DNA from: Oscillospiraceae bacterium
GTDB taxonomy: Bacteria > Bacillota > Clostridia > Oscillospirales > Oscillospiraceae
Length of the DNA stretch: 64,000 nucleotides
Direction of reading: 5' to 3'
Assembly: GCA_017412585.1 (NCBI GenBank)
Contig: JAFPXK010000084.1
Span: 1-64,000 of the forward strand
Part shown: positions 1 to 64,000 of the stretch, piece after piece
Layout of the letters: every line of letters begins with the position of its first letter
Numbering within the stretch: position 1 is the stretch's first letter
Position numbers and translations under genes: made by a program
The notes under the pieces: generated by a model
Seen by the model: the letters and a program-made list of their open reading frames with translations, nothing else
The model's database searches: none
What the model was told of the DNA's origin: nothing

Positions 1-2126
1 TGGCCCGGGAGCTGCAAAAGGAGCCCCGGCACGTGGAGAACGTCATCACCCTGCTGGACGAGGGGGCCACGGTGCCCTTTATCGCCCGGTACCGCAAGGA
101 GCTCCACGGCTCCATGGACGACACCACCCTGCGCGCCCTGGCCGACCGGCTCAACTATCTGCGGAACCTGGACAAGCGGCGCTCCGAGGTGAAGTCCGCC
201 ATCGAGGGCCAGGGCAAGCTGACGGAGGCCCTGTCCGCCGCCATCGACAACGCCGCCACCCTCTCGGAGGTGGAGGACCTGTACCGGCCCTACAAGCAGA
301 AGCGGCGCACCCGGGCCACCGTGGCCCGGGAAAAGGGGCTGGAGGGGCTGGCAGAAGCCATCTTCGCCCAGGACGGCGGCGATCCGGCGGAGATGGCGGC
401 GGCCTACATCGACCCGGAAAAGGGTGTGGAGACCGTGGAGGAGGCCCTGGCGGGCGCTTCGGACATCATCGCGGAAGTGCTGTCCGACGACGCCGACATC
501 CGCAAGGCTCTGCGGGAGCTGATCCGCAAGCGGGGCTTTCTCTGCTCCGCCGCCGCCACCGAGGAGGACACGGTGTACCGGCTGTACTACGATTTTCAGC
601 AGCCCATTTTGAAGCTGGCAGGCCACCAGGTGCTGGCCATCAACCGGGGCGAGAAGGAGGAGAAACTAAAGGTCTCCGTCACCGTGGCCCGGGAGGAGGC
701 TTTGGCGCTGCTGCGCCGCCGGTGCGTGAAGGGCGCGGGAAAATGCGCCGACTTCGTGGCCGCCGCAGCGGAGGACAGCTATGACCGGCTGCTCTTCCCC
801 TCCCTGGAGCGGGAGATCCGCAAGGAGCTGACCGACAACGCCTGCGAGGGGGCCATCGCCAACTTTGCCCTGAATCTGAAGCCCCTGCTGCTGCAGCCCC
901 CGGTCAAAGGCCACGTCACCATGGGCCTGGACCCCGGCTATGCCCACGGCTGCAAGGTGGCGGTCATCGACGCCACAGGCCGGGTGCTGGACACGGCGGT
1001 GGTGTACCCCACCTACGGGGAGCGGCAGAAGGAGGAGGCCATCGACAAGCTGAGCCGCCTTATCCGCAAGCATCATGTCACCCATCTGGCCATCGGCAAC
1101 GGCACCGCCAGCCGGGAGACGGAGGCCATGGCGGTGGAGATGATGCACCGCCTGGGCGGGGGCGTCAGCTACATGATGGTGAACGAGGCGGGGGCCTCGG
1201 TGTACTCCGCCAGCGAATTGGCGGCAAAGGAATTCCCCAATTACGACGTGAATCTCCGCTCGGCGGTGTCCATCGCCCGGCGGATGCAGGACCCCCTGGC
1301 GGAGCTGGTGAAAATCGACCCCAAGGCCATCGGCGTGGGCCAGTATCAGCACGATATGCCCCAGAAGCGGCTGGATGACACCCTCTCCGGCGTGGTGGAG
1401 GACTGCGTCAACGCCGTTGGCGTGGACGTGAACACCGCCAGCGCCAGTCTTTTGAGCCGGGTAGCGGGCCTGAACGCCACCACCGCCGCCAACGTGGTGG
1501 CCTACCGGGAGGCAAACGGCGCCTTTACCGCCCGGAAACAGCTGATGAAGGTGCCCAAGCTGGGGCCCAAGGCCTACGAGCAGTGCGCCGGCTTCCTGCG
1601 GATCCCCGAGAGCCGGGAGGTGCTGGACAACACCGGCGTGCACCCGGAGAGCTACGACGCCGCCCGGGCGCTGCTCTCCCGCTGCGGCTACACCGAGGCG
1701 GACGTGAAGGCCGGCGAGGCGGCGGCGCTGCCCCAGAAGGTGAAGCTGCTGGGGGAGGAGAAATTGGCCGCCGAGCTGGGCGTGGGCCTGCCCACGCTGC
1801 AGGACGTGGTGAAGGAGCTGGTAAAGCCCGGCCGGGACATGCGGGACGAGCTGCCCGCCCCCATCCTCCGCACCGACGTGCTGGACATCAAGGACTTGAA
1901 GCCCGGCATGACCCTCAGCGGCACGGTACGGAACGTGGTGGACTTCGGCGTGTTTGTGGACATCGGCGTGCATCAGGACGGCCTGGTGCACATCTCCCAG
2001 GTATGCGACAAGTTCATCCGCCACCCCTCCGAGGCGGTGAAGCTGGGGGACGTGGTGAAGGTGGTGGTGCTGGAGGTGGACGAGAAGCGGCACCGCATCA
2101 GCCTGTCCATGCGACAGGCGAAATAG
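1..2126 (+). CDS. tex: Tex-family RNA-binding protein, 5' partial
   Basis: This is a transcription-accessory (Tex) protein, a nucleic-acid-binding factor of the cytoplasm. The reading frame is already open at base 3 (ARELQKEPRHVENVITLLDEG), so the true start lies before the window and the GTG at 33 is internal. Visible parts in order are the N-terminal helical domain with the family signature TVPFIARYRKE, a YqgF/RNase H-like domain beginning GLDPGYAHGCKVAVID, a helix-hairpin-helix stretch around ASLLSRVAGLNATTAANVVAYRE, and a C-terminal S1 domain (GTVRNVVDFGVFVDIG). About 708 residues are visible, close to the usual full length, so only a few residues are missing. The gene is followed by a hairpin and a repeat array rather than by another gene on the same strand. 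Confidence 0.95.
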   Translation, partial: ARELQKEPRHVENVITLLDEGATVPFIARYRKELHGSMDDTTLRALADRLNYLRNLDKRRSEVKSAIEGQGKLTEALSAAIDNAATLSEVEDLYRPYKQKRRTRATVAREKGLEGLAEAIFAQDGGDPAEMAAAYIDPEKGVETVEEALAGASDIIAEVLSDDADIRKALRELIRKRGFLCSAAATEEDTVYRLYYDFQQPILKLAGHQVLAINRGEKEEKLKVSVTVAREEALALLRRRCVKGAGKCADFVAAAAEDSYDRLLFPSLEREIRKELTDNACEGAIANFALNLKPLLLQPPVKGHVTMGLDPGYAHGCKVAVIDATGRVLDTAVVYPTYGERQKEEAIDKLSRLIRKHHVTHLAIGNGTASRETEAMAVEMMHRLGGGVSYMMVNEAGASVYSASELAAKEFPNYDVNLRSAVSIARRMQDPLAELVKIDPKAIGVGQYQHDMPQKRLDDTLSGVVEDCVNAVGVDVNTASASLLSRVAGLNATTAANVVAYREANGAFTARKQLMKVPKLGPKAYEQCAGFLRIPESREVLDNTGVHPESYDAARALLSRCGYTEADVKAGEAAALPQKVKLLGEEKLAAELGVGLPTLQDVVKELVKPGRDMRDELPAPILRTDVLDIKDLKPGMTLSGTVRNVVDFGVFVDIGVHQDGLVHISQVCDKFIRHPSEAVKLGDVVKVVVLEVDEKRHRISLSMRQAK

Positions 2127-2147
2127 AGGCCGGGTCAAACAGTTTGA

Positions 2148-2172
2148 AAGAGGCTGCTGCCAAAAGCCTCTT
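2148..2172 (+). terminator. Weak hairpin after tex
   Basis: AAGAGGCT pairs with AGCCTCTT across a 9-base loop, 21 bases after the tex stop codon. The following bases (CTATATG) are not a T run, so termination here would be weak. The stronger candidate is the hairpin near 2350. Confidence 0.45.
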
Positions 2173-2176
2173 CTAT

Positions 2177-2335
2177 ATGAATTGGCGGCCGGGCCGCCAT
2201 GATTTCTCGCTTTGCTCCATGATTTGCGCTTCGCACATGATTTGCCTTGCGCCGCCAATGCGCCGCAGCGCAAGGCACGTGCGCAGCACAATTCATGCCC
2301 ACAGGCAATTCATGCGCCGTAAGGCGCAACGCATT
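2177..2335. repeat. Hairpin-array repeat, ATGAATT/AATTCAT linker type (copy 1)
   Basis: A run of short hairpins is separated by a seven-base linker. On the left the linker reads ATGAATT or ATGATTT, and on the right it is the reverse complement AATTCAT. Arms visible are GGCGGC/GCCGCC, GCGC/CGC-type, a central GCCTTGCGC/GCGCAAGGC stem at 2244-2252 and 2268-2276, GCC/GGC and GCGCC/GGCGC. The centre shares the 16-base string ATGCGCCGCAGCGCAA with the copy near 17.5 kb. No protein is supported here. The region lies between the tex stop and a strong terminator. Confidence 0.75.
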
Positions 2336-2367
2336 GGGCGCGTTGCATGTTGCAACGCGCCCCTTTT
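2336..2367 (+). terminator. Rho-independent terminator downstream of tex and the repeat
   Basis: A perfect 12-bp stem, GGGCGCGTTGCA with TGCAACGCGCCC, has a 3-base loop and is followed by CTTTT on the plus strand. It separates tex from the convergent spoIIID gene. Confidence 0.75.
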
Positions 2368-2581
2368 ATGCTCCTTTATACTTCTTTCGTGTGGCCATGC
2401 CGCCCCGGATGTGGCGCTGGGCCTTGTTCTCGTCCAGCACCGCCTTCACCTGCCGGTACAGCCCCCGGTCGTAGGCCGGCAGTCGCTCCGCCAGGTCCTT
2501 ATGCACCGTGGATTTGCTGATGCCGAACTTGCGGGCGGCGGCCCGGACGGTGGCCCGGTTTTCCACCATGTACAGCGCCAA
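2366..2581 (-). CDS. spoIIID: Sporulation transcription regulator SpoIIID
   Basis: SpoIIID is the DNA-binding switch protein of the mother cell, acting with sigma-E and then sigma-K. The core ATVRAAARKFGISKSTVHKD matches the helix-turn-helix of the family, followed by the conserved LAERLP and a tail RHIRGGMATRKKYKG. The minimal start given is a TTG at 2581. The frame stays open upstream and encodes IKDNLEQRSRD, which resembles the N-terminal helix of SpoIIID proteins, but it has no ATG, GTG or TTG before the in-frame stop. An ATC at 2614-2612, 9 bases after GGGGAG, is the best-placed start and would give an 82-residue protein. The product is shorter than the roughly 93-residue Bacillus protein because the C-terminal tail is short. 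The protein family is clear; the start is not. Confidence 0.92.
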   Translation of the reverse strand: MALYMVENRATVRAAARKFGISKSTVHKDLAERLPAYDRGLYRQVKAVLDENKAQRHIRGGMATRKKYKGA

Positions 2582-2700
2582 GTCCCGGGAGCGCTGCTCC
2601 AGATTGTCTTTGATCGCTGACCACTCCCCTTTTCCGATTACGGCTCATGTATATGCGCCCGGCGGGGGAAATAGACGGCGAAAAACCGATTTTGGTACAG

Positions 2701-2731
2701 AAAAAGAAGGCGGTGTCCCGCCTTCTTTTTT
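2701..2731. terminator. Bidirectional terminator of the feo operon
   Basis: AAAAAGAAGGCGG and CCGCCTTCTTTTTT form a strong stem with a TGTC loop and T runs on both strands. On the minus strand it ends the feo operon. The stem overlaps the stop codon of the last gene of that operon, so translation to the end would cover part of the hairpin. Confidence 0.85.
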
Positions 2732-2867
2732 ATTTGCGATGGGGGCAATTTTCCTCGCTGCAGCCGTAGCAGGTGCCGCAGCCGCCTTTGCCCTTGCGGA
2801 TGCGTGAGATGGCCCAGGCCACCAGGCAGCCCAGGGCCAGCAGAATGAGAATGTCGGAGAGATTCAC
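2730..2867 (-). CDS. FeoB-associated Cys-rich membrane protein
   Basis: This 45-residue protein begins MNLSDILILLALGCLVAWAI, a single membrane segment, then has a basic stretch RKGKG and a Cys-rich tail GGCGTCYGCSEENCP. It belongs to the small proteins found after FeoB in many Bacillota and is thought to assist ferrous iron transport. The start is a GTG 12 bases downstream of the feoB stop, preceded by AAGGAGG, so the two genes are co-transcribed and translated one after the other. The four Cys residues near the C terminus could bind iron; this is an inference from spacing. Confidence 0.88.
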   Translation of the reverse strand: MNLSDILILLALGCLVAWAISRIRKGKGGCGTCYGCSEENCPHRK

Positions 2868-2879
2868 AGCCGCCCTCCT

Positions 2880-5222
2880 TTACACGCCCAGGGCCATGGC
2901 GATGAGCTGCACCGCCAGGGCTGCCACCCAGGCGATGGCGCACTGCCACAGCACCACGTACACCGCCCAGCGGCGGCCCAGCTCACGCCGGATGGCGGCC
3001 ACCGCCGCCACGCAGGGGGTATAGAGCAGGCTGAACACCAGCAGCGACGCCGCCGTGTGGGTGGGCAGGGCTGCCGCCACGCCCTGGCCGGCGAACAGCA
3101 GCTCCATCACCGACACCACGCTCTCCTTGGCCATGAAGCCGCTGAAAAGAGAGGTGACGATGCGCCAGTCACCCAGTCCCACCGGGCGGAACAAAGGCAC
3201 CAGCAATCCGGACACGGCGGCCAGGATGCTCTGATGGGGGTCGGACACCAGGTTGAAATGGAAGTCGAAGCTCTGCAGGAACCACACCGCGATGGTGGCG
3301 ATGAGGATGACGGAGAAGGCCCGCTGCAAGAAGTCCTTGGCCTTTTCCCACAGCAGCTGGCCTACATTCCGGGCGCTGGGCAGGCGGTAGTTGGGCAGCT
3401 CCATGACGAAGGGCACCGCCTCACCGCGAAACAACGTCTTTTTATACAGCAGCGCCACCAGAACACCCACCACGATGCCCAGCAGATACAGCCCCGTGAT
3501 GATCAGCCAGCCGTGGCGGGGGAAGAAGGCGGCCACAAAGAAGCTGTAAATGGGCAGCTTGGCGGTGCAGGACATGAAGGGGGTCAACAGGATGGTCATG
3601 CGGCGGTCCCGGTCGCTGGGCAGGGTGCGGGTGGACATGACGGCGGGCACCGTGCAGCCGAAGCCGATGAGCATGGGCACGATGCTACGGCCGGACAGGC
3701 CCAGGCGGCGCAGCAGCTTGTCCATAAAGAAGGCCACCCGGGCGATGTAGCCGCTGTCCTCCAGCAGGGACAGGAACAGAAACAGCGTCACGATCAGCGG
3801 CAGGAAGCTGACCACGCTGCCCACGCCCTCGAAGATGCCGTCCAGCACCAGGCTCTGGATGGCGGAGTTGACGTGGGCAGCCTCCATGGCCCGGCCCACC
3901 AGGCCACCCAACGCCTCGATGCCGGCGGCCAGCAGGTCCTGCAAAAAGGGGCCGATGAGGAAGAAGGTCAGGAAAAACACCAACGCCATGATGGCCACGA
4001 ACACGGGGATGGCGGTGTATTTGCCGGTGAGGATGCGGTCCAGCTGCTGGCTGCGCTTGTGCTCCCGGCTCTCGTGGGGCTTGATGACGCAGCGGCGGCA
4101 CACCCGCTCGATGAAGGCAAAGCGCATGTCCGCCATAGCGGCGCCCCGGTCCAGGCCCCGCTCCTTTTCCATCTGCAAGACGATGTGCGCCAGCATCTCC
4201 GTCTCGTTGTCATCCAGGGCAAGCTGGGCGGCGATGCGCTCATCACCCTCGATGAGCTTACTTGCCGCGAAGCGCAGGGGAATGTCGGCGCGCTGGGCGT
4301 GGTCCTCGATCAGATGGCTCACGGCGTGGAGGGCCCGGTGGACGGCGCCGCCGTGGTCGGTGGCGTCGCAGAAGTCCTGGCGCAGGGGGCGCTCCTGATA
4401 CTTGGCGATGTGGATGGCGTGGCGCACCAGCTCGTCCACGCCCTGGTTGCGGGCGGCGGAGATGGGCACCACCGGCACCCCCAGCAGGGATTCCATGGCG
4501 TTCACGTCCACGGTGCCGCCGTTGCCGGTGAGCTCGTCCATCATGTTCAGGGCCACCACCATGGGCACGTTCATCTCCAGAAGCTGCATGGTGAGGTAGA
4601 GGTTGCGCTCGATATTGGTGGCGTCCACGATGTTGATGATGGCCCGGGGCTTCTGCTGCAGCACGAAGTCGCGGCTCACCAGCTCCTCGCTGGAATAGGG
4701 GGACATGGAGTAGATGCCCGGCAGGTCGGTGATAGAGGTGTCAGCATGGCCGCGGATGACGCCGTCCTTCCGGTCCACGGTGACGCCGGGGAAGTTGCCC
4801 ACGTGCTGGTTGGCGCCGGTGAGCTGGTTGAAAAGGGTGGTCTTGCCGCAGTTCTGGTTGCCCACCAGGGCGAAGGTCAGCACCGTGCCCTCGGGCAGGG
4901 GCGTGCCGGTGCCCTTGGGGTGGAACTTGCCCTCCTCGCCCAGGCCCGGGTGGGCGGTGGCGGCAGGGCGGGAATGGGCCCGCTTTTCATCGGCGGCATC
5001 GGCGGGGGTGACGTCGATCTTCTCGGCGTCGCTGAGGCGCAGCGTCAGCTCATAGCCCCGGATGCGCAGCTCCATAGGGTCGCCCATGGGGGCCAGCTTG
5101 GTGACGGTGACGGTGGCGCCGGGAATGACGCCCATGTCCAGAAAATGCTGGCGCAGAGCGCCCCCGCCGCCCACAGCGGTGATGACGCCGGACTGGCCGG
5201 GCTTTAGCTCACGCAGTTGCAT
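2880..5222 (-). CDS. feoB: FeoA-FeoB fusion ferrous iron transporter
   Basis: This 780-residue protein imports Fe(II) across the cytoplasmic membrane. Residues 1-75 are a complete FeoA (SH3-like) domain starting MQLRELKPGQSG. A charged linker follows, then the FeoB GTPase with G1 GNQNCGKT at 121-128, G2 GVTVDRK, G3 DLPGIYSM and G4 NMMDE, a helical regulatory domain, and the polytopic part with the two gate regions. The ATG chosen has AAGGAGAGAG upstream; the open frame extends 24 residues further but that part has no FeoA similarity. In many bacteria FeoA and FeoB are separate, so this is a natural fusion. A small Cys-rich protein follows. No obvious Fur box is seen at the promoter. Confidence 0.96.
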   Translation of the reverse strand: MQLRELKPGQSGVITAVGGGGALRQHFLDMGVIPGATVTVTKLAPMGDPMELRIRGYELTLRLSDAEKIDVTPADAADEKRAHSRPAATAHPGLGEEGKFHPKGTGTPLPEGTVLTFALVGNQNCGKTTLFNQLTGANQHVGNFPGVTVDRKDGVIRGHADTSITDLPGIYSMSPYSSEELVSRDFVLQQKPRAIINIVDATNIERNLYLTMQLLEMNVPMVVALNMMDELTGNGGTVDVNAMESLLGVPVVPISAARNQGVDELVRHAIHIAKYQERPLRQDFCDATDHGGAVHRALHAVSHLIEDHAQRADIPLRFAASKLIEGDERIAAQLALDDNETEMLAHIVLQMEKERGLDRGAAMADMRFAFIERVCRRCVIKPHESREHKRSQQLDRILTGKYTAIPVFVAIMALVFFLTFFLIGPFLQDLLAAGIEALGGLVGRAMEAAHVNSAIQSLVLDGIFEGVGSVVSFLPLIVTLFLFLSLLEDSGYIARVAFFMDKLLRRLGLSGRSIVPMLIGFGCTVPAVMSTRTLPSDRDRRMTILLTPFMSCTAKLPIYSFFVAAFFPRHGWLIITGLYLLGIVVGVLVALLYKKTLFRGEAVPFVMELPNYRLPSARNVGQLLWEKAKDFLQRAFSVILIATIAVWFLQSFDFHFNLVSDPHQSILAAVSGLLVPLFRPVGLGDWRIVTSLFSGFMAKESVVSVMELLFAGQGVAAALPTHTAASLLVFSLLYTPCVAAVAAIRRELGRRWAVYVVLWQCAIAWVAALAVQLIAMALGV

Positions 5223-5265
5223 GGTATCTCTCTCCTTTGGTAAACAGCGTTCACAAACTTCCGTC

Positions 5266-5294
5266 AGTATATCACCCCCGGCGGCGGCGCACAA
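5266..5294 (-). promoter_or_regulatory. Sigma-A-type promoter of the feo operon
   Basis: On the minus strand TTGTGC and TATACT are separated by 17 bases, about 44 bases upstream of the feoA-feoB start codon. Confidence 0.6.
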
Positions 5295-5314
5295 TAGGAA
5301 AATGCGCAGATCGG

Positions 5315-5367
5315 GGCGAAAAAAGCGGCAAAAAGCAGCAGCCCTCCCGCAATGGAAAGGCTGCTGC
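5315..5367 (-). terminator. Terminator after the P-loop protein gene
   Basis: GCAGCAGCC and GGCTGCTGC form a 9-bp stem with a 15-base loop, followed on the minus strand by TTTTTGCCGCTTTTTT. It lies just beyond the stop of the P-loop gene and before the feo promoter. Confidence 0.7.
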
Positions 5368-5389
5368 GATTACGGAGGTTTTCGTGCCC

Positions 5390-5800
5390 TTACAGGTACT
5401 TGCGCATGCCGTCGGTGGCGTCCTCCTCGTCGCCGTTGAGGGTGACGGTGAACTTGACGCTGTTCTTGTAGCTGAAGCCGTCCAGCCAATCCAGGAAGGC
5501 TTCCAGGGCGTGGTAATCCTTGCAGTGGGAAATCTTGGCAAGGTTATCCACAAATACATGGGAAATATCGTAATTACCCGCGTAGAGGCCGCAGATGAAG
5601 CCGCGCAGATAGTCAAGGCTGCCAATCTGATACTCGCTGGCATTGACCAGACGCACGTTATAGCTGATGTCGTAAGTCATGTCGGCGCTGGGCTCGATGC
5701 ACACGACGCAACCGCGCTCGGAGTCTACCGCAGTATGCACCAACTCGATGAGCTGCTTGGTCTTGCCGGCACCGTTGGTGCCCATAATCAATCTAACCAT
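5390..5800 (-). CDS. Small P-loop ATP-binding protein of unknown function
   Basis: This 136-residue protein begins MVRLIMGTNGAGKTKQLIEL, so residues 7-14 are a Walker A motif GTNGAGKT right at the N terminus. A possible Walker B is ISHVFVDN near residue 84. The fold resembles the small nucleoside or thymidine kinase type of P-loop protein, but I recognise no kinase lid or substrate motif and assign no reaction. It has its own terminator and a Shine-Dalgarno AAAGGAG before the ATG. Neighbours are feoB and pgi on the same strand, but the terminator separates it from feo, so there is no strong context. Similar proteins are probably widespread in this family as hypothetical ATP-binding proteins. 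Confidence 0.8.
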   Translation of the reverse strand: MVRLIMGTNGAGKTKQLIELVHTAVDSERGCVVCIEPSADMTYDISYNVRLVNASEYQIGSLDYLRGFICGLYAGNYDISHVFVDNLAKISHCKDYHALEAFLDWLDGFSYKNSVKFTVTLNGDEEDATDGMRKYL

Positions 5801-5913
5801 AAGAGATCACTCCTTTGTCAATAAATGGGAGACGGTCACACTCCCTAACCCATACTACCATATCGGCGGGAAAAGTGCAATCCAAAAAAGGGGCGGGATT
5901 ATTGGTAAATCCG

Positions 5914-7251
5914 TCAGCGGCCCAGGCGCTGGTGCAGCTCCCGGCCCAGCTCCTCGTAGCCGGGCTTGCCCAGCAGGGCGAACATGTTCTTCTTGTAGGC
6001 CTCCACGCCGGGCTGGTCGAAGGGGTTGACGTTCAGCAGATAGCCGCTGAGGCCGCAGGAATACTCGAAGAAGTAGATCAGGCCGCCCAGGGTGATCTCG
6101 TGGTTGGGGCCGGTGTACATCACCACGTTGGGCACGCCGCCCTCCACGTGGGCCAGCAGCGTGCCGTCCATGGCCTGCTGGCGGATGAAGTCCATGGACT
6201 TGCCGGCGATGAAGTTGAGGCCGTCGCCGTTCTGCTGGTCGTAGGGCACCAGGTTCAGGTGATGGCTGGGGCCGAAGCGGACCACCGTCTCAAAGAAGGT
6301 GCGCTCGCCCTGCTGGATGTACTGGCCCATGGAGTGCAGATCGGCGGTGAACTCCACGCTGACGGGGAACAGGCCCTTGCCCTCCTTGCCCTCGGACTCG
6401 CCGTAGAGCTGCTTCCACCACTCGGCCATAAACCGGAAGGAGGGCTCGAAGCAGGCCAGGATCTCGATCTTCTTGCCGGCCTTGTACATGGCGTGGCGGG
6501 CGGCGGCGTACTGCCAGGCGGGGTTGGCGTTCATGTCGGCCACGGAGCAGCGCTCCATCATCTCCCCGGCGCCGAACATCAGGGCGTCCATGTCGATGCC
6601 GGCCACGGCGATGGGCAGCAGACCCACGGCGGTGAGCACGCTGTAACGGCCGCCGATATCATCGGGCACCACGAAGGTCTCGTAGCCCTTCTCGTCGGCC
6701 AGGGCCTTGAGGGCGCCCTTCTTGGCGTCGGTAGTGGCGTAGATGCGGCGGGCGGCCTCCTCCTCGCCGTACTTGTTCTCCAGCATGGCGCGGAAAAAAC
6801 GGAAGGCCACGGCGGGCTCGGTGGTGGTGCCGGACTTGGAGATGACGTTGACGGAGAAATCCACGTCCTGCACCAGCTCCATGACCTCCTCCAGGGCGTC
6901 GGAGGACAGGCCGTTGCCCACAAAGTAGATGTTGGGGGTGTCCTTGTGGCGCAGGTTGTAGTTGGGGCTGCGCAGGCACTCGATGACGCCCCGGGCGCCC
7001 AGGTAGGAGCCGCCGATGCCGATGACCACCAGGGCCTGGGAATTCTCCCGGATGCGGCGGGCCGCCTCCTTGATGCGGCGGTACTCGTCACGGTCATAGT
7101 CCCGGGTCAGGCGCTCCCAGCCGGTGAACTCGCCGCCCACGCCGCTGCCCTTCTGCAGCTGCTCATGGGCCTGGCGCAGCCGGGGGATCAGCTCATCCTC
7201 ATAGTGGCCGGGCAGGAACTTGGTTACGTTGGTCAGATCGACCTGGATCAT
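5914..7251 (-). CDS. pgi: Glucose-6-phosphate isomerase
   Basis: Pgi interconverts glucose 6-phosphate and fructose 6-phosphate in glycolysis. The 445-residue length and the motifs VVIGIGGSYLGARGV and SKSGTTTEPAVAF are typical of the Bacillota form, and the C-terminal part ends in the usual helical tail. The ATG (MIQVDLTN) has a strong AGGAGG Shine-Dalgarno 8 bases before it; longer reading upstream would include the promoter and is rejected. The gene stands alone, with its own promoter, between a P-loop protein and a carboxypeptidase gene. A glucokinase lies 5 kb away on the other strand, consistent with glucose use but not linked in an operon. Confidence 0.97.
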   Translation of the reverse strand: MIQVDLTNVTKFLPGHYEDELIPRLRQAHEQLQKGSGVGGEFTGWERLTRDYDRDEYRRIKEAARRIRENSQALVVIGIGGSYLGARGVIECLRSPNYNLRHKDTPNIYFVGNGLSSDALEEVMELVQDVDFSVNVISKSGTTTEPAVAFRFFRAMLENKYGEEEAARRIYATTDAKKGALKALADEKGYETFVVPDDIGGRYSVLTAVGLLPIAVAGIDMDALMFGAGEMMERCSVADMNANPAWQYAAARHAMYKAGKKIEILACFEPSFRFMAEWWKQLYGESEGKEGKGLFPVSVEFTADLHSMGQYIQQGERTFFETVVRFGPSHHLNLVPYDQQNGDGLNFIAGKSMDFIRQQAMDGTLLAHVEGGVPNVVMYTGPNHEITLGGLIYFFEYSCGLSGYLLNVNPFDQPGVEAYKKNMFALLGKPGYEELGRELHQRLGR

Positions 7252-7288
7252 AGTGGGTTTCCTCCTATGTAAATATTCTTGGTTTATT

Positions 7289-7317
7289 ATACTACAACTT
7301 ATTTCATAAAAATGCAA
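7289..7317 (-). promoter_or_regulatory. Promoter of pgi
   Basis: On the minus strand TTGCAT is followed after 17 bases by TAGTAT, with a TATAAT-like sequence overlapping slightly downstream. It sits about 40 bases before the pgi start codon. Confidence 0.55.
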
Positions 7318-7340
7318 GGGCGGCGGCGCAGGATGCCCGA

Positions 7341-8474
7341 TTATTTCATAAAGAGGCCCCGCCTTGCCACATCGGCAAAGAGCTGGCCCCAGGTGCGGCG
7401 GGCCACACCCTCCGCTGCCAGCACCGGTAGGCGCACCGTGTCGCCGCCGGGGAAGGTGACCGTCAGCTCCCCCACCTGCTGGCCCTCCGTCACCGGGGCG
7501 GTGACGGCGTCGGGGATGTCCAGCGCCGTCTCCGGCGCCGCCTCCCCCTTGCGCCGCAGCACGGTGGTGCCCTCCGAGGGGAGGGTCAGGGCCACCGTGT
7601 CCGTTTGCCCCAGGGCAACGGGCAGCGTCGGCAGGGGGTCGGCGGGGGTAATATCCGTGAGCTGATAGGTGGAAAAGCCGTAGTTCAGCAGGGTTTTGGC
7701 GTCCTCGTTCCGCTTGTCGGCGGTCTCCCCCTTCATGATGACGGCGATGAGCTCCATGCCGTCCTTCTCCGCCGTGGCGCTGATGCAGTAGCCCGCCCGC
7801 TCGGTGTAGCCGGTTTTAAGCCCGGTGCAGCCGTCATAGAACCGCACCAGCTTGTTGGTGTTGGAAAGGCCGAAGGTGCCGCCCCGGATGGTGTCCATCC
7901 AGATGGTGGTGAAGCGGCGGATGTCGGGGTGATGCAGCAGCAGCTCCCGGCTCATAAGGGCGATGTCCCAGGCGCTGGTGACGTGGCCCTCTGCGGTGAG
8001 GCCGGTGGGGTTGACGAAATGGGTATCGTTCATGCCCAGGGCCCTGGCCCTGTTGTTCATCTCCTCCACGAACAGCTCCGTCACCCCGGAGACGTGTTCG
8101 GCCAGAGCCACGGCGGCGTCGTTGCCGCTGGAGACGCACACGGATTTCAGCAGCTCCTCCACGGTGATCTCCTCCCCGGGGGAGAGAAACACCTGGCTGC
8201 CCCCCATGGAGGCGGCGTAGTCGCTGACGGTGACCACATCGTCGTAGCCGATTTTACCGGAGTCGATGGCCTCCATGGTCAGCAGCAGCGTCATCACCTT
8301 GGTGACGCTGGCGGGCTCCAGCACGTCGTGCTCATTCTGGGTGAATAAAATTTCACCGGTGGACTTCTCCATCAGCACCGCCGCGCGGGAGGTCAGCGCC
8401 AGGTCCACCGCCTCGGTGCGCACCGGCAGCACCATTAGCAGCAGCGCCGGGAGAATCCATACCCATCGTTTCAT
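7341..8474 (-). CDS. D-alanyl-D-alanine carboxypeptidase (S11, DacF type)
   Basis: This secreted penicillin-binding protein trims the terminal D-Ala from peptidoglycan stem peptides. The 377-residue protein starts with a signal peptide (MKRWVWILPALLLMVLPV). It has the three serine-protease motifs of family S11: SVTK at 56-59 with the nucleophile Ser56, SGN at 116-118 and KTG at 220-222. A C-terminal beta domain follows (about residues 280-360). The second of two close ATGs was chosen because AGGGGGC lies at proper distance from it. In spore formers such enzymes include DacF of the spore cortex; the sequence alone does not tell DacF from a vegetative paralog. It is a single gene transcribed away from the HIT gene. 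Confidence 0.93.
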   Translation of the reverse strand: MKRWVWILPALLLMVLPVRTEAVDLALTSRAAVLMEKSTGEILFTQNEHDVLEPASVTKVMTLLLTMEAIDSGKIGYDDVVTVSDYAASMGGSQVFLSPGEEITVEELLKSVCVSSGNDAAVALAEHVSGVTELFVEEMNNRARALGMNDTHFVNPTGLTAEGHVTSAWDIALMSRELLLHHPDIRRFTTIWMDTIRGGTFGLSNTNKLVRFYDGCTGLKTGYTERAGYCISATAEKDGMELIAVIMKGETADKRNEDAKTLLNYGFSTYQLTDITPADPLPTLPVALGQTDTVALTLPSEGTTVLRRKGEAAPETALDIPDAVTAPVTEGQQVGELTVTFPGGDTVRLPVLAAEGVARRTWGQLFADVARRGLFMK

Positions 8475-8546
8475 GTTCATGCCCCCTGTTTGGTTTTTGC
8501 CCACTATATGAGGGGCGGCGGCGGAACAGTACCGGAAGATTCTCTA

Positions 8547-8574
8547 TTGTCATCGGCGGAAAATGTGATACAAT
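8547..8574 (+). promoter_or_regulatory. Promoter of the HIT gene
   Basis: TTGTCA and TACAAT are separated by 16 bases, 30 bases upstream of the ATG. Confidence 0.6.
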
Positions 8575-8604
8575 GGAGAAAACCAACAGAAAGGAACCGA
8601 CGGT

Positions 8605-9024
8605 ATGAAAGATCAACATTGCGCCTACTGCATGGGGGGCGAGCTGCTGGACCAGTTCGGCATCGTCATCTGCCAGCTCAGCGTCAGCACCCTGATTCTC
8701 TTCAAGGAGCAGAGCCACCCCGGCCGCTGCATCGTGGCCTACCGCGACCACGTGGGGGAGATCGTGGAGATCAGCGAGGAAGAGCGCAACGCCTTCTTTG
8801 CCGACGTGGACCGGGCCGCCCGGGCCATTCACGCCGCCTTCCACCCCGATAAGCTGAACTACGGCGCCTACGGCGACACCGGCCGCCACCTGCACATGCA
8901 CCTGGTGCCCAAGTATAAGGATGGCTTCGAGTGGGGCGGCACCTTCGCCATGAACCCGGGCAAAACCTTCCTGACCCAGGCGGAATACGATGAGATGATC
9001 GCCAAAATCAAAGCCAATCTGTAA
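8605..9024 (+). CDS. HIT-family nucleotide hydrolase/transferase
   Basis: HIT proteins cleave or transfer nucleotidyl groups. This 139-residue protein carries the His triad GRHLHMHLVPKY with His95, His97 and His99, the middle residues of the active site. An N-terminal CAYC pair (residues 6-9) probably helps bind a structural zinc, as in many HIT proteins. The ATG has AAAGGAA upstream and a good promoter. The gene stands alone between dacF-type and tRNA genes and is followed by a GC-rich palindrome. The precise substrate, such as an AMP-linked compound, cannot be told from sequence. Confidence 0.93.
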   Translation: MKDQHCAYCMGGELLDQFGIVICQLSVSTLILFKEQSHPGRCIVAYRDHVGEIVEISEEERNAFFADVDRAARAIHAAFHPDKLNYGAYGDTGRHLHMHLVPKYKDGFEWGGTFAMNPGKTFLTQAEYDEMIAKIKANL

Positions 9025-9043
9025 GCCTTTTGGGACAAAACAG

Positions 9044-9067
9044 CGCCCCGCCCGGCGCCGGGCGGGG
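9044..9067 (+). terminator. GC-rich palindrome after the HIT gene
   Basis: A perfect 24-base palindrome (12 bases each side, GCCCCGCCCGGC and its complement) lies 20 bases after the HIT stop codon. It is followed by AATTCTCC with few T residues, so termination may be partial. Confidence 0.55.
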
Positions 9068-9145
9068 CAATTCTCCCAAGACGGCGGAATTCGTCTTGAT
9101 TTTTGCCGCGGGGTGTGGTAATATCTACCGTGGTCACAGAAAAAC

Positions 9146-9219
9146 GCAGGATTAGTACATTGGTAGTATGTCAGCTTCCCAAGCTGAAGAGGCGGGTTCG
9201 ATTCCCGTATCCTGCTCCA
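9146..9219 (+). tRNA. tRNA-Gly (anticodon CCC)
   Basis: The acceptor stem GCAGGAT pairs with ATCCTGC and the CCA end is encoded. The anticodon arm is TCAGC-TTCCCAA-GCTGA with anticodon CCC, which reads GGG glycine codons. The T arm is GCGGG-TTCGATT-CCCGT. The gene is a single tRNA with its own terminator immediately after it. Confidence 0.95.
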
Positions 9220-9221
9220 AC

Positions 9222-9258
9222 AAAAACGCGTGATTTGTCTACCAAATCACGCGTTTTT
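9222..9258 (+). terminator. Terminator of tRNA-Gly
   Basis: AAAAACGCGTGATTTG and CAAATCACGCGTTTTT form a perfect 16-bp stem with a 5-base loop, starting three bases after the tRNA end. The T run on the right side makes it a strong intrinsic terminator. Confidence 0.9.
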
Positions 9259-9405
9259 GAATGATGTTTGCCCTGTCGGTCAAATGATGTGTGCCCGCGG
9301 GCACATTGAGGCAAACATCGCATCATCGTGGCGCAAAGTGACGCAACACCATTTCGGAGCGCAGCGGAGATACATCATCAGCCGCCACCGGCGGCGACAT
9401 CATTT
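9259..9405. repeat. Hairpin-array repeat, ATGATGT/ACATCAT linker type
   Basis: No gene is seen between the tRNA terminator and truA. The stretch has AATGATGT linkers on the left and ACATCAT linkers on the right (last one ACATCATTT at 9397-9405). Between them lie the 14-base palindrome GTGCCCGCGGGCAC at 9291-9304, the stem GCCGCC/GGCGGC at 9381-9395, and a longer pairing of GATGTTTGCC with GGCAAACATC. The plan is the same as in the ATGAATT-type arrays at 2.2 and 17.5 kb but with another linker. Confidence 0.65.
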
Positions 9406-9456
9406 CCGGCAGTTTTCATCTATGGGGCAGCTCTCTTTTCCGCACCCCATCACCAA

Positions 9457-9494
9457 AAGCGAAGAAGCCGTGACCGCGGCTTCTTCGCTTCTTT
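9457..9494. terminator. Bidirectional terminator downstream of truA
   Basis: AAGCGAAGAAGCC and GGCTTCTTCGCTT make a 13-bp stem with an 8-base loop, flanked by A and T rich tails. It ends the leftward truA transcript. Confidence 0.75.
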
Positions 9495-9517
9495 CCTCTC
9501 TGCAGAGGCCCCGGCTC

Positions 9518-10264
9518 TCAATAATCCACTTTCATCAGGCACAGGCCCTCCGGCGGGGCGGTGGGCCCGGCCTGGGTGCGGTCTTGGGCGACCAGAATTT
9601 CCGCCACATGCTCCGGCTCCCAGCGGCCCCGGCCCACCTCCAGCAGCGTGCCCACCATGATGCGCACCATATTCTGCAAAAATCCTTTGCCGTGGAAGGT
9701 GAAAAGAATCCTGTCCCGACGCTGCTCAATGTCGATGGTGTCCACGGTGCGGACGGTGGACTTTTTCATCTTGGGGTTGCCGCAGAAGGAGGCGAAATCG
9801 TGCTCTCCGGTGAGATAGGCGGCGGCCCGGCGCATCCGCGCCACGTCCGGCGCGTAGTCCAACACGGTGACGTACCGCCGGTCAAAGACGGGCTTCACGG
9901 GCCCCACAAAGCAGGTGTAGCGGTAGGTTTTGCCCAGGGCGTTATACCGGGCGTGGAACCGCGCCGACGCCTCACGCACCTCCCGGACGGCGATGGCGTC
10001 GGGCAGGTAGCGGTTGCAGTAGTCACGGATGGCGTCCTCGGCAAGGTCGGTATCCAGCACGGCGCTGGCCACCATGGCCCGGGCGTGAACGCCAGCGTCG
10101 GTGCGCCCGGCGCCGAAAACCTCCACGCTTTTGCCCGTCAGCTCCGACAGTACCGCCTCCACCTTGCCCTGGATGGTGTCCCGGCCGGGCTGGCGCTCCC
10201 AGCCGAAGAAGCGGGTGCCGTCGTAGGCCAGGGTCAGCTTGAAATTTCTCTCCATATCAGCCAT
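9518..10264 (-). CDS. truA: tRNA pseudouridine(38-40) synthase TruA
   Basis: TruA makes pseudouridine at positions 38-40 in the anticodon arm of tRNAs. The 248-residue protein has the catalytic motif GAGRTDAGVHA with Asp56. Other family landmarks are KLTLAYDGTRFFGWERQP at the N terminus and the C-terminal MVRIMVGTLLEVGRG. The start overlaps the stop codon of the upstream GNAT-like gene by 8 bases, so the two are translated from one message; an alternative ATG three codons later (MERNFK) is possible. The gene is followed by a strong bidirectional terminator. Confidence 0.95.
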   Translation of the reverse strand: MADMERNFKLTLAYDGTRFFGWERQPGRDTIQGKVEAVLSELTGKSVEVFGAGRTDAGVHARAMVASAVLDTDLAEDAIRDYCNRYLPDAIAVREVREASARFHARYNALGKTYRYTCFVGPVKPVFDRRYVTVLDYAPDVARMRRAAAYLTGEHDFASFCGNPKMKKSTVRTVDTIDIEQRRDRILFTFHGKGFLQNMVRIMVGTLLEVGRGRWEPEHVAEILVAQDRTQAGPTAPPEGLCLMKVDY

Positions 10265-11387
10265 CCAATCTTTTGATGAAGCAGCGGCGGCGCTTGTGCT
10301 GCTCGATGGGGAAATTCTCCCACTGGGTCTGCACCTTGTCGTTGGTCTCCAACATGGGGCCGGTCTCCGCCAGGGTCAGGCCCATGGAGATGCTGCCCTG
10401 GAGGAGCTGATTGATGACCACGCCGTTGACGCCCCGGGCCTGGTAGTCGGGCCGGACGGCGATGAGCAGCAAATCGGCGGTGTCGTTTTTCCGGAAGGCG
10501 TGGAGCAGGTCGATCCAGCCCAGGGGGAAGATTTTGCCGTCGTGCTTTTTCAGGGCCTTGGCGATGCTGGGGGCCGCCAGGCCGAAGGCCACCAGCTCCT
10601 CCTGCTCGTTGAGCACGAAGCAGGTGAGCTTGGGGTTAATCAGCGGGGCGAACTTACCGGCGTAGCGCCGCACCTGCTCCTCCGACAGCGCCACCGTGCC
10701 GTACAGCGGCGCGTAGCACACGTTCAAAAGGTCAAAGACCTTGTTCAGAATTTTGGGGTAATCCCGGCGGGAACGGGCGGTGAACAGATGGAGATGGTAG
10801 TGCCGCAGCACGAAATTGCTGATTTTGGCCCACCGCTCCGGGATGGGGCCGCTCTGGGGGATGTGGATAAGGTTCTCCACCCAGTCCACGTCCTTTTCGT
10901 AGCCCAGGCGGGCCAGGTGCTGCTGATAATAGGGGTGATTATAATAGGTAAACCAGCAGCTCACCCGGTCGAAGCCCTCCACCAGCAGGCCCTCCCGGTC
11001 CAGGTCGGTGAAGCCCAGGGGGCCGTGCACCTCGTTACAGCCCAGCGCCCGGGCCCAGTCCTCCACCGCGGCGAAGAGGGCGGCGGACACCTCATTATCG
11101 TCAATGAAGTCCACCTGGGTGAACCGCAGGCGGCGGGTGTGCCACTTCTCGTTGGCCTTGCGGCTCAAAATGGCGCCGATGCGGCCCACGGTCTCGCCGC
11201 CGCGGACCGCCAGCCAGCACCGGGCCCGGCAGTAGGCAAAGGCGGGGTTTTTGCGCTCGTCCCAGTCCTCCATATCGTCCTCATAGGTGCCGGGGATATA
11301 CTGGGGCACGTCCCGGTACATCTTCGTGGGGAAGGTGACAAATTCCTTCCGCTGCGCCGGGGATTTTACCTCTACAATATCAACCAT
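10257..11387 (-). CDS. GNAT-like acyltransferase family protein, function unknown
   Basis: This 376-residue cytoplasmic protein begins MVDIVEVKSPAQRKEFVTFP and contains WLAVRGGETVGRIGAILSRKAN near residues 58-80, the beta-strand pattern of a GNAT fold. A second GNAT-like section, DLLLIAVRPDYQARGVNGVVINQLL, lies near residues 305-330. Two such halves in one chain match the large acetyltransferase-like hypothetical proteins common in Clostridia. No substrate is known and I give none. It is the first gene of an operon with truA and has its own promoter divergent from the phosphopantetheinyl transferase gene. Family membership is inferred from the pattern only. Confidence 0.8.
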   Translation of the reverse strand: MVDIVEVKSPAQRKEFVTFPTKMYRDVPQYIPGTYEDDMEDWDERKNPAFAYCRARCWLAVRGGETVGRIGAILSRKANEKWHTRRLRFTQVDFIDDNEVSAALFAAVEDWARALGCNEVHGPLGFTDLDREGLLVEGFDRVSCWFTYYNHPYYQQHLARLGYEKDVDWVENLIHIPQSGPIPERWAKISNFVLRHYHLHLFTARSRRDYPKILNKVFDLLNVCYAPLYGTVALSEEQVRRYAGKFAPLINPKLTCFVLNEQEELVAFGLAAPSIAKALKKHDGKIFPLGWIDLLHAFRKNDTADLLLIAVRPDYQARGVNGVVINQLLQGSISMGLTLAETGPMLETNDKVQTQWENFPIEQHKRRRCFIKRLDG

Positions 11388-11419
11388 AATGGGACCTCTC
11401 TTTCACAAAACACAAAAAC

Positions 11420-11448
11420 AGTGTAGCCCATGGCAGCGGAAAATGCAA
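11420..11448 (-). promoter_or_regulatory. Promoter of the GNAT-truA operon
   Basis: On the minus strand TTGCAT and TACACT are separated by 17 bases, about 35 bases before the start codon. Confidence 0.55.
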
Positions 11449-11458
11449 GGGGGAAGGA

Positions 11459-11487
11459 TTGCACCGGGGGGAATTGTGTGGTATACT
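11459..11487 (+). promoter_or_regulatory. Promoter of the phosphopantetheinyl transferase gene
   Basis: TTGCAC and TATACT are separated by 17 bases. The site lies back to back with the leftward GNAT promoter, with 10 bases between the two -35 elements. Confidence 0.65.
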
Positions 11488-11523
11488 GCTCTATCAGGAA
11501 TTTTTCTCCAAGGAGGACACAGC

Positions 11524-12075
11524 ATGGAGCTCTTTTGGTATGATATCCGCACCATGTCCCAGGCGGAGTACGACAGCGCCGTGGCGGGCATGACGAATGA
11601 GCGGCGGCAGCAGCTTTCCGACGCCGCCACCGACGACGACCGCCGCCGCATGGCGGGGTGCGAGCTGCTGGTGCGGCAGCACCTGGGGGCAGACGCCGCC
11701 ATCACCTTTGACGCTATGGGCCGCATCACCACCGGCCGGGAGGGCCGCTATATCAGCGCTGCCGCCAGCGGCGCCTGGGCGGTGTGCGCCGTGGGCGACA
11801 GGCCCATGGAGACGGTGGTGGAGGTCATCCGGGGGGCACAGGAGAAGTTTATCGCCCGGTCCCTTACGGAGGCGGAGACCCACTACGTCCGCTACGGCGA
11901 CGACGGCTGCTTTGCCCGGTTCTGGGAGTGCTGGACGGCCAAGGAGGCCCTCTTTAAGCTGACGGGCCAGGGGCCGCTGCTGGCCCTCAGCGCCTTTGAA
12001 CTGCCCTCTGACGTGGCGCTGGACCATGTGAAAGACCACGGCTGCACCGTGGTGACGGCCATGCGCCTTGGATAA
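11524..12075 (+). CDS. 4'-phosphopantetheinyl transferase superfamily protein
   Basis: The superfamily moves phosphopantetheine from CoA to carrier proteins. This 183-residue protein has the clear core FWECWTAKEALFKLTGQG at 133-150, with Trp137, Lys140 and Glu141 in the usual WxxKEA pattern. The first half is short, as in Sfp-like proteins. The motif that normally reads GVDIE, which supplies a magnesium ligand, is replaced by VVEVI at 98-102, so one acidic ligand is conservatively changed and the other is lost. It may be weak, specialised or inactive. The ATG is preceded by AGGAGGACACAGC. It probably forms an operon with the glucokinase gene, 14 bases further on, with no obvious functional link. 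Confidence 0.82.
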   Translation: MELFWYDIRTMSQAEYDSAVAGMTNERRQQLSDAATDDDRRRMAGCELLVRQHLGADAAITFDAMGRITTGREGRYISAAASGAWAVCAVGDRPMETVVEVIRGAQEKFIARSLTEAETHYVRYGDDGCFARFWECWTAKEALFKLTGQGPLLALSAFELPSDVALDHVKDHGCTVVTAMRLG

Positions 12076-12089
12076 GGAGGAGAGAGAAA

Positions 12090-13016
12090 ATGTATCGTGT
12101 CGGTATCGATCTGGGCGGCACCAACATCGCCGCCGGTATCATTGACGACAACTATCAGCTGATCTCCCAGGCCAGTCTGCCCACCGGGGCCTTCCGGCCC
12201 TGGCAGGAGATGGTGAACGATCTGGGCGACGCGGTGGATATGGCCCTGCAAAAGGCGGGACTGACGGCGGCGGAGTGCGCCTCCATCGGCATCGGCTCCC
12301 CCGGCACCTGCGACTCAGAGCGGGGCGTGGTGGTCCGGGCCTACAACCTGGGCTGGTTTGAGGTGCCGGTGTGCGAGACGCTCCACGACCGGTTCGGCAT
12401 CCCGGTGCGCCTGAGCAACGACGCCAACTGCGCCGCCCTGGCGGAGGTGGTGGCAGGCGCGGCAAAGGGGCGGAAGGACGTGGTAATGGTCACCCTGGGC
12501 ACCGGCGTGGGCGGCGGCATCATCATCGACGGCAAAATCTACGCAGGGATGCGCTCTGCCGGGGCGGAGCTGGGCCACACGGTGCTGGTGATGGACGGCG
12601 AGCCCTGCTCCTGCGGCCGCAACGGCTGCTGGGAGGCCTACGCCTCCATGACGGCCCTCATCCGCCAGGCCACCCGGGCGGCGGAGGCACACCCCGACTC
12701 CCTGCTGGCCCGGCAGGAGACGCTGGACGGCGTGTCCATCTTCCGGTGCATCGACCAGGGGGACGAGACTGCCAAGGCCGTGGTGGACCGCTGGTGCGAA
12801 TACGTGGCGGCGGGGCTCACCGACCTGGTGAATGCCCTGGCCCCGGAGATGATCCTCCTGGGCGGTGGCGTGTGCCGCCAGGGGGAGCGGATTCTGGCCC
12901 CCATGAGGGAGTACGTGGCCGACCACTGCTTCGGCCAGCGCCAGGGCGCCATCCCGGTGATCGCCGCGGCGGCCCTGGGCAACGAGGCGGGCATCATCGG
13001 CGCGGCGTCGCTGTAA
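12090..13016 (+). CDS. glk: ROK-family glucokinase
   Basis: This 308-residue enzyme phosphorylates glucose with ATP. The N terminus RVGIDLGGTNIAAGI is the phosphate-binding loop. Asp111 in RLSNDANCAALAE is the catalytic base. A zinc site typical of ROK proteins is present: His163 and Cys173, Cys175 and Cys180 in CSCGRNGCWEAY. No N-terminal DNA-binding domain is present, so it is a kinase and not a ROK repressor. A strong GGAGG precedes the ATG. A terminator follows after about 65 bases. ROK kinases can act on other hexoses; glucose is the usual substrate of this length and motif class. Confidence 0.92.
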   Translation: MYRVGIDLGGTNIAAGIIDDNYQLISQASLPTGAFRPWQEMVNDLGDAVDMALQKAGLTAAECASIGIGSPGTCDSERGVVVRAYNLGWFEVPVCETLHDRFGIPVRLSNDANCAALAEVVAGAAKGRKDVVMVTLGTGVGGGIIIDGKIYAGMRSAGAELGHTVLVMDGEPCSCGRNGCWEAYASMTALIRQATRAAEAHPDSLLARQETLDGVSIFRCIDQGDETAKAVVDRWCEYVAAGLTDLVNALAPEMILLGGGVCRQGERILAPMREYVADHCFGQRQGAIPVIAAAALGNEAGIIGAASL

Positions 13017-13081
13017 ATCCGGCCGAAAACGGCTGCGCCGCGCAGCGGCAAACCGCAGCAATCTGTTGCATAAGAAAAGAT

Positions 13082-13121
13082 TGGGAACTACCGCTGTCAA
13101 GCCGGGAGTTCCCATTTTTTT
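13082..13121 (+). terminator. Terminator after glk
   Basis: TGGGAACT and AGTTCCCA pair around a 17-base loop and are followed by seven T residues. Confidence 0.75.
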
Positions 13122-13133
13122 ATGATTGTGCTT

Positions 13134-13345
13134 GCCGCCGGGTGAAGCGGTCTGCGATACAATAAATCCTTGCACAGTCTTCCCCCTGGGGGAAAGGTAC
13201 CCCAGTGCGCACACTGGGGGGAATGAGGGGACGATTTTGCGGGAAGTATCCGGTAGACGCCCCCTCATCCGTCACGGCCTGCGGCCGTGCCACCTTCCCC
13301 CCAAGGGGAAGGCGGGCCGCCGGGGGGCGTCGCGCCCTACGGAGG
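13134..13345. repeat. GC-rich palindromic intergenic repeat, MITE-like
   Basis: No gene is supported between the glk terminator and the DUF3783 gene. The segment is a chain of palindromes: CTTCCCCC with GGGGGAA at the left, CCCCAGTG/CACTGGGG, ATGAGGGG paired at distance with CCCCTCAT, CACGGC/GCCGTG, and CCTTCCCC/GGGGAAGG at the right. The CTTCCCCC...GGGGAAGGC ends form inverted terminal repeats. From memory, the right half is a very common interspersed repeat in related gut Clostridia; I cannot check that here. Confidence 0.6.
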
Positions 13346-13349
13346 GTTG

Positions 13350-13775
13350 TCATTCCGCCCCGGTTTCGTTTTGATTGTGGGCGCTCTCGCCCTTTTCGAT
13401 GGCCTCCCGCTCCCGGCACAGCTCGGCGTGGAGCTGCTGCATCGTCCAGGCGGCGTTGGTGGGGGTCATTACCGCTTTCAAAGCGATGGGCGCGTGGCGG
13501 CGGCGCAGCTCGGAGAGCAGCAGGTTCATGGCCCCGGCCCCCACGCCGCACAGCACCAGCAGTTCCTCCGCAAAGGGGGCGCCCGCCGCCGTCTCCGCCG
13601 CAGCGCCATTGACCAGCGCCTCCACCGTCAGGCCCTGGCGCTCCGGGGGCACCACCGTCAGCTTCAGCCCCAGGCGCACCGATAAAAGGCGCAGCACCCC
13701 CGTTTTCTCCGCCGGAATATTGCACAGCAGCAGTGTCGGTTTCACGATATTCCACGCCCCTTTCGGTGCCATCAT
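13350..13775 (-). CDS. DUF3783 domain-containing protein
   Basis: This 141-residue cytoplasmic protein begins MMAPKGAWNIVKPTLLLCNI and ends with a charged tail (EREAIEKGESAHNQNETGAE). The section PIALKAVMTPTNAAWTMQQLHAEL near residues 94-118 is the recognisable DUF3783 signature. The front half looks like a small alpha/beta domain with a Cys-Gly-Val-Gly-Ala turn. No reaction is known for the family. The first ATG has GGGAGGGG upstream. It is divergent from the DUF4340 lipoprotein gene and is followed by the GC-rich repeat rather than by a clear terminator. Confidence 0.78.
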   Translation of the reverse strand: MMAPKGAWNIVKPTLLLCNIPAEKTGVLRLLSVRLGLKLTVVPPERQGLTVEALVNGAAAETAAGAPFAEELLVLCGVGAGAMNLLLSELRRRHAPIALKAVMTPTNAAWTMQQLHAELCREREAIEKGESAHNQNETGAE

Positions 13776-13807
13776 ACCACCCCTCCCGTGGCCGGCGCAA
13801 GTTTTTC

Positions 13808-13836
13808 TTCCCTTCCGGCAGTTTTTTTGCTATAAT
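13808..13836 (+). promoter_or_regulatory. Promoter of the lipoprotein-two-component operon
   Basis: TTCCCT and TATAAT are 17 bases apart, with TGC just before TATAAT as in an extended -10 element. It precedes the DUF4340 lipoprotein start by about 45 bases. Confidence 0.6.
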
Positions 13837-13882
13837 AGTAAATTGATTTAATATGTCAAACCATGGAAAAAGGAGATTCCCC

Positions 13883-14773
13883 ATGAAACGATGGATTTTG
13901 CTGTTTCTCTGCCTGCTGCTGGTGACGGCGGCGGGCTGCGGCAAAGAGGCGGAGGAAACCGCCGAGGCCGCCGCGCCCATACTGTCCCAGGAGCTGACGG
14001 CGCTGACCTACCAAAACGGCACTAACGCCCTGCGGCTGCGGCTGGCGGAGGGCCAGTGGCAGTGGGCCGACGACCCCACCTTCCCCCTGGATCAGGAAAA
14101 GGCCGGGGCTATCGTGGCGCAGCTGGCCGCCCTGACAGAGCTGGCCCCGGTGGAGGTGAGCCAGGAGCTGTCCGCCTACGGCCTGGACAAGGACACCCAC
14201 ACTCTGACGCTGGAATACGGCGGCGAGGCCCACGTCATCTGCTTCGGCGTGAAGGGCGAGGGGGACAGCCGCTACGCCCTGACGGACGGGGAGGTATTCC
14301 TGGTGCCGGAGGCGCTGATTACCGCCCTGGGCGTGAACATCTACGACATGGCGGTGCTGCCCATCCTGCCTACGGTGACGGCGGACAATGTGATGTCCGT
14401 CACCCTCATCTGGGGTGAGGGCAACCGGGTGCATTACATCTGGGACGGCCAGCAGTGGAACACCGGCAGCCAGACCGGTGCCGCCGATTTAAGCGGCGTG
14501 ATGGACGTGATGGGCCGCTGGACGCTGGCGTACTGCATGGACTACCGCCCCTCCCCGGGCGCTGCCGCCATCTGCGGCCTGGAGGCCCCGGAGCTGACGC
14601 TGCTGGTGCGGTATAAGAACACGGTGGGCACCACGGTGGACTACACGGTGAACGTGGGCAGCCCCACCCTGGACGGCGAGGGCCACTACGTCACCGCCGG
14701 GGAGGACACGTCCATCTACGCCATGGACAACGAGCTGATTCAGCCGCTGCTGGACGCCATTCCGGCGGCGTAA
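13883..14773 (+). CDS. DUF4340 domain lipoprotein
   Basis: This is an exported lipoprotein of 296 residues. It starts MKRWILLFLCLLLVTAAGC with a lipobox (TAAGC), so the mature protein is anchored at Cys19. Two repeated DUF4340-type halves are visible: the first around LTYQNGTNALRLRLAEGQWQW and the second around VMSVTLIWGEGNRVHYIWDG, with a final SPTLDGEGHYVTAGEDTSIYAMD. Such proteins are usually linked to ABC-2 type or gliding-like transport systems, but here the neighbours are a two-component system. The role is therefore open; sensing or supporting the adjacent histidine kinase is a guess. AAAAAGGAG precedes the ATG. Confidence 0.85.
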   Translation: MKRWILLFLCLLLVTAAGCGKEAEETAEAAAPILSQELTALTYQNGTNALRLRLAEGQWQWADDPTFPLDQEKAGAIVAQLAALTELAPVEVSQELSAYGLDKDTHTLTLEYGGEAHVICFGVKGEGDSRYALTDGEVFLVPEALITALGVNIYDMAVLPILPTVTADNVMSVTLIWGEGNRVHYIWDGQQWNTGSQTGAADLSGVMDVMGRWTLAYCMDYRPSPGAAAICGLEAPELTLLVRYKNTVGTTVDYTVNVGSPTLDGEGHYVTAGEDTSIYAMDNELIQPLLDAIPAA

Positions 14774-14783
14774 GGAGGCCAAA

Positions 14784-15464
14784 ATGCGGCTTTTGATTGT
14801 GGAGGACGAGAAGCGTCTGGCGGCCACGCTGCGGGATTTACTGTATCGCCAGGGCTACGAGGTGGACATGTGCCACGACGGCCTCACCGGGCTGGACAAC
14901 GCCCGGTCGGGCATCTACGACTTGATTCTGCTGGACGCCATGATGCCGGGGATGGACGGCTTTACCCTGCTGCGGGAGCTGCGCCGGGGCGGCGACGCCA
15001 CGCCGGTGCTGATGCTGACGGCGAGAGGCGAGCTGGAGGACCGGGTGCAGGGGCTGGACTGCGGGGCGGACTACTATCTCACCAAGCCCTACGAGAGCAG
15101 CGAGCTGTTGGCCTGCGTGCGGTCCCTGCTGCGGCGCAAGGAGGGGGACACCCGTACCGACGGGGCCGTCACCTTCGGGGATTTGAAGCTGGAGAGCGCC
15201 ACGTTCCAATTAAGCTGCGGCGAAAAGGGCGTGCGGCTCAGCCGGCGGGAATATGATTTGATGGAATTACTGATGCGCAACGGCAGACAGATCGTGCCCA
15301 AGGAGCAAATTATATTGAAAGTATGGGGCTACGATTCCGACGCCGAGGACAACAATGTGGAGGCCTACATCTCCTTCCTGCGGCGGAAGCTGGGCCACAT
15401 CCACTCCACGGTGCGGATCAAGACCCTGCGGCTGGTAGGCTACTGCCTGGAGGCGGAAGCATGA
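14784..15464 (+). CDS. OmpR-family response regulator
   Basis: This 226-residue transcription factor has a receiver domain (residues 1-115) with the phosphorylated Asp51 in LILLDAMMPGMDG and Lys101 in LTKPYE. A winged-helix DNA-binding domain occupies about residues 130-225, with the typical SRREYDLMELLMRN and NVEAYISFLRRKLG. It is co-transcribed with the kinase gene: the ATGA overlap means the kinase start codon lies over this stop codon. The target genes are unknown; the upstream DUF4340 lipoprotein gene is a candidate for autoregulated output. Confidence 0.96.
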   Translation: MRLLIVEDEKRLAATLRDLLYRQGYEVDMCHDGLTGLDNARSGIYDLILLDAMMPGMDGFTLLRELRRGGDATPVLMLTARGELEDRVQGLDCGADYYLTKPYESSELLACVRSLLRRKEGDTRTDGAVTFGDLKLESATFQLSCGEKGVRLSRREYDLMELLMRNGRQIVPKEQIILKVWGYDSDAEDNNVEAYISFLRRKLGHIHSTVRIKTLRLVGYCLEAEA

Positions 15465-16666
15465 TCCGGGCGCTGCGTTGGAAAGTGGTGGCCATGTTCA
15501 TGGCGCTGATTACCGTGGTGCTGGCGGTGGTGCTGACGGGGGTGTATTTCTCCTCCCGCCGGGCGGCGGCAGACAATGCCGTGCGCACCCTGACCCAGGC
15601 GCTGGAGGGCGGCGGCCACTTCGGTCCCCAGCGGCCCGGCAGCCAGGGCGGCAACGCCCCCTACTTCGTGGCAGACGTGCGCAGCGACGGCACGGTGGTG
15701 GTGAATGGCAGCGACTACTTCGACCTGGACGACGAGGAGGAGCTGCTGGCCATCATCAACGCCGCCCTGGCCAAAAGCGAGGACGGCGGCGTACTGGCGG
15801 AATACAGCCTGCGCTACCAGAAGCACGCCGGGGAGCTTGGAACGCTGATCGCCTTTGCCGACAGCAGTCTGGAGACGGAGACGCTGCGCTCCATGGCGGT
15901 CAGCCTGGCCCTGGGCGGCCTGGCGGCGCTCATCGCCCTGTTCGTGTGCAGCTATCTGCTCAGCGGCGTCATCACCCGGCCGGTGGCCCGGGCGTGGGAG
16001 AGCCAGAAGCGGTTTTTATCCGACGCCAGCCACGAGCTGAAAACGCCCCTGACGGTGATCCTGTCCTCAGCGGAATTGTTAAGGGCCAAAGGAAACGACC
16101 CGGACGGGTACGTGGACAACATCGCCGCCGAGGGGGCCAGAATGAAGTCACTGGTGGACAGCATGCTGACCCTGTCCCGGCTGGAATACCTGCCCACGGC
16201 GAAAAAGGAGACGGTGGATCTCACGGATCTTGCGGAGGAGGCGGTGATGCGCTTCCAGCCGGTGGCCTTTGAGGCGGGGCACGAGCTGAACGATCATATT
16301 GCCGAGGGCGTGGCCCTCACCGGCGACCGGGAGAAATTGGCCCAGGCCCTGGGGGTGCTGCTGGACAACGCCATCAAATACGCCGCCCCTGGCACACCCA
16401 TTGCACTCACGTTGGAAAAGGCGGGCAGCAAAGCCGTTTTCACGGTGGAAAACCAGGGCGAGGCCATCCCGCCGGAAAAGCTGGCCCATCTCTTTGACCG
16501 CTTCTACCGGGCGGACGAGTCCCGCACCGGGGCGGAGGGCTTTGGGCTGGGGCTATCCATCGCCCAGGCCATCGCCCAGGCCCACCGGGGGCAGCTCCGC
16601 TGCGAGAGCGACAGCCGCTCCACCCGGTTTATACTCACCTTACCGCTGAACGGAAAGAGGGAATGA
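15461..16666 (+). CDS. Sensor histidine kinase
   Basis: This 401-residue membrane kinase pairs with the preceding response regulator. Two membrane segments lie at about residues 8-30 and 143-165, enclosing an extracellular domain of about 110 residues. The dimerisation domain has the phosphorylated His191 in FLSDASHELKTPLTV. The ATPase part has VLLDNAIKYA (N box) and GFGLGLSIAQAIAQAH (G box). The start overlaps the regulator stop in an ATGA. The extracellular domain has no motif I recognise, so the signal is unknown. Confidence 0.95.
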   Translation: MIRALRWKVVAMFMALITVVLAVVLTGVYFSSRRAAADNAVRTLTQALEGGGHFGPQRPGSQGGNAPYFVADVRSDGTVVVNGSDYFDLDDEEELLAIINAALAKSEDGGVLAEYSLRYQKHAGELGTLIAFADSSLETETLRSMAVSLALGGLAALIALFVCSYLLSGVITRPVARAWESQKRFLSDASHELKTPLTVILSSAELLRAKGNDPDGYVDNIAAEGARMKSLVDSMLTLSRLEYLPTAKKETVDLTDLAEEAVMRFQPVAFEAGHELNDHIAEGVALTGDREKLAQALGVLLDNAIKYAAPGTPIALTLEKAGSKAVFTVENQGEAIPPEKLAHLFDRFYRADESRTGAEGFGLGLSIAQAIAQAHRGQLRCESDSRSTRFILTLPLNGKRE

Positions 16667-16670
16667 CAAG

Positions 16671-17438
16671 ATGCTGCAAGAGATTATCGCCATCGTCAGG
16701 GAGGCGGGGCGTATCGTCCTCTCCGCCCACGACGTGGAGAGCGTGACCCGCGCCAAGGAGCACAACGCCGCCAACCTGGTGACGGCCTACGACGAGGCCG
16801 TGCAGGCTCACCTGCGGGAAAAGCTGACGGCGCTGCTGCCAGAGGCGGACTTTCTGGGCGAGGAGGGGGAACACGACCCTCTGACCCGGGATTGGCTCTT
16901 CATCGTGGACCCCATCGACGGCACCACCAACTTCGTGCGGCATCTGAATTACAGCAACATCTCCGTGGCCCTGGCCTACCGGGGGGAGGTGCGCTATGGC
17001 GTGGTGTACAACCCATACGTGGACGAGGTGTTCGCCGCCGAAAAGGGCCGGGGCGCCACGCTGAACGGGCGGCCCATCCACGTCACCGACCACGGTCTGG
17101 ACCGGGCCATTACCCTGTGCGGCTCCACCATCTACGACCGCCGCTACACCGACCGCAGCTTCGCCATCATGCGCCATCTCTACGACCGCACCATGGATTT
17201 CCGCCGCTTCGGCGCGGCGGCCCTGGACGTGTGCCAGGTGGCGGCGGGCCGGGCGGACGTATTCTTTGAGTGCCGCCTCTCCCCCTGGGATTACGCCGCC
17301 GGGAGCCTGATTCTCGCCGAGGCGGGGGGCGTACTCACCCGGCTGGACGGCACCGCCGCCGACCCCCGGGAAGGGGGCAGCGTGTGGGCCACCAACGCCG
17401 TGTGCCACGACGCCTGGCGGGAGCTGCCGGGGGAATAG
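16671..17438 (+). CDS. Inositol monophosphatase family protein
   Basis: This 255-residue enzyme is a magnesium-dependent, lithium-sensitive-type sugar phosphatase. Metal-binding motifs are present: GEEGEH at 63-68, VDPIDGTTNF at 79-88 with Asp80 and Asp83, and SPWDYAAGSLILAEAGG near the C terminus. It could hydrolyse inositol phosphate, or related sugar phosphates or 3'-phosphoadenosine 5'-phosphate; the sequence does not decide. The start lies 5 bases after the kinase stop, so it is the last gene of the lipoprotein/regulator/kinase operon. A hairpin array begins just after its stop. Confidence 0.9.
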   Translation: MLQEIIAIVREAGRIVLSAHDVESVTRAKEHNAANLVTAYDEAVQAHLREKLTALLPEADFLGEEGEHDPLTRDWLFIVDPIDGTTNFVRHLNYSNISVALAYRGEVRYGVVYNPYVDEVFAAEKGRGATLNGRPIHVTDHGLDRAITLCGSTIYDRRYTDRSFAIMRHLYDRTMDFRRFGAAALDVCQVAAGRADVFFECRLSPWDYAAGSLILAEAGGVLTRLDGTAADPREGGSVWATNAVCHDAWRELPGE

Positions 17439-17445
17439 ATTTGAA

Positions 17446-17603
17446 ATGAATTGGCGGCTGTGCCGCCGTGAATTGCCGCTTTGCGGCATGATTTGGCTGT
17501 GCCATGAATGGAATTGCGCCCCTATGCGCCGCAGCGCAATTCATGTGCCGCGAGGCACAATTCATGCCGTAAGGCAATTCATGCGTCCAGAGGCGCAATT
17601 CAT
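17446..17603. repeat. Hairpin-array repeat, ATGAATT/AATTCAT linker type (copy 2)
   Basis: Hairpins alternate with the linker ATGAATT on the left and AATTCAT on the right. Arms are GGCGGC/GCCGCC, GCCGC/GCGGC, GGC/GCC, a central AATTGCGC/GCGCAATT, GTGCC/GGCAC, GCC/GGC and GCG/CGC types. The central string ATGCGCCGCAGCGCAA (17524-17539) and the first arm are the same as in copy 1 at 2.2 kb, while the other stems differ. No protein is supported here. Confidence 0.75.
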
Positions 17604-17614
17604 TTTTCGTACTG

Positions 17615-17660
17615 AAAAAGCCATCCGGCAGCCGCAGGGCTGCCGGATGGCTTTTTTGTT
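17615..17660. terminator. Bidirectional terminator between inositol phosphatase and CobW genes
   Basis: AAAAAGCCATCCGGCAGCC and GGCTGCCGGATGGCTTTTT form a perfect 19-bp stem with a 4-base loop and T runs on both strands. It serves the convergent operons on either side. Confidence 0.92.
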
Positions 17661-17666
17661 CGGAAA

Positions 17667-18596
17667 TCAGAAGCCCACCACTTCGTTTTTGGGCTTTTCG
17701 GTGGGGGTGATGTGGCTGACGTACAGCACGGGGCCCTCGCCGTTATAGGCGGTGCTCTGCTCCTTTTTCACGGTGGCGGTGATGTCCACCCACTGGCGAT
17801 CCTTGAACTTCTCCAGGCCCTCCCCCTTGCAGACGATGGCCAGGAACTGCATGTCGTTTTCGCAGCAGACCATGGCGAAGCGGCCGGGGCAGTGGACGCC
17901 CTTGAACTTCTTGGAATGGCACATGACGGCCTTGAAATGGACCTCCACTCCCTGGTAGCGGTCGGGGTTGTCCATCACATCCACATACCATACGCCGTAG
18001 TCGTCATCCGCCAGGTCCAGCTTGCCGCTGGTCAGGTCGAAGGGGGCCATGTCGGGGGTGACGTACTCCTCGCTGGTGCCGTCGGCGTTTTCCAGGTAGA
18101 TGTCCGCCCGGCGGTTGGCCATGCGCAGGTTCCGGGAGCGGAGGCTGGCGCGAAGCTCGGCATTGCAGCGGTTGAAAATCAGCAAATCGGCGTTGGTGAT
18201 CTTCTCCATCATCAGCTGGCCCATGTTCTTCACGTACATGTCGAAGGTGGTGGCGTCCACCAGGGCCATGATCTGGTAGAGGATCCAGTTGGCGGGCAGC
18301 ACGTTGCGGTACAGCGGCTCCATCAGCCACATGCCGTTATACTCGATGATGACCTGGCGGGGGCGGTACTGCTTCTCCAGCTTTTTCAGCAGGTCGGTGG
18401 TCAGCTCCTCCTGGTCCTCCACGTTGTAGGTGAACACGTTGGTGAGGGCGGCGCGGTCATATTCCTCCTCGCCCTCCTCGCAGCGGATCAGCAGCGTGCG
18501 GTCCTCCCGGGCGAAGCCGTCCCGCAGGATGCCGTTGATAAAATTGGTCTTGCCGGCGTCCAGAAATCCGGCAATCAGGTATACAGGGATATCCAT
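17667..18596 (-). CDS. CobW-type GTPase with C-terminal TIGR03943-like domain
   Basis: This 309-residue protein has a P-loop GFLDAGKT at 10-17, followed by the alpha/beta G3E fold with IIEYNGMW in place of the usual IEPSG-type segment. The usual CxCC metal motif is not visible. The C-terminal part (about 215-309), with AVMCHSKKFKGVHCPGRFAMVCCEND and WVDITATVKKE, resembles the C-terminal domain of the YcgQ/TIGR03943 membrane permease subunits that occur near CobW genes. It overlaps no gene but lies 9 bases after the next CobW gene, so the two form an operon. A role in metal allocation is inferred from family and context only. Confidence 0.83.
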   Translation of the reverse strand: MDIPVYLIAGFLDAGKTNFINGILRDGFAREDRTLLIRCEEGEEEYDRAALTNVFTYNVEDQEELTTDLLKKLEKQYRPRQVIIEYNGMWLMEPLYRNVLPANWILYQIMALVDATTFDMYVKNMGQLMMEKITNADLLIFNRCNAELRASLRSRNLRMANRRADIYLENADGTSEEYVTPDMAPFDLTSGKLDLADDDYGVWYVDVMDNPDRYQGVEVHFKAVMCHSKKFKGVHCPGRFAMVCCENDMQFLAIVCKGEGLEKFKDRQWVDITATVKKEQSTAYNGEGPVLYVSHITPTEKPKNEVVGF

Positions 18597-18605
18597 AGAT
18601 GCTCC

Positions 18606-19757
18606 TTACAGGGCGAACAGCTCTTTGAGCGCGCCCTCGTTGAGATTGGCGCCGATGACGCACAGCCGGCCGGTATAGTCGGCGGCGCCGAAGCGGACCT
18701 CGTGCTCCTCGGGCACGTAGTCGAAGTGAAGCCAGCGGCCGTCGGCGGCGGGCACGATGCCCTTGGCCCGGAGAATCTGGCCGTAGGCGCCGCTGTCCAG
18801 CTGGAAGAGGATGCGGTCGATGTCGGACTGGGTATACTGCTTCACCGTCTCCACGCCCCAGGAGGTGAACACCTCGTCGGCATGGTGGTGGTGATGGTGA
18901 TGGTGGCAGTCACAGTCGGGGTCATCGCACTCCTCGCCGTCGTGATGGTGATGATGCTCATGTTCATCCTCATCATCATGGTCGTGATGGTGGTGGTGCT
19001 CATGCTCGTCATGGTCATCATCATGGTCGTGATGGTGGTGGTGCTCATGCTCGTCATGGTCATCATCATGGTCGTGATGGTGGTGATGCTCATGGTCGTG
19101 CTCGGCCTCCTCAGCCTCATGCTCGGCGCGCATCCGCTCCAGCATTTCGTCGGCCAGGGACACCTTCTCCACGGCGGAGAGAATGGTCTCGCCGGAGAGC
19201 TGATCCCAGGGGGTGGTGAGGATGGCGGCGTCGGCGTTCTTCTCCCGCAGCAGGGCCACGGCGGCCTCCAGCTTCTCCTGGCTCAGCTTCTGGGTACGGC
19301 TGAGGATGATGGTGCCGGCGGACTCGATCTGGTTGTTGTAAAACTCGCCGAAGTTCTTCATGTAGACCTTCACCTTGGACGCGTCGGCCACGGTGACGAA
19401 GCTGTTGAGCTTCATGTCGGGCTCGTCCTTGACGGTGTCCTCCACAGCCACGATCACGTCGCTGAGCTTGCCCACGCCGGAGGGCTCGATGAGGATGCGG
19501 TCGGGGTGGAACTGGTTCTTCACCTCGATGAGGGCCTGGTGGAAGTCTCCCACCAGGGAGCAGCAGATGCAACCGGAGGACATCTCGCTGATCTGCACGC
19601 CGGTCTCCTTCAGGAAGCCGCCGTCGATGGAGATCTCGCCGAACTCGTTTTCAATCAGCACCAGCTTTTCGCCCTGATAGGCCTCCGCCAGCAGCTTTTT
19701 GATGAGGGTGGTCTTGCCCGCGCCCAGGAAGCCGGACACGATGTCGATTTTTGTCAT
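18606..19757 (-). CDS. CobW-family metal chaperone GTPase with His-rich repeat
   Basis: This 383-residue protein is a G3E (COG0523) GTPase thought to deliver zinc or another metal. It has GFLGAGKT at 9-16, ENEFGEISIDGG, and the metal motif CICC with Cys63, Cys65 and Cys66. A His/Asp-rich section of about 80 residues in the middle (around 215-295) contains a tandem 15-residue repeat rich in HDHDDD and HEHHHH, then an HHHHHHHH run. A CobW C-terminal domain follows. The ATG (MTKIDIV) is preceded by AAGGTGATACT. The gene has its own promoter and starts a two-gene operon with another CobW GTPase. The metal is probably zinc, by analogy with His-rich members. Confidence 0.92.
   Translation of the reverse strand: MTKIDIVSGFLGAGKTTLIKKLLAEAYQGEKLVLIENEFGEISIDGGFLKETGVQISEMSSGCICCSLVGDFHQALIEVKNQFHPDRILIEPSGVGKLSDVIVAVEDTVKDEPDMKLNSFVTVADASKVKVYMKNFGEFYNNQIESAGTIILSRTQKLSQEKLEAAVALLREKNADAAILTTPWDQLSGETILSAVEKVSLADEMLERMRAEHEAEEAEHDHEHHHHHDHDDDHDEHEHHHHHDHDDDHDEHEHHHHHDHDDEDEHEHHHHHDGEECDDPDCDCHHHHHHHHADEVFTSWGVETVKQYTQSDIDRILFQLDSGAYGQILRAKGIVPAADGRWLHFDYVPEEHEVRFGAADYTGRLCVIGANLNEGALKELFAL
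18966..19100. repeat. 45-bp in-frame tandem repeat in the His-rich CobW gene
   Basis: The string ATGGTCGTGATGG recurs at 18978, 19023 and 19068, exactly 45 bases apart. Each unit encodes 15 residues of the HDHDDDHDEHEHHHH type on the minus strand. Copies are nearly identical, so copy number may vary between strains by slippage without a frameshift. Confidence 0.85.
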
Positions 19758-19809
19758 AGTATCACCTTTCTTCATTTCGGGGCCATAGGCCCATAGCATT
19801 TCAAACTAT

Positions 19810-19837
19810 ATTGTATGCAGATTTCCGAAAAATGCAA
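19810..19837 (-). promoter_or_regulatory. Promoter of the CobW operon
   Basis: On the minus strand TTGCAT and TACAAT are 16 bases apart. It is divergent from the SRP RNA promoter. No Zur-like palindrome is seen here. Confidence 0.55.
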
Positions 19838-19860
19838 GAGGCGCCATGAGAAAGTTATGG

Positions 19861-19889
19861 TTGCCAAGGCGGAAAATTTGGTGTACAAT
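19861..19889 (+). promoter_or_regulatory. Strong promoter of the SRP RNA gene
   Basis: TTGCCA and TACAAT are separated by 17 bases. The predicted start of transcription, about 7-10 bases after the -10 element, coincides with the 5' end of the folded RNA. Confidence 0.8.
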
Positions 19890-19898
19890 AGGCGCAAT

Positions 19899-20045
19899 GA
19901 GTCCTCCGCGGTGCGCTGCGGAGCCGGTCTCGCGCAATGGATGCCCACGAATCATGTCAGGCGGGGAACCGAGCAGCATTAAGAGGGAAGATCCATGTGC
20001 CGCGAGGGTGCCGGCTCCGTGGCCCACCGGGGAGGACTTGTTTTT
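19899..20045 (+). ncRNA. ffs: Signal recognition particle RNA (small 4.5S type)
   Basis: The RNA of the SRP binds Ffh and targets membrane and secreted proteins. The conserved tip is GTCAGGCGGGGAACCGAGCAGC (19955-19976), the S-domain motif. The rod folds on both sides: AGTCCTCC with GGAGGACT at the ends, GAGCCGG with CCGGCTC, CTCGCG with CGCGAG, and ATGGAT with ATCCAT. The length of about 140 bases and closure by helix 5 mean the Alu domain is missing, as in the small bacterial type. A T run (TTGTTTTT) follows the terminal helix. It lies just upstream of dnaX, a common arrangement in Bacillota. Confidence 0.93.
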
Positions 20046-20068
20046 GACGAGTAAAGGAGGTGTGCGCC

Positions 20069-21916
20069 GTGTATCAGGCACTGTATCGCAAGTGGCGGCC
20101 CAAGACCTTTTCGGAGGTGGTGGGCCAGGAGCATATCACCGCCACGCTGCAGCGGCAGGTGGCCGAGGGCAAGACGGCCCACGCCTATCTTTTCACCGGC
20201 AGCCGTGGCACCGGCAAGACCACCTGCGCCAGGATTCTGGCCAAGGCGGTGAACTGTCTTAACCCCCAGGACGGGGCGCCCTGCTGTGCATGCGAGGCCT
20301 GCCGGAGCATCGACAGCGGCCGGGCCCTGGACGTGACCGAGCTGGACGCCGCCTCCAACAACGGCGTGGATCAGGTCCGTGCCCTGCGGGAGGAGGCGGT
20401 ATACACCCCCTCGGTGCTGCGCAAGCGGGTGTACATCATCGACGAGGTACACATGCTGTCCACCGCCGCCTTCAACGCCCTGCTGAAAATTCTGGAGGAG
20501 CCGCCGGAGCATCTTCTCTTCATCCTGGCCACCACGGAGCTCCACAAGGTGCCCGCCACCATTCTCTCCCGGTGCCAGCGGTTCAGCTTCAAGCGGATTC
20601 TGCCCCGGGACATGGAAAAGCAGCTCCTCTCCATCGCCAAGGCGGAGTCCATCGACCTCACCGCCGACGGCGCGGAGATTTTGAGCCGCATGGCAAACGG
20701 CGCCCTCCGGGACGCCCTCTCCCTGCTGGACCAGTGCCGGGTGGCGCCGGGCACCATCGACAGCGCCGCCGTGCTGGAGGTGCTGGGCCTGGCGGGCAGC
20801 GTGCAGACCCAGAAGCTGATGGGCTGTATCCTCCGCCGGGACAGCGGCGACGCCCTGGCCCTGTTTGACGAATTATACCGGGGCGGCAAGGACGTGGCGG
20901 CGCTGCTCAGCGAGCTGGCCGACCTGGGCCGGGAGCTGACCATCGCCAAGGCCGCCCCCGAGGGGGGCAGCGCCCTTCTCAGCGGCATGTACGACCGCAA
21001 GACCCTGACGGCCATGGGGAAGGACGTGCCCCTGTCCCGCCTGATTTATCTCACCACGGCGGCCCAGCAGTGCTGCGCGGGGCTGAGCGACAGCATTCGC
21101 CCCCGGACGGACGGGGAGCTGTGTTTGCTGCGGATGTGCGACGAGAGCCTCAGCGGCGACTTCGCCGCCCTGGAGAGCCGATTGACACGGCTGGAGGACG
21201 CGGTGAAAAAAGGCGTGGCCTTCGCCCCTGCGGTGCAGTCCGCCCCGGCAGTCCCCCAGTCCGCCCCGGCGGTAACGCAAGCCCCGGCGGAGCCTGTCCC
21301 CTCCCCCGCCCCCCAGCAGGCGGAGGAGGAACCCCCTCTGCCGGAGGCCCCGCCCATGCCGGAGGAGCCGGGCGAGCGGGTGTACGACGTGCCGGAGGAG
21401 CCGGCGCGCCCTGGGCCTGCCCCCCGCAAGGCAGCGGAACGGCCCCGGCAGGACGCGGCCCCTTCCCCCGGCGGCACCCAGGGTGACACGGCGCTGTGGG
21501 GGCGGCTGCTGGACCAGTACAAGGGCCGGCTGCCGGTGAACTTCCGGGTATTCCTGAACATGGCCAGCGGCGTGGTGTCCGACGGGGTGCTGACGGTGCT
21601 GTGCAACAACGATTTCGTGAAAACCTCCCTGGACAACGCCACCGTGCTGGACGTGCTCAAGCAGGTGACGGAGCAGGCCACCGGCCATCCCATTCGGGTG
21701 GCACTGCAGGTGGGCAGTGCCCCGGCAACCCCGAAACGACCGGCGGCAAAGCCCTCGGCAAAGCCGGCACCGGCGGTGGAAAGGGCAGCCGAAGCGGCAC
21801 CTCCCGCCCCGGCCCAGACGCCCCCCTGGGAGGCCCCTGCGACGGAAAACGACCCCCTGCGGGAGCTGATGGCCCAGGGACGCGACATGGAACATATTAA
21901 AATCAAAGGAGAATAA
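20069..21916 (+). CDS. dnaX: DNA polymerase III subunits gamma/tau
   Basis: This 615-residue protein is the clamp-loader ATPase. The Walker A motif GSRGTGKT is at 44-51, followed by a four-Cys zinc module ([16 protein letters not shown]) and IIDEVHML as Walker B and sensor region. Domains I-III span about 1-365. A Pro/Ala-rich linker (about 385-470) leads to a tau-type C-terminal domain that ends KIKGE. The GTG at this position has AAAGGAGG 8 bases upstream; a GTG three codons earlier is less well placed. It begins the dnaX-ybaB operon just after the SRP RNA. Confidence 0.96.
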
Positions 21917-21918
21917 CG

Positions 21919-22284
21919 ATGGCAAAGGGATACAGCGCAAGAGGCGGCTTTGGCGGCGGCCAGGGCCAGATGATGAAGCAGCAGATGATGCAGCAGCGCA
22001 TCATGAAGATGCAGGAGGAGATGGCCAAGGCCCAGGAGAGCGTGGAGAGCCAGACCTTCACCGCCAGCGTGGGCGGCGGGGCCGTACAGGCCACCGTCAA
22101 CGGCAAGAAGGAGCTGACCGCCCTGGTGCTCAAGCCAGAGGTGGTGGACCCCGAAGACGTGGAGATGCTCCAGGACCTGGTGGTGGGCGCCGTCAACGAG
22201 GCGCTGCGCCAGGCCGACGAGGCCATGAGCAGCTCCATGAACGCCTTTACCGGCGGCCTGGGCATCCCGGGTCTGGGATTATAA
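21919..22284 (+). CDS. YbaB/EbfC nucleoid-associated protein
   Basis: This 121-residue DNA-binding protein starts two bases after dnaX. The N-terminal part is Met/Gln-rich ([18 protein letters not shown]), then the conserved core with [25 protein letters not shown]. The Gly-rich C terminus [10 protein letters not shown] is typical. It probably binds DNA as a dimer. In many bacteria recR follows dnaX-ybaB; here a terminator and a different gene follow, so recR is elsewhere. Confidence 0.93.
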
Positions 22285-22302
22285 TCATCCGCAAAATATC
22301 GC

Positions 22303-22343
22303 AAAAACAGGGTTATCCGGCACGGATAACCCTGTTTTTGTTT
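22303..22343. terminator. Bidirectional terminator after dnaX-ybaB
   Basis: AAAAACAGGGTTATCCG and CGGATAACCCTGTTTTT form a perfect 17-bp stem with a 3-base loop. It also serves the convergent DUF3810 operon. Confidence 0.92.
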
Positions 22344-22344
22344 T

Positions 22345-23427
22345 CTATAAGTAGTATGCCAGCAGCATATCCACCACCGTGCCGTAGGACTGGAGGCCGT
22401 CGGTGACGCCGTTGGCGTGGAGGAAGCCCTCGTAGACCTTGTCGGACACCTGCTGCACGGCCCCCCGGTAAGAGGCCCAGTAGGCGTTATTATAGGCGAT
22501 GTCCAGCCGCACGGCGTAGGGCAGGCTGTCCCGCACCTGCTGCCAGGCCGACCGGTCGGCCCGGTAAAGGGCGTTGGACAGGTGGACGTAGCCCAGCAGC
22601 CAGCCGGAATAGCGGCAAGCCGGGTCGGGGGAGGCCACGGCCCCCTGGATGCCCAGGAAGTTGCACTCCTGCTCCGACGCCACGCCCCGCTGGTGGGACA
22701 TCTCGTGGCAGACGGTGGCCCCTAAAAAAGCCACGGGGCTGTCCATGTTCAAATTGGCCTCCCCGGTGAAGGGGAAGTAAAACCCGGTGAATTGGCACAT
22801 GCTCATGATGCGGGAGTTGGCGATGCCCTTGACGCTGAGGGCCGGGGCGGAGAGGAAGGGATAGTCGTCATACAGCGTCTCATAGGCGGCGGTGGCGGCG
22901 GCCATCACCTGCTGTCGCCGGGCGTTCATCAGCCCGTTTTCATCCCGGGGCACCTGGTCGGACAGGGCGGCAAGTTCGGAAGCGAACCGCTCCGTCACCT
23001 GCCGCAGCTCCGCCGCCGTGCCACCCCGGGCGGTGATGCCGCTGCGCTCCTGGAAAGAGGGGGCGCCGTAGTAGCAGCCCCAGGTGAGGCAGAACAGGGC
23101 GTACACCGCCGCCACGGCGCAGGCAGCGCCCAGGAGATATTCATACAGCCCCTCCCACTGCCGGGGCCCGGCGAGGAGACGCCGCAGCAGCAGCATGGCC
23201 CATACCACTGCCGCCGACACCGCCAAGGCGATGAGCAGTTCCGCCACGGAGAAGGGCGCCTTGGCGCACAGCCGGCTGAGGGTCTGCTCCCATGGCAGGG
23301 CAACACGCTCTGACCAGAACGTCATGGCCCCCGGACTGCGGCGCAGCAGGTGGAACAGCGCGATGAAGGCCCCCAGGGACGCCGCCCCAATATGCAGCCC
23401 CCGGTGGCGGCGGAGGAAGGCCTTCAC
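22345..23427 (-). CDS. DUF3810 membrane zinc-peptidase-like protein
   Basis: This 360-residue protein has three membrane segments near residues 12-30, 62-84 and 98-120, then a large domain. His241, Glu242 and His245 in VCHEMSHQRGVASEQE form an HExxH zinc motif, with a further Glu at 252 or 254 as the likely third ligand. The family is called DUF3810 and its substrate is unknown. The GTG start overlaps the stop of the thioesterase gene by 4 bases (GTGA), so both form one operon. The terminator downstream is shared with dnaX-ybaB. Confidence 0.85.
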   Translation of the reverse strand: MKAFLRRHRGLHIGAASLGAFIALFHLLRRSPGAMTFWSERVALPWEQTLSRLCAKAPFSVAELLIALAVSAAVVWAMLLLRRLLAGPRQWEGLYEYLLGAACAVAAVYALFCLTWGCYYGAPSFQERSGITARGGTAAELRQVTERFASELAALSDQVPRDENGLMNARRQQVMAAATAAYETLYDDYPFLSAPALSVKGIANSRIMSMCQFTGFYFPFTGEANLNMDSPVAFLGATVCHEMSHQRGVASEQECNFLGIQGAVASPDPACRYSGWLLGYVHLSNALYRADRSAWQQVRDSLPYAVRLDIAYNNAYWASYRGAVQQVSDKVYEGFLHANGVTDGLQSYGTVVDMLLAYYL

Positions 23428-23840
23428 ACCTGCACCGCCTTGCCGGTGCAGTGGTACACGCCGTGGCAGCGGGCCACGGGGGTGCCGTCCTCGTCCGTCA
23501 CGTCGGTGGTGCAGAACACGGTGCGGCCCCCGGCGTGGTCCACCCGTCCGTGGGCCGTCAGCTTCCCTTTGGGAGCGGCGGCGGCAAGGTAGTCCACCGA
23601 GGCGCTGACGGTGACCACCGCCTCATGGCGCAGGGCGATAGCCGCCAGGCCGCTGGCCACGTCGCAGAGGGTGAACAGGGCGCCGCCGTGGGGCGTGCCC
23701 CACACATTAAGGCAGCTCTCCCCCACCGGCATGGTGAGGCAGGCGTAGCCCTCCGACAGGGCGGTGAGCTGCAGCCCCAGGTGGCGGGTAAAGGGCTCGG
23801 TGATGTCCCGCAGGGGTGTGGAATCGCCGGGAAAGGTCAT
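23424..23840 (-). CDS. PaaI-family hotdog thioesterase
   Basis: This 138-residue protein is a hotdog-fold acyl-CoA thioesterase-like enzyme. The section VWGTPHGGALFTLCDVASG is the family signature with the His-Gly-Gly turn and the helix that carries the catalytic acid. Conserved strands follow (VSASVDYLAAAAPKGKLTAHGRV). The ATG chosen (MTFPGDS) has GGAGTTTTTACCT before it; the upstream open frame overlaps the promoter and is rejected. It leads a two-gene operon with the DUF3810 gene. The acyl substrate is unknown. Confidence 0.9.
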   Translation of the reverse strand: MTFPGDSTPLRDITEPFTRHLGLQLTALSEGYACLTMPVGESCLNVWGTPHGGALFTLCDVASGLAAIALRHEAVVTVSASVDYLAAAAPKGKLTAHGRVDHAGGRTVFCTTDVTDEDGTPVARCHGVYHCTGKAVQV

Positions 23841-23874
23841 AGGTAAAAACTCCTTTATGCTGCTTTTTTCTACT

Positions 23875-23903
23875 ATATTACCCGTCATTCTCCCGTTTGG
23901 CAA
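23875..23903 (-). promoter_or_regulatory. Promoter of the thioesterase-DUF3810 operon
   Basis: On the minus strand TTGCCA and TAATAT are separated by 17 bases. Confidence 0.55.
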
Positions 23904-23927
23904 GAGAATTGTGGCAGATGGATAGTA

Positions 23928-23956
23928 TTGCAAAGGGCGGCAGAATATGGCATAAT
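23928..23956 (+). promoter_or_regulatory. Promoter of the lipid kinase gene
   Basis: TTGCAA and CATAAT are separated by 17 bases, 37 bases before the GTG start. Confidence 0.6.
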
Positions 23957-23992
23957 ACGGATAATCGATTTTTCCCAAGGAGGGCCAAGGCT

Positions 23993-24877
23993 GTGAAAAA
24001 ATTACTGTTTATCGTGAACCCCAAAGCCGGTAAAACCAAGTCCATGGCACCGCTTTTTGACGCGGTGGCCCGGTTCAGCCAGGCGGGCTATCTGGTGCGG
24101 GTGTTCATCACCACCGCCGGAGGCGACGCCCGGCAGGCCGTGGCGGAGGCGGGGCACGACTATGATTTGATTGTATGCGCCGGCGGGGACGGCACGCTGA
24201 ACGAGACCATCTCCGGGCTCATGTGTCTGGAAGACCGGCCCCCCATCGGCTACCTGCCCTTTGGCAGCACCAACGACTTCGCCGCCAGCCTGCGCCTGAG
24301 CAGCAATCCCTCCATGGCGGCGGCTGCCATCGCCAGCGGCCGTGGCTTCCACCTGGACGTGGGCAGCCTCAACGACAGGTATTTCTCCTACGTGGCCTCC
24401 TTCGGCGCCTTTACCAAGGCCTCCTACAACGCGCCCCAGCAGGCCAAAAACGCCCTGGGCCACTTCGCCTATATCCTGGAGGGGCTCAACGACCTCACCA
24501 GCCTGCGGCCCTACGCCGCCCGCATCGAGGCCGACGGCGAGGTGTTTGACGGCGAGTTCATCTTCGGCGCGGTGTGCAACTCCACCTCCCTGGGCGGCCT
24601 GGTAAAGCTGGACCCCAGCCGGGTGCAGATGGACGACGGCCTCTTTGAGCTGCTGCTGCTGCGGATGCCCAAGACCCCCCTGGACCTGCAGAACCTCATC
24701 TCCGCCATGGTGGAGATGAAGTACGACGAGGCCCACGGCGTCATCTTCCGCCACGTGGAGCGCATCACACTGACCACCGCCGACGACCTGCCCTGGTCCC
24801 TGGACGGCGAGTTCTGCCCCAGCGCCCCCAAGGTGGAGATCCGCTGCCGCAAGGGCGCGGTGACGCTGATACGGTAA
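23993..24877 (+). CDS. Diacylglycerol/lipid kinase family protein (YegS-like)
   Basis: This 294-residue enzyme phosphorylates a lipid, most likely diacylglycerol, at the inner face of the membrane. The N terminus KKLLFIVNPKAGKTKS and the nucleotide motif CAGGDGTLNE at 62-71 define the family. Further conserved stretches are GYLPFGSTNDFAASL and, near the C terminus, LPWSLDGEFCPSAP. The GTG start with AAGGAGG upstream was chosen; earlier in-frame starts overlap the promoter. It is a single gene followed by a strong terminator. Confidence 0.93.
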   Translation: MKKLLFIVNPKAGKTKSMAPLFDAVARFSQAGYLVRVFITTAGGDARQAVAEAGHDYDLIVCAGGDGTLNETISGLMCLEDRPPIGYLPFGSTNDFAASLRLSSNPSMAAAAIASGRGFHLDVGSLNDRYFSYVASFGAFTKASYNAPQQAKNALGHFAYILEGLNDLTSLRPYAARIEADGEVFDGEFIFGAVCNSTSLGGLVKLDPSRVQMDDGLFELLLLRMPKTPLDLQNLISAMVEMKYDEAHGVIFRHVERITLTTADDLPWSLDGEFCPSAPKVEIRCRKGAVTLIR

Positions 24878-24884
24878 TAATAGG

Positions 24885-24918
24885 AAAATCCCGCTGCACA
24901 GGCAGCGGGATTTTTTTT
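24885..24918. terminator. Bidirectional terminator after the lipid kinase
   Basis: AAAATCCCGCTGC and GCAGCGGGATTTT form a 13-bp stem with a 4-base loop and long T runs. It also lies after the convergent transporter gene. Confidence 0.9.
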
Positions 24919-24936
24919 GCCATCTTCATGCCATTT

Positions 24937-26367
24937 CTACCCGAAGAACGCCCGGATCTGGCCGTATAGTACGATGAGCATCACGATGGGCGTCAGCACC
25001 CGGACGCAGATTTTGAAGAAGGTATAGATCCGCATACGGTGGCCGGGGGTGGCCTCGCACTCGTCCCGGATCAGGTCGGTGCCGGTCTCGAAGCCCAGCA
25101 TCAGCACCAGCAGCAACCCGCCCAGGGGCATCATCACTCCCTCGGAGAGCATGTCGAAGAAGTCCAGCCAGCAGTCGTTCCAGCCCTTGACGGTAAGGTG
25201 CAGCAAGTCGGCGGGGGCGATGTGGTTGCTGCCCAGGCCGTCCACGCACACCAGCACGCACAGCACCGCCACCAGCACGGCGATGATGAGGGTATACTTC
25301 TTCCGCTTGTCGCCCAGGCCCCGGTCCCGGGCGTCGTCCACGAAATGGACCACCACGGCCTCCAGCAGGGAGATGGAGGAGGAGATGGCGGCGAAAATCA
25401 CCAGCAGGTAGAACAGCATCCCAAAAATGGGGCCGACGGGGCCCATGCGGTCAAACACGTTCTGCATGGTGATGAACAGCAGCCCCGGGCCGCCCAGAGG
25501 GCCGTCGGGGTCCAGGGCAAACCGGGCGGGAATGACGCACAGGCCCGCCAGGATAGCGACGAGGGTGTCCATCACCACGATGACCAGGGCGTTTTTCTCC
25601 AGGTTTTCCTTTTTATCCAGATAGGAGCCGTAGGTAATCATGATGGCCATGCCGATGGACAGGGAGAAGAACATCTGCCCGCCGGCGGCGGAGATGACGG
25701 CGAAGATGCTGGGGGCCTCCTCGATAACGCCGTTGGCCACCGCCCAGCCGGGGATGAACATATACCTCAAGCCGTCCACCGCCCCGGGCAGGGTGACGGC
25801 CCGGATGATGGAGATGACCAGCAGGATGAACAGCACCGGCATACCCACGGAGCAGACCCGCTCGATGCCGTCGCCGATGCCGCCCATGACGATGAGCATG
25901 GTGAGGGCCACGAAGATCATACCGTAGAGGGTGCTCTCTCCCATGTTGCCCACGAAGGCGTTGAACACCTCGCCCCCGCTCATGCCGTTGGTGCCGAAGC
26001 CGCTGTGGAGCACGTTGCCCAGGTTCAGCACCAGGTATTTCAGGCAGTAGCCCCCCAGAGCGCAGTAGAAGCTGAGGATGAGGAAGGCGGAGGCCACGCC
26101 CAGCCAGCCCACCCATTTCAGCTTCTTGGAAACCAGGCGGTAGGCCTTCACGGCGCCGGCCCCGGTCTTGCGGCCCAGGGCCAGCTCGGCAAGCAGCACC
26201 ACGAAGCCGCACACCGCCGCCAGCACCAGGTAGGCCGCCAGGAAGGCAAAGCCGCCGTTGGCGCCCATCTTATAGGGGAAGCCCCAGATGTTGCCCAGGC
26301 CCACGGCAGAGCCCACAGCCGCCATCAGGAAGCCGAAATTGGTGCCGAAGCCCTTTCTCTCATCCAT
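24937..26367 (-). CDS. Sodium-dependent transporter, NSS/SNF family
   Basis: This 476-residue membrane protein couples sodium entry to uptake of an amino acid or related solute. The start FGTNFGFLMAAVGSAVGLGNIWGFPYKMGANGG is the family hallmark, with the unwound first helix that binds sodium and substrate. About 11-12 membrane helices can be followed to the C terminus (IVMLIVLYGQIRAFFG). The ATG has AGGAGAGATCAAA before it. The gene has its own promoter and shares a terminator with the lipid kinase gene. Bacterial members often carry tryptophan, leucine or tyrosine; the substrate cannot be read here. Confidence 0.94.
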   Translation of the reverse strand: MDERKGFGTNFGFLMAAVGSAVGLGNIWGFPYKMGANGGFAFLAAYLVLAAVCGFVVLLAELALGRKTGAGAVKAYRLVSKKLKWVGWLGVASAFLILSFYCALGGYCLKYLVLNLGNVLHSGFGTNGMSGGEVFNAFVGNMGESTLYGMIFVALTMLIVMGGIGDGIERVCSVGMPVLFILLVISIIRAVTLPGAVDGLRYMFIPGWAVANGVIEEAPSIFAVISAAGGQMFFSLSIGMAIMITYGSYLDKKENLEKNALVIVVMDTLVAILAGLCVIPARFALDPDGPLGGPGLLFITMQNVFDRMGPVGPIFGMLFYLLVIFAAISSSISLLEAVVVHFVDDARDRGLGDKRKKYTLIIAVLVAVLCVLVCVDGLGSNHIAPADLLHLTVKGWNDCWLDFFDMLSEGVMMPLGGLLLVLMLGFETGTDLIRDECEATPGHRMRIYTFFKICVRVLTPIVMLIVLYGQIRAFFG

Positions 26368-26486
26368 TTTGATCTCTCCTTTTCACGCAGCGGGCAAACG
26401 CCCGCAGGAAACTATTTTATCATTTTCCGTTTTTTGCCCTGTGCCAGCCATATTACAGCGGAAACTGCCGCCGCATATTACCTTTT

Positions 26487-26515
26487 AGTATACAGGAAAG
26501 GCCGGCGGGGGACAA
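26487..26515 (-). promoter_or_regulatory. Promoter of the sodium-dependent transporter
   Basis: On the minus strand TTGTCC and TATACT are 17 bases apart, giving a 5' leader of over 100 bases. No riboswitch-like fold is recognised in the leader. Confidence 0.6.
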
Positions 26516-26547
26516 CTGACGAAATGGACAAAATTCACAAGGGGATT

Positions 26548-26561
26548 TGTGATATATCACA
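26548..26561. promoter_or_regulatory. Perfect palindrome, CRP/FNR-family-like site
   Basis: TGTGATATATCACA is a 14-base perfect palindrome in the intergenic space between the transporter promoter and the zinc operon promoter. It has the TGTGA/TCACA arms of CRP-family sites, with a 4-base spacer. It lies about 33 bases upstream of the transporter -35 element and 57 bases upstream of the zinc operon -35 element. No regulator of that family is encoded in the window. Confidence 0.45.
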
Positions 26562-26618
26562 GTGCCGCACCGGGGCGTAGGACGGGCGACGCCGTCATAA
26601 AATGATGTGATTTCGGGG

Positions 26619-26646
26619 TTGACAGGGCGGAAAATCCTGCTATAAT
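26619..26646 (+). promoter_or_regulatory. Promoter of the zinc uptake operon
   Basis: TTGACA and TATAAT, both perfect consensus, are separated by 16 bases (CTGC precedes TATAAT). Confidence 0.85.
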
Positions 26647-26647
26647 T

Positions 26648-26662
26648 TGAAAACGGTTTTCA
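26648..26662. promoter_or_regulatory. Fur/Zur-type operator
   Basis: TGAAAACGGTTTTCA is a perfect 7-1-7 inverted repeat just after the -10 element, covering the expected transcription start. The 7-1-7 geometry is that of Fur-family operators. Since the first gene of the operon is a Fur-family regulator followed by zinc transport genes, the site most likely mediates metal-dependent autorepression. Confidence 0.8.
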
Positions 26663-26687
26663 TTTTTGATTTCGGAGGTGACGCCTC

Positions 26688-27089
26688 GTGACCTATATGA
26701 CGCGGCAGCAGCAGGCGGTGCTGGAGGGCATCCGGGGGCAGAGCCGGGGCTGCGCCACCGCCTCGGAGCTGACGGAGGCCCTTCACGCCGAGGGCAACCG
26801 GGTGGGCATGACCACGGTGTACCGCCAGCTGGAGCGGCTGGAGCAGCGGGGGCTGGTGCATAAAATCCTGACGCCGGAGGGCTGCTACTACCAATACTGC
26901 GAGGCCCGGGCCCACGGCCAGGGCTGCATCCTGCTGAAATGCGAGCGCTGCGGCGCCATCGCCCACGCCGACTGTGACCACCTGGGGGAGCTGTACGACC
27001 ACCTTTCCCAGGCCCACGGCTTCACCGTGAACCGGCGCAAGACCCTGTTCTACGGCCTGTGCGCCCAGTGCCGGGAGGAGCAGGCATGA
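26688..27089 (+). CDS. Fur-family regulator, probably Zur
   Basis: This 133-residue repressor has a winged-helix domain (about 1-80) with VGMTTVYRQLERLEQRGLVHKI. A C-terminal metal-binding and dimer domain carries CERCGAIAHADCDHL and the C-terminal CAQC; the two CxxC pairs form the structural zinc site. The GTG start follows GGAGGTGACGCCTC; an ATG three codons on is also possible. It is the first gene of a four-gene operon, and its stop overlaps the start of the binding-protein gene (ATGA). Zinc specificity is inferred from the neighbours, which resemble ZnuA, ZnuC and ZnuB. Confidence 0.9.
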   Translation: MTYMTRQQQAVLEGIRGQSRGCATASELTEALHAEGNRVGMTTVYRQLERLEQRGLVHKILTPEGCYYQYCEARAHGQGCILLKCERCGAIAHADCDHLGELYDHLSQAHGFTVNRRKTLFYGLCAQCREEQA

Positions 27090-28078
27090 GGCGGATTCTG
27101 GCGATAGGGCTGGCAGCGATGTTGCTGCTGGCATTGGCGGGCTGCGCCGCCGCGCCGGAGTCGGACAGCGGCAAGCTGCAGGTGGTGGCCACCCTGTTTC
27201 CCTACTACGACTTCGCCCGGGCCATCGGCGGCGAGGACGCGGAGGTGACGCTGCTGGTGGCGGCGGGCCGGGAGGCCCACAGCTTTGAGCCCACGCCCCT
27301 GGACGTCATCAAGGTGTGGCGCAGCGACGTGTTCCTCTACAACGGCGGCGAGAGCGAGGCCTGGGTGGAGGAGATTCTGGACGCCGCCGGCGAGAACATC
27401 CGGGAGACGGTGGCCATCATGGACGGTCTGGCACTGCTGGAGGAGGAGATGGCCGAGGGGATGCAGGAGACCGCCTCCGCCCACGACCACGACCATGAAG
27501 CCCACGACGAACACGACCATGACGAGCACGACCATGACGACGAGGAAATCGAGTACGACGAGCACGTGTGGACGTCGCCGGTGATGGCCCAGGGCATCTG
27601 TGAAACCATCCGGGACGCCCTGTGCCGGGCCGACCCCGCTCACGCGGAGGGGTACACCGCCCGGGCGGAGGATTACATTGCCAAGTTGCAGGACCTGGAC
27701 GCCCAGTTCCGGGAGGTGGTGGCCGAGGGGCGGCGGAGCACCCTGGTGTTTGGCGACCGGTTTCCCCTGCTGTACTTCTGCCGGACCTACGGGCTGGACT
27801 ACCGGGCGGCCTTTCAGGGCTGCGCGGCGGACACGGAGCCGCGGCTGGGCACGCTGCAATACCTGATCGACTACGTGGAGCAGGAGGAGATCCCGGTGGT
27901 GTACACCATCGAGCTCAGCTCCCACAAGATCGCCGACGCCATTGCCGAGACCACGGGGGCGGCGGTATTGACCTTTGAAAGCTGCCAGACGGTGAGCCGG
28001 GCGGATTTTGCCGCCGGCTGCACCTATCTTGACCTGATGGAGCGCAACGTGAACGCGCTGCGGGAGGGATTACGCTGA
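27086..28078 (+). CDS. znuA: Zinc ABC transporter substrate-binding lipoprotein
   Basis: This 330-residue lipoprotein captures zinc outside the cell. It has a signal peptide with lipobox LAGC (Cys20). A His ligand (His65 in REAHSFEPTP) and His160 in YDEHVWTSPV are at positions used for metal binding in the A-1 family. Between them lies an acidic His-rich loop at about 133-160 (AHDHDHEAHDEHDHDEHDHD), typical of zinc rather than manganese binders. The start overlaps the Fur-family gene stop, and the end overlaps the ATPase gene by one base. Confidence 0.95.
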   Translation: MRRILAIGLAAMLLLALAGCAAAPESDSGKLQVVATLFPYYDFARAIGGEDAEVTLLVAAGREAHSFEPTPLDVIKVWRSDVFLYNGGESEAWVEEILDAAGENIRETVAIMDGLALLEEEMAEGMQETASAHDHDHEAHDEHDHDEHDHDDEEIEYDEHVWTSPVMAQGICETIRDALCRADPAHAEGYTARAEDYIAKLQDLDAQFREVVAEGRRSTLVFGDRFPLLYFCRTYGLDYRAAFQGCAADTEPRLGTLQYLIDYVEQEEIPVVYTIELSSHKIADAIAETTGAAVLTFESCQTVSRADFAAGCTYLDLMERNVNALREGLR

Positions 28079-28797
28079 TGGAGACAGAGAAAAAGCTATT
28101 GTTGGACGTGGACAACGTGTCCCTGGGCTATGAGGGCACGGCCATCTGGGAGGGCCTTTCCTTCCAGGTGCGCAGCGGCGACTACCTGTGCATCGTGGGG
28201 GAAAACGGCAGTGGCAAATCCACGCTGCTGAAAAGCCTTTTGGGGCTGATGAAGCCCATGGCCGGGCAAATCGTCCGCCACGGCGACCTGCGCCGGGGGG
28301 CCATCGGCTACCTGCCCCAGCAGACCATGGCCCAGAAGGACTTTCCCGCCACGGCGCTGGAGGTGGTGCTGTCCGGCTTTTTAAGCGCGGGGGCGGGCCG
28401 GTTTTTCTACACCCCGAAAGAGAAGGCGGCGGCGCTGATGCACATGGGCAAGCTGGGCATACTGGAGCTGCAGCGCAAGTGCTACCGGGAGCTGTCCGGC
28501 GGCCAGCAGCAGCGGGTGCTGCTGGCAAGGGCCCTGTGCGCCGCCGGGGAGCTGCTGATTCTGGACGAGCCGGTGACGGGCCTCGACCCCGCCGCCGCCC
28601 AGGATCTATACCGCACCCTTTCCTATCTCAACCGGAAGGAGGGCATCGCCATCGTGATGGTGACCCACGACATACAAAGCGCCCTGCAATACGGCTCGGC
28701 GGTGCTGTACGCCGGGCAGAAGCAGTGGTTCTACGGCACCACGGCGGAATATCTGGCCTCGCCCTACGGCAAGCGGTTTGGAGGTGGCGGAAAATGA
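28078..28797 (+). CDS. znuC: Zinc ABC transporter ATP-binding protein
   Basis: This 239-residue ATPase powers the zinc transporter. Walker A is GENGSGKST at 41-49. The signature ELSGGQQQR lies near 135-143 and Walker B LLILDEPVTGLD follows near 158. The H-loop His is in MVTHDIQ. The ATG start uses the A of the previous stop codon, and the end overlaps the permease start in an ATGA, so the three transport genes are translationally coupled. Confidence 0.95.
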   Translation: METEKKLLLDVDNVSLGYEGTAIWEGLSFQVRSGDYLCIVGENGSGKSTLLKSLLGLMKPMAGQIVRHGDLRRGAIGYLPQQTMAQKDFPATALEVVLSGFLSAGAGRFFYTPKEKAAALMHMGKLGILELQRKCYRELSGGQQQRVLLARALCAAGELLILDEPVTGLDPAAAQDLYRTLSYLNRKEGIAIVMVTHDIQSALQYGSAVLYAGQKQWFYGTTAEYLASPYGKRFGGGGK

Positions 28798-29606
28798 GAC
28801 TGCTGCTGCAGATGATGACCTATCCCTTCATTCTCCGGGCCGCCCTGGTGGGCATACTGGTGTCGCTGTGCGCGGCGCTGTTGGGGGTGCCCCTGGTCTT
28901 AAAGCGCTACGCCATGATTGGCGACGGCCTGAGCCACGTCAGCTTCGGCGCCCTGGCCATCGCCGTGGCCTGCGGCTGGGCGCCTGTGGCGGTGAGCATC
29001 CCGGTGGTGATTGTGGCGGCGCTGGTGCTGCTGCGCATGGCGGAGAGAAGCCGCATGGGGGCTGACGCCGCCATCGCCCTGACCTCCGCCTCGGCCCTGG
29101 CCACCGGCGTCATCGTCACCTCCCTGACCACCGGCATGACCACCGACGTGGACAGCTATATGTTCGGCTCCATCCTGGCCATGGACCGGGGGGACGTGGC
29201 GCTGAGCGTGGGGCTCAGCGTGGCGGTGCTGGCCCTGTTTGTGCTGTGCTATCACCGCCTCTTTGCCATCACGTTTGACGAGAGCTTCTCCCGGGCCACG
29301 GGGGTGAACGTGGGGCTGTACAGCACCCTTTTGTCCGTGCTGACGGCGCTGACCATCGTGGTGGGCATGCGCCTCATGGGCGCCATGCTGATCTCCAGCC
29401 TGGTGATCTTCCCCGCCCTCAGCGCCATGCGCATCCTCAAGAGCTTTCGGGGCGTGGTCATCGCGGCGGCGGTCATCAGCGTGGGCTGCTTCACCGCGGG
29501 GCTGACGGCGGCGTATCTGCTGAACACGCCTGTGGGCGCCACGGTGGTACTGGTGAACCTGGCGGTGTTCGTGCTGTGCTGCGCCGGGGCAAAGCTGCGA
29601 AAATAG
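28794..29606 (+). CDS. znuB: Zinc ABC transporter permease
   Basis: This 270-residue membrane protein is the channel of the transporter. It begins MRLLLQMMTYPFILRAALVG and has about eight to nine membrane helices. The family stretch KRYAMIGDGLSHVSFGALAIA and the later MGAMLISSLVIFPALSA contact the ATPase and the transport path. The start overlaps the ATPase stop. A weak hairpin follows before the rimP promoter. Confidence 0.94.
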   Translation: MRLLLQMMTYPFILRAALVGILVSLCAALLGVPLVLKRYAMIGDGLSHVSFGALAIAVACGWAPVAVSIPVVIVAALVLLRMAERSRMGADAAIALTSASALATGVIVTSLTTGMTTDVDSYMFGSILAMDRGDVALSVGLSVAVLALFVLCYHRLFAITFDESFSRATGVNVGLYSTLLSVLTALTIVVGMRLMGAMLISSLVIFPALSAMRILKSFRGVVIAAAVISVGCFTAGLTAAYLLNTPVGATVVLVNLAVFVLCCAGAKLRK

Positions 29607-29616
29607 AGGTCTTTCC

Positions 29617-29640
29617 CCCTTTTTTCGTGTCAAAAAAGGG
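29617..29640 (+). terminator. Weak hairpin after the zinc operon
   Basis: CCCTTTTTT pairs with AAAAAAGGG over a 6-base loop. The stem is mostly A-T, and the T run is inside the stem, so termination is uncertain. The rimP promoter begins at once after it. Confidence 0.35.
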
Positions 29641-29669
29641 TTGCAATTCCTATATAAATGTGGTATGGT
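29641..29669 (+). promoter_or_regulatory. Promoter of the rimP-nusA-infB operon
   Basis: TTGCAA and TATGGT are separated by 17 bases. It lies about 90 bases upstream of rimP, leaving room for a leader with a hairpin. Confidence 0.6.
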
Positions 29670-29696
29670 ATATAAGGTAGTATGACACGTTGACTG

Positions 29697-29724
29697 AGAG
29701 TGGACCTGCGGTCCGCTCTTTTTC
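29697..29724 (+). terminator. Leader attenuator-like hairpin before rimP
   Basis: AGAGTGGACC and GGTCCGCTCT form a 10-bp stem with one T-G pair and a 3-base loop, followed by TTTTT. It lies within the 5' leader of the operon. The same kind of hairpin occurs before rimP in many Bacillota, so it probably controls how much RNA polymerase reads into the operon; NusA feedback is possible. Confidence 0.65.
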
Positions 29725-29759
29725 ATGGTCAAAATCGAAACGTAACGGACGAGGGCGAC

Positions 29760-30218
29760 ATGAAGAAAATCACCGAAATCGTGTGGGAGCTGGCCCAGCC
29801 GGTGGCCGAGGAAAACGGCTGTGAGCTGTGGGACGTGGAATACGTCCGGGAGGCGGGCCAGTGGTATCTGCGGCTGTACCTGGATAAGGAGGGCGGCGTG
29901 GACATTCTGGACTGCGAGGCCGTGAGCCGCAAGGTCAGCGATTTGCTGGACGAGGTGGACCCCATCGAGAGCAGCTATATGTTCGAGGTGTCCTCCGCCG
30001 GCTGCGAGCGGCAGCTGAAGCGGCCCGGCGACTTTGCCCGCTTCATGGGCAGCCCCGTTCTGGTGAAAACATACCGCAATCGGGACGGGCGCAAGGAGTT
30101 CGCCGGCGTGCTGGCGGGCTACGAGGACGGCGACGTGCTGCTGGACATGGGCGGCGCCGAGCCGGAGCGGTTTGCCAAGGCCGACGTGGCCATGGTGCGG
30201 CTGAGAGTGGAATTTTAA
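29760..30218 (+). CDS. rimP: Ribosome maturation factor RimP
   Basis: This 152-residue protein helps assemble the 30S ribosomal subunit. The N-terminal half includes GCELWDVEYVREAGQWYLRLYLDKEGGVDILDCE and the motif YMFEVSSAGCERQLKRP; the C-terminal SH3-like half ends at VAMVRLRVEF. The ATG with GGACGAGGGCGAC before it was preferred to earlier in-frame codons in the leader. It is the first gene of the nusA operon. Confidence 0.95.
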   Translation: MKKITEIVWELAQPVAEENGCELWDVEYVREAGQWYLRLYLDKEGGVDILDCEAVSRKVSDLLDEVDPIESSYMFEVSSAGCERQLKRPGDFARFMGSPVLVKTYRNRDGRKEFAGVLAGYEDGDVLLDMGGAEPERFAKADVAMVRLRVEF

Positions 30219-30248
30219 GGTACGGAAACGTCATAAGGAGATATTGAA

Positions 30249-31310
30249 ATGAAATGTGATGAGATTTTCGCGGCGCTGGCCATGCTGGAGAAGGAGCGGG
30301 GCATCCCCCAGAATTTCATGATGAGCAAGATCATCCAGGCCCTGACCACCGCCTACAAGCGGGACCATGAGGGCGTGGAGAACGTGATCGTGGACGTGGA
30401 CGAGGAGAAGCGGGACCTGCGGATGTACGTCCAGAAGGAAGTGGTGGAGGAGGTGGAGAACCCCGGCACCCAGATTTCTCTGGAGGCTGCCCGGGCCATC
30501 AGCGCCAAGTACGAGGTGGGCAGCATCGTAAACCTGCCCGTCACCAACGTGGAATTCGGCCGTATCGCCGCCGGCAACGGCAAGCAGGTCATCATCCAGG
30601 GCCTGCGGGAGGCGGAACACGGCATGATCTATGACGAGTTCAATTCCAAGCAGCATGAGATCCTCACCGGCACCGTGCAGCGCATCGACCAGCGCAGCGG
30701 CAACGTGATCCTCCGCATCGGCCAGGGCAACGAGGCCACCGAGGCCATGCTGCCCCTCAGCGAGCAGGTCAGCGGCGAGACGCTCCGGGAGGGCCAGCTG
30801 GTGAAGGTCTATCTGGTGGAGGTGCGCCGCACCACCCGCGGCCCCCAGGTGCTGATTTCCCGCACCCATCCGGGGCTAGTGAAGCGGCTGTTTGAGCTGG
30901 AGGTGCCCGAGATTTACGACGGCACCGTGGAGATTCGCTCCATTGCCCGTGAGGCGGGCAGCCGCACCAAGCTGGCGGTGTGGAGCGAGGACGAGAACAT
31001 CGACCCCATCGGCGCCTGCGTGGGCCAGCGGGGCGCTCGCGTCAACGCCATCGTGGACGAGCTGCGGGGCGAGAAGATTGACATCATCAAGTGGAGCGAG
31101 GACCCGGCGGAGTTTATCGCCGCGGCCCTGTCCCCCGCCGAGGTGGTCAGCGTCACCCTCTCCGCCGAGGGCAAGGCCTGCCGGGTGGTGGTGCCCGACG
31201 ATCAGCTGTCCCTGGCCATCGGCAAGGAGGGCCAGAACGCCCGTCTGGCCGCCCGGCTCACCGGCTATAAGATCGACATCAAGCCCGCGTCCTATCGGGA
31301 CGAGGACTGA
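30249..31310 (+). CDS. nusA: Transcription termination/antitermination factor NusA
   Basis: This 353-residue protein binds RNA polymerase and RNA. The N-terminal domain is followed by an S1 domain (about 135-200) and two KH domains, the first with ENIDPIGACVGQRGARVNAI and the second with LSLAIGKEGQNARLAARLTGYKIDI. The short C-terminal end without acidic repeats is normal for Bacillota. The ATG is preceded by AAGGAGATATTGAA. It sits between rimP and rnpM. Confidence 0.96.
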   Translation: MKCDEIFAALAMLEKERGIPQNFMMSKIIQALTTAYKRDHEGVENVIVDVDEEKRDLRMYVQKEVVEEVENPGTQISLEAARAISAKYEVGSIVNLPVTNVEFGRIAAGNGKQVIIQGLREAEHGMIYDEFNSKQHEILTGTVQRIDQRSGNVILRIGQGNEATEAMLPLSEQVSGETLREGQLVKVYLVEVRRTTRGPQVLISRTHPGLVKRLFELEVPEIYDGTVEIRSIAREAGSRTKLAVWSEDENIDPIGACVGQRGARVNAIVDELRGEKIDIIKWSEDPAEFIAAALSPAEVVSVTLSAEGKACRVVVPDDQLSLAIGKEGQNARLAARLTGYKIDIKPASYRDED

Positions 31311-31340
31311 CGCAACACGGCATCGGGAGGTGAGGCAGCC

Positions 31341-31613
31341 GTGCAGAAAATGAAGAAGATTCCCCAGCGGCAGTGTGTGGGCTGCCGCACCATGAAGGAT
31401 AAAAAATCGCTGCTGCGCCTGGTGAAGACGCCGGAGGGCGAAATTCTCCTGGACGCCACCGGCAAAAAGTCCGGCCGGGGGGCCTACGTATGCCCCGACA
31501 GCGAGTGTCTGAAAAAGGCCAGGAAGTCCCGGGCGCTGGAACGGGTGCTGGAAACCGCCATCCCCGACCAGGTGTATGAGGCGCTGGTGCAGCAGATGGA
31601 GGCGAGCCTATGA
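31341..31613 (+). CDS. rnpM: RNase P modulator RnpM (YlxR family, DUF448)
   Basis: This 90-residue RNA-binding protein has the family core RQCVGCRTMKDKKSLLRLVKTPEG and KSGRGAYVCPDSECLKKA. YlxR of Bacillus subtilis has been shown to bind RNase P RNA and lower its activity. The GTG start follows GGGAGGTGAGGCAGCC. It overlaps the L7Ae-like gene by 4 bases and lies in its standard place after nusA. Confidence 0.93.
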   Translation: MQKMKKIPQRQCVGCRTMKDKKSLLRLVKTPEGEILLDATGKKSGRGAYVCPDSECLKKARKSRALERVLETAIPDQVYEALVQQMEASL

Positions 31614-32284
31614 CCGACGCGGTATTATCCATGCTGGGCCTTGCCCTCAAGGCGGGCAAGGTGGACATCGGCGAGGAGCCGGTGGGCGCCGCCGCCCGGG
31701 CGAAAAAGGCCCGGGTCATACTGGTGGCGGACGACGCCGCCCCCTCCTCCCAGCGCAGGGCACGCAGCTTTGCCGAGAGCGGGGCGTGCCTGTGCCTGAC
31801 CATCCCGCAGAAGAAGGACGACCTGGGCCGGGCCCTGGGCCGCACCAGCGTGGCCATGTGCGCCGTCACCGACATCGGCTTTGCCTGCGCCGTGGCGGAA
31901 AAGCTGTCCCGCCTGGACCAGGCCAGGTACGGCCCGGCCCTCTCGGCGCTGCAGGTCAAGGCCCAGCGGGCCCGGCAGCGCAGGCAGGAGCAGGAGGCCC
32001 ACGAGAAAAACCTCCGCACCGGGAAAAAGAAAACCGTAAAGACGGCGGAGCCGGAGGCAAAGGCCGCACCGCCGGAGAAGAGGGCGACGGCAAAGGTCGG
32101 CACCGGCGGCAGCCCCCGGCCGCCCCGGCAGACGGAGAAGCAGCGGCAGCAGGCCCGGGAGAAGCGGCGCCGCACCGCCGAGAAAGAGGCAAACCGTGAC
32201 CGCTACGCTCTCAGCCGCCCGGTGAAGAAGGGCAAGGGCAGCAAACAAACAGGAACCAACCGTGCGAAAGCACGTTCTCATTGA
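31610..32284 (+). CDS. L7Ae-family RNA-binding protein YlxQ with basic tail
   Basis: Residues 1-105 form an L7Ae/L30e/S12e domain: [36 protein letters not shown] and [16 protein letters not shown] are typical of YlxQ. Residues 110-224 are a low-complexity tail rich in Lys, Arg, Ala, Glu and Gln, with several KK and RR clusters and no fold signs. YlxQ is usually about 100 residues, so the tail doubles its length. It probably increases RNA or ribosome binding. The start overlaps rnpM and the stop is 17 bases before the infB start. Confidence 0.88.
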
Positions 32285-32301
32285 CATGGAGGTGGCTTTA
32301 T

Positions 32302-34662
<2,361 letters not shown>

Positions 34663-34670
34663 AACAAACA

Positions 34671-34815
34671 GGGGCGGGCATATTGCCCGCCCCAAGCTGT
34701 CTGCCGACAGCTTGGGGCGCCAATACAGAAGCATGCTTGCATGCTTCTGTATTGGCATGGATTTTACGTGAAGGGGGACTCCCATCCCCCTTCACAATCC
34801 CCCATGCGTATTGAC
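34671..34815. repeat. Four-hairpin repeat, TGGATTTYACGYGAA linker type (copy 1)
   Basis: The infB-rbfA gap holds four perfect hairpins in a row: GGGGCGGGCA/TGCCCGCCCC (34671-34693), AAGCTGTC/GACAGCTT (34694-34713), a 17-bp stem CCAATACAGAAGCATGC (34720-34755), and GTGAAGGGGG/CCCCCTTCAC (34768-34795). The linker TGGATTTTACGTGAA lies between the third and fourth. The same layout with different stems is found near 40.5 kb. No gene is seen here; rbfA transcription must pass through it unless rbfA has its own promoter. Confidence 0.75.
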
Positions 34816-34883
34816 GCCTGTCCGCAAATCACCTTTGTCTACCGCCTGGGGTATCATGTACCCCTGTTGAAAGGAGCGAAATT

Positions 34884-35267
34884 ATGGCATCCAATCGTAT
34901 CGGACGCATCAACGAGGAGATCCGCAAGGAGCTCTCCTCCCTGCTGCGGAACGTGAAGGACCCCCGGGTGAGCGGCGCCATGCTGACCATCACCCATGTG
35001 GACACCACCTCCGACCTGCGCTATGCCCGCATCTACGTCAGCGCCCTGCAATGCGACGATGAAAAGGGCCTGCTGCGGGGCCTCAAGTCCGCCGCCGGCT
35101 GGCTGCGCCATGAGCTGGGCGGCCGCATCGACCTGCGCTACACCCCGGAGCTGCAGTTTTTCATGGACGATTCCATCGCCCACGGCGCCCACATTCTGGA
35201 CATGCTGCACCACGTGAAGCCCGCCAACCCCGCCAACGCGGACATCGTGCTGCCCGAGGATGAATAA
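34884..35267 (+). CDS. rbfA: Ribosome-binding factor A
   Basis: This 127-residue KH-fold protein helps mature the 30S subunit and is needed for cold growth in other bacteria. It has NRIGRINEEIRKELSSLL at the start and the conserved VTSDLRYARIYVS-like stretch (TTSDLRYARIYVSAL), then LRYTPELQFFMDDSI. AAAGGAGCGAAATT precedes the ATG. It follows infB after a 220-base gap holding a hairpin array, and is followed closely by the DHH phosphoesterase gene. Confidence 0.95.
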   Translation: MASNRIGRINEEIRKELSSLLRNVKDPRVSGAMLTITHVDTTSDLRYARIYVSALQCDDEKGLLRGLKSAAGWLRHELGGRIDLRYTPELQFFMDDSIAHGAHILDMLHHVKPANPANADIVLPEDE

Positions 35268-35273
35268 ACCGAC

Positions 35274-36227
35274 ATGACGAAGCTGACGATTACCGAGACC
35301 GCCGCCATGCTGCGGCAGATGGACAACGTCCTCATTCTCACCCACGTGCGGCCCGACGGCGACACCGTCGGCAGCGCCGCCGCCCTTTGCCGCGCCCTGC
35401 GGGACATGGGCAAGGCGGCGTACCTGCTGCCCAACGGCGAGATCACCGCCACCTACGCCCCCTACGCCGCCCCCTACTGGGCGGAGGAGGGCTTTACCCC
35501 CGACCATGTGGTGGCGGTGGACATTGCCACGGTGGGCCTTTTCCCGGGAAATGCCCTGCCCTACGCCCAGCGGGTGGACCTGTGCATCGACCACCACCCC
35601 AGCAACACCGGCTACGCCAGGGCCCTCTGCCTGGAGGCGGACAGCGCCGCCGCGGCGGAGATCGTGTACGCCGTCATTCGGGAATTGACGCCCATCACGG
35701 CGGACATCGCCCTGCCCCTCTACGTGGGCATTGCCACCGACTGCGGCTGCTTCCAGTACGCCAACACCACCCCCCGTTCCCACCGCATCGCCGCAGAGCT
35801 GATGGCGCTGGTGGACGTGTCGGAGGTAAACCGGCAGCTCTTCCGGGTGAAGAGCCGGGTACGCCTGGCTATGGAGAGCCGGATGGTGGCGGAGATGGAG
35901 CTGTACGACGAAGGCCGGGTGGTGGTGATGCAGATTCCCCTGGCCCTGCGCCGGGAATACCACGCCACTGACGCCGACATCGAGGAGCTGTCCTCCCTGG
36001 CGGCCCAGGTGGAGGGCACCGACTGCGGCATCACCCTGCGGGAGCTGGCGCCCGGGAAAATCAAAATCTCCCTGCGGACAGGCCCCCGGGTGGATGCCTG
36101 CGCCGCCTGCGCCATCCTGGGCGGCGGCGGCCACCGGGCCGCTGCCGGGGCCACGGCGGAGGGCACCATGGAGGAGGTTAAGGCCAGGGTGCTCTCGGCG
36201 GTGGCGGAGGTGACAAGCCGTGGCTGA
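35274..36227 (+). CDS. nrnA: DHH-family oligoribonuclease/pAp phosphatase (NrnA-like)
   Basis: This 317-residue enzyme degrades short RNAs (nanoRNA) and may remove phosphate from pAp. DHH motifs are visible: LTHVRPDGDTVGSAAAL, VAVDIATVG, the DHH signature CIDHHPSN, and GIATDCGCFQYANTT. The DHHA1 domain contains GGGGHRAAAGATAEG. It lies in the standard position between rbfA and truB, overlapping the truB start by 8 bases. Confidence 0.93.
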   Translation: MTKLTITETAAMLRQMDNVLILTHVRPDGDTVGSAAALCRALRDMGKAAYLLPNGEITATYAPYAAPYWAEEGFTPDHVVAVDIATVGLFPGNALPYAQRVDLCIDHHPSNTGYARALCLEADSAAAAEIVYAVIRELTPITADIALPLYVGIATDCGCFQYANTTPRSHRIAAELMALVDVSEVNRQLFRVKSRVRLAMESRMVAEMELYDEGRVVVMQIPLALRREYHATDADIEELSSLAAQVEGTDCGITLRELAPGKIKISLRTGPRVDACAACAILGGGGHRAAAGATAEGTMEEVKARVLSAVAEVTSRG

Positions 36228-37089
36228 CGGTATCGTCATCATCGACAAGCCCCAGGGCTGGACGTCTATGGACGTGTGTGCCAAGCTGCGGGGGATTCTT
36301 CACACCCGGAAGGTGGGCCACGCCGGAACGCTGGACCCCATGGCCACCGGCGTGCTGCCGGTGTTCGTGGGCCGGGCCACCCGTGGCGTCACCTTTGCCG
36401 AGAGCGGCGATAAGGAATATGTGGCCACGCTGCGGCTGGGCCTTATCACCGACACCCAGGACGTGACCGGCACGGTGCTGGCCCAAAACGAGGTAAAGGT
36501 AACAGCAGACGACCTCCATGCCGTGCTGCCCCGGTTCACCGGGACAATCGCCCAGGTGCCGCCCATGTACAGCGCCGTCAAGATTGAGGGGAAAAAGCTG
36601 TACGATTTGGCGAGAAACGGCGTGGAAGTGGAGCGAGAGGCTCGGAATATCACCGTTTTTTCCATCGAAGTGGAGGATTGCCTCTCCCCCTCCGACTACG
36701 TGCTCCGCATCCGGTGCAGCAAGGGCACCTACGTCCGCACCCTGTGCCACGACATCGGCGCCGCTCTGGGCTGCGGCGGCTGTCTGGCGGCCCTGCGCCG
36801 CACCATGGCGGCGGGGTACACCCTCGCCGACGCGGTGACGCTGGAGGACGTGCAGGAAAGGGGCGAGGCACTGCTGCGCCCCCTGGACAGCCTGTTCCGG
36901 GATAGGCCGGCCTACACCCTGGCCTCGGCGCGGCAGGAGGCCCTGTGCCGCAACGGCAACCCCTTTACGGTGGCCCAGCCGCTGCCGGAGGGGGAATACC
37001 GGGTCTACGACCGGGAGGGGCAATTCCTGTGCCTCAGCCTCCTCAGCGGCGGCGTGATGACCTCGCTGAAGAACTTTTTTGGAGCGTGA
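36220..37089 (+). CDS. truB: tRNA pseudouridine(55) synthase TruB
   Basis: This 289-residue enzyme makes pseudouridine 55 in the T loop of tRNAs. The N terminus GIVIIDKPQGWTSMDVCAKLR and the catalytic motif KVGHAGTLDPMATGVL with Asp39 define the family. The core ends about residue 230, with a PUA-like C-terminal part of about 60 residues. The GTG start lies inside the end of nrnA, and its stop overlaps the ribF start. Confidence 0.95.
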   Translation: MADGIVIIDKPQGWTSMDVCAKLRGILHTRKVGHAGTLDPMATGVLPVFVGRATRGVTFAESGDKEYVATLRLGLITDTQDVTGTVLAQNEVKVTADDLHAVLPRFTGTIAQVPPMYSAVKIEGKKLYDLARNGVEVEREARNITVFSIEVEDCLSPSDYVLRIRCSKGTYVRTLCHDIGAALGCGGCLAALRRTMAAGYTLADAVTLEDVQERGEALLRPLDSLFRDRPAYTLASARQEALCRNGNPFTVAQPLPEGEYRVYDREGQFLCLSLLSGGVMTSLKNFFGA

Positions 37090-37988
37090 AACCATTGAAA
37101 ACAGTGATTGCCCTGGGCTTTTTTGACGGCGTGCATCTGGGCCACGGCGCTCTGCTGCGCCGCACAGCAGAGCTGGCCCGGGCCCTGGGAGCGGAGAGCG
37201 CCGTGTTCACCTTCGACCGCCCCCCCAAAGAGGTGGTAACCGGGGTGCCGGTGCCCCTCCTCAACACCGCGGCGGAGCGGCAGGACATCATCCGCCGTCT
37301 CTACGGCATCGAAAACGTGATATTGGCCCACTTTGACCGGGAAATGATGACCATGCCCTGGCGGGATTTCGTGACGGACGAGCTGGTAAAGCGCCATGGC
37401 GCCGTGCATCTTGTGGCGGGGCATGATTACCGTTTTGGGTACAAAAATGAGGGCGATACCGCCAAATTACAGGCGATTTGCGCTGAATTGGGCATCGGCT
37501 GTGACATTATCCCCGAGGTGGAGGTAGACGGCATCACCGTCAGCTCCACCTACATCCGCGCCCTGGTGCAGCAGGGAGACGTGGCCCGGGCGGAACGCTT
37601 TCTGGGCCACCGCCACTGCATGACCCAGACAGTGGGCCACGGCTTCCGCATCGGCCGCACCATCGGCATCCCCACCATCAACCTGACGGTGCCCGACCAC
37701 GTGCTGACGCCGGGCCGGGGCGTGTACGTGACAGAGGTGTTTCTCCCCGACGGGCGGCGCTTCCCCGGCGTGACCAACGTAGGCGTGCGGCCCACGGTGA
37801 GCCGGGACGGCGCGGTGACGGTGGAAACCTTCCTGCTGGACTTTGAAGGGGACCTTTACGGCCAGCAGGTACGGCTGGAGTTTTGCCGGAAGCTGCGGGA
37901 TGAGCAGAAATTTCCCTCTCTCGCCGCCTTGCAGCAGCAAATCCAGCTGGATATCGGCGCAGCGCGGCGATATTTCGCCCCATCATAA
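37086..37988 (+). CDS. ribF: Bifunctional riboflavin kinase/FAD synthetase RibF
   Basis: This 300-residue enzyme makes FMN from riboflavin and then FAD. The N-terminal nucleotidyltransferase domain has VIALGFFDGVHLGH and VHLVAGHDYRFGYKNEGD. The C-terminal kinase domain (about 185-300) has IGIPTINLTVPDHVLTPGRGVYV and TVETFLLDFEGDLYGQ. The GTG start overlaps the truB stop (GTGA). An intrinsic terminator follows, which ends the rimP operon before spoIIE. Confidence 0.95.
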   Translation: MKPLKTVIALGFFDGVHLGHGALLRRTAELARALGAESAVFTFDRPPKEVVTGVPVPLLNTAAERQDIIRRLYGIENVILAHFDREMMTMPWRDFVTDELVKRHGAVHLVAGHDYRFGYKNEGDTAKLQAICAELGIGCDIIPEVEVDGITVSSTYIRALVQQGDVARAERFLGHRHCMTQTVGHGFRIGRTIGIPTINLTVPDHVLTPGRGVYVTEVFLPDGRRFPGVTNVGVRPTVSRDGAVTVETFLLDFEGDLYGQQVRLEFCRKLRDEQKFPSLAALQQQIQLDIGAARRYFAPS

Positions 37989-38003
37989 AATAGATACACA
38001 GGG

Positions 38004-38036
38004 AAGTCCGACATGCGACAGTATGTTGGACTTTTC
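38004..38036 (+). terminator. Terminator of the rimP-ribF operon
   Basis: AAGTCCGACAT and ATGTTGGACTT form an 11-bp stem with one G-T pair and an 8-base loop, followed by TTCTATTT. Confidence 0.65.
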
Positions 38037-38070
38037 TATTTCCCGACAGATTCCCCTGCTCCCCCGGTGC

Positions 38071-38076
38071 TACAAT
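38071..38076 (+). promoter_or_regulatory. Candidate -10 element of spoIIE
   Basis: TACAAT lies 25 bases before the TTG start chosen for spoIIE. There is no good -35 element at 17 bases. This fits the Spo0A-dependent promoter type known for spoIIE in Bacillus, where the spacer is long. CGACA cores resembling 0A boxes occur at 38009, 38016 and 38044. Confidence 0.4.
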
Positions 38077-38101
38077 GGCCGGGAAAAGGAGGGGACAAGC
38101 C

Positions 38102-40060
38102 TTGAAAGTGCAGACAAAAACGGTGGCCTGGCGGCGATGGGCGGTGCTGCTGGCCCAGGCGGCCATCACCTGCGGCCTGAGCGCGGCACGGCTGGACGGG
38201 CAATACGCCCCCTGGGCCCTGGCAGCGGTGGCCCTGGGCGGCAGCGGCATCCACGGCGCCGCGGCGCTGCTGGGAGCGGGCATCGGCGGATGGCTGTTCT
38301 TCCCCTTCCAGGCGGGGCTGCGGCACATTGCGGCGGCCACGCTGGTATACAGCGCGGCGGTGTGCTTCAGCGGCAGCCGGATAAGCCGTCGGCCCCGGTT
38401 CCGCCCGGTGAGCTGCGCGGTGATGCCTCTGGCGGTGCATTTCCCGGCCCTCATCGGCCGGGGCTTCACGGCCTGGGCGGTGTGCCTGGCGGCCAGTGCC
38501 GTGGCGGCGCTGTGCGTCCGTCTGGCGGAGGACAGGGAGCGGCTGCCCTGGCTGCTGGTGTGGGGCTTTGCGGTGGCTATGGCGCCGCTGACGGTAGACG
38601 GTTTTTCGCCGGGCCGGGTGGCGGGAACATGGCTGACGCTGCTGTTGGCGCTGTGGGGCACCCGGGAGGCGGCCGCCGTGGGTCTGGCGGTAGGAGCCAC
38701 CCTGGGACTCACAGGAGGCCGCCCGGAACTGGTGACGGCAGTGGCCCTGGGGATAGGCGGCTGGGCGGCGGCGCAGGGTATGCGCCGCTCCCGACGGTGG
38801 GCGGCGGCGCTGTTTTTTCTGGCGGCAGGGCTGGTCCCCGCCTCCTTTGACGCCGACAGTTGGGACATCAGCCTCTTTGAAACGGCGGTGGCTGTCACCG
38901 CCTGTCTTTGCATCCCCCGGCGGATGCTGACGGTCTCCTCCCCAACCGGCGGGCAGCGGCTCTCCCCCGCCCCGGAGCAGAACAGGCGGCTGGGCGCGGC
39001 GTTCCGGGCACTGTACGAGAGCTTTCTCCCCCAGCCGGAGCCGGAGGAAAGCCCCTCGGTGGTGTTCGACCGGGCGGCGGAGACGGTATGCCGGGATTGC
39101 CAAAAGCGACAGCAGTGCTGGCAGCAGCACCGAGAGGACACCTGCGCCGCCTTCAGCGCCGCCTGTCCGCCTCTGCTGGCACGGGGCCGGGGGCTGGCCG
39201 AGGATTTCCCCGCCCCCTTTGTCCAGAGCTGCGTCCGGTTCCCTGCGCTGCTGCAGGCTATTGACCGGGAGGCCTATGCCTTTCTGCTGCGGCGGCAGTA
39301 CCGGGTGCGGATGGGCGCGGTGCGGGATCTGGCGACGGAACAGTACGCCCGGATGGAGGAGGTGCTGCTGTCGGAGGCGGTGCCGGCCCAAGCCCGTCCG
39401 TCGGAGGCCTGCGACACCGATATGGCCCTGCGACCCAGGGAGGGGCAGACGCTGTGCGGCGACCAGGCAGAGATCATCACCCTGGGGGACACGGTGTACC
39501 TGCTGCTCTGTGACGGCATGGGCACCGGCGAGGCGGCCCACGCCGAAAGCGCCCTGGCGGTGCGGCTGCTGCGGCAGTTTCTCACGGCGGGCATCGCCCC
39601 CCTCCCCGCCCTGAAGACCCTGGGCAGCGCCATGCGCCTGCGGTTTCAGGACAGCGGCAGCTTCACCACCATCGACCTGCTGGCGGTGCAGCAATCCACC
39701 GGGCAGGCCACCTTATACAAATACGGCGCCGCCGCCAGCTACGTGAAGCGGGGCGGCAGCGTGAAGCGCATCGCCGCCGCCGGGCTGCCCGCCGCGCTGG
39801 CGGAGCCCCGGGAGGACCCGGATATCGCCGCCTTCTCCCTGGGGGAGGGCAGCGTGGCGGTGATGGTGTCCGACGGCGTCATCGCCCAGGGGGACGAGTG
39901 GCTGCAAAACCTGCTGGCAGGCTGGGACGGCGGCCCGTCCCACCGGCTGACCGCCCGGATTTTAGCGGAGGCGGACCGCCACGGCGGGCGGGAGGACGAC
40001 TGCGCCGTGCTTGTGGTGGGGCGGAAAAAATCCGGCGCGCCCCGGGTACGGCGGGTATAA
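38102..40060 (+). CDS. spoIIE: Stage II sporulation protein E (PP2C phosphatase)
   Basis: SpoIIE dephosphorylates SpoIIAA and so activates sigma-F in the forespore. This 652-residue version has an N-terminal membrane part of about ten helices (residues 10-290). A middle region contains CRDCQKRQQCW, a Cys motif seen in clostridial SpoIIE. The C-terminal PP2C domain has LLLCDGMGTGEAAHAES, SFTTIDLLAVQQSTG, MVSDGVIAQGDEWL and GREDDCAVLVV with the metal-binding Asp residues. It is shorter than the 827-residue Bacillus protein. The TTG with AAAGGAGGGG upstream is preferred to an ATG nine codons earlier that overlaps the -10 element. Confidence 0.93.
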   Translation: MKVQTKTVAWRRWAVLLAQAAITCGLSAARLDGQYAPWALAAVALGGSGIHGAAALLGAGIGGWLFFPFQAGLRHIAAATLVYSAAVCFSGSRISRRPRFRPVSCAVMPLAVHFPALIGRGFTAWAVCLAASAVAALCVRLAEDRERLPWLLVWGFAVAMAPLTVDGFSPGRVAGTWLTLLLALWGTREAAAVGLAVGATLGLTGGRPELVTAVALGIGGWAAAQGMRRSRRWAAALFFLAAGLVPASFDADSWDISLFETAVAVTACLCIPRRMLTVSSPTGGQRLSPAPEQNRRLGAAFRALYESFLPQPEPEESPSVVFDRAAETVCRDCQKRQQCWQQHREDTCAAFSAACPPLLARGRGLAEDFPAPFVQSCVRFPALLQAIDREAYAFLLRRQYRVRMGAVRDLATEQYARMEEVLLSEAVPAQARPSEACDTDMALRPREGQTLCGDQAEIITLGDTVYLLLCDGMGTGEAAHAESALAVRLLRQFLTAGIAPLPALKTLGSAMRLRFQDSGSFTTIDLLAVQQSTGQATLYKYGAAASYVKRGGSVKRIAAAGLPAALAEPREDPDIAAFSLGEGSVAVMVSDGVIAQGDEWLQNLLAGWDGGPSHRLTARILAEADRHGGREDDCAVLVVGRKKSGAPRVRRV

Positions 40061-40128
40061 TTTTCCTCCCTCAGGGAAAACTGTCCATAGCATCTTCCGC
40101 CCCCGGGCGGCGCAAGGAGGGCGCAGCA

Positions 40129-40386
40129 TTGGTAAAAGGTACTTCCCACCGGGTCATCGTGGTGCAGAGCCCCGACCCCCAGGTCTTTGAGCAGGCCATC
40201 TTCATCCTCCACGGCGACGGCGGCGGCGTCACCAGCCGCCAGGCGGTGGAACAGGCGGAGCGCATCGCCCGCAGCTACGCCCGCAGCCATCAGCGCCCCC
40301 GGCAGCGGCGTCTCCCCGGGGCGGTGTGGGCCCTGGCGGGGGCGGCGATGTGCGGCGCGGTGTGGCTGCTGCTCACGTTGCTGTAA
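40129..40386 (+). CDS. Small protein with C-terminal membrane segment, unknown
   Basis: This 85-residue protein starts at a TTG (VKGTSHRVIVVQSPDPQVFEQ) preceded by AAGGAGGGCGCAGCA. The front is soluble, with a strand pattern and a helix ending in an Arg-rich stretch (ARSYARSHQRPRQRRLPG). Residues 66-85 form a hydrophobic helix at the extreme C terminus, so it is probably tail-anchored. I recognise no characterised domain. It lies about 70 bases after spoIIE on the same strand, which suggests co-expression. From memory, relatives in this family sit in the same place and are poorly named. Confidence 0.7.
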   Translation: MVKGTSHRVIVVQSPDPQVFEQAIFILHGDGGGVTSRQAVEQAERIARSYARSHQRPRQRRLPGAVWALAGAAMCGAVWLLLTLL

Positions 40387-40428
40387 CTGTTTTCACAGTG
40401 CCATACGATTCTCTCTTCTCCCTCATCC

Positions 40429-40566
40429 GGGGCAGGCGGCGTTGCCGTCTGCCCCACCTTTTTCGGTATTTTGCCGAAAAAGGTGGGGCAAGGGAAGGAG
40501 CATTCGGGGCGCTCCTTCCCTTGTGTGGATTTCACGCGAAAGAAAACCCTGATGGTTTTCTTTCAC
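40429..40566. repeat. Four-hairpin repeat, TGGATTTYACGYGAA linker type (copy 2)
   Basis: Four hairpins follow one another: GGGGCAGGCGG/CCGTCTGCCCC, ACCTTTTTCGG/CCGAAAAAGGT, AAGGGAAGGAGC/GCTCCTTCCCTT and GAAAGAAAACC/GGTTTTCTTTC. The linker TGGATTTCACGCGAA lies before the fourth. Copy 1 at 34.7 kb has the same order, similar spacing and the same linker with two C/T changes, but other stem sequences. No gene is seen. Confidence 0.75.
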
Positions 40567-40618
40567 CCTATCTTTCCTTCCGAAACCTGTGGCCTGCGTG
40601 TTCCCTGCGGGTCCGAGA

Positions 40619-40639
40619 GGCAGGCGGCGTTGCCGTCTG
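40619..40639. repeat. Second copy of the first hairpin of the 40.5-kb repeat
   Basis: The 21-base core at 40431-40451 (ending GTTGCCGTCTG) recurs exactly here, 188 bases downstream. The remaining parts of the array do not follow; the sequence runs into the promoter of the dus gene. The stretch of about 340 bases between the small membrane protein and dus therefore holds one array, a partial duplicate and a promoter, and no gene. Confidence 0.7.
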
Positions 40640-40664
40640 TCCTTCTTTTTTGCCCTTTGGGCCA

Positions 40665-40693
40665 TTGCCCCGGCTTCCTTTTTCTGCTATAAT
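40665..40693 (+). promoter_or_regulatory. Promoter of the dus-sigma factor operon
   Basis: TTGCCC and TATAAT are separated by 17 bases, 35 bases before the dus start codon. Confidence 0.75.
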
Positions 40694-40728
40694 TTCTGAT
40701 TGAGATTTTATGAAAGGGGTTGCGGCGG

Positions 40729-41697
40729 ATGAAAATCGGCAACGTAGAGGTGGCCTCCCGGCTGGCGCTGGCTCCCATGGCCGGCGTCACCGACCTGGCC
40801 TTCCGGCGGCTGTGCCGGGAGATGGGTGCAGGGTACTCCTGCACGGAGCTGGTCAGCGCCAAGGCCCTGTGCTATCAGGATAAAAAGAGCCGGACACTGC
40901 TGAAAATGGCGGCCAACGAGCACCCCGCCGCGGCCCAGATTTTCGGCAGCGACGTCACCTGCATGGCGGAGGCGGCCCAGATCGCCGCGGAGGTCAGCGG
41001 CGCGGAGGTCATCGACATCAACATGGGCTGCCCGGTGGGCAAGGTGGTGGCAAACGGCGACGGCTCGGCCCTGATGAAGGACCCGGAGAAGGCGGCCCGC
41101 ATCGCCGAGGCGGTGGTGAAGGCCTCGCCGGTGCCGGTGACGGTGAAGATGCGCCGGGGCTGGGACAAGGGCAGCATCAACGCCGTGCCCCTGGCAAAGA
41201 TGTTGGAGCAGGCTGGGGTGGCCGCCATCTGCGTCCACGGCCGGACCCGGGCCCAGATGTATGCCGGCCAGGCGGACTGGACCACCATCCGGGAGGTAAA
41301 GGAGGCGGTGTCCATCCCGGTGATGGCCAACGGCGACGTGTTCACCGCCCAGGACGCGGTGCGCATCCTCCAATTCACCGGGGCGGACATGGCGGTGATT
41401 GGCCGGGGCGCCTTCGGCAACCCCTGGATTTTTACCCAGGCGGAGGCGGCCCTGCGGGGCGAGGATATCCCGCCCCTGCCGCCTCTGGCGGAGCGCATTG
41501 ACATCGCCATGCGGCAGATGGCCTGGGCGGTGGAGGACAAGGGCGAGCACATCGCCATGCTGGAGGCCCGCAAGCAGTTTTGCTGGTACCTCAAGGGCGT
41601 GAGCCACGCCAATTACTATAAAGAACAGATTGTGCAGGTGGAGCGCTGGGAGCAGTTACAGGAGATTGCCCGGGGCATCAAGAGGGATTTGCAATGA
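40729..41697 (+). CDS. dusB: tRNA-dihydrouridine synthase (Dus family)
   Basis: This 322-residue FMN enzyme reduces uridines in tRNA. The N terminus has LALAPMAGVTDLAFRRLCREMG. The active-site motif DINMGCPVGKVVANGDGSALM includes the catalytic Cys. FMN phosphate is bound around VMANGDVFTAQDAVRIL and GRGAFGNPWIF. The ATG (MKIGN) with GAAAGGGGTTGCGGCGG upstream is preferred to the TTG three codons earlier. It overlaps the sigma factor gene in an ATGA, an unusual pairing that may couple the sigma factor to a housekeeping promoter. Confidence 0.93.
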   Translation: MKIGNVEVASRLALAPMAGVTDLAFRRLCREMGAGYSCTELVSAKALCYQDKKSRTLLKMAANEHPAAAQIFGSDVTCMAEAAQIAAEVSGAEVIDINMGCPVGKVVANGDGSALMKDPEKAARIAEAVVKASPVPVTVKMRRGWDKGSINAVPLAKMLEQAGVAAICVHGRTRAQMYAGQADWTTIREVKEAVSIPVMANGDVFTAQDAVRILQFTGADMAVIGRGAFGNPWIFTQAEAALRGEDIPPLPPLAERIDIAMRQMAWAVEDKGEHIAMLEARKQFCWYLKGVSHANYYKEQIVQVERWEQLQEIARGIKRDLQ

Positions 41698-42284
41698 CAT
41701 TTGATGAAAAAACCGCCGTACATAAGGCCCAAAAGGGCGACCAGGCGGCCTTTGCCTGGCTGGTGGAAGCATACCAGGGGCCGGTGTACCGCCTGGCGCT
41801 GCGGATGGGCCTCTCCCCCGCGGATGCGGAGGAGGCCGCCCAGAACGCCTTCCTCGCCGCCTGGCGGGGGCTGCCCTCCTTCCGTGGCGAGGCCAAATTC
41901 TCCACCTGGCTGTACCGCCTGGCCAGCAACGCCGCCGTGGACGTGCTGCGGCGAGAGAAAAAGTATGAAAACCAATCGGATATCGAGGATTTGCAGCGGC
42001 CCGACGCCGCCCCCTCGCCCCAGGAGCAGGTGGAGCGGCAGGACACCCAACAGGCGGTGCGGGCGGCTATGGCGGCGCTGCCCGCCGAGTTCCGCCAGGT
42101 GTTGGTGCTGCGGTATCTCCAGGAGATGAGCTACCAGGAGATCGCCCAGGCGCTGGTCCTGCCGGAGGGCACGGTGAAGTCCCGCATCAACCGGGCCAAG
42201 GGGCAATTAAAAGCCCTGTTGGCGGAAAGCGGGAACCTTTTCGGCCCAGACGCCGTCCAAGAAGCAGGAAAGGAGGAGCGGTAA
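41694..42284 (+). CDS. ECF-type RNA polymerase sigma factor
   Basis: This 196-residue protein has sigma region 2 (residues 20-90: QGPVYRLALRMGLSPADAEEAAQNAFLAAWRGLPSF, then FSTWLYRLASNAAVDVLRRE) and region 4 (about 122-180: LPAEFRQVLVLRYLQEMSYQEIAQAL, EGTVKSRINRAKGQLKAL). No region 3 is present. The stop shares one base with the start of the next gene, a putative membrane anti-sigma factor. It is the second gene of the dus operon. The regulon is unknown. Confidence 0.94.
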   Translation: MTFDEKTAVHKAQKGDQAAFAWLVEAYQGPVYRLALRMGLSPADAEEAAQNAFLAAWRGLPSFRGEAKFSTWLYRLASNAAVDVLRREKKYENQSDIEDLQRPDAAPSPQEQVERQDTQQAVRAAMAALPAEFRQVLVLRYLQEMSYQEIAQALVLPEGTVKSRINRAKGQLKALLAESGNLFGPDAVQEAGKEER

Positions 42285-42946
42285 TGAAGGATTTTGACAA
42301 GTTTGACGAATTGCTGCGCGATGCCCTTGCCTCCAACGAGACGCCCTCCTCCGACTTTGCCCGGCGGGTAATGGCCCAGGTGGCGGCCACGCCCCAGGCC
42401 CGGCCCACGAGGCGGCCCTTCCCCTATCTGAAGGTGGCGGCGGCTGCGGCGGCCTGCCTGGTGCTGGTCTACGTGGGCACCCTCCCCCTGCGGATGCGCG
42501 CAGGCAGCGCCGCGCCCAAAAACCAGGCCTATTCCACTGCTACCACCGACAGCGCCGCCATGGAGGCGGCCCCCGAGGCGGAGGAAATGCCGGATGAGAC
42601 GGCGGGCAGCACCGAGGATAACTATGGCTTTTCCGCCGACAACAGCCTGGAGACCAGTCTCCGTCAGGAATCCGCCACCAACGACGCTCTGGCCTCCGCC
42701 AGCCAGAAGGCAGCGGCCGTCGGCTACCGCCTGGAGGTGTCCCAGCGGGAGGACGGCGTGACGGTGTGCCGCCTCACCACCCCCGCCGGGTGCGCGGCGG
42801 CGGAGCTGTGGCTCACGGAGCAGGGCTTTGCCGACGACGGCGGCTATGTGCTCCACGCCGTAGACGTGGCGGCCATGAACGCGGCCCTGCCGGGCCTTTC
42901 CCTCCCGGAGGGGGATTGCGTGCTTATTTTGGCGCCGGAGGCGTAA
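42284..42946 (+). CDS. Putative membrane-bound anti-sigma factor
   Basis: This 220-residue protein has a cytoplasmic front (MKDFDKFDELLRDALASNETPSSDFARRVMAQV), a single membrane segment at about 49-68, and an extracytoplasmic part rich in Ala, Glu and Asn to about residue 145 that then folds into a small domain. No zinc HxxxCxxC motif is present. The role is inferred from its one-base overlap with the sigma factor gene and its membrane layout, which match anti-sigma factors such as RsiW. The outside part could be a site for regulated cleavage. Confidence 0.78.
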   Translation: MKDFDKFDELLRDALASNETPSSDFARRVMAQVAATPQARPTRRPFPYLKVAAAAAACLVLVYVGTLPLRMRAGSAAPKNQAYSTATTDSAAMEAAPEAEEMPDETAGSTEDNYGFSADNSLETSLRQESATNDALASASQKAAAVGYRLEVSQREDGVTVCRLTTPAGCAAAELWLTEQGFADDGGYVLHAVDVAAMNAALPGLSLPEGDCVLILAPEA

Positions 42947-42994
42947 AAACAGGAAAATTTCCCCGGATTTGCGGCGGTTTTTTGCAAAAAGCCG

Positions 42995-43022
42995 TTGACA
43001 ATCCGGGGAATTCTGTTAAAAT
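42995..43022 (+). promoter_or_regulatory. Promoter of the rpsF-ssb-rpsR operon
   Basis: TTGACA and TAAAAT are separated by 16 bases. The -35 element lies within an inverted repeat: AATTTCCCCGGATT at 42956-42969 and AATCCGGGGAATT at 43000-43012. Confidence 0.7.
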
Positions 43023-43054
43023 AATAAGGCTCGCGTGCTGCGGGCAAAATCCTT

Positions 43055-43076
43055 GCTCCCGCCCAAGAGCGGGGGC
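43055..43076 (+). promoter_or_regulatory. Leader hairpin before rpsF
   Basis: GCTCCCGC and GCGGGGGC pair in the 5' leader, 28 bases before the rpsF start codon. Bacterial rpsF operons often carry a leader that binds the S6-S18 pair for feedback; I cannot confirm that this hairpin is that motif. Confidence 0.4.
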
Positions 43077-43103
43077 CATCAGACCAGAAGGAGGTGCAAA
43101 AGT

Positions 43104-43400
43104 ATGGCTAAGATTTCCGCCAACTATGAGGTCGTGTACATCATCGACCCTGCACAGGGTGAGGAGGCTATTGCCGCTACCGTGGCTAAGTTCCAGACCC
43201 TGGCTGAGCAGAATGGTTCCAACGTCGTGGTGGACGAGTGGGGCAAGCGTCGTCTTGCTTACGCCATCGACTACAAGACCGAGGGCTACTACGTGCTGAT
43301 GAGCTTCACCAGCGCTCCCGAGTTCCCCAAGGAGCTGGATCGTATCCTGGGCATTACCGAGGGCATCATGCGTTCCATGATCGTCTGCAAGGGCGAGTAA
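43104..43400 (+). CDS. rpsF: Ribosomal protein S6
   Basis: This 98-residue protein of the small subunit has the S6 fold. It starts AKISANYEVVYIIDPA, with DEWGKRRLAYAIDYKTEGYYVLMSF as the conserved centre. The ATG follows AAGGAGGTGCAAAAGT. It is the first gene of a three-gene operon with ssb and rpsR, the typical order. Codon use is more uniform (GAG, AAG, GTC) than in its neighbours, as expected of a highly expressed gene. Confidence 0.97.
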   Translation: MAKISANYEVVYIIDPAQGEEAIAATVAKFQTLAEQNGSNVVVDEWGKRRLAYAIDYKTEGYYVLMSFTSAPEFPKELDRILGITEGIMRSMIVCKGE

Positions 43401-43413
43401 GGGAGGCATTCCA

Positions 43414-43860
43414 ATGCTGAACAAAATCATCATCATGGGCCGTCTGGCCCGCGATCCCGAGCTGCGCAGAACCCAGAGCGGCGTGTCCGTCACGTCCTTC
43501 CGCATCGCCTGCGACAGGGACTTCAAGTCCCAGAGCGGCGAAAAGGAGACCGACTGGATCGACGTTGTGGCCTGGCGCAACACCGCGGAGTTCGTCAGCA
43601 AGTACTTCAACAAGGGCCGCATGGCCATTGTGGAGGGCCGGCTGCAGACTCGTGACTGGACCGACAAGGACGGAAACAAGCGTACTGCTGTGGAAGTCGT
43701 TGCCGACAACGTCTATTTCGGCGACAGCAAGCGCGACGGCCAGGGCGGCGGCTATGACGCCCCCAGCTACGCGCCCCCCGCTGACCGGGGCTATGCCCCC
43801 GCTGCGGGCGGCAATCAGTTTGCCGAGATCGACGAAGAGGACGGCGATCTGCCGTTCTGA
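43414..43860 (+). CDS. ssb: Single-stranded DNA-binding protein
   Basis: This 148-residue protein coats single-stranded DNA in replication and repair. The OB-fold (residues 1-105) begins MLNKIIIMGRLARDPELRRT and includes DWIDVVAWRNTAEFVSKYF. A Gly/Tyr/Pro-rich linker follows, and the acidic tip EEDGDLPF is the partner-binding end. It lies 13 bases after rpsF and 37 before rpsR. Confidence 0.97.
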   Translation: MLNKIIIMGRLARDPELRRTQSGVSVTSFRIACDRDFKSQSGEKETDWIDVVAWRNTAEFVSKYFNKGRMAIVEGRLQTRDWTDKDGNKRTAVEVVADNVYFGDSKRDGQGGGYDAPSYAPPADRGYAPAAGGNQFAEIDEEDGDLPF

Positions 43861-43897
43861 GGCCAATGCCTGACAAATAATAAAGGAGGATACTTCC

Positions 43898-44149
43898 ATG
43901 GCTATGGAACGCGAAAACAAGGCGCCCCGCGGTATCACCCGCAAGCGCAAGAAGGTTTGCCAGTTCTGCGTGGATAAGTGCGAGTATATCGACTATAAGG
44001 ATGCTGCCAAGCTGCGCCGCTTCATCAGCGAGCGCTCCAAGATCCTGCCCCGCCGTACCACCGGTACCTGCGCGATGCACCAGCGCCAGCTGACGGAGGC
44101 CATCAAGCGCGCCCGTCAGATCGCCCTGCTGCCCTTCGTGACCGAGTAA
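43898..44149 (+). CDS. rpsR: Ribosomal protein S18
   Basis: This 83-residue small-subunit protein has the conserved core [24 protein letters not shown] and [19 protein letters not shown]. It has Cys pairs CQFCVDKC and TCAMH, a possible zinc-binding (Cys-plus) form. A zinc-free paralog might be expected where zinc is scarce; none is in this window. The gene has a strong AAAGGAGGATACTTCC before it and a terminator after it. Confidence 0.97.
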
Positions 44150-44167
44150 GAGCAGTTCTGCACAACA

Positions 44168-44203
44168 AATACCCCGCCGCTTTTCGCGGCGGGGTATTCT
44201 TTT
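44168..44203. terminator. Terminator after rpsR
   Basis: AATACCCCGCCGC and GCGGCGGGGTATT form a 13-bp stem with a 5-base loop, followed by CTTTTG. It may also serve the convergent dCMP deaminase gene. Confidence 0.88.
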
Positions 44204-44210
44204 GTCACAA

Positions 44211-44693
44211 CTATTGCAGGGCGGGCACGTCGTCCTCCGCCCCCACCCAGTCGGCCACGTCCACCACCTGGAACTCGGTGGCGGTGCGGCGGATGACCAC
44301 CTTGGCGATGCCGGCGTTGATGACCTGGCGGCGGCACATGGCGCAGGAGGTGGCGTCCCCCAGCAGCGCGCCGGTGCGGGCGTCCTTGCCCACCAGGTAC
44401 AGCGTGGCCCCCACCATGTCCCGGCGGGAGGCGGAGATGATGGCGTTGGCCTCGGCGTGGACGCTGCGGCACAGCTCATACCGCTCGCCCCGGGGCACCT
44501 GCATGGCCTCCCGGGTGCAAAAGCCCATGTCCACGCAGTTCTTCCGGCCCCGGGGGGCGCCGTTGTAGCCGGTGGAGATGATCTCGTCGTTCTTCACGAT
44601 GATGGCGCCGTAGACCCGGCGCAGGCAGGTGGCCCGTTCCAGCACCGTCTGGGCGATGTCCAGGTAGTAGTTCTCCTTGCTGATGCGATCCAT
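44211..44693 (-). CDS. Deoxycytidylate (dCMP) deaminase
   Basis: This 160-residue zinc enzyme converts dCMP to dUMP for thymidylate synthesis. His79 with Glu81 in SVHAEANAI and Cys117 and Cys120 in TSCAMCRRQVINAG form the zinc site and proton shuttle. An extra Cys/His group (NCVDMGFCTREAM) fits the longer dCMP deaminases that carry a second metal. The ATG chosen (MDRISKEN) follows AAAGGAGAGCCGCC. The upstream frame has no matching sequence. It is a single gene. Confidence 0.92.
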   Translation of the reverse strand: MDRISKENYYLDIAQTVLERATCLRRVYGAIIVKNDEIISTGYNGAPRGRKNCVDMGFCTREAMQVPRGERYELCRSVHAEANAIISASRRDMVGATLYLVGKDARTGALLGDATSCAMCRRQVINAGIAKVVIRRTATEFQVVDVADWVGAEDDVPALQ

Positions 44694-44807
44694 GGGCGGC
44701 TCTCCTTTACACGTTTTTTCCATTATACCCCAGGGGCAGGCAGGCGGCAATGGCGTTGCGCCTCGCACAATGAACAAATTTTGAGCGCCGTTTTTCATAA
44801 ATATGCC

Positions 44808-44837
44808 AAAAAGACCGTCAAAAGACGGCCTTTTTGT
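44808..44837. terminator. Terminator after the first DHHW gene
   Basis: AAAAAGACCGTC and GACGGCCTTTTT pair with one mismatch around AAAA. T and A runs lie on both sides. It ends the leftward MBOAT-DHHW operon. Confidence 0.75.
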
Positions 44838-44839
44838 GT

Positions 44840-45967
44840 TTATTGGATGTCCAGCTGCAATTTATACAGGTTGCCGTCAGAGGCAAAATTGGTCAGCTCA
44901 TAGAGCACCAGCACGTCGGTGCAGTCAGCGGCCAGATCCTTCATGTTCTCCCGGCAGTACCGCAAGTCCACCACGGTGATGGTGTCATAATCGGCGCATA
45001 GGAAGGGCAGGAAGCTGTTGGCGAAGCTGTCCTTGATGAGCAGCAGGCTGCGGCCCGTCTCCGCCCCGGTGTCCACGGTGACCTTGGCGTAGTTGCCGCC
45101 CATGAACACCTCGTATTTATCCTTCTGTTCCAGCTTGCTGTCCACGTAGAGGCTGTGCATCACCTGGCCGTCGCAGTCCATGGACACGATATCCACGTCC
45201 CGGGCCACCTCCACAGTGTCATAAGCGCTGCCGGGCAGCAGCACCTTGGAGTACAGCGTGCCCCGGAACTCGTCCGTCACCGGAGTCAGGGCGTAATCTC
45301 TGACGGTGTGGCCGGTTTCCTCCGCCCACACGCGGTAGGCCACCTGGGCCCCCGCCGTGGTCCAGTGGTGGTCGGTGCGGTAGTAGACCTGCTGCGTGCC
45401 GCCCCCCACCTCCCGCAGCTCCCAGCGGGTCACGATGGCCTGGGGGCCCAGCAGGTCCAGGAGGGTGTCGTAGCACTGGTCCGCGTCAAAGACGGTGCCG
45501 TTGTCCAGCGACAGGCCCACAGGCAGCTTGTCATACAGCACCACGCAGGGGGTGGGGGCCAGGAGGATGCGGCAGTCCTTGTCCGGATTGCCGTCAAAGA
45601 ACGCCTTGACAGCGGCCAGATTCTTCTCGTACCGGGGGCGGTTGAAGTCGTCCTCCGTCATCTTGGCGAAGTAATAGCCGTCCTCGCCCAGCCACACGCC
45701 GCCCACGTCCTGCTTGCCGGTGAGCTGCTGCAACGTGGACTTGGCCCCCATCCACACGTCCCGAAGGGCGATTTGGTCGGCGGTATAGGTCTCCACGTCG
45801 GCGGTGTAGCTGCCGTTCATCAAGGCGTCCCAGGTCAGGCGGGGGGCCTGCTTGAGATAGCGGTTTTCATTGGCGGAAAAGGCGCTGTCGGGCAGCAGCA
45901 GAGAGCCCACAGACAGGCCCACCAATATGACGGCCATAGCCAGCAGGGGCGGCAGGGCGCGTTTCAC
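44840..45967 (-). CDS. DHHW-family cell-surface protein (AlgJ/AlgX-like)
   Basis: This 375-residue protein has an N-terminal signal or anchor segment (MKRALPPLLAMAVILVGLSVG) and acts outside the membrane. The motif YYRTDHHWTTAGA near residue 200 gives the family its name. Nearby KDSFANSFLPFL near residue 320 matches the SGNH-like motif with a catalytic Ser. Such proteins accept acyl groups from an MBOAT partner and pass them to a polysaccharide. The gene begins at a GTG 33 bases after the MBOAT gene, so both are one operon. A second DHHW gene is just upstream. Confidence 0.88.
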   Translation of the reverse strand: MKRALPPLLAMAVILVGLSVGSLLLPDSAFSANENRYLKQAPRLTWDALMNGSYTADVETYTADQIALRDVWMGAKSTLQQLTGKQDVGGVWLGEDGYYFAKMTEDDFNRPRYEKNLAAVKAFFDGNPDKDCRILLAPTPCVVLYDKLPVGLSLDNGTVFDADQCYDTLLDLLGPQAIVTRWELREVGGGTQQVYYRTDHHWTTAGAQVAYRVWAEETGHTVRDYALTPVTDEFRGTLYSKVLLPGSAYDTVEVARDVDIVSMDCDGQVMHSLYVDSKLEQKDKYEVFMGGNYAKVTVDTGAETGRSLLLIKDSFANSFLPFLCADYDTITVVDLRYCRENMKDLAADCTDVLVLYELTNFASDGNLYKLQLDIQ

Positions 45968-46000
45968 AGGCGCTGCACCTCCTTTCGCGAAAAATAAGAA

Positions 46001-47401
46001 TCAAAAGCGGAAATACAAAAACGGATTATAGCTGTCGCCCACCAGGAAGGAGAAGGACAGCAGCAGCATCGCCACCACCCAGACCGTGCGCACGGCGGTG
46101 TCGGCGGCGGGGCTGAGCCGCTTCTGCCAGCGCTGCCACAGCCGCAGGGGCAGCGTGGTGCAGCCCACCGTGGCCAGCAGCAGCAAAAACGCGTTGGACA
46201 GCAGCAGATACCCCGCCATGCCGTCCCAGAGGGGAGCGGTGAACATGGCGGCCACGTACCGGCCCAGGGCGGCAAAATCGGTGATGGCAAACAGCACCCA
46301 GCCCATGACGAAGGCGAACACGGTGTACACATGGCCCACCCAGGCGGGCAGGCGGCGGAGCCATTTGAGCAGCACCGTCTTTTCCAGAATCAGCAAAACG
46401 GCGTAATACACGCCCCAGAGCACGAAGTTCCAGCTGGCGCCGTGCCACAAGCCCGTCAAAAACCAGACGATGGCCAGGTTGAGGATCTGCCGGGCCTTGC
46501 CGTGGCGGTTGCCCCCCAGAGGGATATAGACGTACTCCCTAAACCAGGTGCCCAGGGAGATGTGCCAGCGGCGCCAGAACTCGGTGACGGAGGCGGACTC
46601 GTAGGGATGGTCGAAGTTCTCCAAAAAGGTGAAGCCGAACAGGTGCCCAAGGCCGATGGCCATATCGGAATAGCCGGAAAAGTCGAAGTAGATCTGGAAG
46701 GTGAAGGCAATGGCCCCCAGCCAGGCCGTGGCGGCGGAGGGATCGGCCATGGCGGAAATCTCCTCCCACAGCGCCCCCACCTGGTTGGCGATGAGCACCT
46801 TTTTGGCAAGGCCCACGCAGAACCGCTGCATCCCGGCGCTGGCCTCCTGCCACGTCTCGGCGCGGGAGTTGAGCTCCCGCTCCACCGTCTTATACTGGAC
46901 GATGGGCCCGGCGATAAGCTGGGGGAACAGGGTGACGTAGGCGCCGAAATTCACAATATTCCGCTGGGGGGCCACCAGGCCCCGGTACACGTCGATGGTG
47001 TAGGACATGGTCTGGAAGGTGTAGAAGCTGATGCCGATGGGCAGGGCCAGCCCCAGGGCGGGGATACCGGCGTGGAGCAGGCCGTTGATGTTGTCAATGG
47101 CGAAATCCGTGTACTTGAAAAAGCCCAGGATGCCCAGGTTGCCCACGCAGGAGAGGATGAGGATAGCCTTGGCCCCGGCCTCCTTGCCCTTCTCCCGGAA
47201 GCGGCCGATGGCCAGGCCGTTGCAGTAGTCAAACACGGTGGAGAACAGCATGATCAAAATGTATTTGGGCTCGCCCCAGCCGTAGAACAGCAGGCTGAAG
47301 GCCAGCAGCACGCCGTTGCGCCAGCGGCGGGGGCAGATGAAGTACACCAGCGCCACCAACGGCAGAAACAGCAGCAGAAACACGGTGCTGCTAAAGACCA
47401 T
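46001..47401 (-). CDS. MBOAT-family O-acyltransferase (AlgI/DltB-like)
   Basis: This 466-residue membrane enzyme moves acyl groups across the membrane for surface-glycan O-acetylation. It starts MVFSSTVFLLLFLPLVALVYF and has about ten to twelve helices. The sections IGISFYTFQTMSYTIDVYRG, DFSGYSDMAIGLGHLFGF and LWHGASWNFVLWG with the catalytic His are hallmarks of the AlgI branch. The ATG (MVFSS) has GAAAGGAGAACGCACT before it. It precedes one DHHW gene and follows a terminator that separates it from another. Confidence 0.94.
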   Translation of the reverse strand: MVFSSTVFLLLFLPLVALVYFICPRRWRNGVLLAFSLLFYGWGEPKYILIMLFSTVFDYCNGLAIGRFREKGKEAGAKAILILSCVGNLGILGFFKYTDFAIDNINGLLHAGIPALGLALPIGISFYTFQTMSYTIDVYRGLVAPQRNIVNFGAYVTLFPQLIAGPIVQYKTVERELNSRAETWQEASAGMQRFCVGLAKKVLIANQVGALWEEISAMADPSAATAWLGAIAFTFQIYFDFSGYSDMAIGLGHLFGFTFLENFDHPYESASVTEFWRRWHISLGTWFREYVYIPLGGNRHGKARQILNLAIVWFLTGLWHGASWNFVLWGVYYAVLLILEKTVLLKWLRRLPAWVGHVYTVFAFVMGWVLFAITDFAALGRYVAAMFTAPLWDGMAGYLLLSNAFLLLLATVGCTTLPLRLWQRWQKRLSPAADTAVRTVWVVAMLLLSFSFLVGDSYNPFLYFRF

Positions 47402-47451
47402 AGTGCGTTCTCCTTTCAACAAATAGGATAGAAAGTCGCTTTATAGGCCCC

Positions 47452-47477
47452 AAAAAAGTGCCTTTCGGCACTTTTTT
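47452..47477. terminator. Terminator between DHHW and MBOAT genes
   Basis: AAAAAAGTGCC and GGCACTTTTTT form an 11-bp stem with a TTTC loop. On the minus strand it follows the second DHHW gene and precedes the MBOAT gene, so the set may be two transcripts, or readthrough may be regulated. Confidence 0.85.
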
Positions 47478-47491
47478 ATAGGGTGAAAGTG

Positions 47492-48649
47492 TTACAGTAC
47501 GCTATAAAGACTGCCCATCAGGGAGTTGTTCCGAATGGCGGACAGGTTGTTGCACAGCACCACGTCCTTGACGCCGTGGCTGCGGACAAAGTCGGAAATA
47601 CTGCCGTGCCAGTAGCGGTAGTCGATGACGTAGGTGTACTCGTAATGGTCCACCATAAAGGGCACGTAGGCGTTGCCGAAGGACTCCTTCACCACCACGC
47701 AGGCGCTGCCGTCGGTGAGGGATTCGTTGTGGATCTCGGTGAAGGGGTTGTCGCCGGCGATGTAGGCCCCGTACTTGAAGGCGGCGGGGGCGTTGGTCTC
47801 ATCGTAGATGGGGCTGGCGTACTCCGTGGTGTTGCCGTTCTTGTCCGTGACGGTCATGGGCGCGTTGCCCAGGGGGAAATAGGCGGTGACGGTGTCGGGG
47901 TTGGCGCCCAACTGCTCATTCTTGCCGCTGTCGTTATAGAAGCTGCCCAGGAAGCCGGGGAAGTCCACGGTCTGGTAGCTGCTGAGCTCCCGGGCCGTAA
48001 GGCCGGCGGCCTTGCAGTACTCCGCGTAGGCGTAATAGGCGCCAAGGCCCGACCAGTGGTGGTCGGTGCGGTAGTAGACGTACTCGCCCCGGTGCTGCAT
48101 GAGGGCGTCATACAGGGGCACGGGGATGACCTTGTCGTTCATGTAGCCCAAAATGGTGTTCTGGGCCAGCTTCTGGTCGTCAAACACCGAGTCGGCATAC
48201 AGGTCGTCGGGCAGGGTGATGCCGGAGGACAGGGGGATGACCATGGCGTAGACGTTGGCGGTGCCGGAGAGGTTGTCCGCCAACGTGTTGACGCAGGAGG
48301 CGTACTTCTGGGCGGTGGAGTCCACGTAGGTGTACATCTCATACCCGGTGTCCCCCACCCGGTAAATGCCGCCGGTCTGCTCCACGTCGCCCTGGATCTC
48401 AATGCGCACCAGGGGGTCGGGCTCCTCCACGGGGGGCTGCTGCTCCGTCTCGCCGGATTCCGTATTTTCGGTGTTCTCGGTGCTCTCCGCCTCACCGGAG
48501 GTCTCCACGGGGGTGGTGTCCACCGGGGCGGGCTTGGCCTTGCCGGTGATGAGGTTCACCATGAGCAGCACCAGCGCCAGGGCAAGCACCGCCAGGGGGA
48601 TCGCAAAGCGGGCGCTGCCGCCCCGGCCCCGATAACGGCGGGGGCTCAC
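47492..48649 (-). CDS. Second DHHW-family cell-surface protein
   Basis: This 385-residue protein has one membrane anchor (about 14-35), then a Thr/Glu/Pro-rich stretch (about 40-80) that looks like a wall-spanning linker. The catalytic-type domain has the motif YYRTDHHWSGLGAYYAYAEYC near residue 197 and VKESFGNAYVPFM near residue 325. It is only distantly similar to the DHHW protein beyond the MBOAT gene. The GTG start overlaps the lipoprotein gene stop by 4 bases. A role in acetylating a surface glycan with the adjacent MBOAT enzyme is inferred. Confidence 0.87.
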   Translation of the reverse strand: MSPRRYRGRGGSARFAIPLAVLALALVLLMVNLITGKAKPAPVDTTPVETSGEAESTENTENTESGETEQQPPVEEPDPLVRIEIQGDVEQTGGIYRVGDTGYEMYTYVDSTAQKYASCVNTLADNLSGTANVYAMVIPLSSGITLPDDLYADSVFDDQKLAQNTILGYMNDKVIPVPLYDALMQHRGEYVYYRTDHHWSGLGAYYAYAEYCKAAGLTARELSSYQTVDFPGFLGSFYNDSGKNEQLGANPDTVTAYFPLGNAPMTVTDKNGNTTEYASPIYDETNAPAAFKYGAYIAGDNPFTEIHNESLTDGSACVVVKESFGNAYVPFMVDHYEYTYVIDYRYWHGSISDFVRSHGVKDVVLCNNLSAIRNNSLMGSLYSVL

Positions 48650-49107
48650 TTGGTATTCTCCCGGATGAGGGCGGCGGCAGCGTCACTGTCGGCGCTGACG
48701 CACAGCACCACGCAGGTGCCCACCGTCTGCAGCACGGCGCCCTCCAGCCGCTGCAGCTCCTGGGGCTGGTACTTGGCGGCCTCATCCTTCTGCTCGGCAA
48801 GGTAGGTCTCCAAAGAGGTCTTCATGGTGGCGGCGGCGGCGCTGTCGGCGCACTGGGCCACCACCACGATCTCCTTGGTGGTGCCGTCGCTCTTATAGGC
48901 GGCGGCGGTGCACTCGGGCATCTCCGCCAGGGAGAAGCGCAGCTCGTCGGCGGACATGGCGGTCATGGCGCCGTCAAACTTCACGCCCTGCACCAGGGCG
49001 TCGGCCAGGGCCTGGGCGTCCACCGTCTTGGTCTGGGCGCTGCCGCAGGCGGCCAGGGTAAACATGGCAAATACCGCCAGCAGGGCGGCCATCATTCTTT
49101 TCATCAT
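48646..49107 (-). CDS. DUF4358 domain lipoprotein
   Basis: This 153-residue lipoprotein starts MMKRMMAALLAVFAMFTLAAC with a lipobox (TLAAC) at Cys21. The mature part contains TVDAQALADALVQGVKF and later FSLAEMPECTAAAYKSDG, TKEIVVVAQCADSAAAATMK, typical of the DUF4358 family. The family often lies beside DHHW and MBOAT genes, so it is probably part of the same surface-modification set, perhaps as an assembly factor. It overlaps the second DHHW gene by 4 bases. GAAGGG precedes the first of two ATGs. Confidence 0.83.
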   Translation of the reverse strand: MMKRMMAALLAVFAMFTLAACGSAQTKTVDAQALADALVQGVKFDGAMTAMSADELRFSLAEMPECTAAAYKSDGTTKEIVVVAQCADSAAAATMKTSLETYLAEQKDEAAKYQPQELQRLEGAVLQTVGTCVVLCVSADSDAAAALIRENTK

Positions 49108-49263
49108 AAATCGTTCCCTTCTCTGTTCTTTCACCGCGGCGCAGCGCGGCATATAACAGAGTATATGTTATCACAATCCCATTATAATTTGAAGTGGGAG
49201 AGCGGAAAATTTACAGCTTTTTTACGTCTCACCTTTGGGCAGGTTTTCCCATCGGGGGCGGAA

Positions 49264-49292
49264 TTGACTTCCGGGGCGGCGGGGTGTATCAT
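49264..49292 (+). promoter_or_regulatory. Promoter of the GH25 gene
   Basis: TTGACT and TATCAT are separated by 17 bases. This places the start of transcription after the ATG at 49291 and supports the later ATG as the start of the protein. Confidence 0.65.
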
Positions 49293-49326
49293 GGCAGAAA
49301 GAATTCTGTCGAAAAGAGGCGGCGGC

Positions 49327-50247
49327 ATGGCCCAGCTTGAGGTGAAATTCAAAATCCACAAGGGATTGGCATACGCCATCGCCGTGGCGGCGGTGGCGCT
49401 GCTGGCGGTGCTGATTGCCCTGGCGGCCCGGGGCTGTCGGGCCGTAACGGCGGAGCCGGAGGTCATTGACCCCCACGCCGGCCAGGTGCAGGTCAACGAC
49501 GGCGTGGGCCTTGTGTGGATCACCCCGGCGGAGGGGGCGGCGGTGAGCGGTCTCACGGCGGAGGACTTCACCGCCGACGGGGAGACAGGCTGGCCGGTGT
49601 ATACAGGAGAGGCGTATACGGCCCTGCGGGGCATCGACGTGGCGGACTTCCAGAAAAACATCGACTGGGCAGCGGTGAAGGCGGCGGGCATCGACTTTGC
49701 CATCATCCGCTGCGGCTACCGGGGCTATGAGCAGGGCTCGCTGAATCCCGACAGTGAATTTGCCGCCAGCATTGAGGGCGCCAAGGCGGCGGGCCTCCAG
49801 GTGGGGGCCTACTATTTCTCCCAGGCCACCACCCCCGACGAGGCCGCTCAGGAGGCCCTCCACGCTCTGACGCTGTGCTACGGCTATGGGCTGGACCTGC
49901 CCATCTACTGGGACTGGGAACGGCTCACCGGCGTGGACGCCCGGGCCAACCACGTGGCCATGGAGGACCTGACGGATATCGCCGTGGCCTTCTGCACCAC
50001 CATTGAGAAAAACGGCTATGAGGCCGGTATCTATTTTAACCGCCAGCTGGGCTATTATGCCTACGACTGGACGCGGCTCGCCGACTATGAGGCCTGGGTG
50101 GCGGACTACAACAGCTATCCCGACTTCTACTACCGCACCGACGTGTGGCAGTACAGCCCCGGGGCGGAGGTGCCGGGGGTGGACATCATCACGGACATGA
50201 ACCTGCGGTTCGTGCCGAAGGAAACCGACCCCTCCCCTGCCGGATAA
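49327..50247 (+). CDS. GH25 family lysozyme-like hydrolase, membrane-anchored
   Basis: This 306-residue enzyme cleaves the sugar backbone of peptidoglycan. A basic start and a hydrophobic helix (about 15-36) anchor or export it. The GH25 domain begins RGIDVADFQKNIDW (about residue 93) and includes FAIIRCGYRGY, VGAYYFSQA, LPIYWDWE with the catalytic acidic residues, and a final DVWQYSPGAEVPGVDIITDMN. Several early in-frame ATGs exist; the promoter position favours this one, with AAAAGAGGCGGCGGC before it. It stands alone between the acetylation genes and the polysaccharide locus. Confidence 0.93.
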   Translation: MAQLEVKFKIHKGLAYAIAVAAVALLAVLIALAARGCRAVTAEPEVIDPHAGQVQVNDGVGLVWITPAEGAAVSGLTAEDFTADGETGWPVYTGEAYTALRGIDVADFQKNIDWAAVKAAGIDFAIIRCGYRGYEQGSLNPDSEFAASIEGAKAAGLQVGAYYFSQATTPDEAAQEALHALTLCYGYGLDLPIYWDWERLTGVDARANHVAMEDLTDIAVAFCTTIEKNGYEAGIYFNRQLGYYAYDWTRLADYEAWVADYNSYPDFYYRTDVWQYSPGAEVPGVDIITDMNLRFVPKETDPSPAG

Positions 50248-50271
50248 GGGTCGTTACCCACCATCACAGCG

Positions 50272-50313
50272 AAAAACCGTACCTATCTCCCCGGGAGATG
50301 GGTACGGTTTTTG
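50272..50313. terminator. Bidirectional terminator between GH25 and glycosyltransferase genes
   Basis: AAAAACCGTACC and GGTACGGTTTTT enclose an inner ATCTCC/GGAGAT stem, making a hairpin of about 20 bp with one mismatch and T runs on both strands. Confidence 0.88.
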
Positions 50314-50330
50314 TGTTGTAAGAGGAATTG

Positions 50331-51233
50331 TCACAGCCGGCGGAGCCAAATCAGCGCCCGCAGCGCCAGGGCCTCCGGCCCAAAGGCCAGGGCGCCGCAC
50401 CGCCCCAGCAGCCGCCGCTGCCGCAGCCTGTCCTCCCGGTAGTAGGCCAGGTCCTCCGTCAGCAAACGGTTCTCCGGCGTCATCTCCGGCCCAAAGGCCA
50501 GCGCCAGCCGCCGGGCGTTCCGCTGTCGGCTGTTCCGCTTGTCCCCGTGCCAGAACGCGGCGATCTGTCCCAACCGGTGGGCGGCCCTGTGGGTGACGGC
50601 GCCGATGGCGTTGCCGCCGTGCTGGCGGTAGGACAGGGACGGCGCCTCATCATAGATGACTCTGCCAAGGCAGGCGATGATCTGAAAGGCCGTCCAGTCG
50701 TGGAGATCGATGCCCAGCGTCTCCGCGTCATACCGCCGCAGCAGCGCCATGGCCGCCCGGTTCCACACGAAGGTGCAGCCGGGCGCAGCATTTTTCACCA
50801 GTGCGTGGGGATAGTCGGTATGGGCTTTCCCCATCATCCGGGGCGCAAGAGGGGACATATCCGCCCCTGCCACCCGGACGTCACTGCCGTAGAGCAGGGG
50901 CCCGGCCCCTGCCTTTTCCAGGGCCGCCACCGCCCGGGCCAGCTTGTCGCTGTCCCACACGTCGTCCTGGTCGCAAAAGGCGTAGTAATCCGCCTCGCCG
51001 CAGTCGGCAAGCAGCCGCCAGAAGCTGCGGGCGGCGCCCAGATTGGCGCCACGGTACCACCGCAGGGCGCCCCGGTTGGCGTACTCCGCCAGAATGGCGC
51101 AGGTGCCGTCCCGGGAGCCGTCATCCCGCACCAGGATTTCCACCCCCGGCAGCGTCTGGGCCAGCAGGCTGTCCAGCTGCTGGCGGAGATAGGCTTCCCC
51201 GTTATAGGTGGACAGCAGCACCAGCAGCTTCAT
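50331..51233 (-). CDS. GT2 glycosyltransferase, last gene of the rml operon
   Basis: This 300-residue enzyme uses a nucleotide sugar to extend a surface glycan at the cytoplasmic face. It starts MKLLVLLSTYNGEAYLRQQLDSLLAQT, with RDDGSRDGT as the first nucleotide-binding motif and FCDQDDVWD as the DxD-like motif. The C-terminal part has several Arg-rich helices that may contact the membrane. Its start overlaps the previous GT2 gene by 4 bases. The rml genes ahead of it suggest it may use or extend rhamnose, but specificity cannot be read. Confidence 0.9.
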   Translation of the reverse strand: MKLLVLLSTYNGEAYLRQQLDSLLAQTLPGVEILVRDDGSRDGTCAILAEYANRGALRWYRGANLGAARSFWRLLADCGEADYYAFCDQDDVWDSDKLARAVAALEKAGAGPLLYGSDVRVAGADMSPLAPRMMGKAHTDYPHALVKNAAPGCTFVWNRAAMALLRRYDAETLGIDLHDWTAFQIIACLGRVIYDEAPSLSYRQHGGNAIGAVTHRAAHRLGQIAAFWHGDKRNSRQRNARRLALAFGPEMTPENRLLTEDLAYYREDRLRQRRLLGRCGALAFGPEALALRALIWLRRL

Positions 51234-52105
51234 CGCTTCTCTCCCTTTTCCCGGATGATACCCACCCGGTTGCCCGCAAAGCGGACGGCGGCGTGGGCCA
51301 GAAAGACCGCCATCTCGCCATAGCGTCCCTCCGAGGCCAGGCCCCGCAGCACGTAGCCCACCATGCGCCAGCCCTCGCCCCAGGCGCTGCCGCAGCGCAG
51401 CCGGTGGCGGTAGCGGTGCATCACGGCGCCGATTTTCACATAGCGGCGGTACTCCTCCCCCAGCGTCATTTCGTGGGAATGGTACACCACCGAGCGCGGC
51501 GCATAGGACAGGGCATAGCCAGCATGGAGCAGCTTGGCCGCCATCATCATGTCCTCGTTGGTGGCAATGGGCCGGTCAAAGCCGCCCGCCGCCTCGTAGG
51601 CGCTGCGGCGGTAGGCAGCGGCGCAGTTGGAGAAAAAGAAGGCCTTCACGCCGTAGCGGGGGATGTCCGCCTCCCGCCAGGTGCGGGGCAGGTCGGGGTA
51701 ATTGAAGGCCCGGGTCAGTCTTTCGTAGGCCGGGGCGGTGGGATAGGCCACCTGCCTGCCGTACACGGCGGCCACATCATCCGCCTCAAAGGGCCGGAGC
51801 AGCTCCTCCAAAAAGGTGCCGTCCGCAGGCAGGGCGTCCTGGGTGAGAAAACACACAAATTCGCCCTTGCTCTGCGCCAGCGCATCGTGGCGGGTGCCGC
51901 CGTGGTCAAAGGTCTCGGCGGGTATCTCCATCACCTTCACCCGCTCCCCATAGCGCCCGGCGATGGCCACGGTGTCATCCTCCGAGCCGGAGTCGACGAC
52001 GATGATCTCCGCCGCCACCGTCTGGGCCAGCAGCGCGTCAAGCTGCGCCCCCAGATACGCGGCAGCGTTATGGGTGGGTATGATCACCGACACCAGCATA
52101 GACAT
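51230..52105 (-). CDS. GT2 glycosyltransferase, rhamnosyltransferase-like
   Basis: This 291-residue enzyme has the GT2 start LVSVIIPTHNAAAYLGAQLDALLAQT, then IIVVDSGSEDDTV, FDHGGTRHDALAQSKGEFVCFLTQDALP and the later ATNEDMMMAAKLLHAGY. The FDHGGTRH section is typical of rhamnosyltransferases that use dTDP-rhamnose. The gene follows rmlD after a gap of about 45 bases and overlaps the next GT2 gene, so it belongs to the rhamnose operon. A transfer of rhamnose is likely but not proven. Confidence 0.9.
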   Translation of the reverse strand: MSMLVSVIIPTHNAAAYLGAQLDALLAQTVAAEIIVVDSGSEDDTVAIAGRYGERVKVMEIPAETFDHGGTRHDALAQSKGEFVCFLTQDALPADGTFLEELLRPFEADDVAAVYGRQVAYPTAPAYERLTRAFNYPDLPRTWREADIPRYGVKAFFFSNCAAAYRRSAYEAAGGFDRPIATNEDMMMAAKLLHAGYALSYAPRSVVYHSHEMTLGEEYRRYVKIGAVMHRYRHRLRCGSAWGEGWRMVGYVLRGLASEGRYGEMAVFLAHAAVRFAGNRVGIIREKGEKR

Positions 52106-52151
52106 TCCTTCTCCCCTTCCCCGCTATTTTCAGACGCCCCTCGGCCGGGGC

Positions 52152-53009
52152 TCACAGGCCGCCTCCCTGCTCCAGGTCACGCAAAAAGACCTTCAGCGAC
52201 TCCTGCCACGGCGGCAGGGGGCCGAAGCCCGCCCGGGCCAGAGACGCCTGGCTGAGGCGGGAGTTTTTGGGGCGCAGATCCCGGGCGCCGTATTCCTCCG
52301 TGGTGATGCGGCGCACCGCAGCGTCCCTGCCCGCCAGGCGGAAGGTCTCCTCCGCCAGTTCCGCCCAGGAGCAAAAGCCCCGGCCCGCGGCGTGATACAC
52401 GCCGTAGTGGTCCGATAGCAGTATATCCACCAGCAGCGGCGCCAGATCGGCGGCAAAGGTGGGGGAGCCGATCTGATCGTCCACCACCTGCAGCTCCCGG
52501 CGGCTCTCCGCCATGCGCAGCATGGTTTTGACGAAGTTATTGCCCCTGTGGCCTATCAGCCAGGAGGTGCGCACGATGAAATACCGCTCCACCAGCTCCC
52601 GGACGCTGTCCTCCCCCGCCAGCTTGCTGCGGCCGTACACGTTCAGCGGTCCGGTGGGGTCGGTGACCTCATAGGGCGCGGTGCCCTCGCCGGAAAAGAC
52701 GTAATCGGTGGACACATAGAGGAGCCTGGCCCCCAGAGCGGCACATCCCCGAGCCAGACAGCGGGTGCCCAGGGCGTTCACCGCCATGCACCGCTCCGGC
52801 TCCTCCTCCGCCCTGTCCACGGCGGTGTAGGCCCCACAGTGGAGCACCGCGTCGGGCCGGTAGTCCGCCAGGACGGCCTGCACCTGGGCCTCCCGGGTCA
52901 GGTCCATCTCCCGGGAGGTAACGCCCAGGAAGGGAATCTGCCGCCGCGTCAGCTCGGCGGCGGCGTCATAGCCCAGCTGGCCGCTGTAACCCGTCAACAG
53001 CACTCGCAT
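52152..53009 (-). CDS. rfbD: dTDP-4-dehydrorhamnose reductase RmlD
   Basis: This 285-residue enzyme does the last step of dTDP-L-rhamnose synthesis using NAD(P)H. It has the Rossmann start RVLLTGYSGQLGYDAAAEL, then the catalytic triad in LLYVSTDYVFSGEG and PLNVYGRSKLAGE (Tyr and Lys of the YxxxK motif). The end VFLRDLEQGGGL is normal for the family. One base separates it from rmlC, so the two are tightly joined. Confidence 0.95.
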   Translation of the reverse strand: MRVLLTGYSGQLGYDAAAELTRRQIPFLGVTSREMDLTREAQVQAVLADYRPDAVLHCGAYTAVDRAEEEPERCMAVNALGTRCLARGCAALGARLLYVSTDYVFSGEGTAPYEVTDPTGPLNVYGRSKLAGEDSVRELVERYFIVRTSWLIGHRGNNFVKTMLRMAESRRELQVVDDQIGSPTFAADLAPLLVDILLSDHYGVYHAAGRGFCSWAELAEETFRLAGRDAAVRRITTEEYGARDLRPKNSRLSQASLARAGFGPLPPWQESLKVFLRDLEQGGGL

Positions 53010-53010
53010 C

Positions 53011-53565
53011 TTACCATGCCTCGAAGCCCGTCACGGCATCACGCAGCAGGGGGCGGCATCGGTCCTTGTCCGACAGGATGGGGTCGCTGCATCCCCAGTC
53101 CACGCCGATATCCGGGTCGTTCCAGGCGATGCCGCCCTCCGCCTCCGGGGCGTAGGGAGCGTCCACCAGGTAGGCGAAGGCCGCGTCGTCCGTCAGGGTG
53201 ACGAAGCCGTGTCCGAAGCCCCGGGGAATGAAAAACTGGCGGCGGTTCTCCTCGCTGAGCGTCACCGCCTCCCACTGTCCGTAGGTGGGGCTGGACCGGC
53301 GCAGATCCACCGCCACGTCCAGCACAGCGCCCCGCAGGCACCGCACCAGCTTGGCCTGGGCGTTGTCGCCCCGCTGGAAGTGGATGCCCCGCAGGGTGCC
53401 CCGGCGGGCGGACACGGACTGATTGGCCTGCACGAAGTCGCAGACGATGCCGCCTGCGGCAAAGGCCGCCTTGGACCAGGTCTCCATGAAGAAGCCCCGG
53501 TGGTCGCCGAAGACCTGTGGCTCTATAATGCGGGTGCCGTTCAGTTTTCCGTCGATAAAGCGCAT
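53011..53565 (-). CDS. rfbC: dTDP-4-dehydrorhamnose 3,5-epimerase RmlC
   Basis: This 184-residue cupin enzyme changes the stereochemistry of dTDP-4-dehydro-6-deoxyglucose. It has QVFGDHRGFFMETWSKAAF, then QANQSVSARRGTLRGIHFQRG with the catalytic His, DVAVDLRRSSPTYGQWEAVTLSEENRRQFFIPRGFGHGF and AYLVDAPYAPEAEGGI. The ATG (MRFIDGK) has GAAGGGAACGGAC before it. It lies in order after rmlB. Confidence 0.95.
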   Translation of the reverse strand: MRFIDGKLNGTRIIEPQVFGDHRGFFMETWSKAAFAAGGIVCDFVQANQSVSARRGTLRGIHFQRGDNAQAKLVRCLRGAVLDVAVDLRRSSPTYGQWEAVTLSEENRRQFFIPRGFGHGFVTLTDDAAFAYLVDAPYAPEAEGGIAWNDPDIGVDWGCSDPILSDKDRCRPLLRDAVTGFEAW

Positions 53566-53587
53566 GTCCGTTCCCTTCTCCGGCGTG

Positions 53588-54655
53588 TTACCGCCGGTTT
53601 TCATACATGTTGGCGTAATACTCCTGATACGCCCCCGACGTGGCGTGGGCCACCCATTGGGGGTTATCCAGATACCAGTCGATGGTCTTCACGATGCCCT
53701 CTTCAAAGGCCGTCTCCGGGTACCAGCCCAGGTCCGCCCTGATCTTGGCCGGGTCGATGCCGTAGCGCCGGTCGTGGCCCGGACGGTCCGCCACGTGGCG
53801 GATAAGCCCCTCGTTGATCTCGCTGTCATGGAGCCGCTCACCCAGGTGGGCAATGATGGTCTTCACGATAAAGAGATTGGTCCGCTCGTTGTGGCCGCCC
53901 ACGTTGTAAATCTCCCCGCTTTTCCCGGCGGCGGCCACCAGGTCGATGGCCTTGCAGTGGTCCTCCACGTAGAGCCAGTCCCGCACCTGCAACCCGTCGC
54001 CGTAGACGGGCAGGGGCTGATGGTTCCGGGCGTTGTGGATCATCAGGGGGATCAGCTTTTCCGGGGCCTGCCGGGGGCCGTAGTTGTTGCTGCAGCGGGT
54101 GATGTTCACGCTCATGCCGTAGGTGTCATGGAAGGCCGTTACAAAATGGTCGGCAGCGGCTTTGGAGGCGGAATAGGGGCTGTGGGGATTCAGGGGCGTG
54201 GTCTCGGTGAAGTAGCCCTCCGGCCCCAGGGCGCCGTACACCTCGTCGGTGGACACCTGTATATACTTCTTCCCCGGCCGCCACGATCTCTGGGCCGGGT
54301 CATACCACGCCTCTTTGCAGCATTGGAGCAAATTGACGGTGCCCCGCACGTTGGTGTCCACGAAAATCATGGGGTCGGCGATGGAGCGGTCCACGTGGGA
54401 CTCCGCCGCGAAGTGGATGACGCAGTCCGGGTCATGCTCCCGCAAAAGCCGGGCCACCAGGGCCTTGTCCCCCACGTCCCCCCGGACGAACCGATGCCGT
54501 TCGTCCCCCCGGGCCTGCTGCAGGTTCTCCATATTTCCCGCATAGGTCAGGGCGTCCAGGTTGATAATGCGGATATCCGTATATTTCCCCAGCAGATACA
54601 GCACCATATTGGCGCCGATAAATCCGGCGCCGCCGGTGATCAAATACGTTTTCAT
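53588..54655 (-). CDS. rfbB: dTDP-glucose 4,6-dehydratase RmlB
   Basis: This 355-residue SDR enzyme removes water from dTDP-glucose with a bound NAD. It has YLITGGAGFIGANMV at the start, VIHFAAESHVDRSI, VSTDEVYGALGPEGYF and PYSASKAAADHFV (YxxxK), and the substrate motif RCSNNYGPRQAPEKLIPLMI. The ATG overlaps the rmlA stop (TGATG). A TTG one codon earlier is not needed. Confidence 0.97.
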   Translation of the reverse strand: MKTYLITGGAGFIGANMVLYLLGKYTDIRIINLDALTYAGNMENLQQARGDERHRFVRGDVGDKALVARLLREHDPDCVIHFAAESHVDRSIADPMIFVDTNVRGTVNLLQCCKEAWYDPAQRSWRPGKKYIQVSTDEVYGALGPEGYFTETTPLNPHSPYSASKAAADHFVTAFHDTYGMSVNITRCSNNYGPRQAPEKLIPLMIHNARNHQPLPVYGDGLQVRDWLYVEDHCKAIDLVAAAGKSGEIYNVGGHNERTNLFIVKTIIAHLGERLHDSEINEGLIRHVADRPGHDRRYGIDPAKIRADLGWYPETAFEEGIVKTIDWYLDNPQWVAHATSGAYQEYYANMYENRR

Positions 54656-55542
54656 CAATATCGCACCTTTCCCTCCGCCACGGATCGCAGATGCGCCCCG
54701 TAAGGGGAGCTGCCGTACAGCGCCGCCGCGTCCAGAAGCTGCCGGGCCGTAATAAAGCCGTTGATATAGGCCACCTCCTCCGGGGCGGAGATGACGGTGC
54801 CCTGCCGCTTCTGCACCATCTCCACGAAGTTGGCCGCCGCCAGCAGGGAGTCCACGGTGCCCGCGTCCATCCAGGCAAAGCCCCGGCCCAGGAGCTGCAC
54901 GTCCAGCAGCCCATCGGCCAGATACATCTCGTTGAGGGTGGTGATCTCCAGCTCGCCTCTGGCCGAGGGGCGCACCTCTTTGACCCTGTCCGACACTCCC
55001 GCCGGGTAGAAGTAAAGCCCCGTCACGGCGTAGTTGGACTTGGGCGCGGCGGGCTTCTCCTCAATGGACAGGGCCTTCCAATCCTTGTCAAACGCCACCA
55101 CGCCGAACCGCTGCGGGTCGGGCACGGCGCAGCCGAACACGGTGGCCCGGCCGTTCTCCTCCGCGTTGCGCTCCGCCGCCTGCAGCATGGCGCGAAAGCC
55201 GTTGCCGTAAAAGAGATTGTCCCCCAAAATCATGGCCCCTGCCTGGCCCCCTAAAAACGCCTCGCCCAGCAAAAACGCCTGGGCCAGGCCGTCCGGCGAG
55301 GGCTGCACGCAGTAGGACAGGCGGATGCCGAACTGGCTGCCGTCTCCCAGCAGGGCCTGAAGGCGGGGCGTGTCGGCGGGGGTGCTGATGATGAGGATCT
55401 CCCGGATGCCCGAGAGCATCAGCGTGGACAGGGGGTAATAGATCATGGGCTTGTCGTACACCGGCAGGAGCTGCTTGCTGGTCACCTTGGTCAGCGGATA
55501 GAGCCGCGTCCCGGCCCCGCCTGCCAGAATAATGCCTTTCAT
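54655..55542 (-). CDS. rfbA: Glucose-1-phosphate thymidylyltransferase RmlA
   Basis: This 295-residue enzyme makes dTDP-glucose, the entry step to dTDP-rhamnose. It has [42 protein letters not shown], the sugar nucleotide motif, followed by [12 protein letters not shown] and [16 protein letters not shown]. It is the first gene of the six-gene leftward rml/glycosyltransferase operon. GGGAGGATGGGCT precedes the ATG. Confidence 0.97.
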
Positions 55543-55580
55543 AGCCCATCCTCCCTGCTTGGTGATACCGCGCCTATAAC

Positions 55581-55601
55581 GCTATAATTTGGTATTATAG
55601 C
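55581..55601. promoter_or_regulatory. rmlA promoter with palindromic operator candidate
   Basis: On the minus strand TGCTATAAT is an extended -10 element for rmlA. It overlaps a perfect inverted repeat, GCTATAAT and ATTATAGC with a 5-base spacer. A repressor bound there would block the promoter; no obvious regulator gene is next to it. The divergent operon promoter starts 48 bases to the right. Confidence 0.5.
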
Positions 55602-55648
55602 ACAAAAGTCAACGCTATGCTACCTGCATAGAAATTTTGTAAAAACGG

Positions 55649-55677
55649 TTGACGGGGGTGAAAAAAAGGCGGATACT
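55649..55677 (+). promoter_or_regulatory. Promoter of the rightward polysaccharide operon
   Basis: TTGACG and GATACT are separated by 17 bases, 44 bases before the start of the double-GT2 gene. Confidence 0.65.
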
Positions 55678-55720
55678 AAATGGAGCAGTATTTGTTTGCC
55701 GTCATAGGAGATTCATTTTT

Positions 55721-57598
55721 ATGGACGATACCCGCCAAAATAAGCCTGCCGGGGCGGCGCTGCGCGCTGTGAAACGGCTGGCGCAGCCCCGGCCCTGGGG
55801 AATACTGCTGCGCAAGGGCTTTAGCAGCCTGCGAACCAACGGCTGGCGGGCCACCTGGCGCAAGGCGGCAGCCTTACTGTGCGCCACCGATAACTACCGC
55901 CCCATCGCACGGCAGCCCCTGTTTTCCGAGGCGGAGCTGGCAGAGCAGCGGCGGCACGTGTTCCCCCGGGAAATCCGCTTCAGCATCGTGGTGCCGCTGT
56001 ACAACACGCCGGAGCGCTTCCTGCGGGAAATGGTGGACTCCGTCCTGGCCCAGACCTACGGCGGCTGGCAGCTCTGTCTGGCCGACGGCAGCGACGGAGA
56101 GCATGGCTATGTGGAGGCCGTCTGCCGGGAATATATGGCCGCTGACAGCCGCATCCGCTGCCAAAAGCTCCCCCAAAACCTGGGCATCTCCGGCAACACC
56201 AACGCCGCCCTGGCCCTGGCAGACGGCGAATACATCGCCCTGCTGGACCACGACGATGTGCTGCACCCGGCGGCGCTGTACGAGGTGATGCGCTCCATCG
56301 AGGGCACCGGGGCGGATTTTGTCTACACCGACGAGAGCATTTTCCACAAGGACCCCCGGGATGCCTTTAAGGCGCATTTTAAGCCCAGTTTCGCCCCCGA
56401 CACGCTCCGGACCAACAACTATATCTGCCACCTCACCGTGTTTCAGCGTTCTCTGCTGGACGAAGCGGGCCTCTTTGACCCGGAGTGCGACGGCTCCCAG
56501 GACCACGACATGGTGCTGCGCCTGACGGAGAAGGCCCGCCGGGTGGCCCATATCCCGGAGGTGCTGTACTACTGGCGGGCCCATGGCGGCTCCGTGGCCG
56601 GTAGGCCGGACACAAAGCCCTATGTGGTAGCGTCCGGCGTCCGGGCGGTGGAAAAGCAACTCCGGCGGCTGGGCCTTGCGGGCACAGTGGAGCCCGTGGC
56701 CCCGGGACTCACCATTTACCGCGTCCGCTATGCCATCCAAGGCGCCCCCAAGGTGTCCATTCTCATACCCAACTACGAGCATCTGGACGACCTGCGCGCC
56801 TGTCTCACCTCGATTTTTGAAAAAACCACCTGGCCCAACTACGAAATCGTCATCGTGGAGAACAACAGCACCTCCCCCGCCCTGTTTGCCTATTATGAGG
56901 CGCTGCAGCATGGCCATGACAACGTCCGCGTCGTCACCTGGGAGGGCACGTTCAACTACTCCGCCGTCAACAATTTCGGCGCCCGGTACTGCACCGGGGA
57001 GTATCTGCTGCTGCTGAATAACGACACCGTGGTCATCACCCCCGACTGGCTGCAGGAGATGCTGATGTTTGCCCAGCGCGGCGACGTAGGTGCCGTGGGA
57101 GCCATGCTGTACTATGGCGACGACACCATACAGCACGCCGGCGTCACCGTGGGGCTGGGCGGCGTGGCAGGCCACCCCGACAGGTACGTCCGCCGGGGCG
57201 ACAGCGGCTATTTCGGAAGGCTGCTGTACGCCCAGAACCTCTCCGCCGTCACCGGAGCCTGCCTGATGGTGCCCCGAGCGGTGTGGGATACAGTCGGCGG
57301 CCTGGACGAGGGCTACGCCGTGGCCTACAACGACGTGGACCTGTGCCTGCGGATCCGGGAGGCGGGGTATCTCATCGTCTGGACGCCCCACGCGGAGCTG
57401 TACCACTGCGAGTACAAGAGCCGGGGGCTGGACGACACGCCGGAAAAGCGGCAGCGGTATCTGGGGGAGGTACGCCGCTTCCGGACCCGGTGGGCAAAGG
57501 TGCTGGCCGCCGGCGACCCCTATTACAACCCCAACCTGTCCACCGCCGGAGAGAATTATTTCTTCAACCCTACGGTGGGCCGGTATGACGCAAGATAA
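55721..57598 (+). CDS. Two-domain GT2 glycosyltransferase
   Basis: This 625-residue protein has an N-terminal basic region (1-80) and two GT2 parts. The first (about 85-290) reads FSIVVPLYNTPERFLREMVDSVLAQ with LLDHDDVLHP. The second (about 345-590) reads KVSILIPNYEHLDDLRACLTSI with LLLNNDTVVI, and a typical C-terminal GACLMVPRAVWDTVGGLDEGYAVAYNDVDLCLR. Both keep acidic motifs, so both may be active, as in enzymes that add two sugars. It starts the rightward operon and is followed after about 45 bases by the ATP-grasp gene. Confidence 0.92.
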   Translation: MDDTRQNKPAGAALRAVKRLAQPRPWGILLRKGFSSLRTNGWRATWRKAAALLCATDNYRPIARQPLFSEAELAEQRRHVFPREIRFSIVVPLYNTPERFLREMVDSVLAQTYGGWQLCLADGSDGEHGYVEAVCREYMAADSRIRCQKLPQNLGISGNTNAALALADGEYIALLDHDDVLHPAALYEVMRSIEGTGADFVYTDESIFHKDPRDAFKAHFKPSFAPDTLRTNNYICHLTVFQRSLLDEAGLFDPECDGSQDHDMVLRLTEKARRVAHIPEVLYYWRAHGGSVAGRPDTKPYVVASGVRAVEKQLRRLGLAGTVEPVAPGLTIYRVRYAIQGAPKVSILIPNYEHLDDLRACLTSIFEKTTWPNYEIVIVENNSTSPALFAYYEALQHGHDNVRVVTWEGTFNYSAVNNFGARYCTGEYLLLLNNDTVVITPDWLQEMLMFAQRGDVGAVGAMLYYGDDTIQHAGVTVGLGGVAGHPDRYVRRGDSGYFGRLLYAQNLSAVTGACLMVPRAVWDTVGGLDEGYAVAYNDVDLCLRIREAGYLIVWTPHAELYHCEYKSRGLDDTPEKRQRYLGEVRRFRTRWAKVLAAGDPYYNPNLSTAGENYFFNPTVGRYDAR

Positions 57599-57642
57599 GG
57601 CCGCCGTGTCTCACAGGCGGCAGGCGGAGAAAGGAACCAAAA

Positions 57643-58929
57643 ATGCACGATGAAGATCTGAAAGGAAAAAAGCTGCTGATCCTGGGCGGCGCCTTTTTGC
57701 ACGTGGAGCTGGTGAAGGCGGCCAGGCGCCTGGGCGTGGAGACCTACGTGACGGACTATCTGCCCGTGGAAAAGGCGGAGGCCAAGCAGATTGCCGACCA
57801 CGCCTGGAACCTGAACATCACCGACATCGACGCCATCACGGCGCGGTGCCGGGAGGAACACATGGACGGCGTGGTGAACATGTATTTCAACCCCTGCCAG
57901 GTGCCCAACCAGGCCATCTGCGAAAACCTGGGCCTGCCCTCCTTCGGCACCCGGGAGCAATACGCCGTGTTTACCGACAAAAACCGCTTTCTGGACACCT
58001 GCCAACAGTACGGGGTGGACATTATCCCCCAGTACCGGGAGGAGGATTTCGCCTTTGACAATCCCGCCGTTCACTACCCCGTCTACGTGAAGCCCAGCGA
58101 CAGCCGGGCCTCCCGGGGCCAGTCCATCTGCCGCCGCTATGAGGAGGTGGCCCCCGCCATCGCCCGGGCCCGCAGCGAGAGCGGCAACGGGAAGGTGGTT
58201 ATCGAGCGGTTTATGGAGGGGCAGGACATCCAGCTCACCTACGTGATGATAGACGGCAAGCTCCATCTGGAATTCGCCGCCGACAAGCACGACGGCAAGG
58301 CGGAGGAGGACCTGGCGGCCATCGTGATCTGCGGCATCGCCCCCTCCCGCTATACCCACACCGTCATCGCCGACGCCACCCCCGCCATTGAGCGGATGCT
58401 CAACGGCATCGGCCTGCGCAACGCCGTGGTGTTCCTCCAGGGCTTTGTGGACGGCGATAAGCTGCGGCTCTACGACCCGGCCCTACGCTTCCCCGCCACC
58501 CAGTATGAGGGCTTCGTCCGGGCCGTCACCGGCATCGACCCCTACGAGGCCATGGTGCGCTTTGCCCTGACGGGCCGCTTCCCGGAGGCGATGCGCCGGG
58601 TGGAGGCGGTGCAGACCTGGCCCGGCGCCGTGGGCGTGCTGCTGTTCGTGTATATCCGCCCGGGCACCGTTCACCGGGTCACGGGGCTGGCGGAGGTCTG
58701 CCGCCGCAGCGAGCTCATCGGCATTGAGTGCCGCTTCCGGGAGGGGGACACCCTGGAGGGCTGGCGGCGGGATTACAGCCAGTGCATCTACTCCATCATG
58801 CTGCGCTGCACCGACCTGCACCACGCGGAAAAGACCATCCGGGAGATTTACGACACCCTCCACGTCCTGGACGAGCAGGGCCGGGAGATGATCATCGCCA
58901 AATTCGACACGGCGAAGCTCTGGGAGTAA
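57643..58929 (+). CDS. ATP-grasp enzyme of the polysaccharide locus
   Basis: This 428-residue enzyme has an ATP-grasp fold like carboxylate-amine or D-Ala-D-Ala-type ligases. It starts KKLLILGGAFLHVELVKAARRLGVETYVTDYLP (preATP-grasp Rossmann part). The ATP-binding section has PVYVKPSDSRASRGQSICRRYEE, IERFMEGQDIQLTYVMIDGKL and, at the magnesium site, LRLYDPALRFPATQ in place of the usual ExNPR, so the metal site is unusual. A C-terminal domain (about 290-428) is present. The substrates are unknown. Its place among glycosyltransferases suggests adding an amino acid or other acid to a sugar. Confidence 0.85.
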   Translation: MHDEDLKGKKLLILGGAFLHVELVKAARRLGVETYVTDYLPVEKAEAKQIADHAWNLNITDIDAITARCREEHMDGVVNMYFNPCQVPNQAICENLGLPSFGTREQYAVFTDKNRFLDTCQQYGVDIIPQYREEDFAFDNPAVHYPVYVKPSDSRASRGQSICRRYEEVAPAIARARSESGNGKVVIERFMEGQDIQLTYVMIDGKLHLEFAADKHDGKAEEDLAAIVICGIAPSRYTHTVIADATPAIERMLNGIGLRNAVVFLQGFVDGDKLRLYDPALRFPATQYEGFVRAVTGIDPYEAMVRFALTGRFPEAMRRVEAVQTWPGAVGVLLFVYIRPGTVHRVTGLAEVCRRSELIGIECRFREGDTLEGWRRDYSQCIYSIMLRCTDLHHAEKTIREIYDTLHVLDEQGREMIIAKFDTAKLWE

Positions 58930-58932
58930 AAA

Positions 58933-60729
58933 ATGATACACAGACCCGAGGCGGAGATTATGAAAAGCTGGGCCTCCACCGATGTACCCACGGTGACGGT
59001 GGTGGCCATCTGCTACTGCCATAAAAAATACCTGCCCGCCGCCCTGGACAGCGTGCTGGCCCAGGAGACGGATTTCCCCTTTGAGGTGCTGGTCCATGAC
59101 GACGCCTCCCCCGACGGCAGCGCCGCCATCATCCGGAAGTACGCCGCCCGGTATCCCCGCATCATCAGGCCCGTTCTGGAACAGGAAAATCAGTTTTCCC
59201 GGGGCATAAAGGCGCTGCTGCAGGCGGTGCTGCCCGGCATCCGGGGCAAATATATCGCCTATCTGGACTGCGACGACTTCTGGACGGACAGCCATAAGCT
59301 GCAGCAGCAGGTGGACTTTCTGGAGGCCCACCCGGCCTATCTGGCGGTGGCCCACAACTGCACCGTGGTGGACAAAAACGGCGTCGCCACCGGCGAGCCC
59401 TACCCGGAGTGCCGCGACGGAGAATACACCATGGACCACTTCCTTCGCGGCATCCTGCCCGGGCAGCTGGCCACGCTGCTGGTGCGGGATATTTTCACCC
59501 GGAACGCCGCCGACCATCCCCTGCTGACCGCTAACCCCCAGGGGCCCTTTGACCGTGTGCTCGTCCTGACGCTGCTGCTGAACGGACGGGTCTTCTGCCT
59601 GCAAAAGGCCATGAGCGCCTACCGCCACATCACCGACGGCGGCGCCAGCTATTCCGCCACCTATCACTTTGACATCCGGCGGGAGGCCCGGTTTTACCTG
59701 TCCCTGGTGCTGCAGTGCAAGCGGATGGGCCGCACCGGCGACGCCGTGGGGCTGCTGCGGTGGCTGGCGGATTTTCTGGCGCCCTTCGTGGCCGCGGGGT
59801 ACGTCAGCGAGGAGGAGGGCGAACCCTATCTGGCCTTCTGCCGCAGCGCCATCGCCTCCCTGTCGAGCCGGCTGCGGGGCGAGCATAAGCGATGCCCCTG
59901 CTGTGGGCAGGAGGTGCAGTACACGCCGCTGCGCCTGGAGGAACAGGCCAGGCTGCTGGCTGACGGCGGGCCCATTTTGCCCGAGACCATGAACGTCGAT
60001 GCATTCCGCTGCCCCGTCTGCGGCAGCACCGACGGAGAGCGGCTGCTGGCCGCCGCCCTGGCGCGGCTGGCTCCCGCCCGGGCAGAGAGCCCCGCCCTGT
60101 ACGTCGCCCCCTCCCCCGCCGCCTGTCAATGGCTCAGATGCATGGACATCCCCTGGGAGGCCTGCGGGGCGGATACCGCCTCTCTCCCCGCCGGGCGCTA
60201 TAACCTGGTGCTCTGTGCTAACGCTTTGGATGATGCAGACGACAGCCGCCGCATCCTGCGGGAGTTGCAGCGGATTTTAGCGCCGGAGGGCGCCGTGCTG
60301 CTGCTGGCCCCGGTGGATCTGGGCCTTTCCGGCGTCGGGGAAGGGCCGGGCACCGGAGACAACCCCCGCCGTTACAGCCGCCGGGGCCTGGAAGCCCTTT
60401 TGGCGCAGCACTTTGCGGTGCAGCCTCTGGGCCGGGACTTCTTTGGCCAGGGCTGCTTTGCCCAGGCGGGGCTGACGGAGACCGCCACCGTGTACCTGCT
60501 CACACATCCCGGCCGCTGCGCCGCCTTTACGGCGCCGCCGGGGGACACCCCCGGCCCGGAGGGGGACGACCTGGCCCGGATTCAGGCGGAGCGCCGCGAG
60601 CTGGCCCGGCAGCTGGCGGCGGTGCGGCATGAATACGACGTCATTTCCAACGCCACCCTGTGGAAGGCCACCAAGCCCCTCCGCACGGTGCTGGACGGGG
60701 TGAAAAGGCTGCTGGGCCTCCTCCCGTGA
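58933..60729 (+). CDS. GT2-zinc ribbon-methyltransferase-like fusion protein
   Basis: This 598-residue protein begins with a GT2 domain (about 15-300): TVTVVAICYCHKKYLPAALDSVLAQE, VHDDASPDG and AYLDCDDFWTDSHKL. A Cys-rich segment follows (CPCCG about 320 and CPVCG about 362), likely a zinc ribbon. Residues about 375-500 look like a class I methyltransferase, with NLVLCANALDDADDSRRILRELQRILAPEGAVLLLAP, although the usual GxGxG loop is degenerate. A charged, possibly coiled-coil tail ends the protein. I know of no characterised fusion of this order. It lies between the ATP-grasp and aminotransferase genes. Confidence 0.85.
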   Translation: MIHRPEAEIMKSWASTDVPTVTVVAICYCHKKYLPAALDSVLAQETDFPFEVLVHDDASPDGSAAIIRKYAARYPRIIRPVLEQENQFSRGIKALLQAVLPGIRGKYIAYLDCDDFWTDSHKLQQQVDFLEAHPAYLAVAHNCTVVDKNGVATGEPYPECRDGEYTMDHFLRGILPGQLATLLVRDIFTRNAADHPLLTANPQGPFDRVLVLTLLLNGRVFCLQKAMSAYRHITDGGASYSATYHFDIRREARFYLSLVLQCKRMGRTGDAVGLLRWLADFLAPFVAAGYVSEEEGEPYLAFCRSAIASLSSRLRGEHKRCPCCGQEVQYTPLRLEEQARLLADGGPILPETMNVDAFRCPVCGSTDGERLLAAALARLAPARAESPALYVAPSPAACQWLRCMDIPWEACGADTASLPAGRYNLVLCANALDDADDSRRILRELQRILAPEGAVLLLAPVDLGLSGVGEGPGTGDNPRRYSRRGLEALLAQHFAVQPLGRDFFGQGCFAQAGLTETATVYLLTHPGRCAAFTAPPGDTPGPEGDDLARIQAERRELARQLAAVRHEYDVISNATLWKATKPLRTVLDGVKRLLGLLP

Positions 60730-60765
60730 CAGCCAGATGCGCCCCACAGGAAAGGAGGGATACGG

Positions 60766-61878
60766 ATGGACACCATCCACGTCACACGGCCGTCCATGCC
60801 GGATTATGACGAATACTGCCGGGAGATTCAAAAGCTGTGGGACAGCCGTCGGCTCACCAACATGGGCCCGGAGCATGAGGCGCTGCGCGCCGCCCTGGAG
60901 CAGTATCTGGGCTGTCCCCACGTGGTGCTCCACGCCAACGGGCATCTGGCCCTGGAAAACACCCTTGCCGCCATGGGTCTGCCCCGGGGCGGCGAGGTCA
61001 TTACCACCCCCTTCACCTTCGCCTCCACCACCCACGCCATCGTCCGCAGCGGCCTGACGCCGGTGTTCTGCGACGTGGAAGGCGACGCCTTCACCATGGA
61101 CCCGGGCAAAATAGAGGCGCTGATCACGGACAAGACCGTGGCCATCCTGCCGGTACACGTCTACGGCCATGTGTGCGACGTGGCGGCCATTGACCGCGTG
61201 GCCAAGGCCCACGTCCTGCCGGTGATCTACGACGCCGCCCACGCCTTCGGCGTCCGGTACAAGGGCGTCAGCGCCGTCAATTTCGGCGACGCCGCCATCC
61301 TCTCCTTCCACGCCACCAAGGTGTTCCACACCATCGAGGGCGGGGCGGTCTGCCTGGGACGGGAGGACCTTGCCGCCAGGCTGGACGACCTGAAAAACTT
61401 CGGCATCCGGGGCCCGGAGCAGTGCGCGGTCCCCGGGGGCAACGCCAAAATGAACGAGTTTCAGGCGGCCATGGGGCTGTGCAATCTCCGCCATGTGGAG
61501 GGGGAGATTGCCAAGCGGGGCCGTCTGGCGGAGCGATATCGCCGGAATCTGGCCGGCGTGCCCGGCATCCGGCTGTGCCGCCCCCAGAAGGACGTGACCC
61601 CCAACTTCGCCTATTTCCCGGTGCTGTTCGACGGCTTCCGCGCCTCCCGGGACGCGGTGTGTGACGCCCTGGCGGAGCGGCACATCATGGCCCGGAAATA
61701 CTTCTACCCCCTCACCAGCCGCTTCCCCTGCTATGCCCACCTGCCCACCGCCGGGCGGAGCAGCACCCCGGTGGCGGCATACGCGGCAGACTGCGTTCTG
61801 ACCCTGCCGCTGTACGCAGACCTGGCGGCGGAGGACGTGGACCGCATCTGCGAGGCCATCCTCGCCTGCGGCAAATGA
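60766..61878 (+). CDS. DegT/DnrJ/EryC1/StrS aminotransferase
   Basis: This 370-residue PLP enzyme adds an amino group to a keto-sugar nucleotide. It has LGCPHVVLHANGHLALENTLAAMGL, VITTPFTFASTTHAIVRSG, LPVIYDAAHAFGVRYKG and the PLP Lys in LSFHATKVFHTIEGGAVC. The C-terminal SRFPCYAHLP is typical. It is the last gene of the rightward operon, followed by a bidirectional terminator. The sugar is unknown. Nothing else in the window makes a keto-sugar other than the rml intermediate, so a 4- or 3-amino sugar from dTDP-4-dehydroglucose is possible. Confidence 0.93.
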   Translation: MDTIHVTRPSMPDYDEYCREIQKLWDSRRLTNMGPEHEALRAALEQYLGCPHVVLHANGHLALENTLAAMGLPRGGEVITTPFTFASTTHAIVRSGLTPVFCDVEGDAFTMDPGKIEALITDKTVAILPVHVYGHVCDVAAIDRVAKAHVLPVIYDAAHAFGVRYKGVSAVNFGDAAILSFHATKVFHTIEGGAVCLGREDLAARLDDLKNFGIRGPEQCAVPGGNAKMNEFQAAMGLCNLRHVEGEIAKRGRLAERYRRNLAGVPGIRLCRPQKDVTPNFAYFPVLFDGFRASRDAVCDALAERHIMARKYFYPLTSRFPCYAHLPTAGRSSTPVAAYAADCVLTLPLYADLAAEDVDRICEAILACGK

Positions 61879-61914
61879 CCGGCGGGCATGAATGGAAAAC
61901 CTGACCGCATAAAA

Positions 61915-61944
61915 CGAGGACAGCCTTGCGGCTGTCCTCGATTA
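61915..61944. terminator. Bidirectional terminator after the polysaccharide operon
   Basis: CGAGGACAGCC and GGCTGTCCTCG form an 11-bp stem with a TTGC loop, flanked by AAAA and ATTATATTTATT. It serves the convergent SPFH gene as well. Confidence 0.88.
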
Positions 61945-61972
61945 TATTTATTGTCCGCGCCGGGTGTGCCCT

Positions 61973-63175
61973 TCAGCCCACGATGTCGTTGTTGTCAAAG
62001 GGGTCGCCGCACTCGGGGCAGAACCGGGGAGGCTGCTGGCCCTGGGGCACCGTCCAGCCGCACTTGTCGCAGCGGTACTGCACTGCGCCGGCGGGCTTGC
62101 GGGCGCCGCACTGGGGGCAGAACTTGCCCTGGTTGACGCTGCCGCAGGCGCAGGTCCAGCCCTGGGCAGGGGCGGCGGGGGCGCTCTGCTGGCCCATCTG
62201 GTAGAGGGCGGCGGCGTTAAAGCCGCCGGCCTGACCGGCCATATTCATACCCATAAAGGCAGCGGCGGCGCCGCCGGGGTTGGCGGCGGCGTTCTTCATG
62301 GCGTCGCCCTGGGCGCCCACCAGGTGGGCGGCGGCCCGGGCGGGGTCCATAAAGGCGGCGTTGCGCTGCATCTCCTTGAGCATGGCCTCGTCCTCGGGGT
62401 TGGCGGTGACGGAGCTGACGCCCACCTGCACCACCTCGATGCCCCGGAAGTCACGCCACTTGGCGCTCAAAGCCTCCCGCATGGCGTCGGCCAGCGCCTC
62501 GGTGCGGCCGGGCAGGGCGCTGTAACGGATGCCCTGCTCACTGATGCGGGCAAAGGCGGGCTGCAGGGCGGTGAGGAACTCGCTCTTGAGCTGGCTATCC
62601 AGCATATCCCGGGTATACTCGCCGGACACGTTGCCGCACACGTTGGTATAGAACAGCATGGGGTTGGTGATGCGGTAGCTGTACTCGCCGAAGCAGCGCA
62701 CGGACACGTCGATGTCGATGCCTGCCCGCTGGTCCACCACCCGGAAGGGGATGGCGTTGGGGGTGCCGTACTTGTTGCCGGGCAGCTCCTTGGTGTTGAA
62801 GTAATAGATGCGCTGATCCTTGGGGGGCACGCCGCCGAAGGTAAAGCGCTTGCACATCTGCTGGAACATCACCGTCAGCCCCTCCCCCAGGGGGCCGTTG
62901 AAAATGGAGGGCTCGGTGGAGGCGTCAAAGACGAACTCACCGGGCTCGGCGCACAGCTCCACCACCTGGCCCTGCTCCACAATCATCATGCACTGGCCGT
63001 CGGCCACGGCGATGACGGAGCCGGAGGAGATGATGTTGTCGCTGCCGTGGCGACCCCGCTTCACGCCCTTGGTCGCCAGCACGTCGGCGGGCAAGGCCTC
63101 GCAGTAAAAGTATTCCTTCCACTGGTCGCCCAGCACGCCGGCGGCGCTCTTGACTGCCGCTTTAATCAGACCCAT
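61973..63175 (-). CDS. SPFH-domain protein with C-terminal zinc ribbons (YdjI-like)
   Basis: This 400-residue protein starts MGLIKAAVKSAAGVLGDQWKEYFYCE, then an SPFH (stomatin/flotillin-like) domain to about residue 260. A Gly/Ala/Met-rich stretch follows (about 275-330), then zinc ribbons CACGSVNQGKFCPQCG and CDKCGWTVPQGQQPPRFCPECG. This matches YdjI of Bacillus, which works with partners at the membrane in stress responses. The next gene upstream is a TPM-domain protein, as in the Bacillus ydjGHI operon. The ATG has GAAAGGAGAATCGTT before it. Confidence 0.92.
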   Translation of the reverse strand: MGLIKAAVKSAAGVLGDQWKEYFYCEALPADVLATKGVKRGRHGSDNIISSGSVIAVADGQCMMIVEQGQVVELCAEPGEFVFDASTEPSIFNGPLGEGLTVMFQQMCKRFTFGGVPPKDQRIYYFNTKELPGNKYGTPNAIPFRVVDQRAGIDIDVSVRCFGEYSYRITNPMLFYTNVCGNVSGEYTRDMLDSQLKSEFLTALQPAFARISEQGIRYSALPGRTEALADAMREALSAKWRDFRGIEVVQVGVSSVTANPEDEAMLKEMQRNAAFMDPARAAAHLVGAQGDAMKNAAANPGGAAAAFMGMNMAGQAGGFNAAALYQMGQQSAPAAPAQGWTCACGSVNQGKFCPQCGARKPAGAVQYRCDKCGWTVPQGQQPPRFCPECGDPFDNNDIVG

Positions 63176-63233
63176 AACGATTCTCCTTTCAATATGAAAA
63201 AATCAGTTTTTCTGAAACATGACGCTGCAAAGG

Positions 63234-64000
63234 TCAGAATTTACCGCCTCCGCCGCCGAAGCTGCGTCCGCCGGAGGAGGAGAAGCCGCCGCCTCCGCCG
63301 CCGCTCTTGGTGCTGCTCTCCCGGCGGTGGCGGGTGACGGTGCGGTGGAGGTAAAAGTCCCGGTGGCGGCGCAGGTGGAAGCTGCCGGGCACCAGGTATT
63401 CCTCCGCGTCGGCGGCCTGGCGCACCGTCTTCATCTTGTGGCGCTCCACCCCTAACGTGATGCCGCCCACCAGCAGGAAGGCGATGACCGCCAGCACGGC
63501 GGGTACGGTGTAATTATACACCTTTTTGCCGGACATGACGGTGGCGGTGTCGTCCAGGTATTGCAGCACGCCCTGCCCGTAGGCGTCGCTCTCGCCCTCG
63601 GCGCCCCGCACCAGCCAGGGCTGCAGCCGGGCGTTGAGCCGCTCATTGGCCTGGGAGGTATACAAATCCATATACCTGCCGCAGGTGGCGGTGAACCAGC
63701 CCCGGTCCAGGGGGTCCATGCAGATGAGCAGCACGCCGCCGGAGAAGTCGTCCCCCACGCCGTAGCCGTTGAACTGGTAGAAGTCCGCCGCCAGCATATT
63801 ATGTTCCATGCCGTAGGCGCTGGGGGAGGTGTACACCACGAAGTCCATGTTATACGCCTCACGCATGGCGGCGATTTTCACCGCCATGGCCGCCTCCTGC
63901 CCGTCGGTAAAGAGGTCGGCGTCGTCCACCACCCGGGGCGTGGAGGCCGCGGTGTGGAAGTCCACGAAGGAGGCCACGTCCGCCGGGTACCAGTCGGGCA
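63234..64000 (-). CDS. TPM-domain membrane protein, 5' partial
   Basis: The reading frame is open to the window edge (PDWYPADVASFVDFH), so the start lies outside and the GTG near 63977 is internal. The visible 255 residues have a TPM domain (VVDDADLFTDGQEAAMAVKIAAMREAYNMDFVVYTSPSA, then GVLLICMDPLDRGWF). A membrane segment follows (VLAVIAFLLVGGITLGV), then a cytoplasmic tail ending in a Gly/Ser/Phe-rich FSSSGGRSFGGGGGKF. It resembles YdjH of Bacillus and pairs with the SPFH gene 58 bases downstream. Confidence 0.9.
   Translation of the reverse strand, partial: PDWYPADVASFVDFHTAASTPRVVDDADLFTDGQEAAMAVKIAAMREAYNMDFVVYTSPSAYGMEHNMLAADFYQFNGYGVGDDFSGGVLLICMDPLDRGWFTATCGRYMDLYTSQANERLNARLQPWLVRGAEGESDAYGQGVLQYLDDTATVMSGKKVYNYTVPAVLAVIAFLLVGGITLGVERHKMKTVRQAADAEEYLVPGSFHLRRHRDFYLHRTVTRHRRESSTKSGGGGGGFSSSGGRSFGGGGGKF

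Follow-up and report, generated by a model that had tools for sequence, protein, structure and literature searches.

What is the stretch of short mirrored repeats that stands directly behind a tRNA-Gly gene in a 64,000-nucleotide piece of an Oscillospiraceae genome (the window), and is it part of a wider class of elements? A preliminary description of positions 9259-9405 had proposed an array in which ATGATGT linkers on the left are mirrored by ACATCAT linkers on the right, and a superfamily with the same layout and other linkers; the inserted, mobile nature of such units was not recognised there. Our analysis indicates that the stretch is probably what is left of a small mobile gene cassette, namely its decayed left end. 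Such a cassette would not be autonomous and would insert directly 3' of the CCA encoded by tRNA and tmRNA genes, with the array as putative DNA recognition structure, an IVP protein as its candidate binder and a presumed enzyme acting in trans.

The array behind tRNA-Gly

All four proposed heptamers are exact and in mirrored order, ATGATGT at 9261-9267 and 9284-9290 and ACATCAT at 9372-9378 and 9397-9403. ATGATGT occurs 14 times on both strands of the window against 3.8 expected, a number reached in 0 of 100 shuffles, and four of the 14 fall inside 143 bp at 9259-9405. The 14-base palindrome of the preliminary description is present as GTGCCCGCGGGCAC at 9291-9304, extendable to 8+8 at 9290-9305, as is its 6-bp GC stem, GCCGCC/GGCGGC (9381-9386/9390-9395). 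Three parts had been overlooked: a 10-bp long-range repeat that forms the conserved core (GATGTTTGCC at 9263-9272 and GGCAAACATC at 9310-9319), and two further right-side linkers, CATCAT within GCATCAT at 9320-9326 and a mutated ACACCAT at about 9346-9352. The linker count is thus two left and four right. The parts are as follows, with their basis in brackets.

9146-9219, + strand: tRNA-Gly(CCC) with encoded CCA at 9217-9219, the insertion target (ARAGORN, Rfam; insert-free genomes of the same genus match up to the CCA, then diverge)
9220-9259, + strand: left end of the insert with its own bidirectional terminator ACAAAAACGCGTGATTTGTCTACCAAATCACGCGTTTTTG (perfect 17-bp inverted repeat 9221-9237/9243-9259; native terminators of relatives are unrelated; same terminator type in other units)
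9261-9284, + strand: linker L1 ATGATGT and hairpin 1 TTTGCCCTGTCGGTCAAA, with one mismatch relative to the family ...CGGGCAAA (sequence, consensus)
9284-9305, + strand: second left linker ATGATGT and hairpin 4 TGTGCCCGCGGGCACA; the family has four left units, of which two are lacking here (sequence, linker counts)
9310-9326, + strand: conserved core GGCAAACATCGCATCAT, the right arm pairing with 9263-9272, and first right linker (repeat found; the exact core is the family search query)
9328-9352, + strand: hairpin 5 region and mutated second right linker ACACCAT (sequence against consensus)
9353-9378, + strand: hairpin 6 region and third right linker ACATCAT (sequence)
9381-9403, + strand: hairpin 7 GCCGCCACCGGCGGC and fourth right linker ACATCAT (sequence)

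Elsewhere in the window, positions 19921-20020 are an ordinary bacterial small SRP RNA.

The array had been placed after the terminator of tRNA-Gly. Its location behind tRNA-Gly(CCC) and the 17-bp terminator stem both hold, but the terminator itself came with the insert. At the same locus, two genomes of the genus (G318 and G003) match the window up to ...CCTGCTCCA (CTCCA) and then continue into different native terminators with no array; since these insert-free genomes diverge exactly at the CCA, the terminator at 9221-9259 is that of the insert and not the native one.

Within the window's genome, which was examined by pattern searches and by the stretches around matches, the tandem ATGATGT pattern occurs only at 9259-9405, and the idea that these arrays form a repeat family inside that genome was rejected on this single copy. 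RNA folding of the window copy alone was no better than shuffles (z -1.1 and -0.6) and is uninformative, so that the case rests on comparison with other genomes. A terminator or insulator of purely local role, its palindromes arisen by chance, would fit both the lone tandem copy and the near-shuffled fold energy; it is refuted by the 4+4 architecture kept in other genera and families, by empty sites and by linkage to PF05635 (all described below), and we regard it as extremely improbable.

A fixed architecture in gut Clostridia

A search with the stretch at 9259-9405 returned several copies, from another genome of the genus and from two further families of the order; most of those that were read stood 3' of a terminator and a tRNA. 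Searching a genome collection with the core GGCAAACATCGCATCAYNGNG yielded at least 117 stretches, from assemblies whose titles point to gut Clostridia, and the ATGATG class was present in 28 of 295 genomes of the order and 22 of 149 genera, with no match for a reversed-pattern control. Further copies, whose absence had been named as grounds for refutation, therefore exist in number, in other genomes though not in the window's own. In the viral collection IMG/VR the same core matched three contigs only, and the phage and plasmid collections searched gave no match. One IMG/VR contig labelled viral (L168:1-2456) carries three array copies within 1 kb together with an ATTTCAT-linker array.

We collected 144 copies from gut Clostridia, one pair being the window copy counted twice. 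Their consensus begins with a terminator of the form ACAAAAAA-stem-TTTTTT-GA, followed by four ATGATG-hairpin repeats, the core GGCAAACATCGCATCAT and then CATCAT linkers separated by hairpins; in many copies a TTGACA-17-TATAAT promoter, a ribosome site and a gene come after the array, and whole units span about 0.6-1.2 kb. Among 124 countable copies the left linkers number four in 103, the right linkers four in 100 and both in 85. The array is a fixed architecture of four ATGATG linkers, a core and four CATCAT linkers with hairpins between them, not a set of chance palindromes.

Many other linker classes share the mirrored layout, as the proposed superfamily predicted. Linker and long-range core arm change jointly from class to class: ATGATGTTTGCC/GGCAAACATCGCATCAT, ATGATATCCGTTCC/GGAACGGATATCCTATCAT, CTAAGTGTTCCGC/GCGGAACACTTAACTTCAC and ACGAAATTCGCC/GGCGAATTTCATTTCAC. 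Linkers and stems had been thought to evolve together; in fact the core stem alone co-evolves with the linker, since the short hairpin stems vary freely within one linker class. Linker and core arm presumably make up the class-specific sequence. Hairpin arms differ widely between copies and keep their complementarity. Stem covariation in the ATGATG class is moderate, since 65-85% complementarity survives re-dealing of the arms.

The window copy itself has a core repeat with the linker repeated on its left and the reverse-complemented linker on its right, as 2+4, and stands directly after an encoded tRNA CCA with its own terminator. Nothing of the intact unit's promoter, IVP gene, cargo or right end is present 3' of 9403. 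The copy is decayed, having lost two left units and everything 3' of the array, and is most likely inert.

Insertion behind the CCA end of tRNA genes

Sixty-six of 114 copies lie 31-49 nt 3' of a tRNA, with 29 anticodons represented. Directly after an encoded CCA begin 66 of 69 tRNA-adjacent copies, a proportion that, depending on how many tRNA genes encode CCA, may simply reflect a start after the tRNA gene. Left flanks were readable in 116 copies: 68 follow an intact tRNA, six follow a tRNA 3' remnant and ten follow the right end of a preceding unit; in about 19 of the remaining 32, judged by eye, a CCA stands directly before the unit. Just upstream of three units (L046, L024 and L124) we observed displaced tRNA 3' ends in which the T-arm appears to contain an extra hairpin-rich insert (GGATTCGAA...CGAATCC...CCA). 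Targets extend beyond tRNA genes. At L049:4316-4898 (minus strand) an array resembling the Rfam class Gut-1 stands behind a tmRNA gene whose 3' end lies about 44 nt before it, which makes the tRNA-like end of tmRNA a target as well.

Occupied and empty sites could be compared at tRNA-Leu(CAA) within the genus. Two different units occupy this site, one in G000 and G318 and the other in G320, with flanks common to both and exact junctions (GGCACCA joined to CAAGAAA, and ACACGCA joined to GAAAAGCAGCCC); other genomes have it empty. The smaller unit, about 0.6 kb long, has no more than a terminator, an array and an IVP gene. At their right end units carry NNCA, which abuts the native terminator or the next unit, and in tandem units this right end lies between them, with two imperfect direct repeats in those read. 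Complete single-gene units between two arrays were seen at L017:951-2401, L034, L107 and L167, with right-end imperfect direct repeats ACACCTTTTnnnCGTTTTTACC ... ACACCTTTTnnnCG. These sequence comparisons show an insertion 3' of tRNA CCA ends that is precise, repeated and polymorphic between close relatives, by a compact unit with its own terminator.

Gene content and linkage to PF05635

An IVP gene (23S_rRNA_IVP; PF05635 at 7e-28, TIGR02436 at 1e-30) stands 3' of the array in 33 of 123 assessable ATGATG copies, mostly at a fixed offset, and is followed by an overlapping, variable gene; the window copy has none. The product is a four-helix-bundle protein with one solved relative (2rld). IVP proteins are described as uncharacterised and encoded within rRNA insertions (PMC11270868), and as related to the retroelement protein Avd (PMC10053308). 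The first genes 3' of the array fall into 93 mutually unrelated clusters among 114 and include NUDIX, GNAT, glyoxalase, GDSL, polysaccharide deacetylase and nucleotidyltransferase proteins, integron-like in kind. Because the IVP gene is absent from 90 of the 123 copies, it may be a passenger and not a mobility factor. An intact unit comprises its own terminator, a mirrored 4+4 array around the core, a promoter, often an IVP gene, one variable passenger gene and an NNCA right end.

An independent start from PF05635 led back to the same arrays. We searched 117 genomes of the order, of which 52 carry PF05635 (0 of 14 control genomes), and 89 gene neighbourhoods were usable. A mirrored 7-mer array lies upstream of the PF05635 gene in 66 of 89, compared with 15 of 89 control segments and 1 of 89 shuffled ones; arrays of at least 4+4 were found 35, 2 and 0 times, of 89 each. 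A same-strand tRNA stands within 420 nt upstream of the PF05635 gene in 35 of 89 neighbourhoods and in 0 of 89 controls. Linkers vary between these loci across many classes. Mirrored plain 7-8 bp repeats without hairpins (TTTTCACT.../...AGTGAAAA) were seen upstream of PF05635 at L253, L271 and L267, in the first two cases 3' of a tRNA and terminator, and may be simpler relatives of the hairpin arrays.

The classes upstream of PF05635 include the ATGAATT class, represented twice in the window:

2177-2345, + strand: ATGAATT-class mirrored array; no tRNA upstream (the window has a single tRNA)
17446-17603, + strand: ATGAATT-class mirrored array with four left and four right linkers by eye (sequence)

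The tandem ATGAATT pattern has 14 matches in the window's genome and none for the reversed control. That genome holds two PF05635 genes. The first stands behind a tRNA-Leu with a GTGAAAT-type array and a GNAT gene, and the second (G000:C79, L275) lies between two ATGAATT arrays with no tRNA upstream. Since ATGAATT arrays flank a PF05635 gene there, the window's arrays at 2177 and 17446 belong to the same superfamily, which bears out the comparison with the ATGAATT class that had been proposed. This class seems to have left the tRNA target.

Loop polarity and the level at which the array acts

Loops of the hairpins are strongly patterned. Left-half triloops read TNC in 133 of 150 cases, with a closing C-G in 148 of 150; in the right half, triloops read GNA in 76 of 95 (closing C-G in 91 of 95) and tetraloops GNNA in 23 of 26. 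Background hairpins of the window show the left and right patterns in 10 and 5 of 83. C(GNA)G loops, which form unusually stable DNA mini-hairpins, are thus on the bottom strand in the left half and on the top strand in the right half; the polarity is weaker in other linker classes. This restriction to one strand per half suggests a DNA-level structure rather than RNA.

An alternative holds that the array is a structured noncoding RNA, as in the Rfam class Gut-1, that acts as RNA, the tRNA merely providing read-through transcription. Left halves of the GAAAT, GATAT and AGTTAT classes do match Gut-1 (RF01706; threshold 50) with up to 72.5 bits (L199), and Gut-1 is listed as an RNA by Weinberg et al. 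2010 (PMC2864571); the window copy has no match even at E<=1, and the ATGATG class is unmatched as well. In the same arrays, however, the right half matches Gut-1 on the opposite strand, with lower scores, which means that the two halves cannot both stand in the modelled orientation on the same transcript. Moreover, the array sits between a terminator and a promoter, and units are gained or lost as DNA. A reading of the loops as UUCG RNA tetraloops was rejected: stems are in register only around a three-base loop, as C(TNC)G and C(GNA)G triloops and not C(UNCG)G tetraloops, which also speaks against an RNA. We consider this alternative unlikely.

Candidate routes of insertion

No recombinase is encoded in the units and none recurs nearby (three phage integrases among 150 neighbouring ORFs), so the insertion reaction remains a proposal; no circular or excised form was observed. 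The strongest rival, which we take to be possible though on balance doubtful, is that a conventional tyrosine recombinase, belonging to some larger element that targets tRNA genes, works on the units in trans, making them cis-mobilisable or integron-cassette-like, with an accessory or regulatory array. It would account for the exact junction at the tRNA 3' end, the tandem units and the diverse single-gene cargo, but a target range of 29 anticodons and tmRNA is unlike that of a usual tRNA integrase, and integrases are not enriched near the units.

Mobility through an RNA intermediate, with IVP acting like its homologue Avd beside a reverse transcriptase and the tRNA 3' CCA as entry point, draws on the Avd relationship (PMC10053308) and on the fact that many tRNA genes are entered directly 3' of the CCA, a feature generic to tRNAs. 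RVT_1 (PF00078) is, however, present in only 3 of 15 unit-bearing genomes and missing from the window's own, and we rate this route as quite unlikely. REP- or MITE-like repeats moved by a resident IS200/IS605-type Y1 transposase, RAYT-like, would be in keeping with the subterminal hairpins, the low copy number and an insertion that follows a short motif on its 3' side and leaves no obvious target duplication. Against this, Y1_Tnp (PF01797) shows no association with IVP (15 of 52 genomes with IVP, 13 of 65 others), and neither the window's genome nor G033 and G038, with seven and nine IVP genes, contains it; such an origin is highly improbable. Y1 transposases and reverse transcriptases are not required residents of unit-bearing genomes.

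In the mobile-cassette reading that we prefer, the unit's own terminator would keep the target tRNA terminated, and the mirrored array would be a DNA recognition structure, its hairpins presenting C(GNA)G loops on a single strand of each half. Its probable binder is the IVP protein that many units encode, and an enzyme supplied in trans would cut and join at the CCA end. Whether this amounts to a new kind of cassette, lacking its own recombinase, recognised through an IVP-bound array of mirrored DNA mini-hairpins, inserting behind the CCA of many tRNA-like genes, protecting its target by a terminator and moving single variable genes between gut Clostridia, we put at a little short of an even chance. 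If true, PF05635 proteins and the Gut-1 motif would share one function, and a widespread gut-bacterial gene-sharing system would so far have been annotated piecemeal, as an 'RNA' and a hypothetical protein. The model is testable, since it predicts the junction sequences, the target rule and the protein partner, and the target rule prompts one to ask how a DNA insertion reaction could recognise so generic an end as that of tRNA.

Comparison with known systems

The openly searchable literature on tRNA cassettes, IVP function, Gut-1 and palindromic repeats, with subscription papers outside its reach, yielded no description of the whole unit; Gut-1 and IVP are each known yet unexplained. tRNA-targeting islands and cis-mobilisable elements share the precise insertion at tRNA 3' ends and the occupied/empty polymorphism, but the units measure about 0.6-1.2 kb, have no integrase and are not tied to one tRNA. 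REP/RAYT and MITE elements are likewise palindromic repeats that spread; the units differ in showing no terminal inverted repeats, in their fixed tRNA target and gene cargo, and in having no Y1 dependence. Integron cassettes (attC) are similar in carrying single small cargo genes of similar kinds, in forming tandem arrays and in having a hairpin-forming sequence per unit. The units here, in contrast, have their own promoter and terminator, a tRNA CCA location and a 4+4 array instead of a single folded attC, and no integron integrase lies nearby, the phage-integrase-family proteins being the 3 among 150 neighbouring ORFs.

rRNA intervening sequences with an IVP ORF (PF05635; PMC11270868) encode the same protein family and insert in or at a structured RNA gene, whereas our units sit behind tRNA and tmRNA genes, not inside an rRNA helix, and add the mirrored hairpin array, a promoter and cargo. 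The publication on Gut-1 describes an RNA with no known function, encountered only in human gut sequences (Weinberg et al. 2010, PMC2864571). The left halves of several classes fit the Gut-1 model, linker-hairpin-linker-hairpin-linker-hairpin-linker with GUGAAAU linkers; in our units, Gut-1 makes up one side of a mirrored element that has a tRNA target, an IVP gene and cargo. The unit thereby joins three unexplained things, the Gut-1 RNA motif, the 23S_rRNA_IVP family and the hairpin-linker arrays of gut Clostridia.
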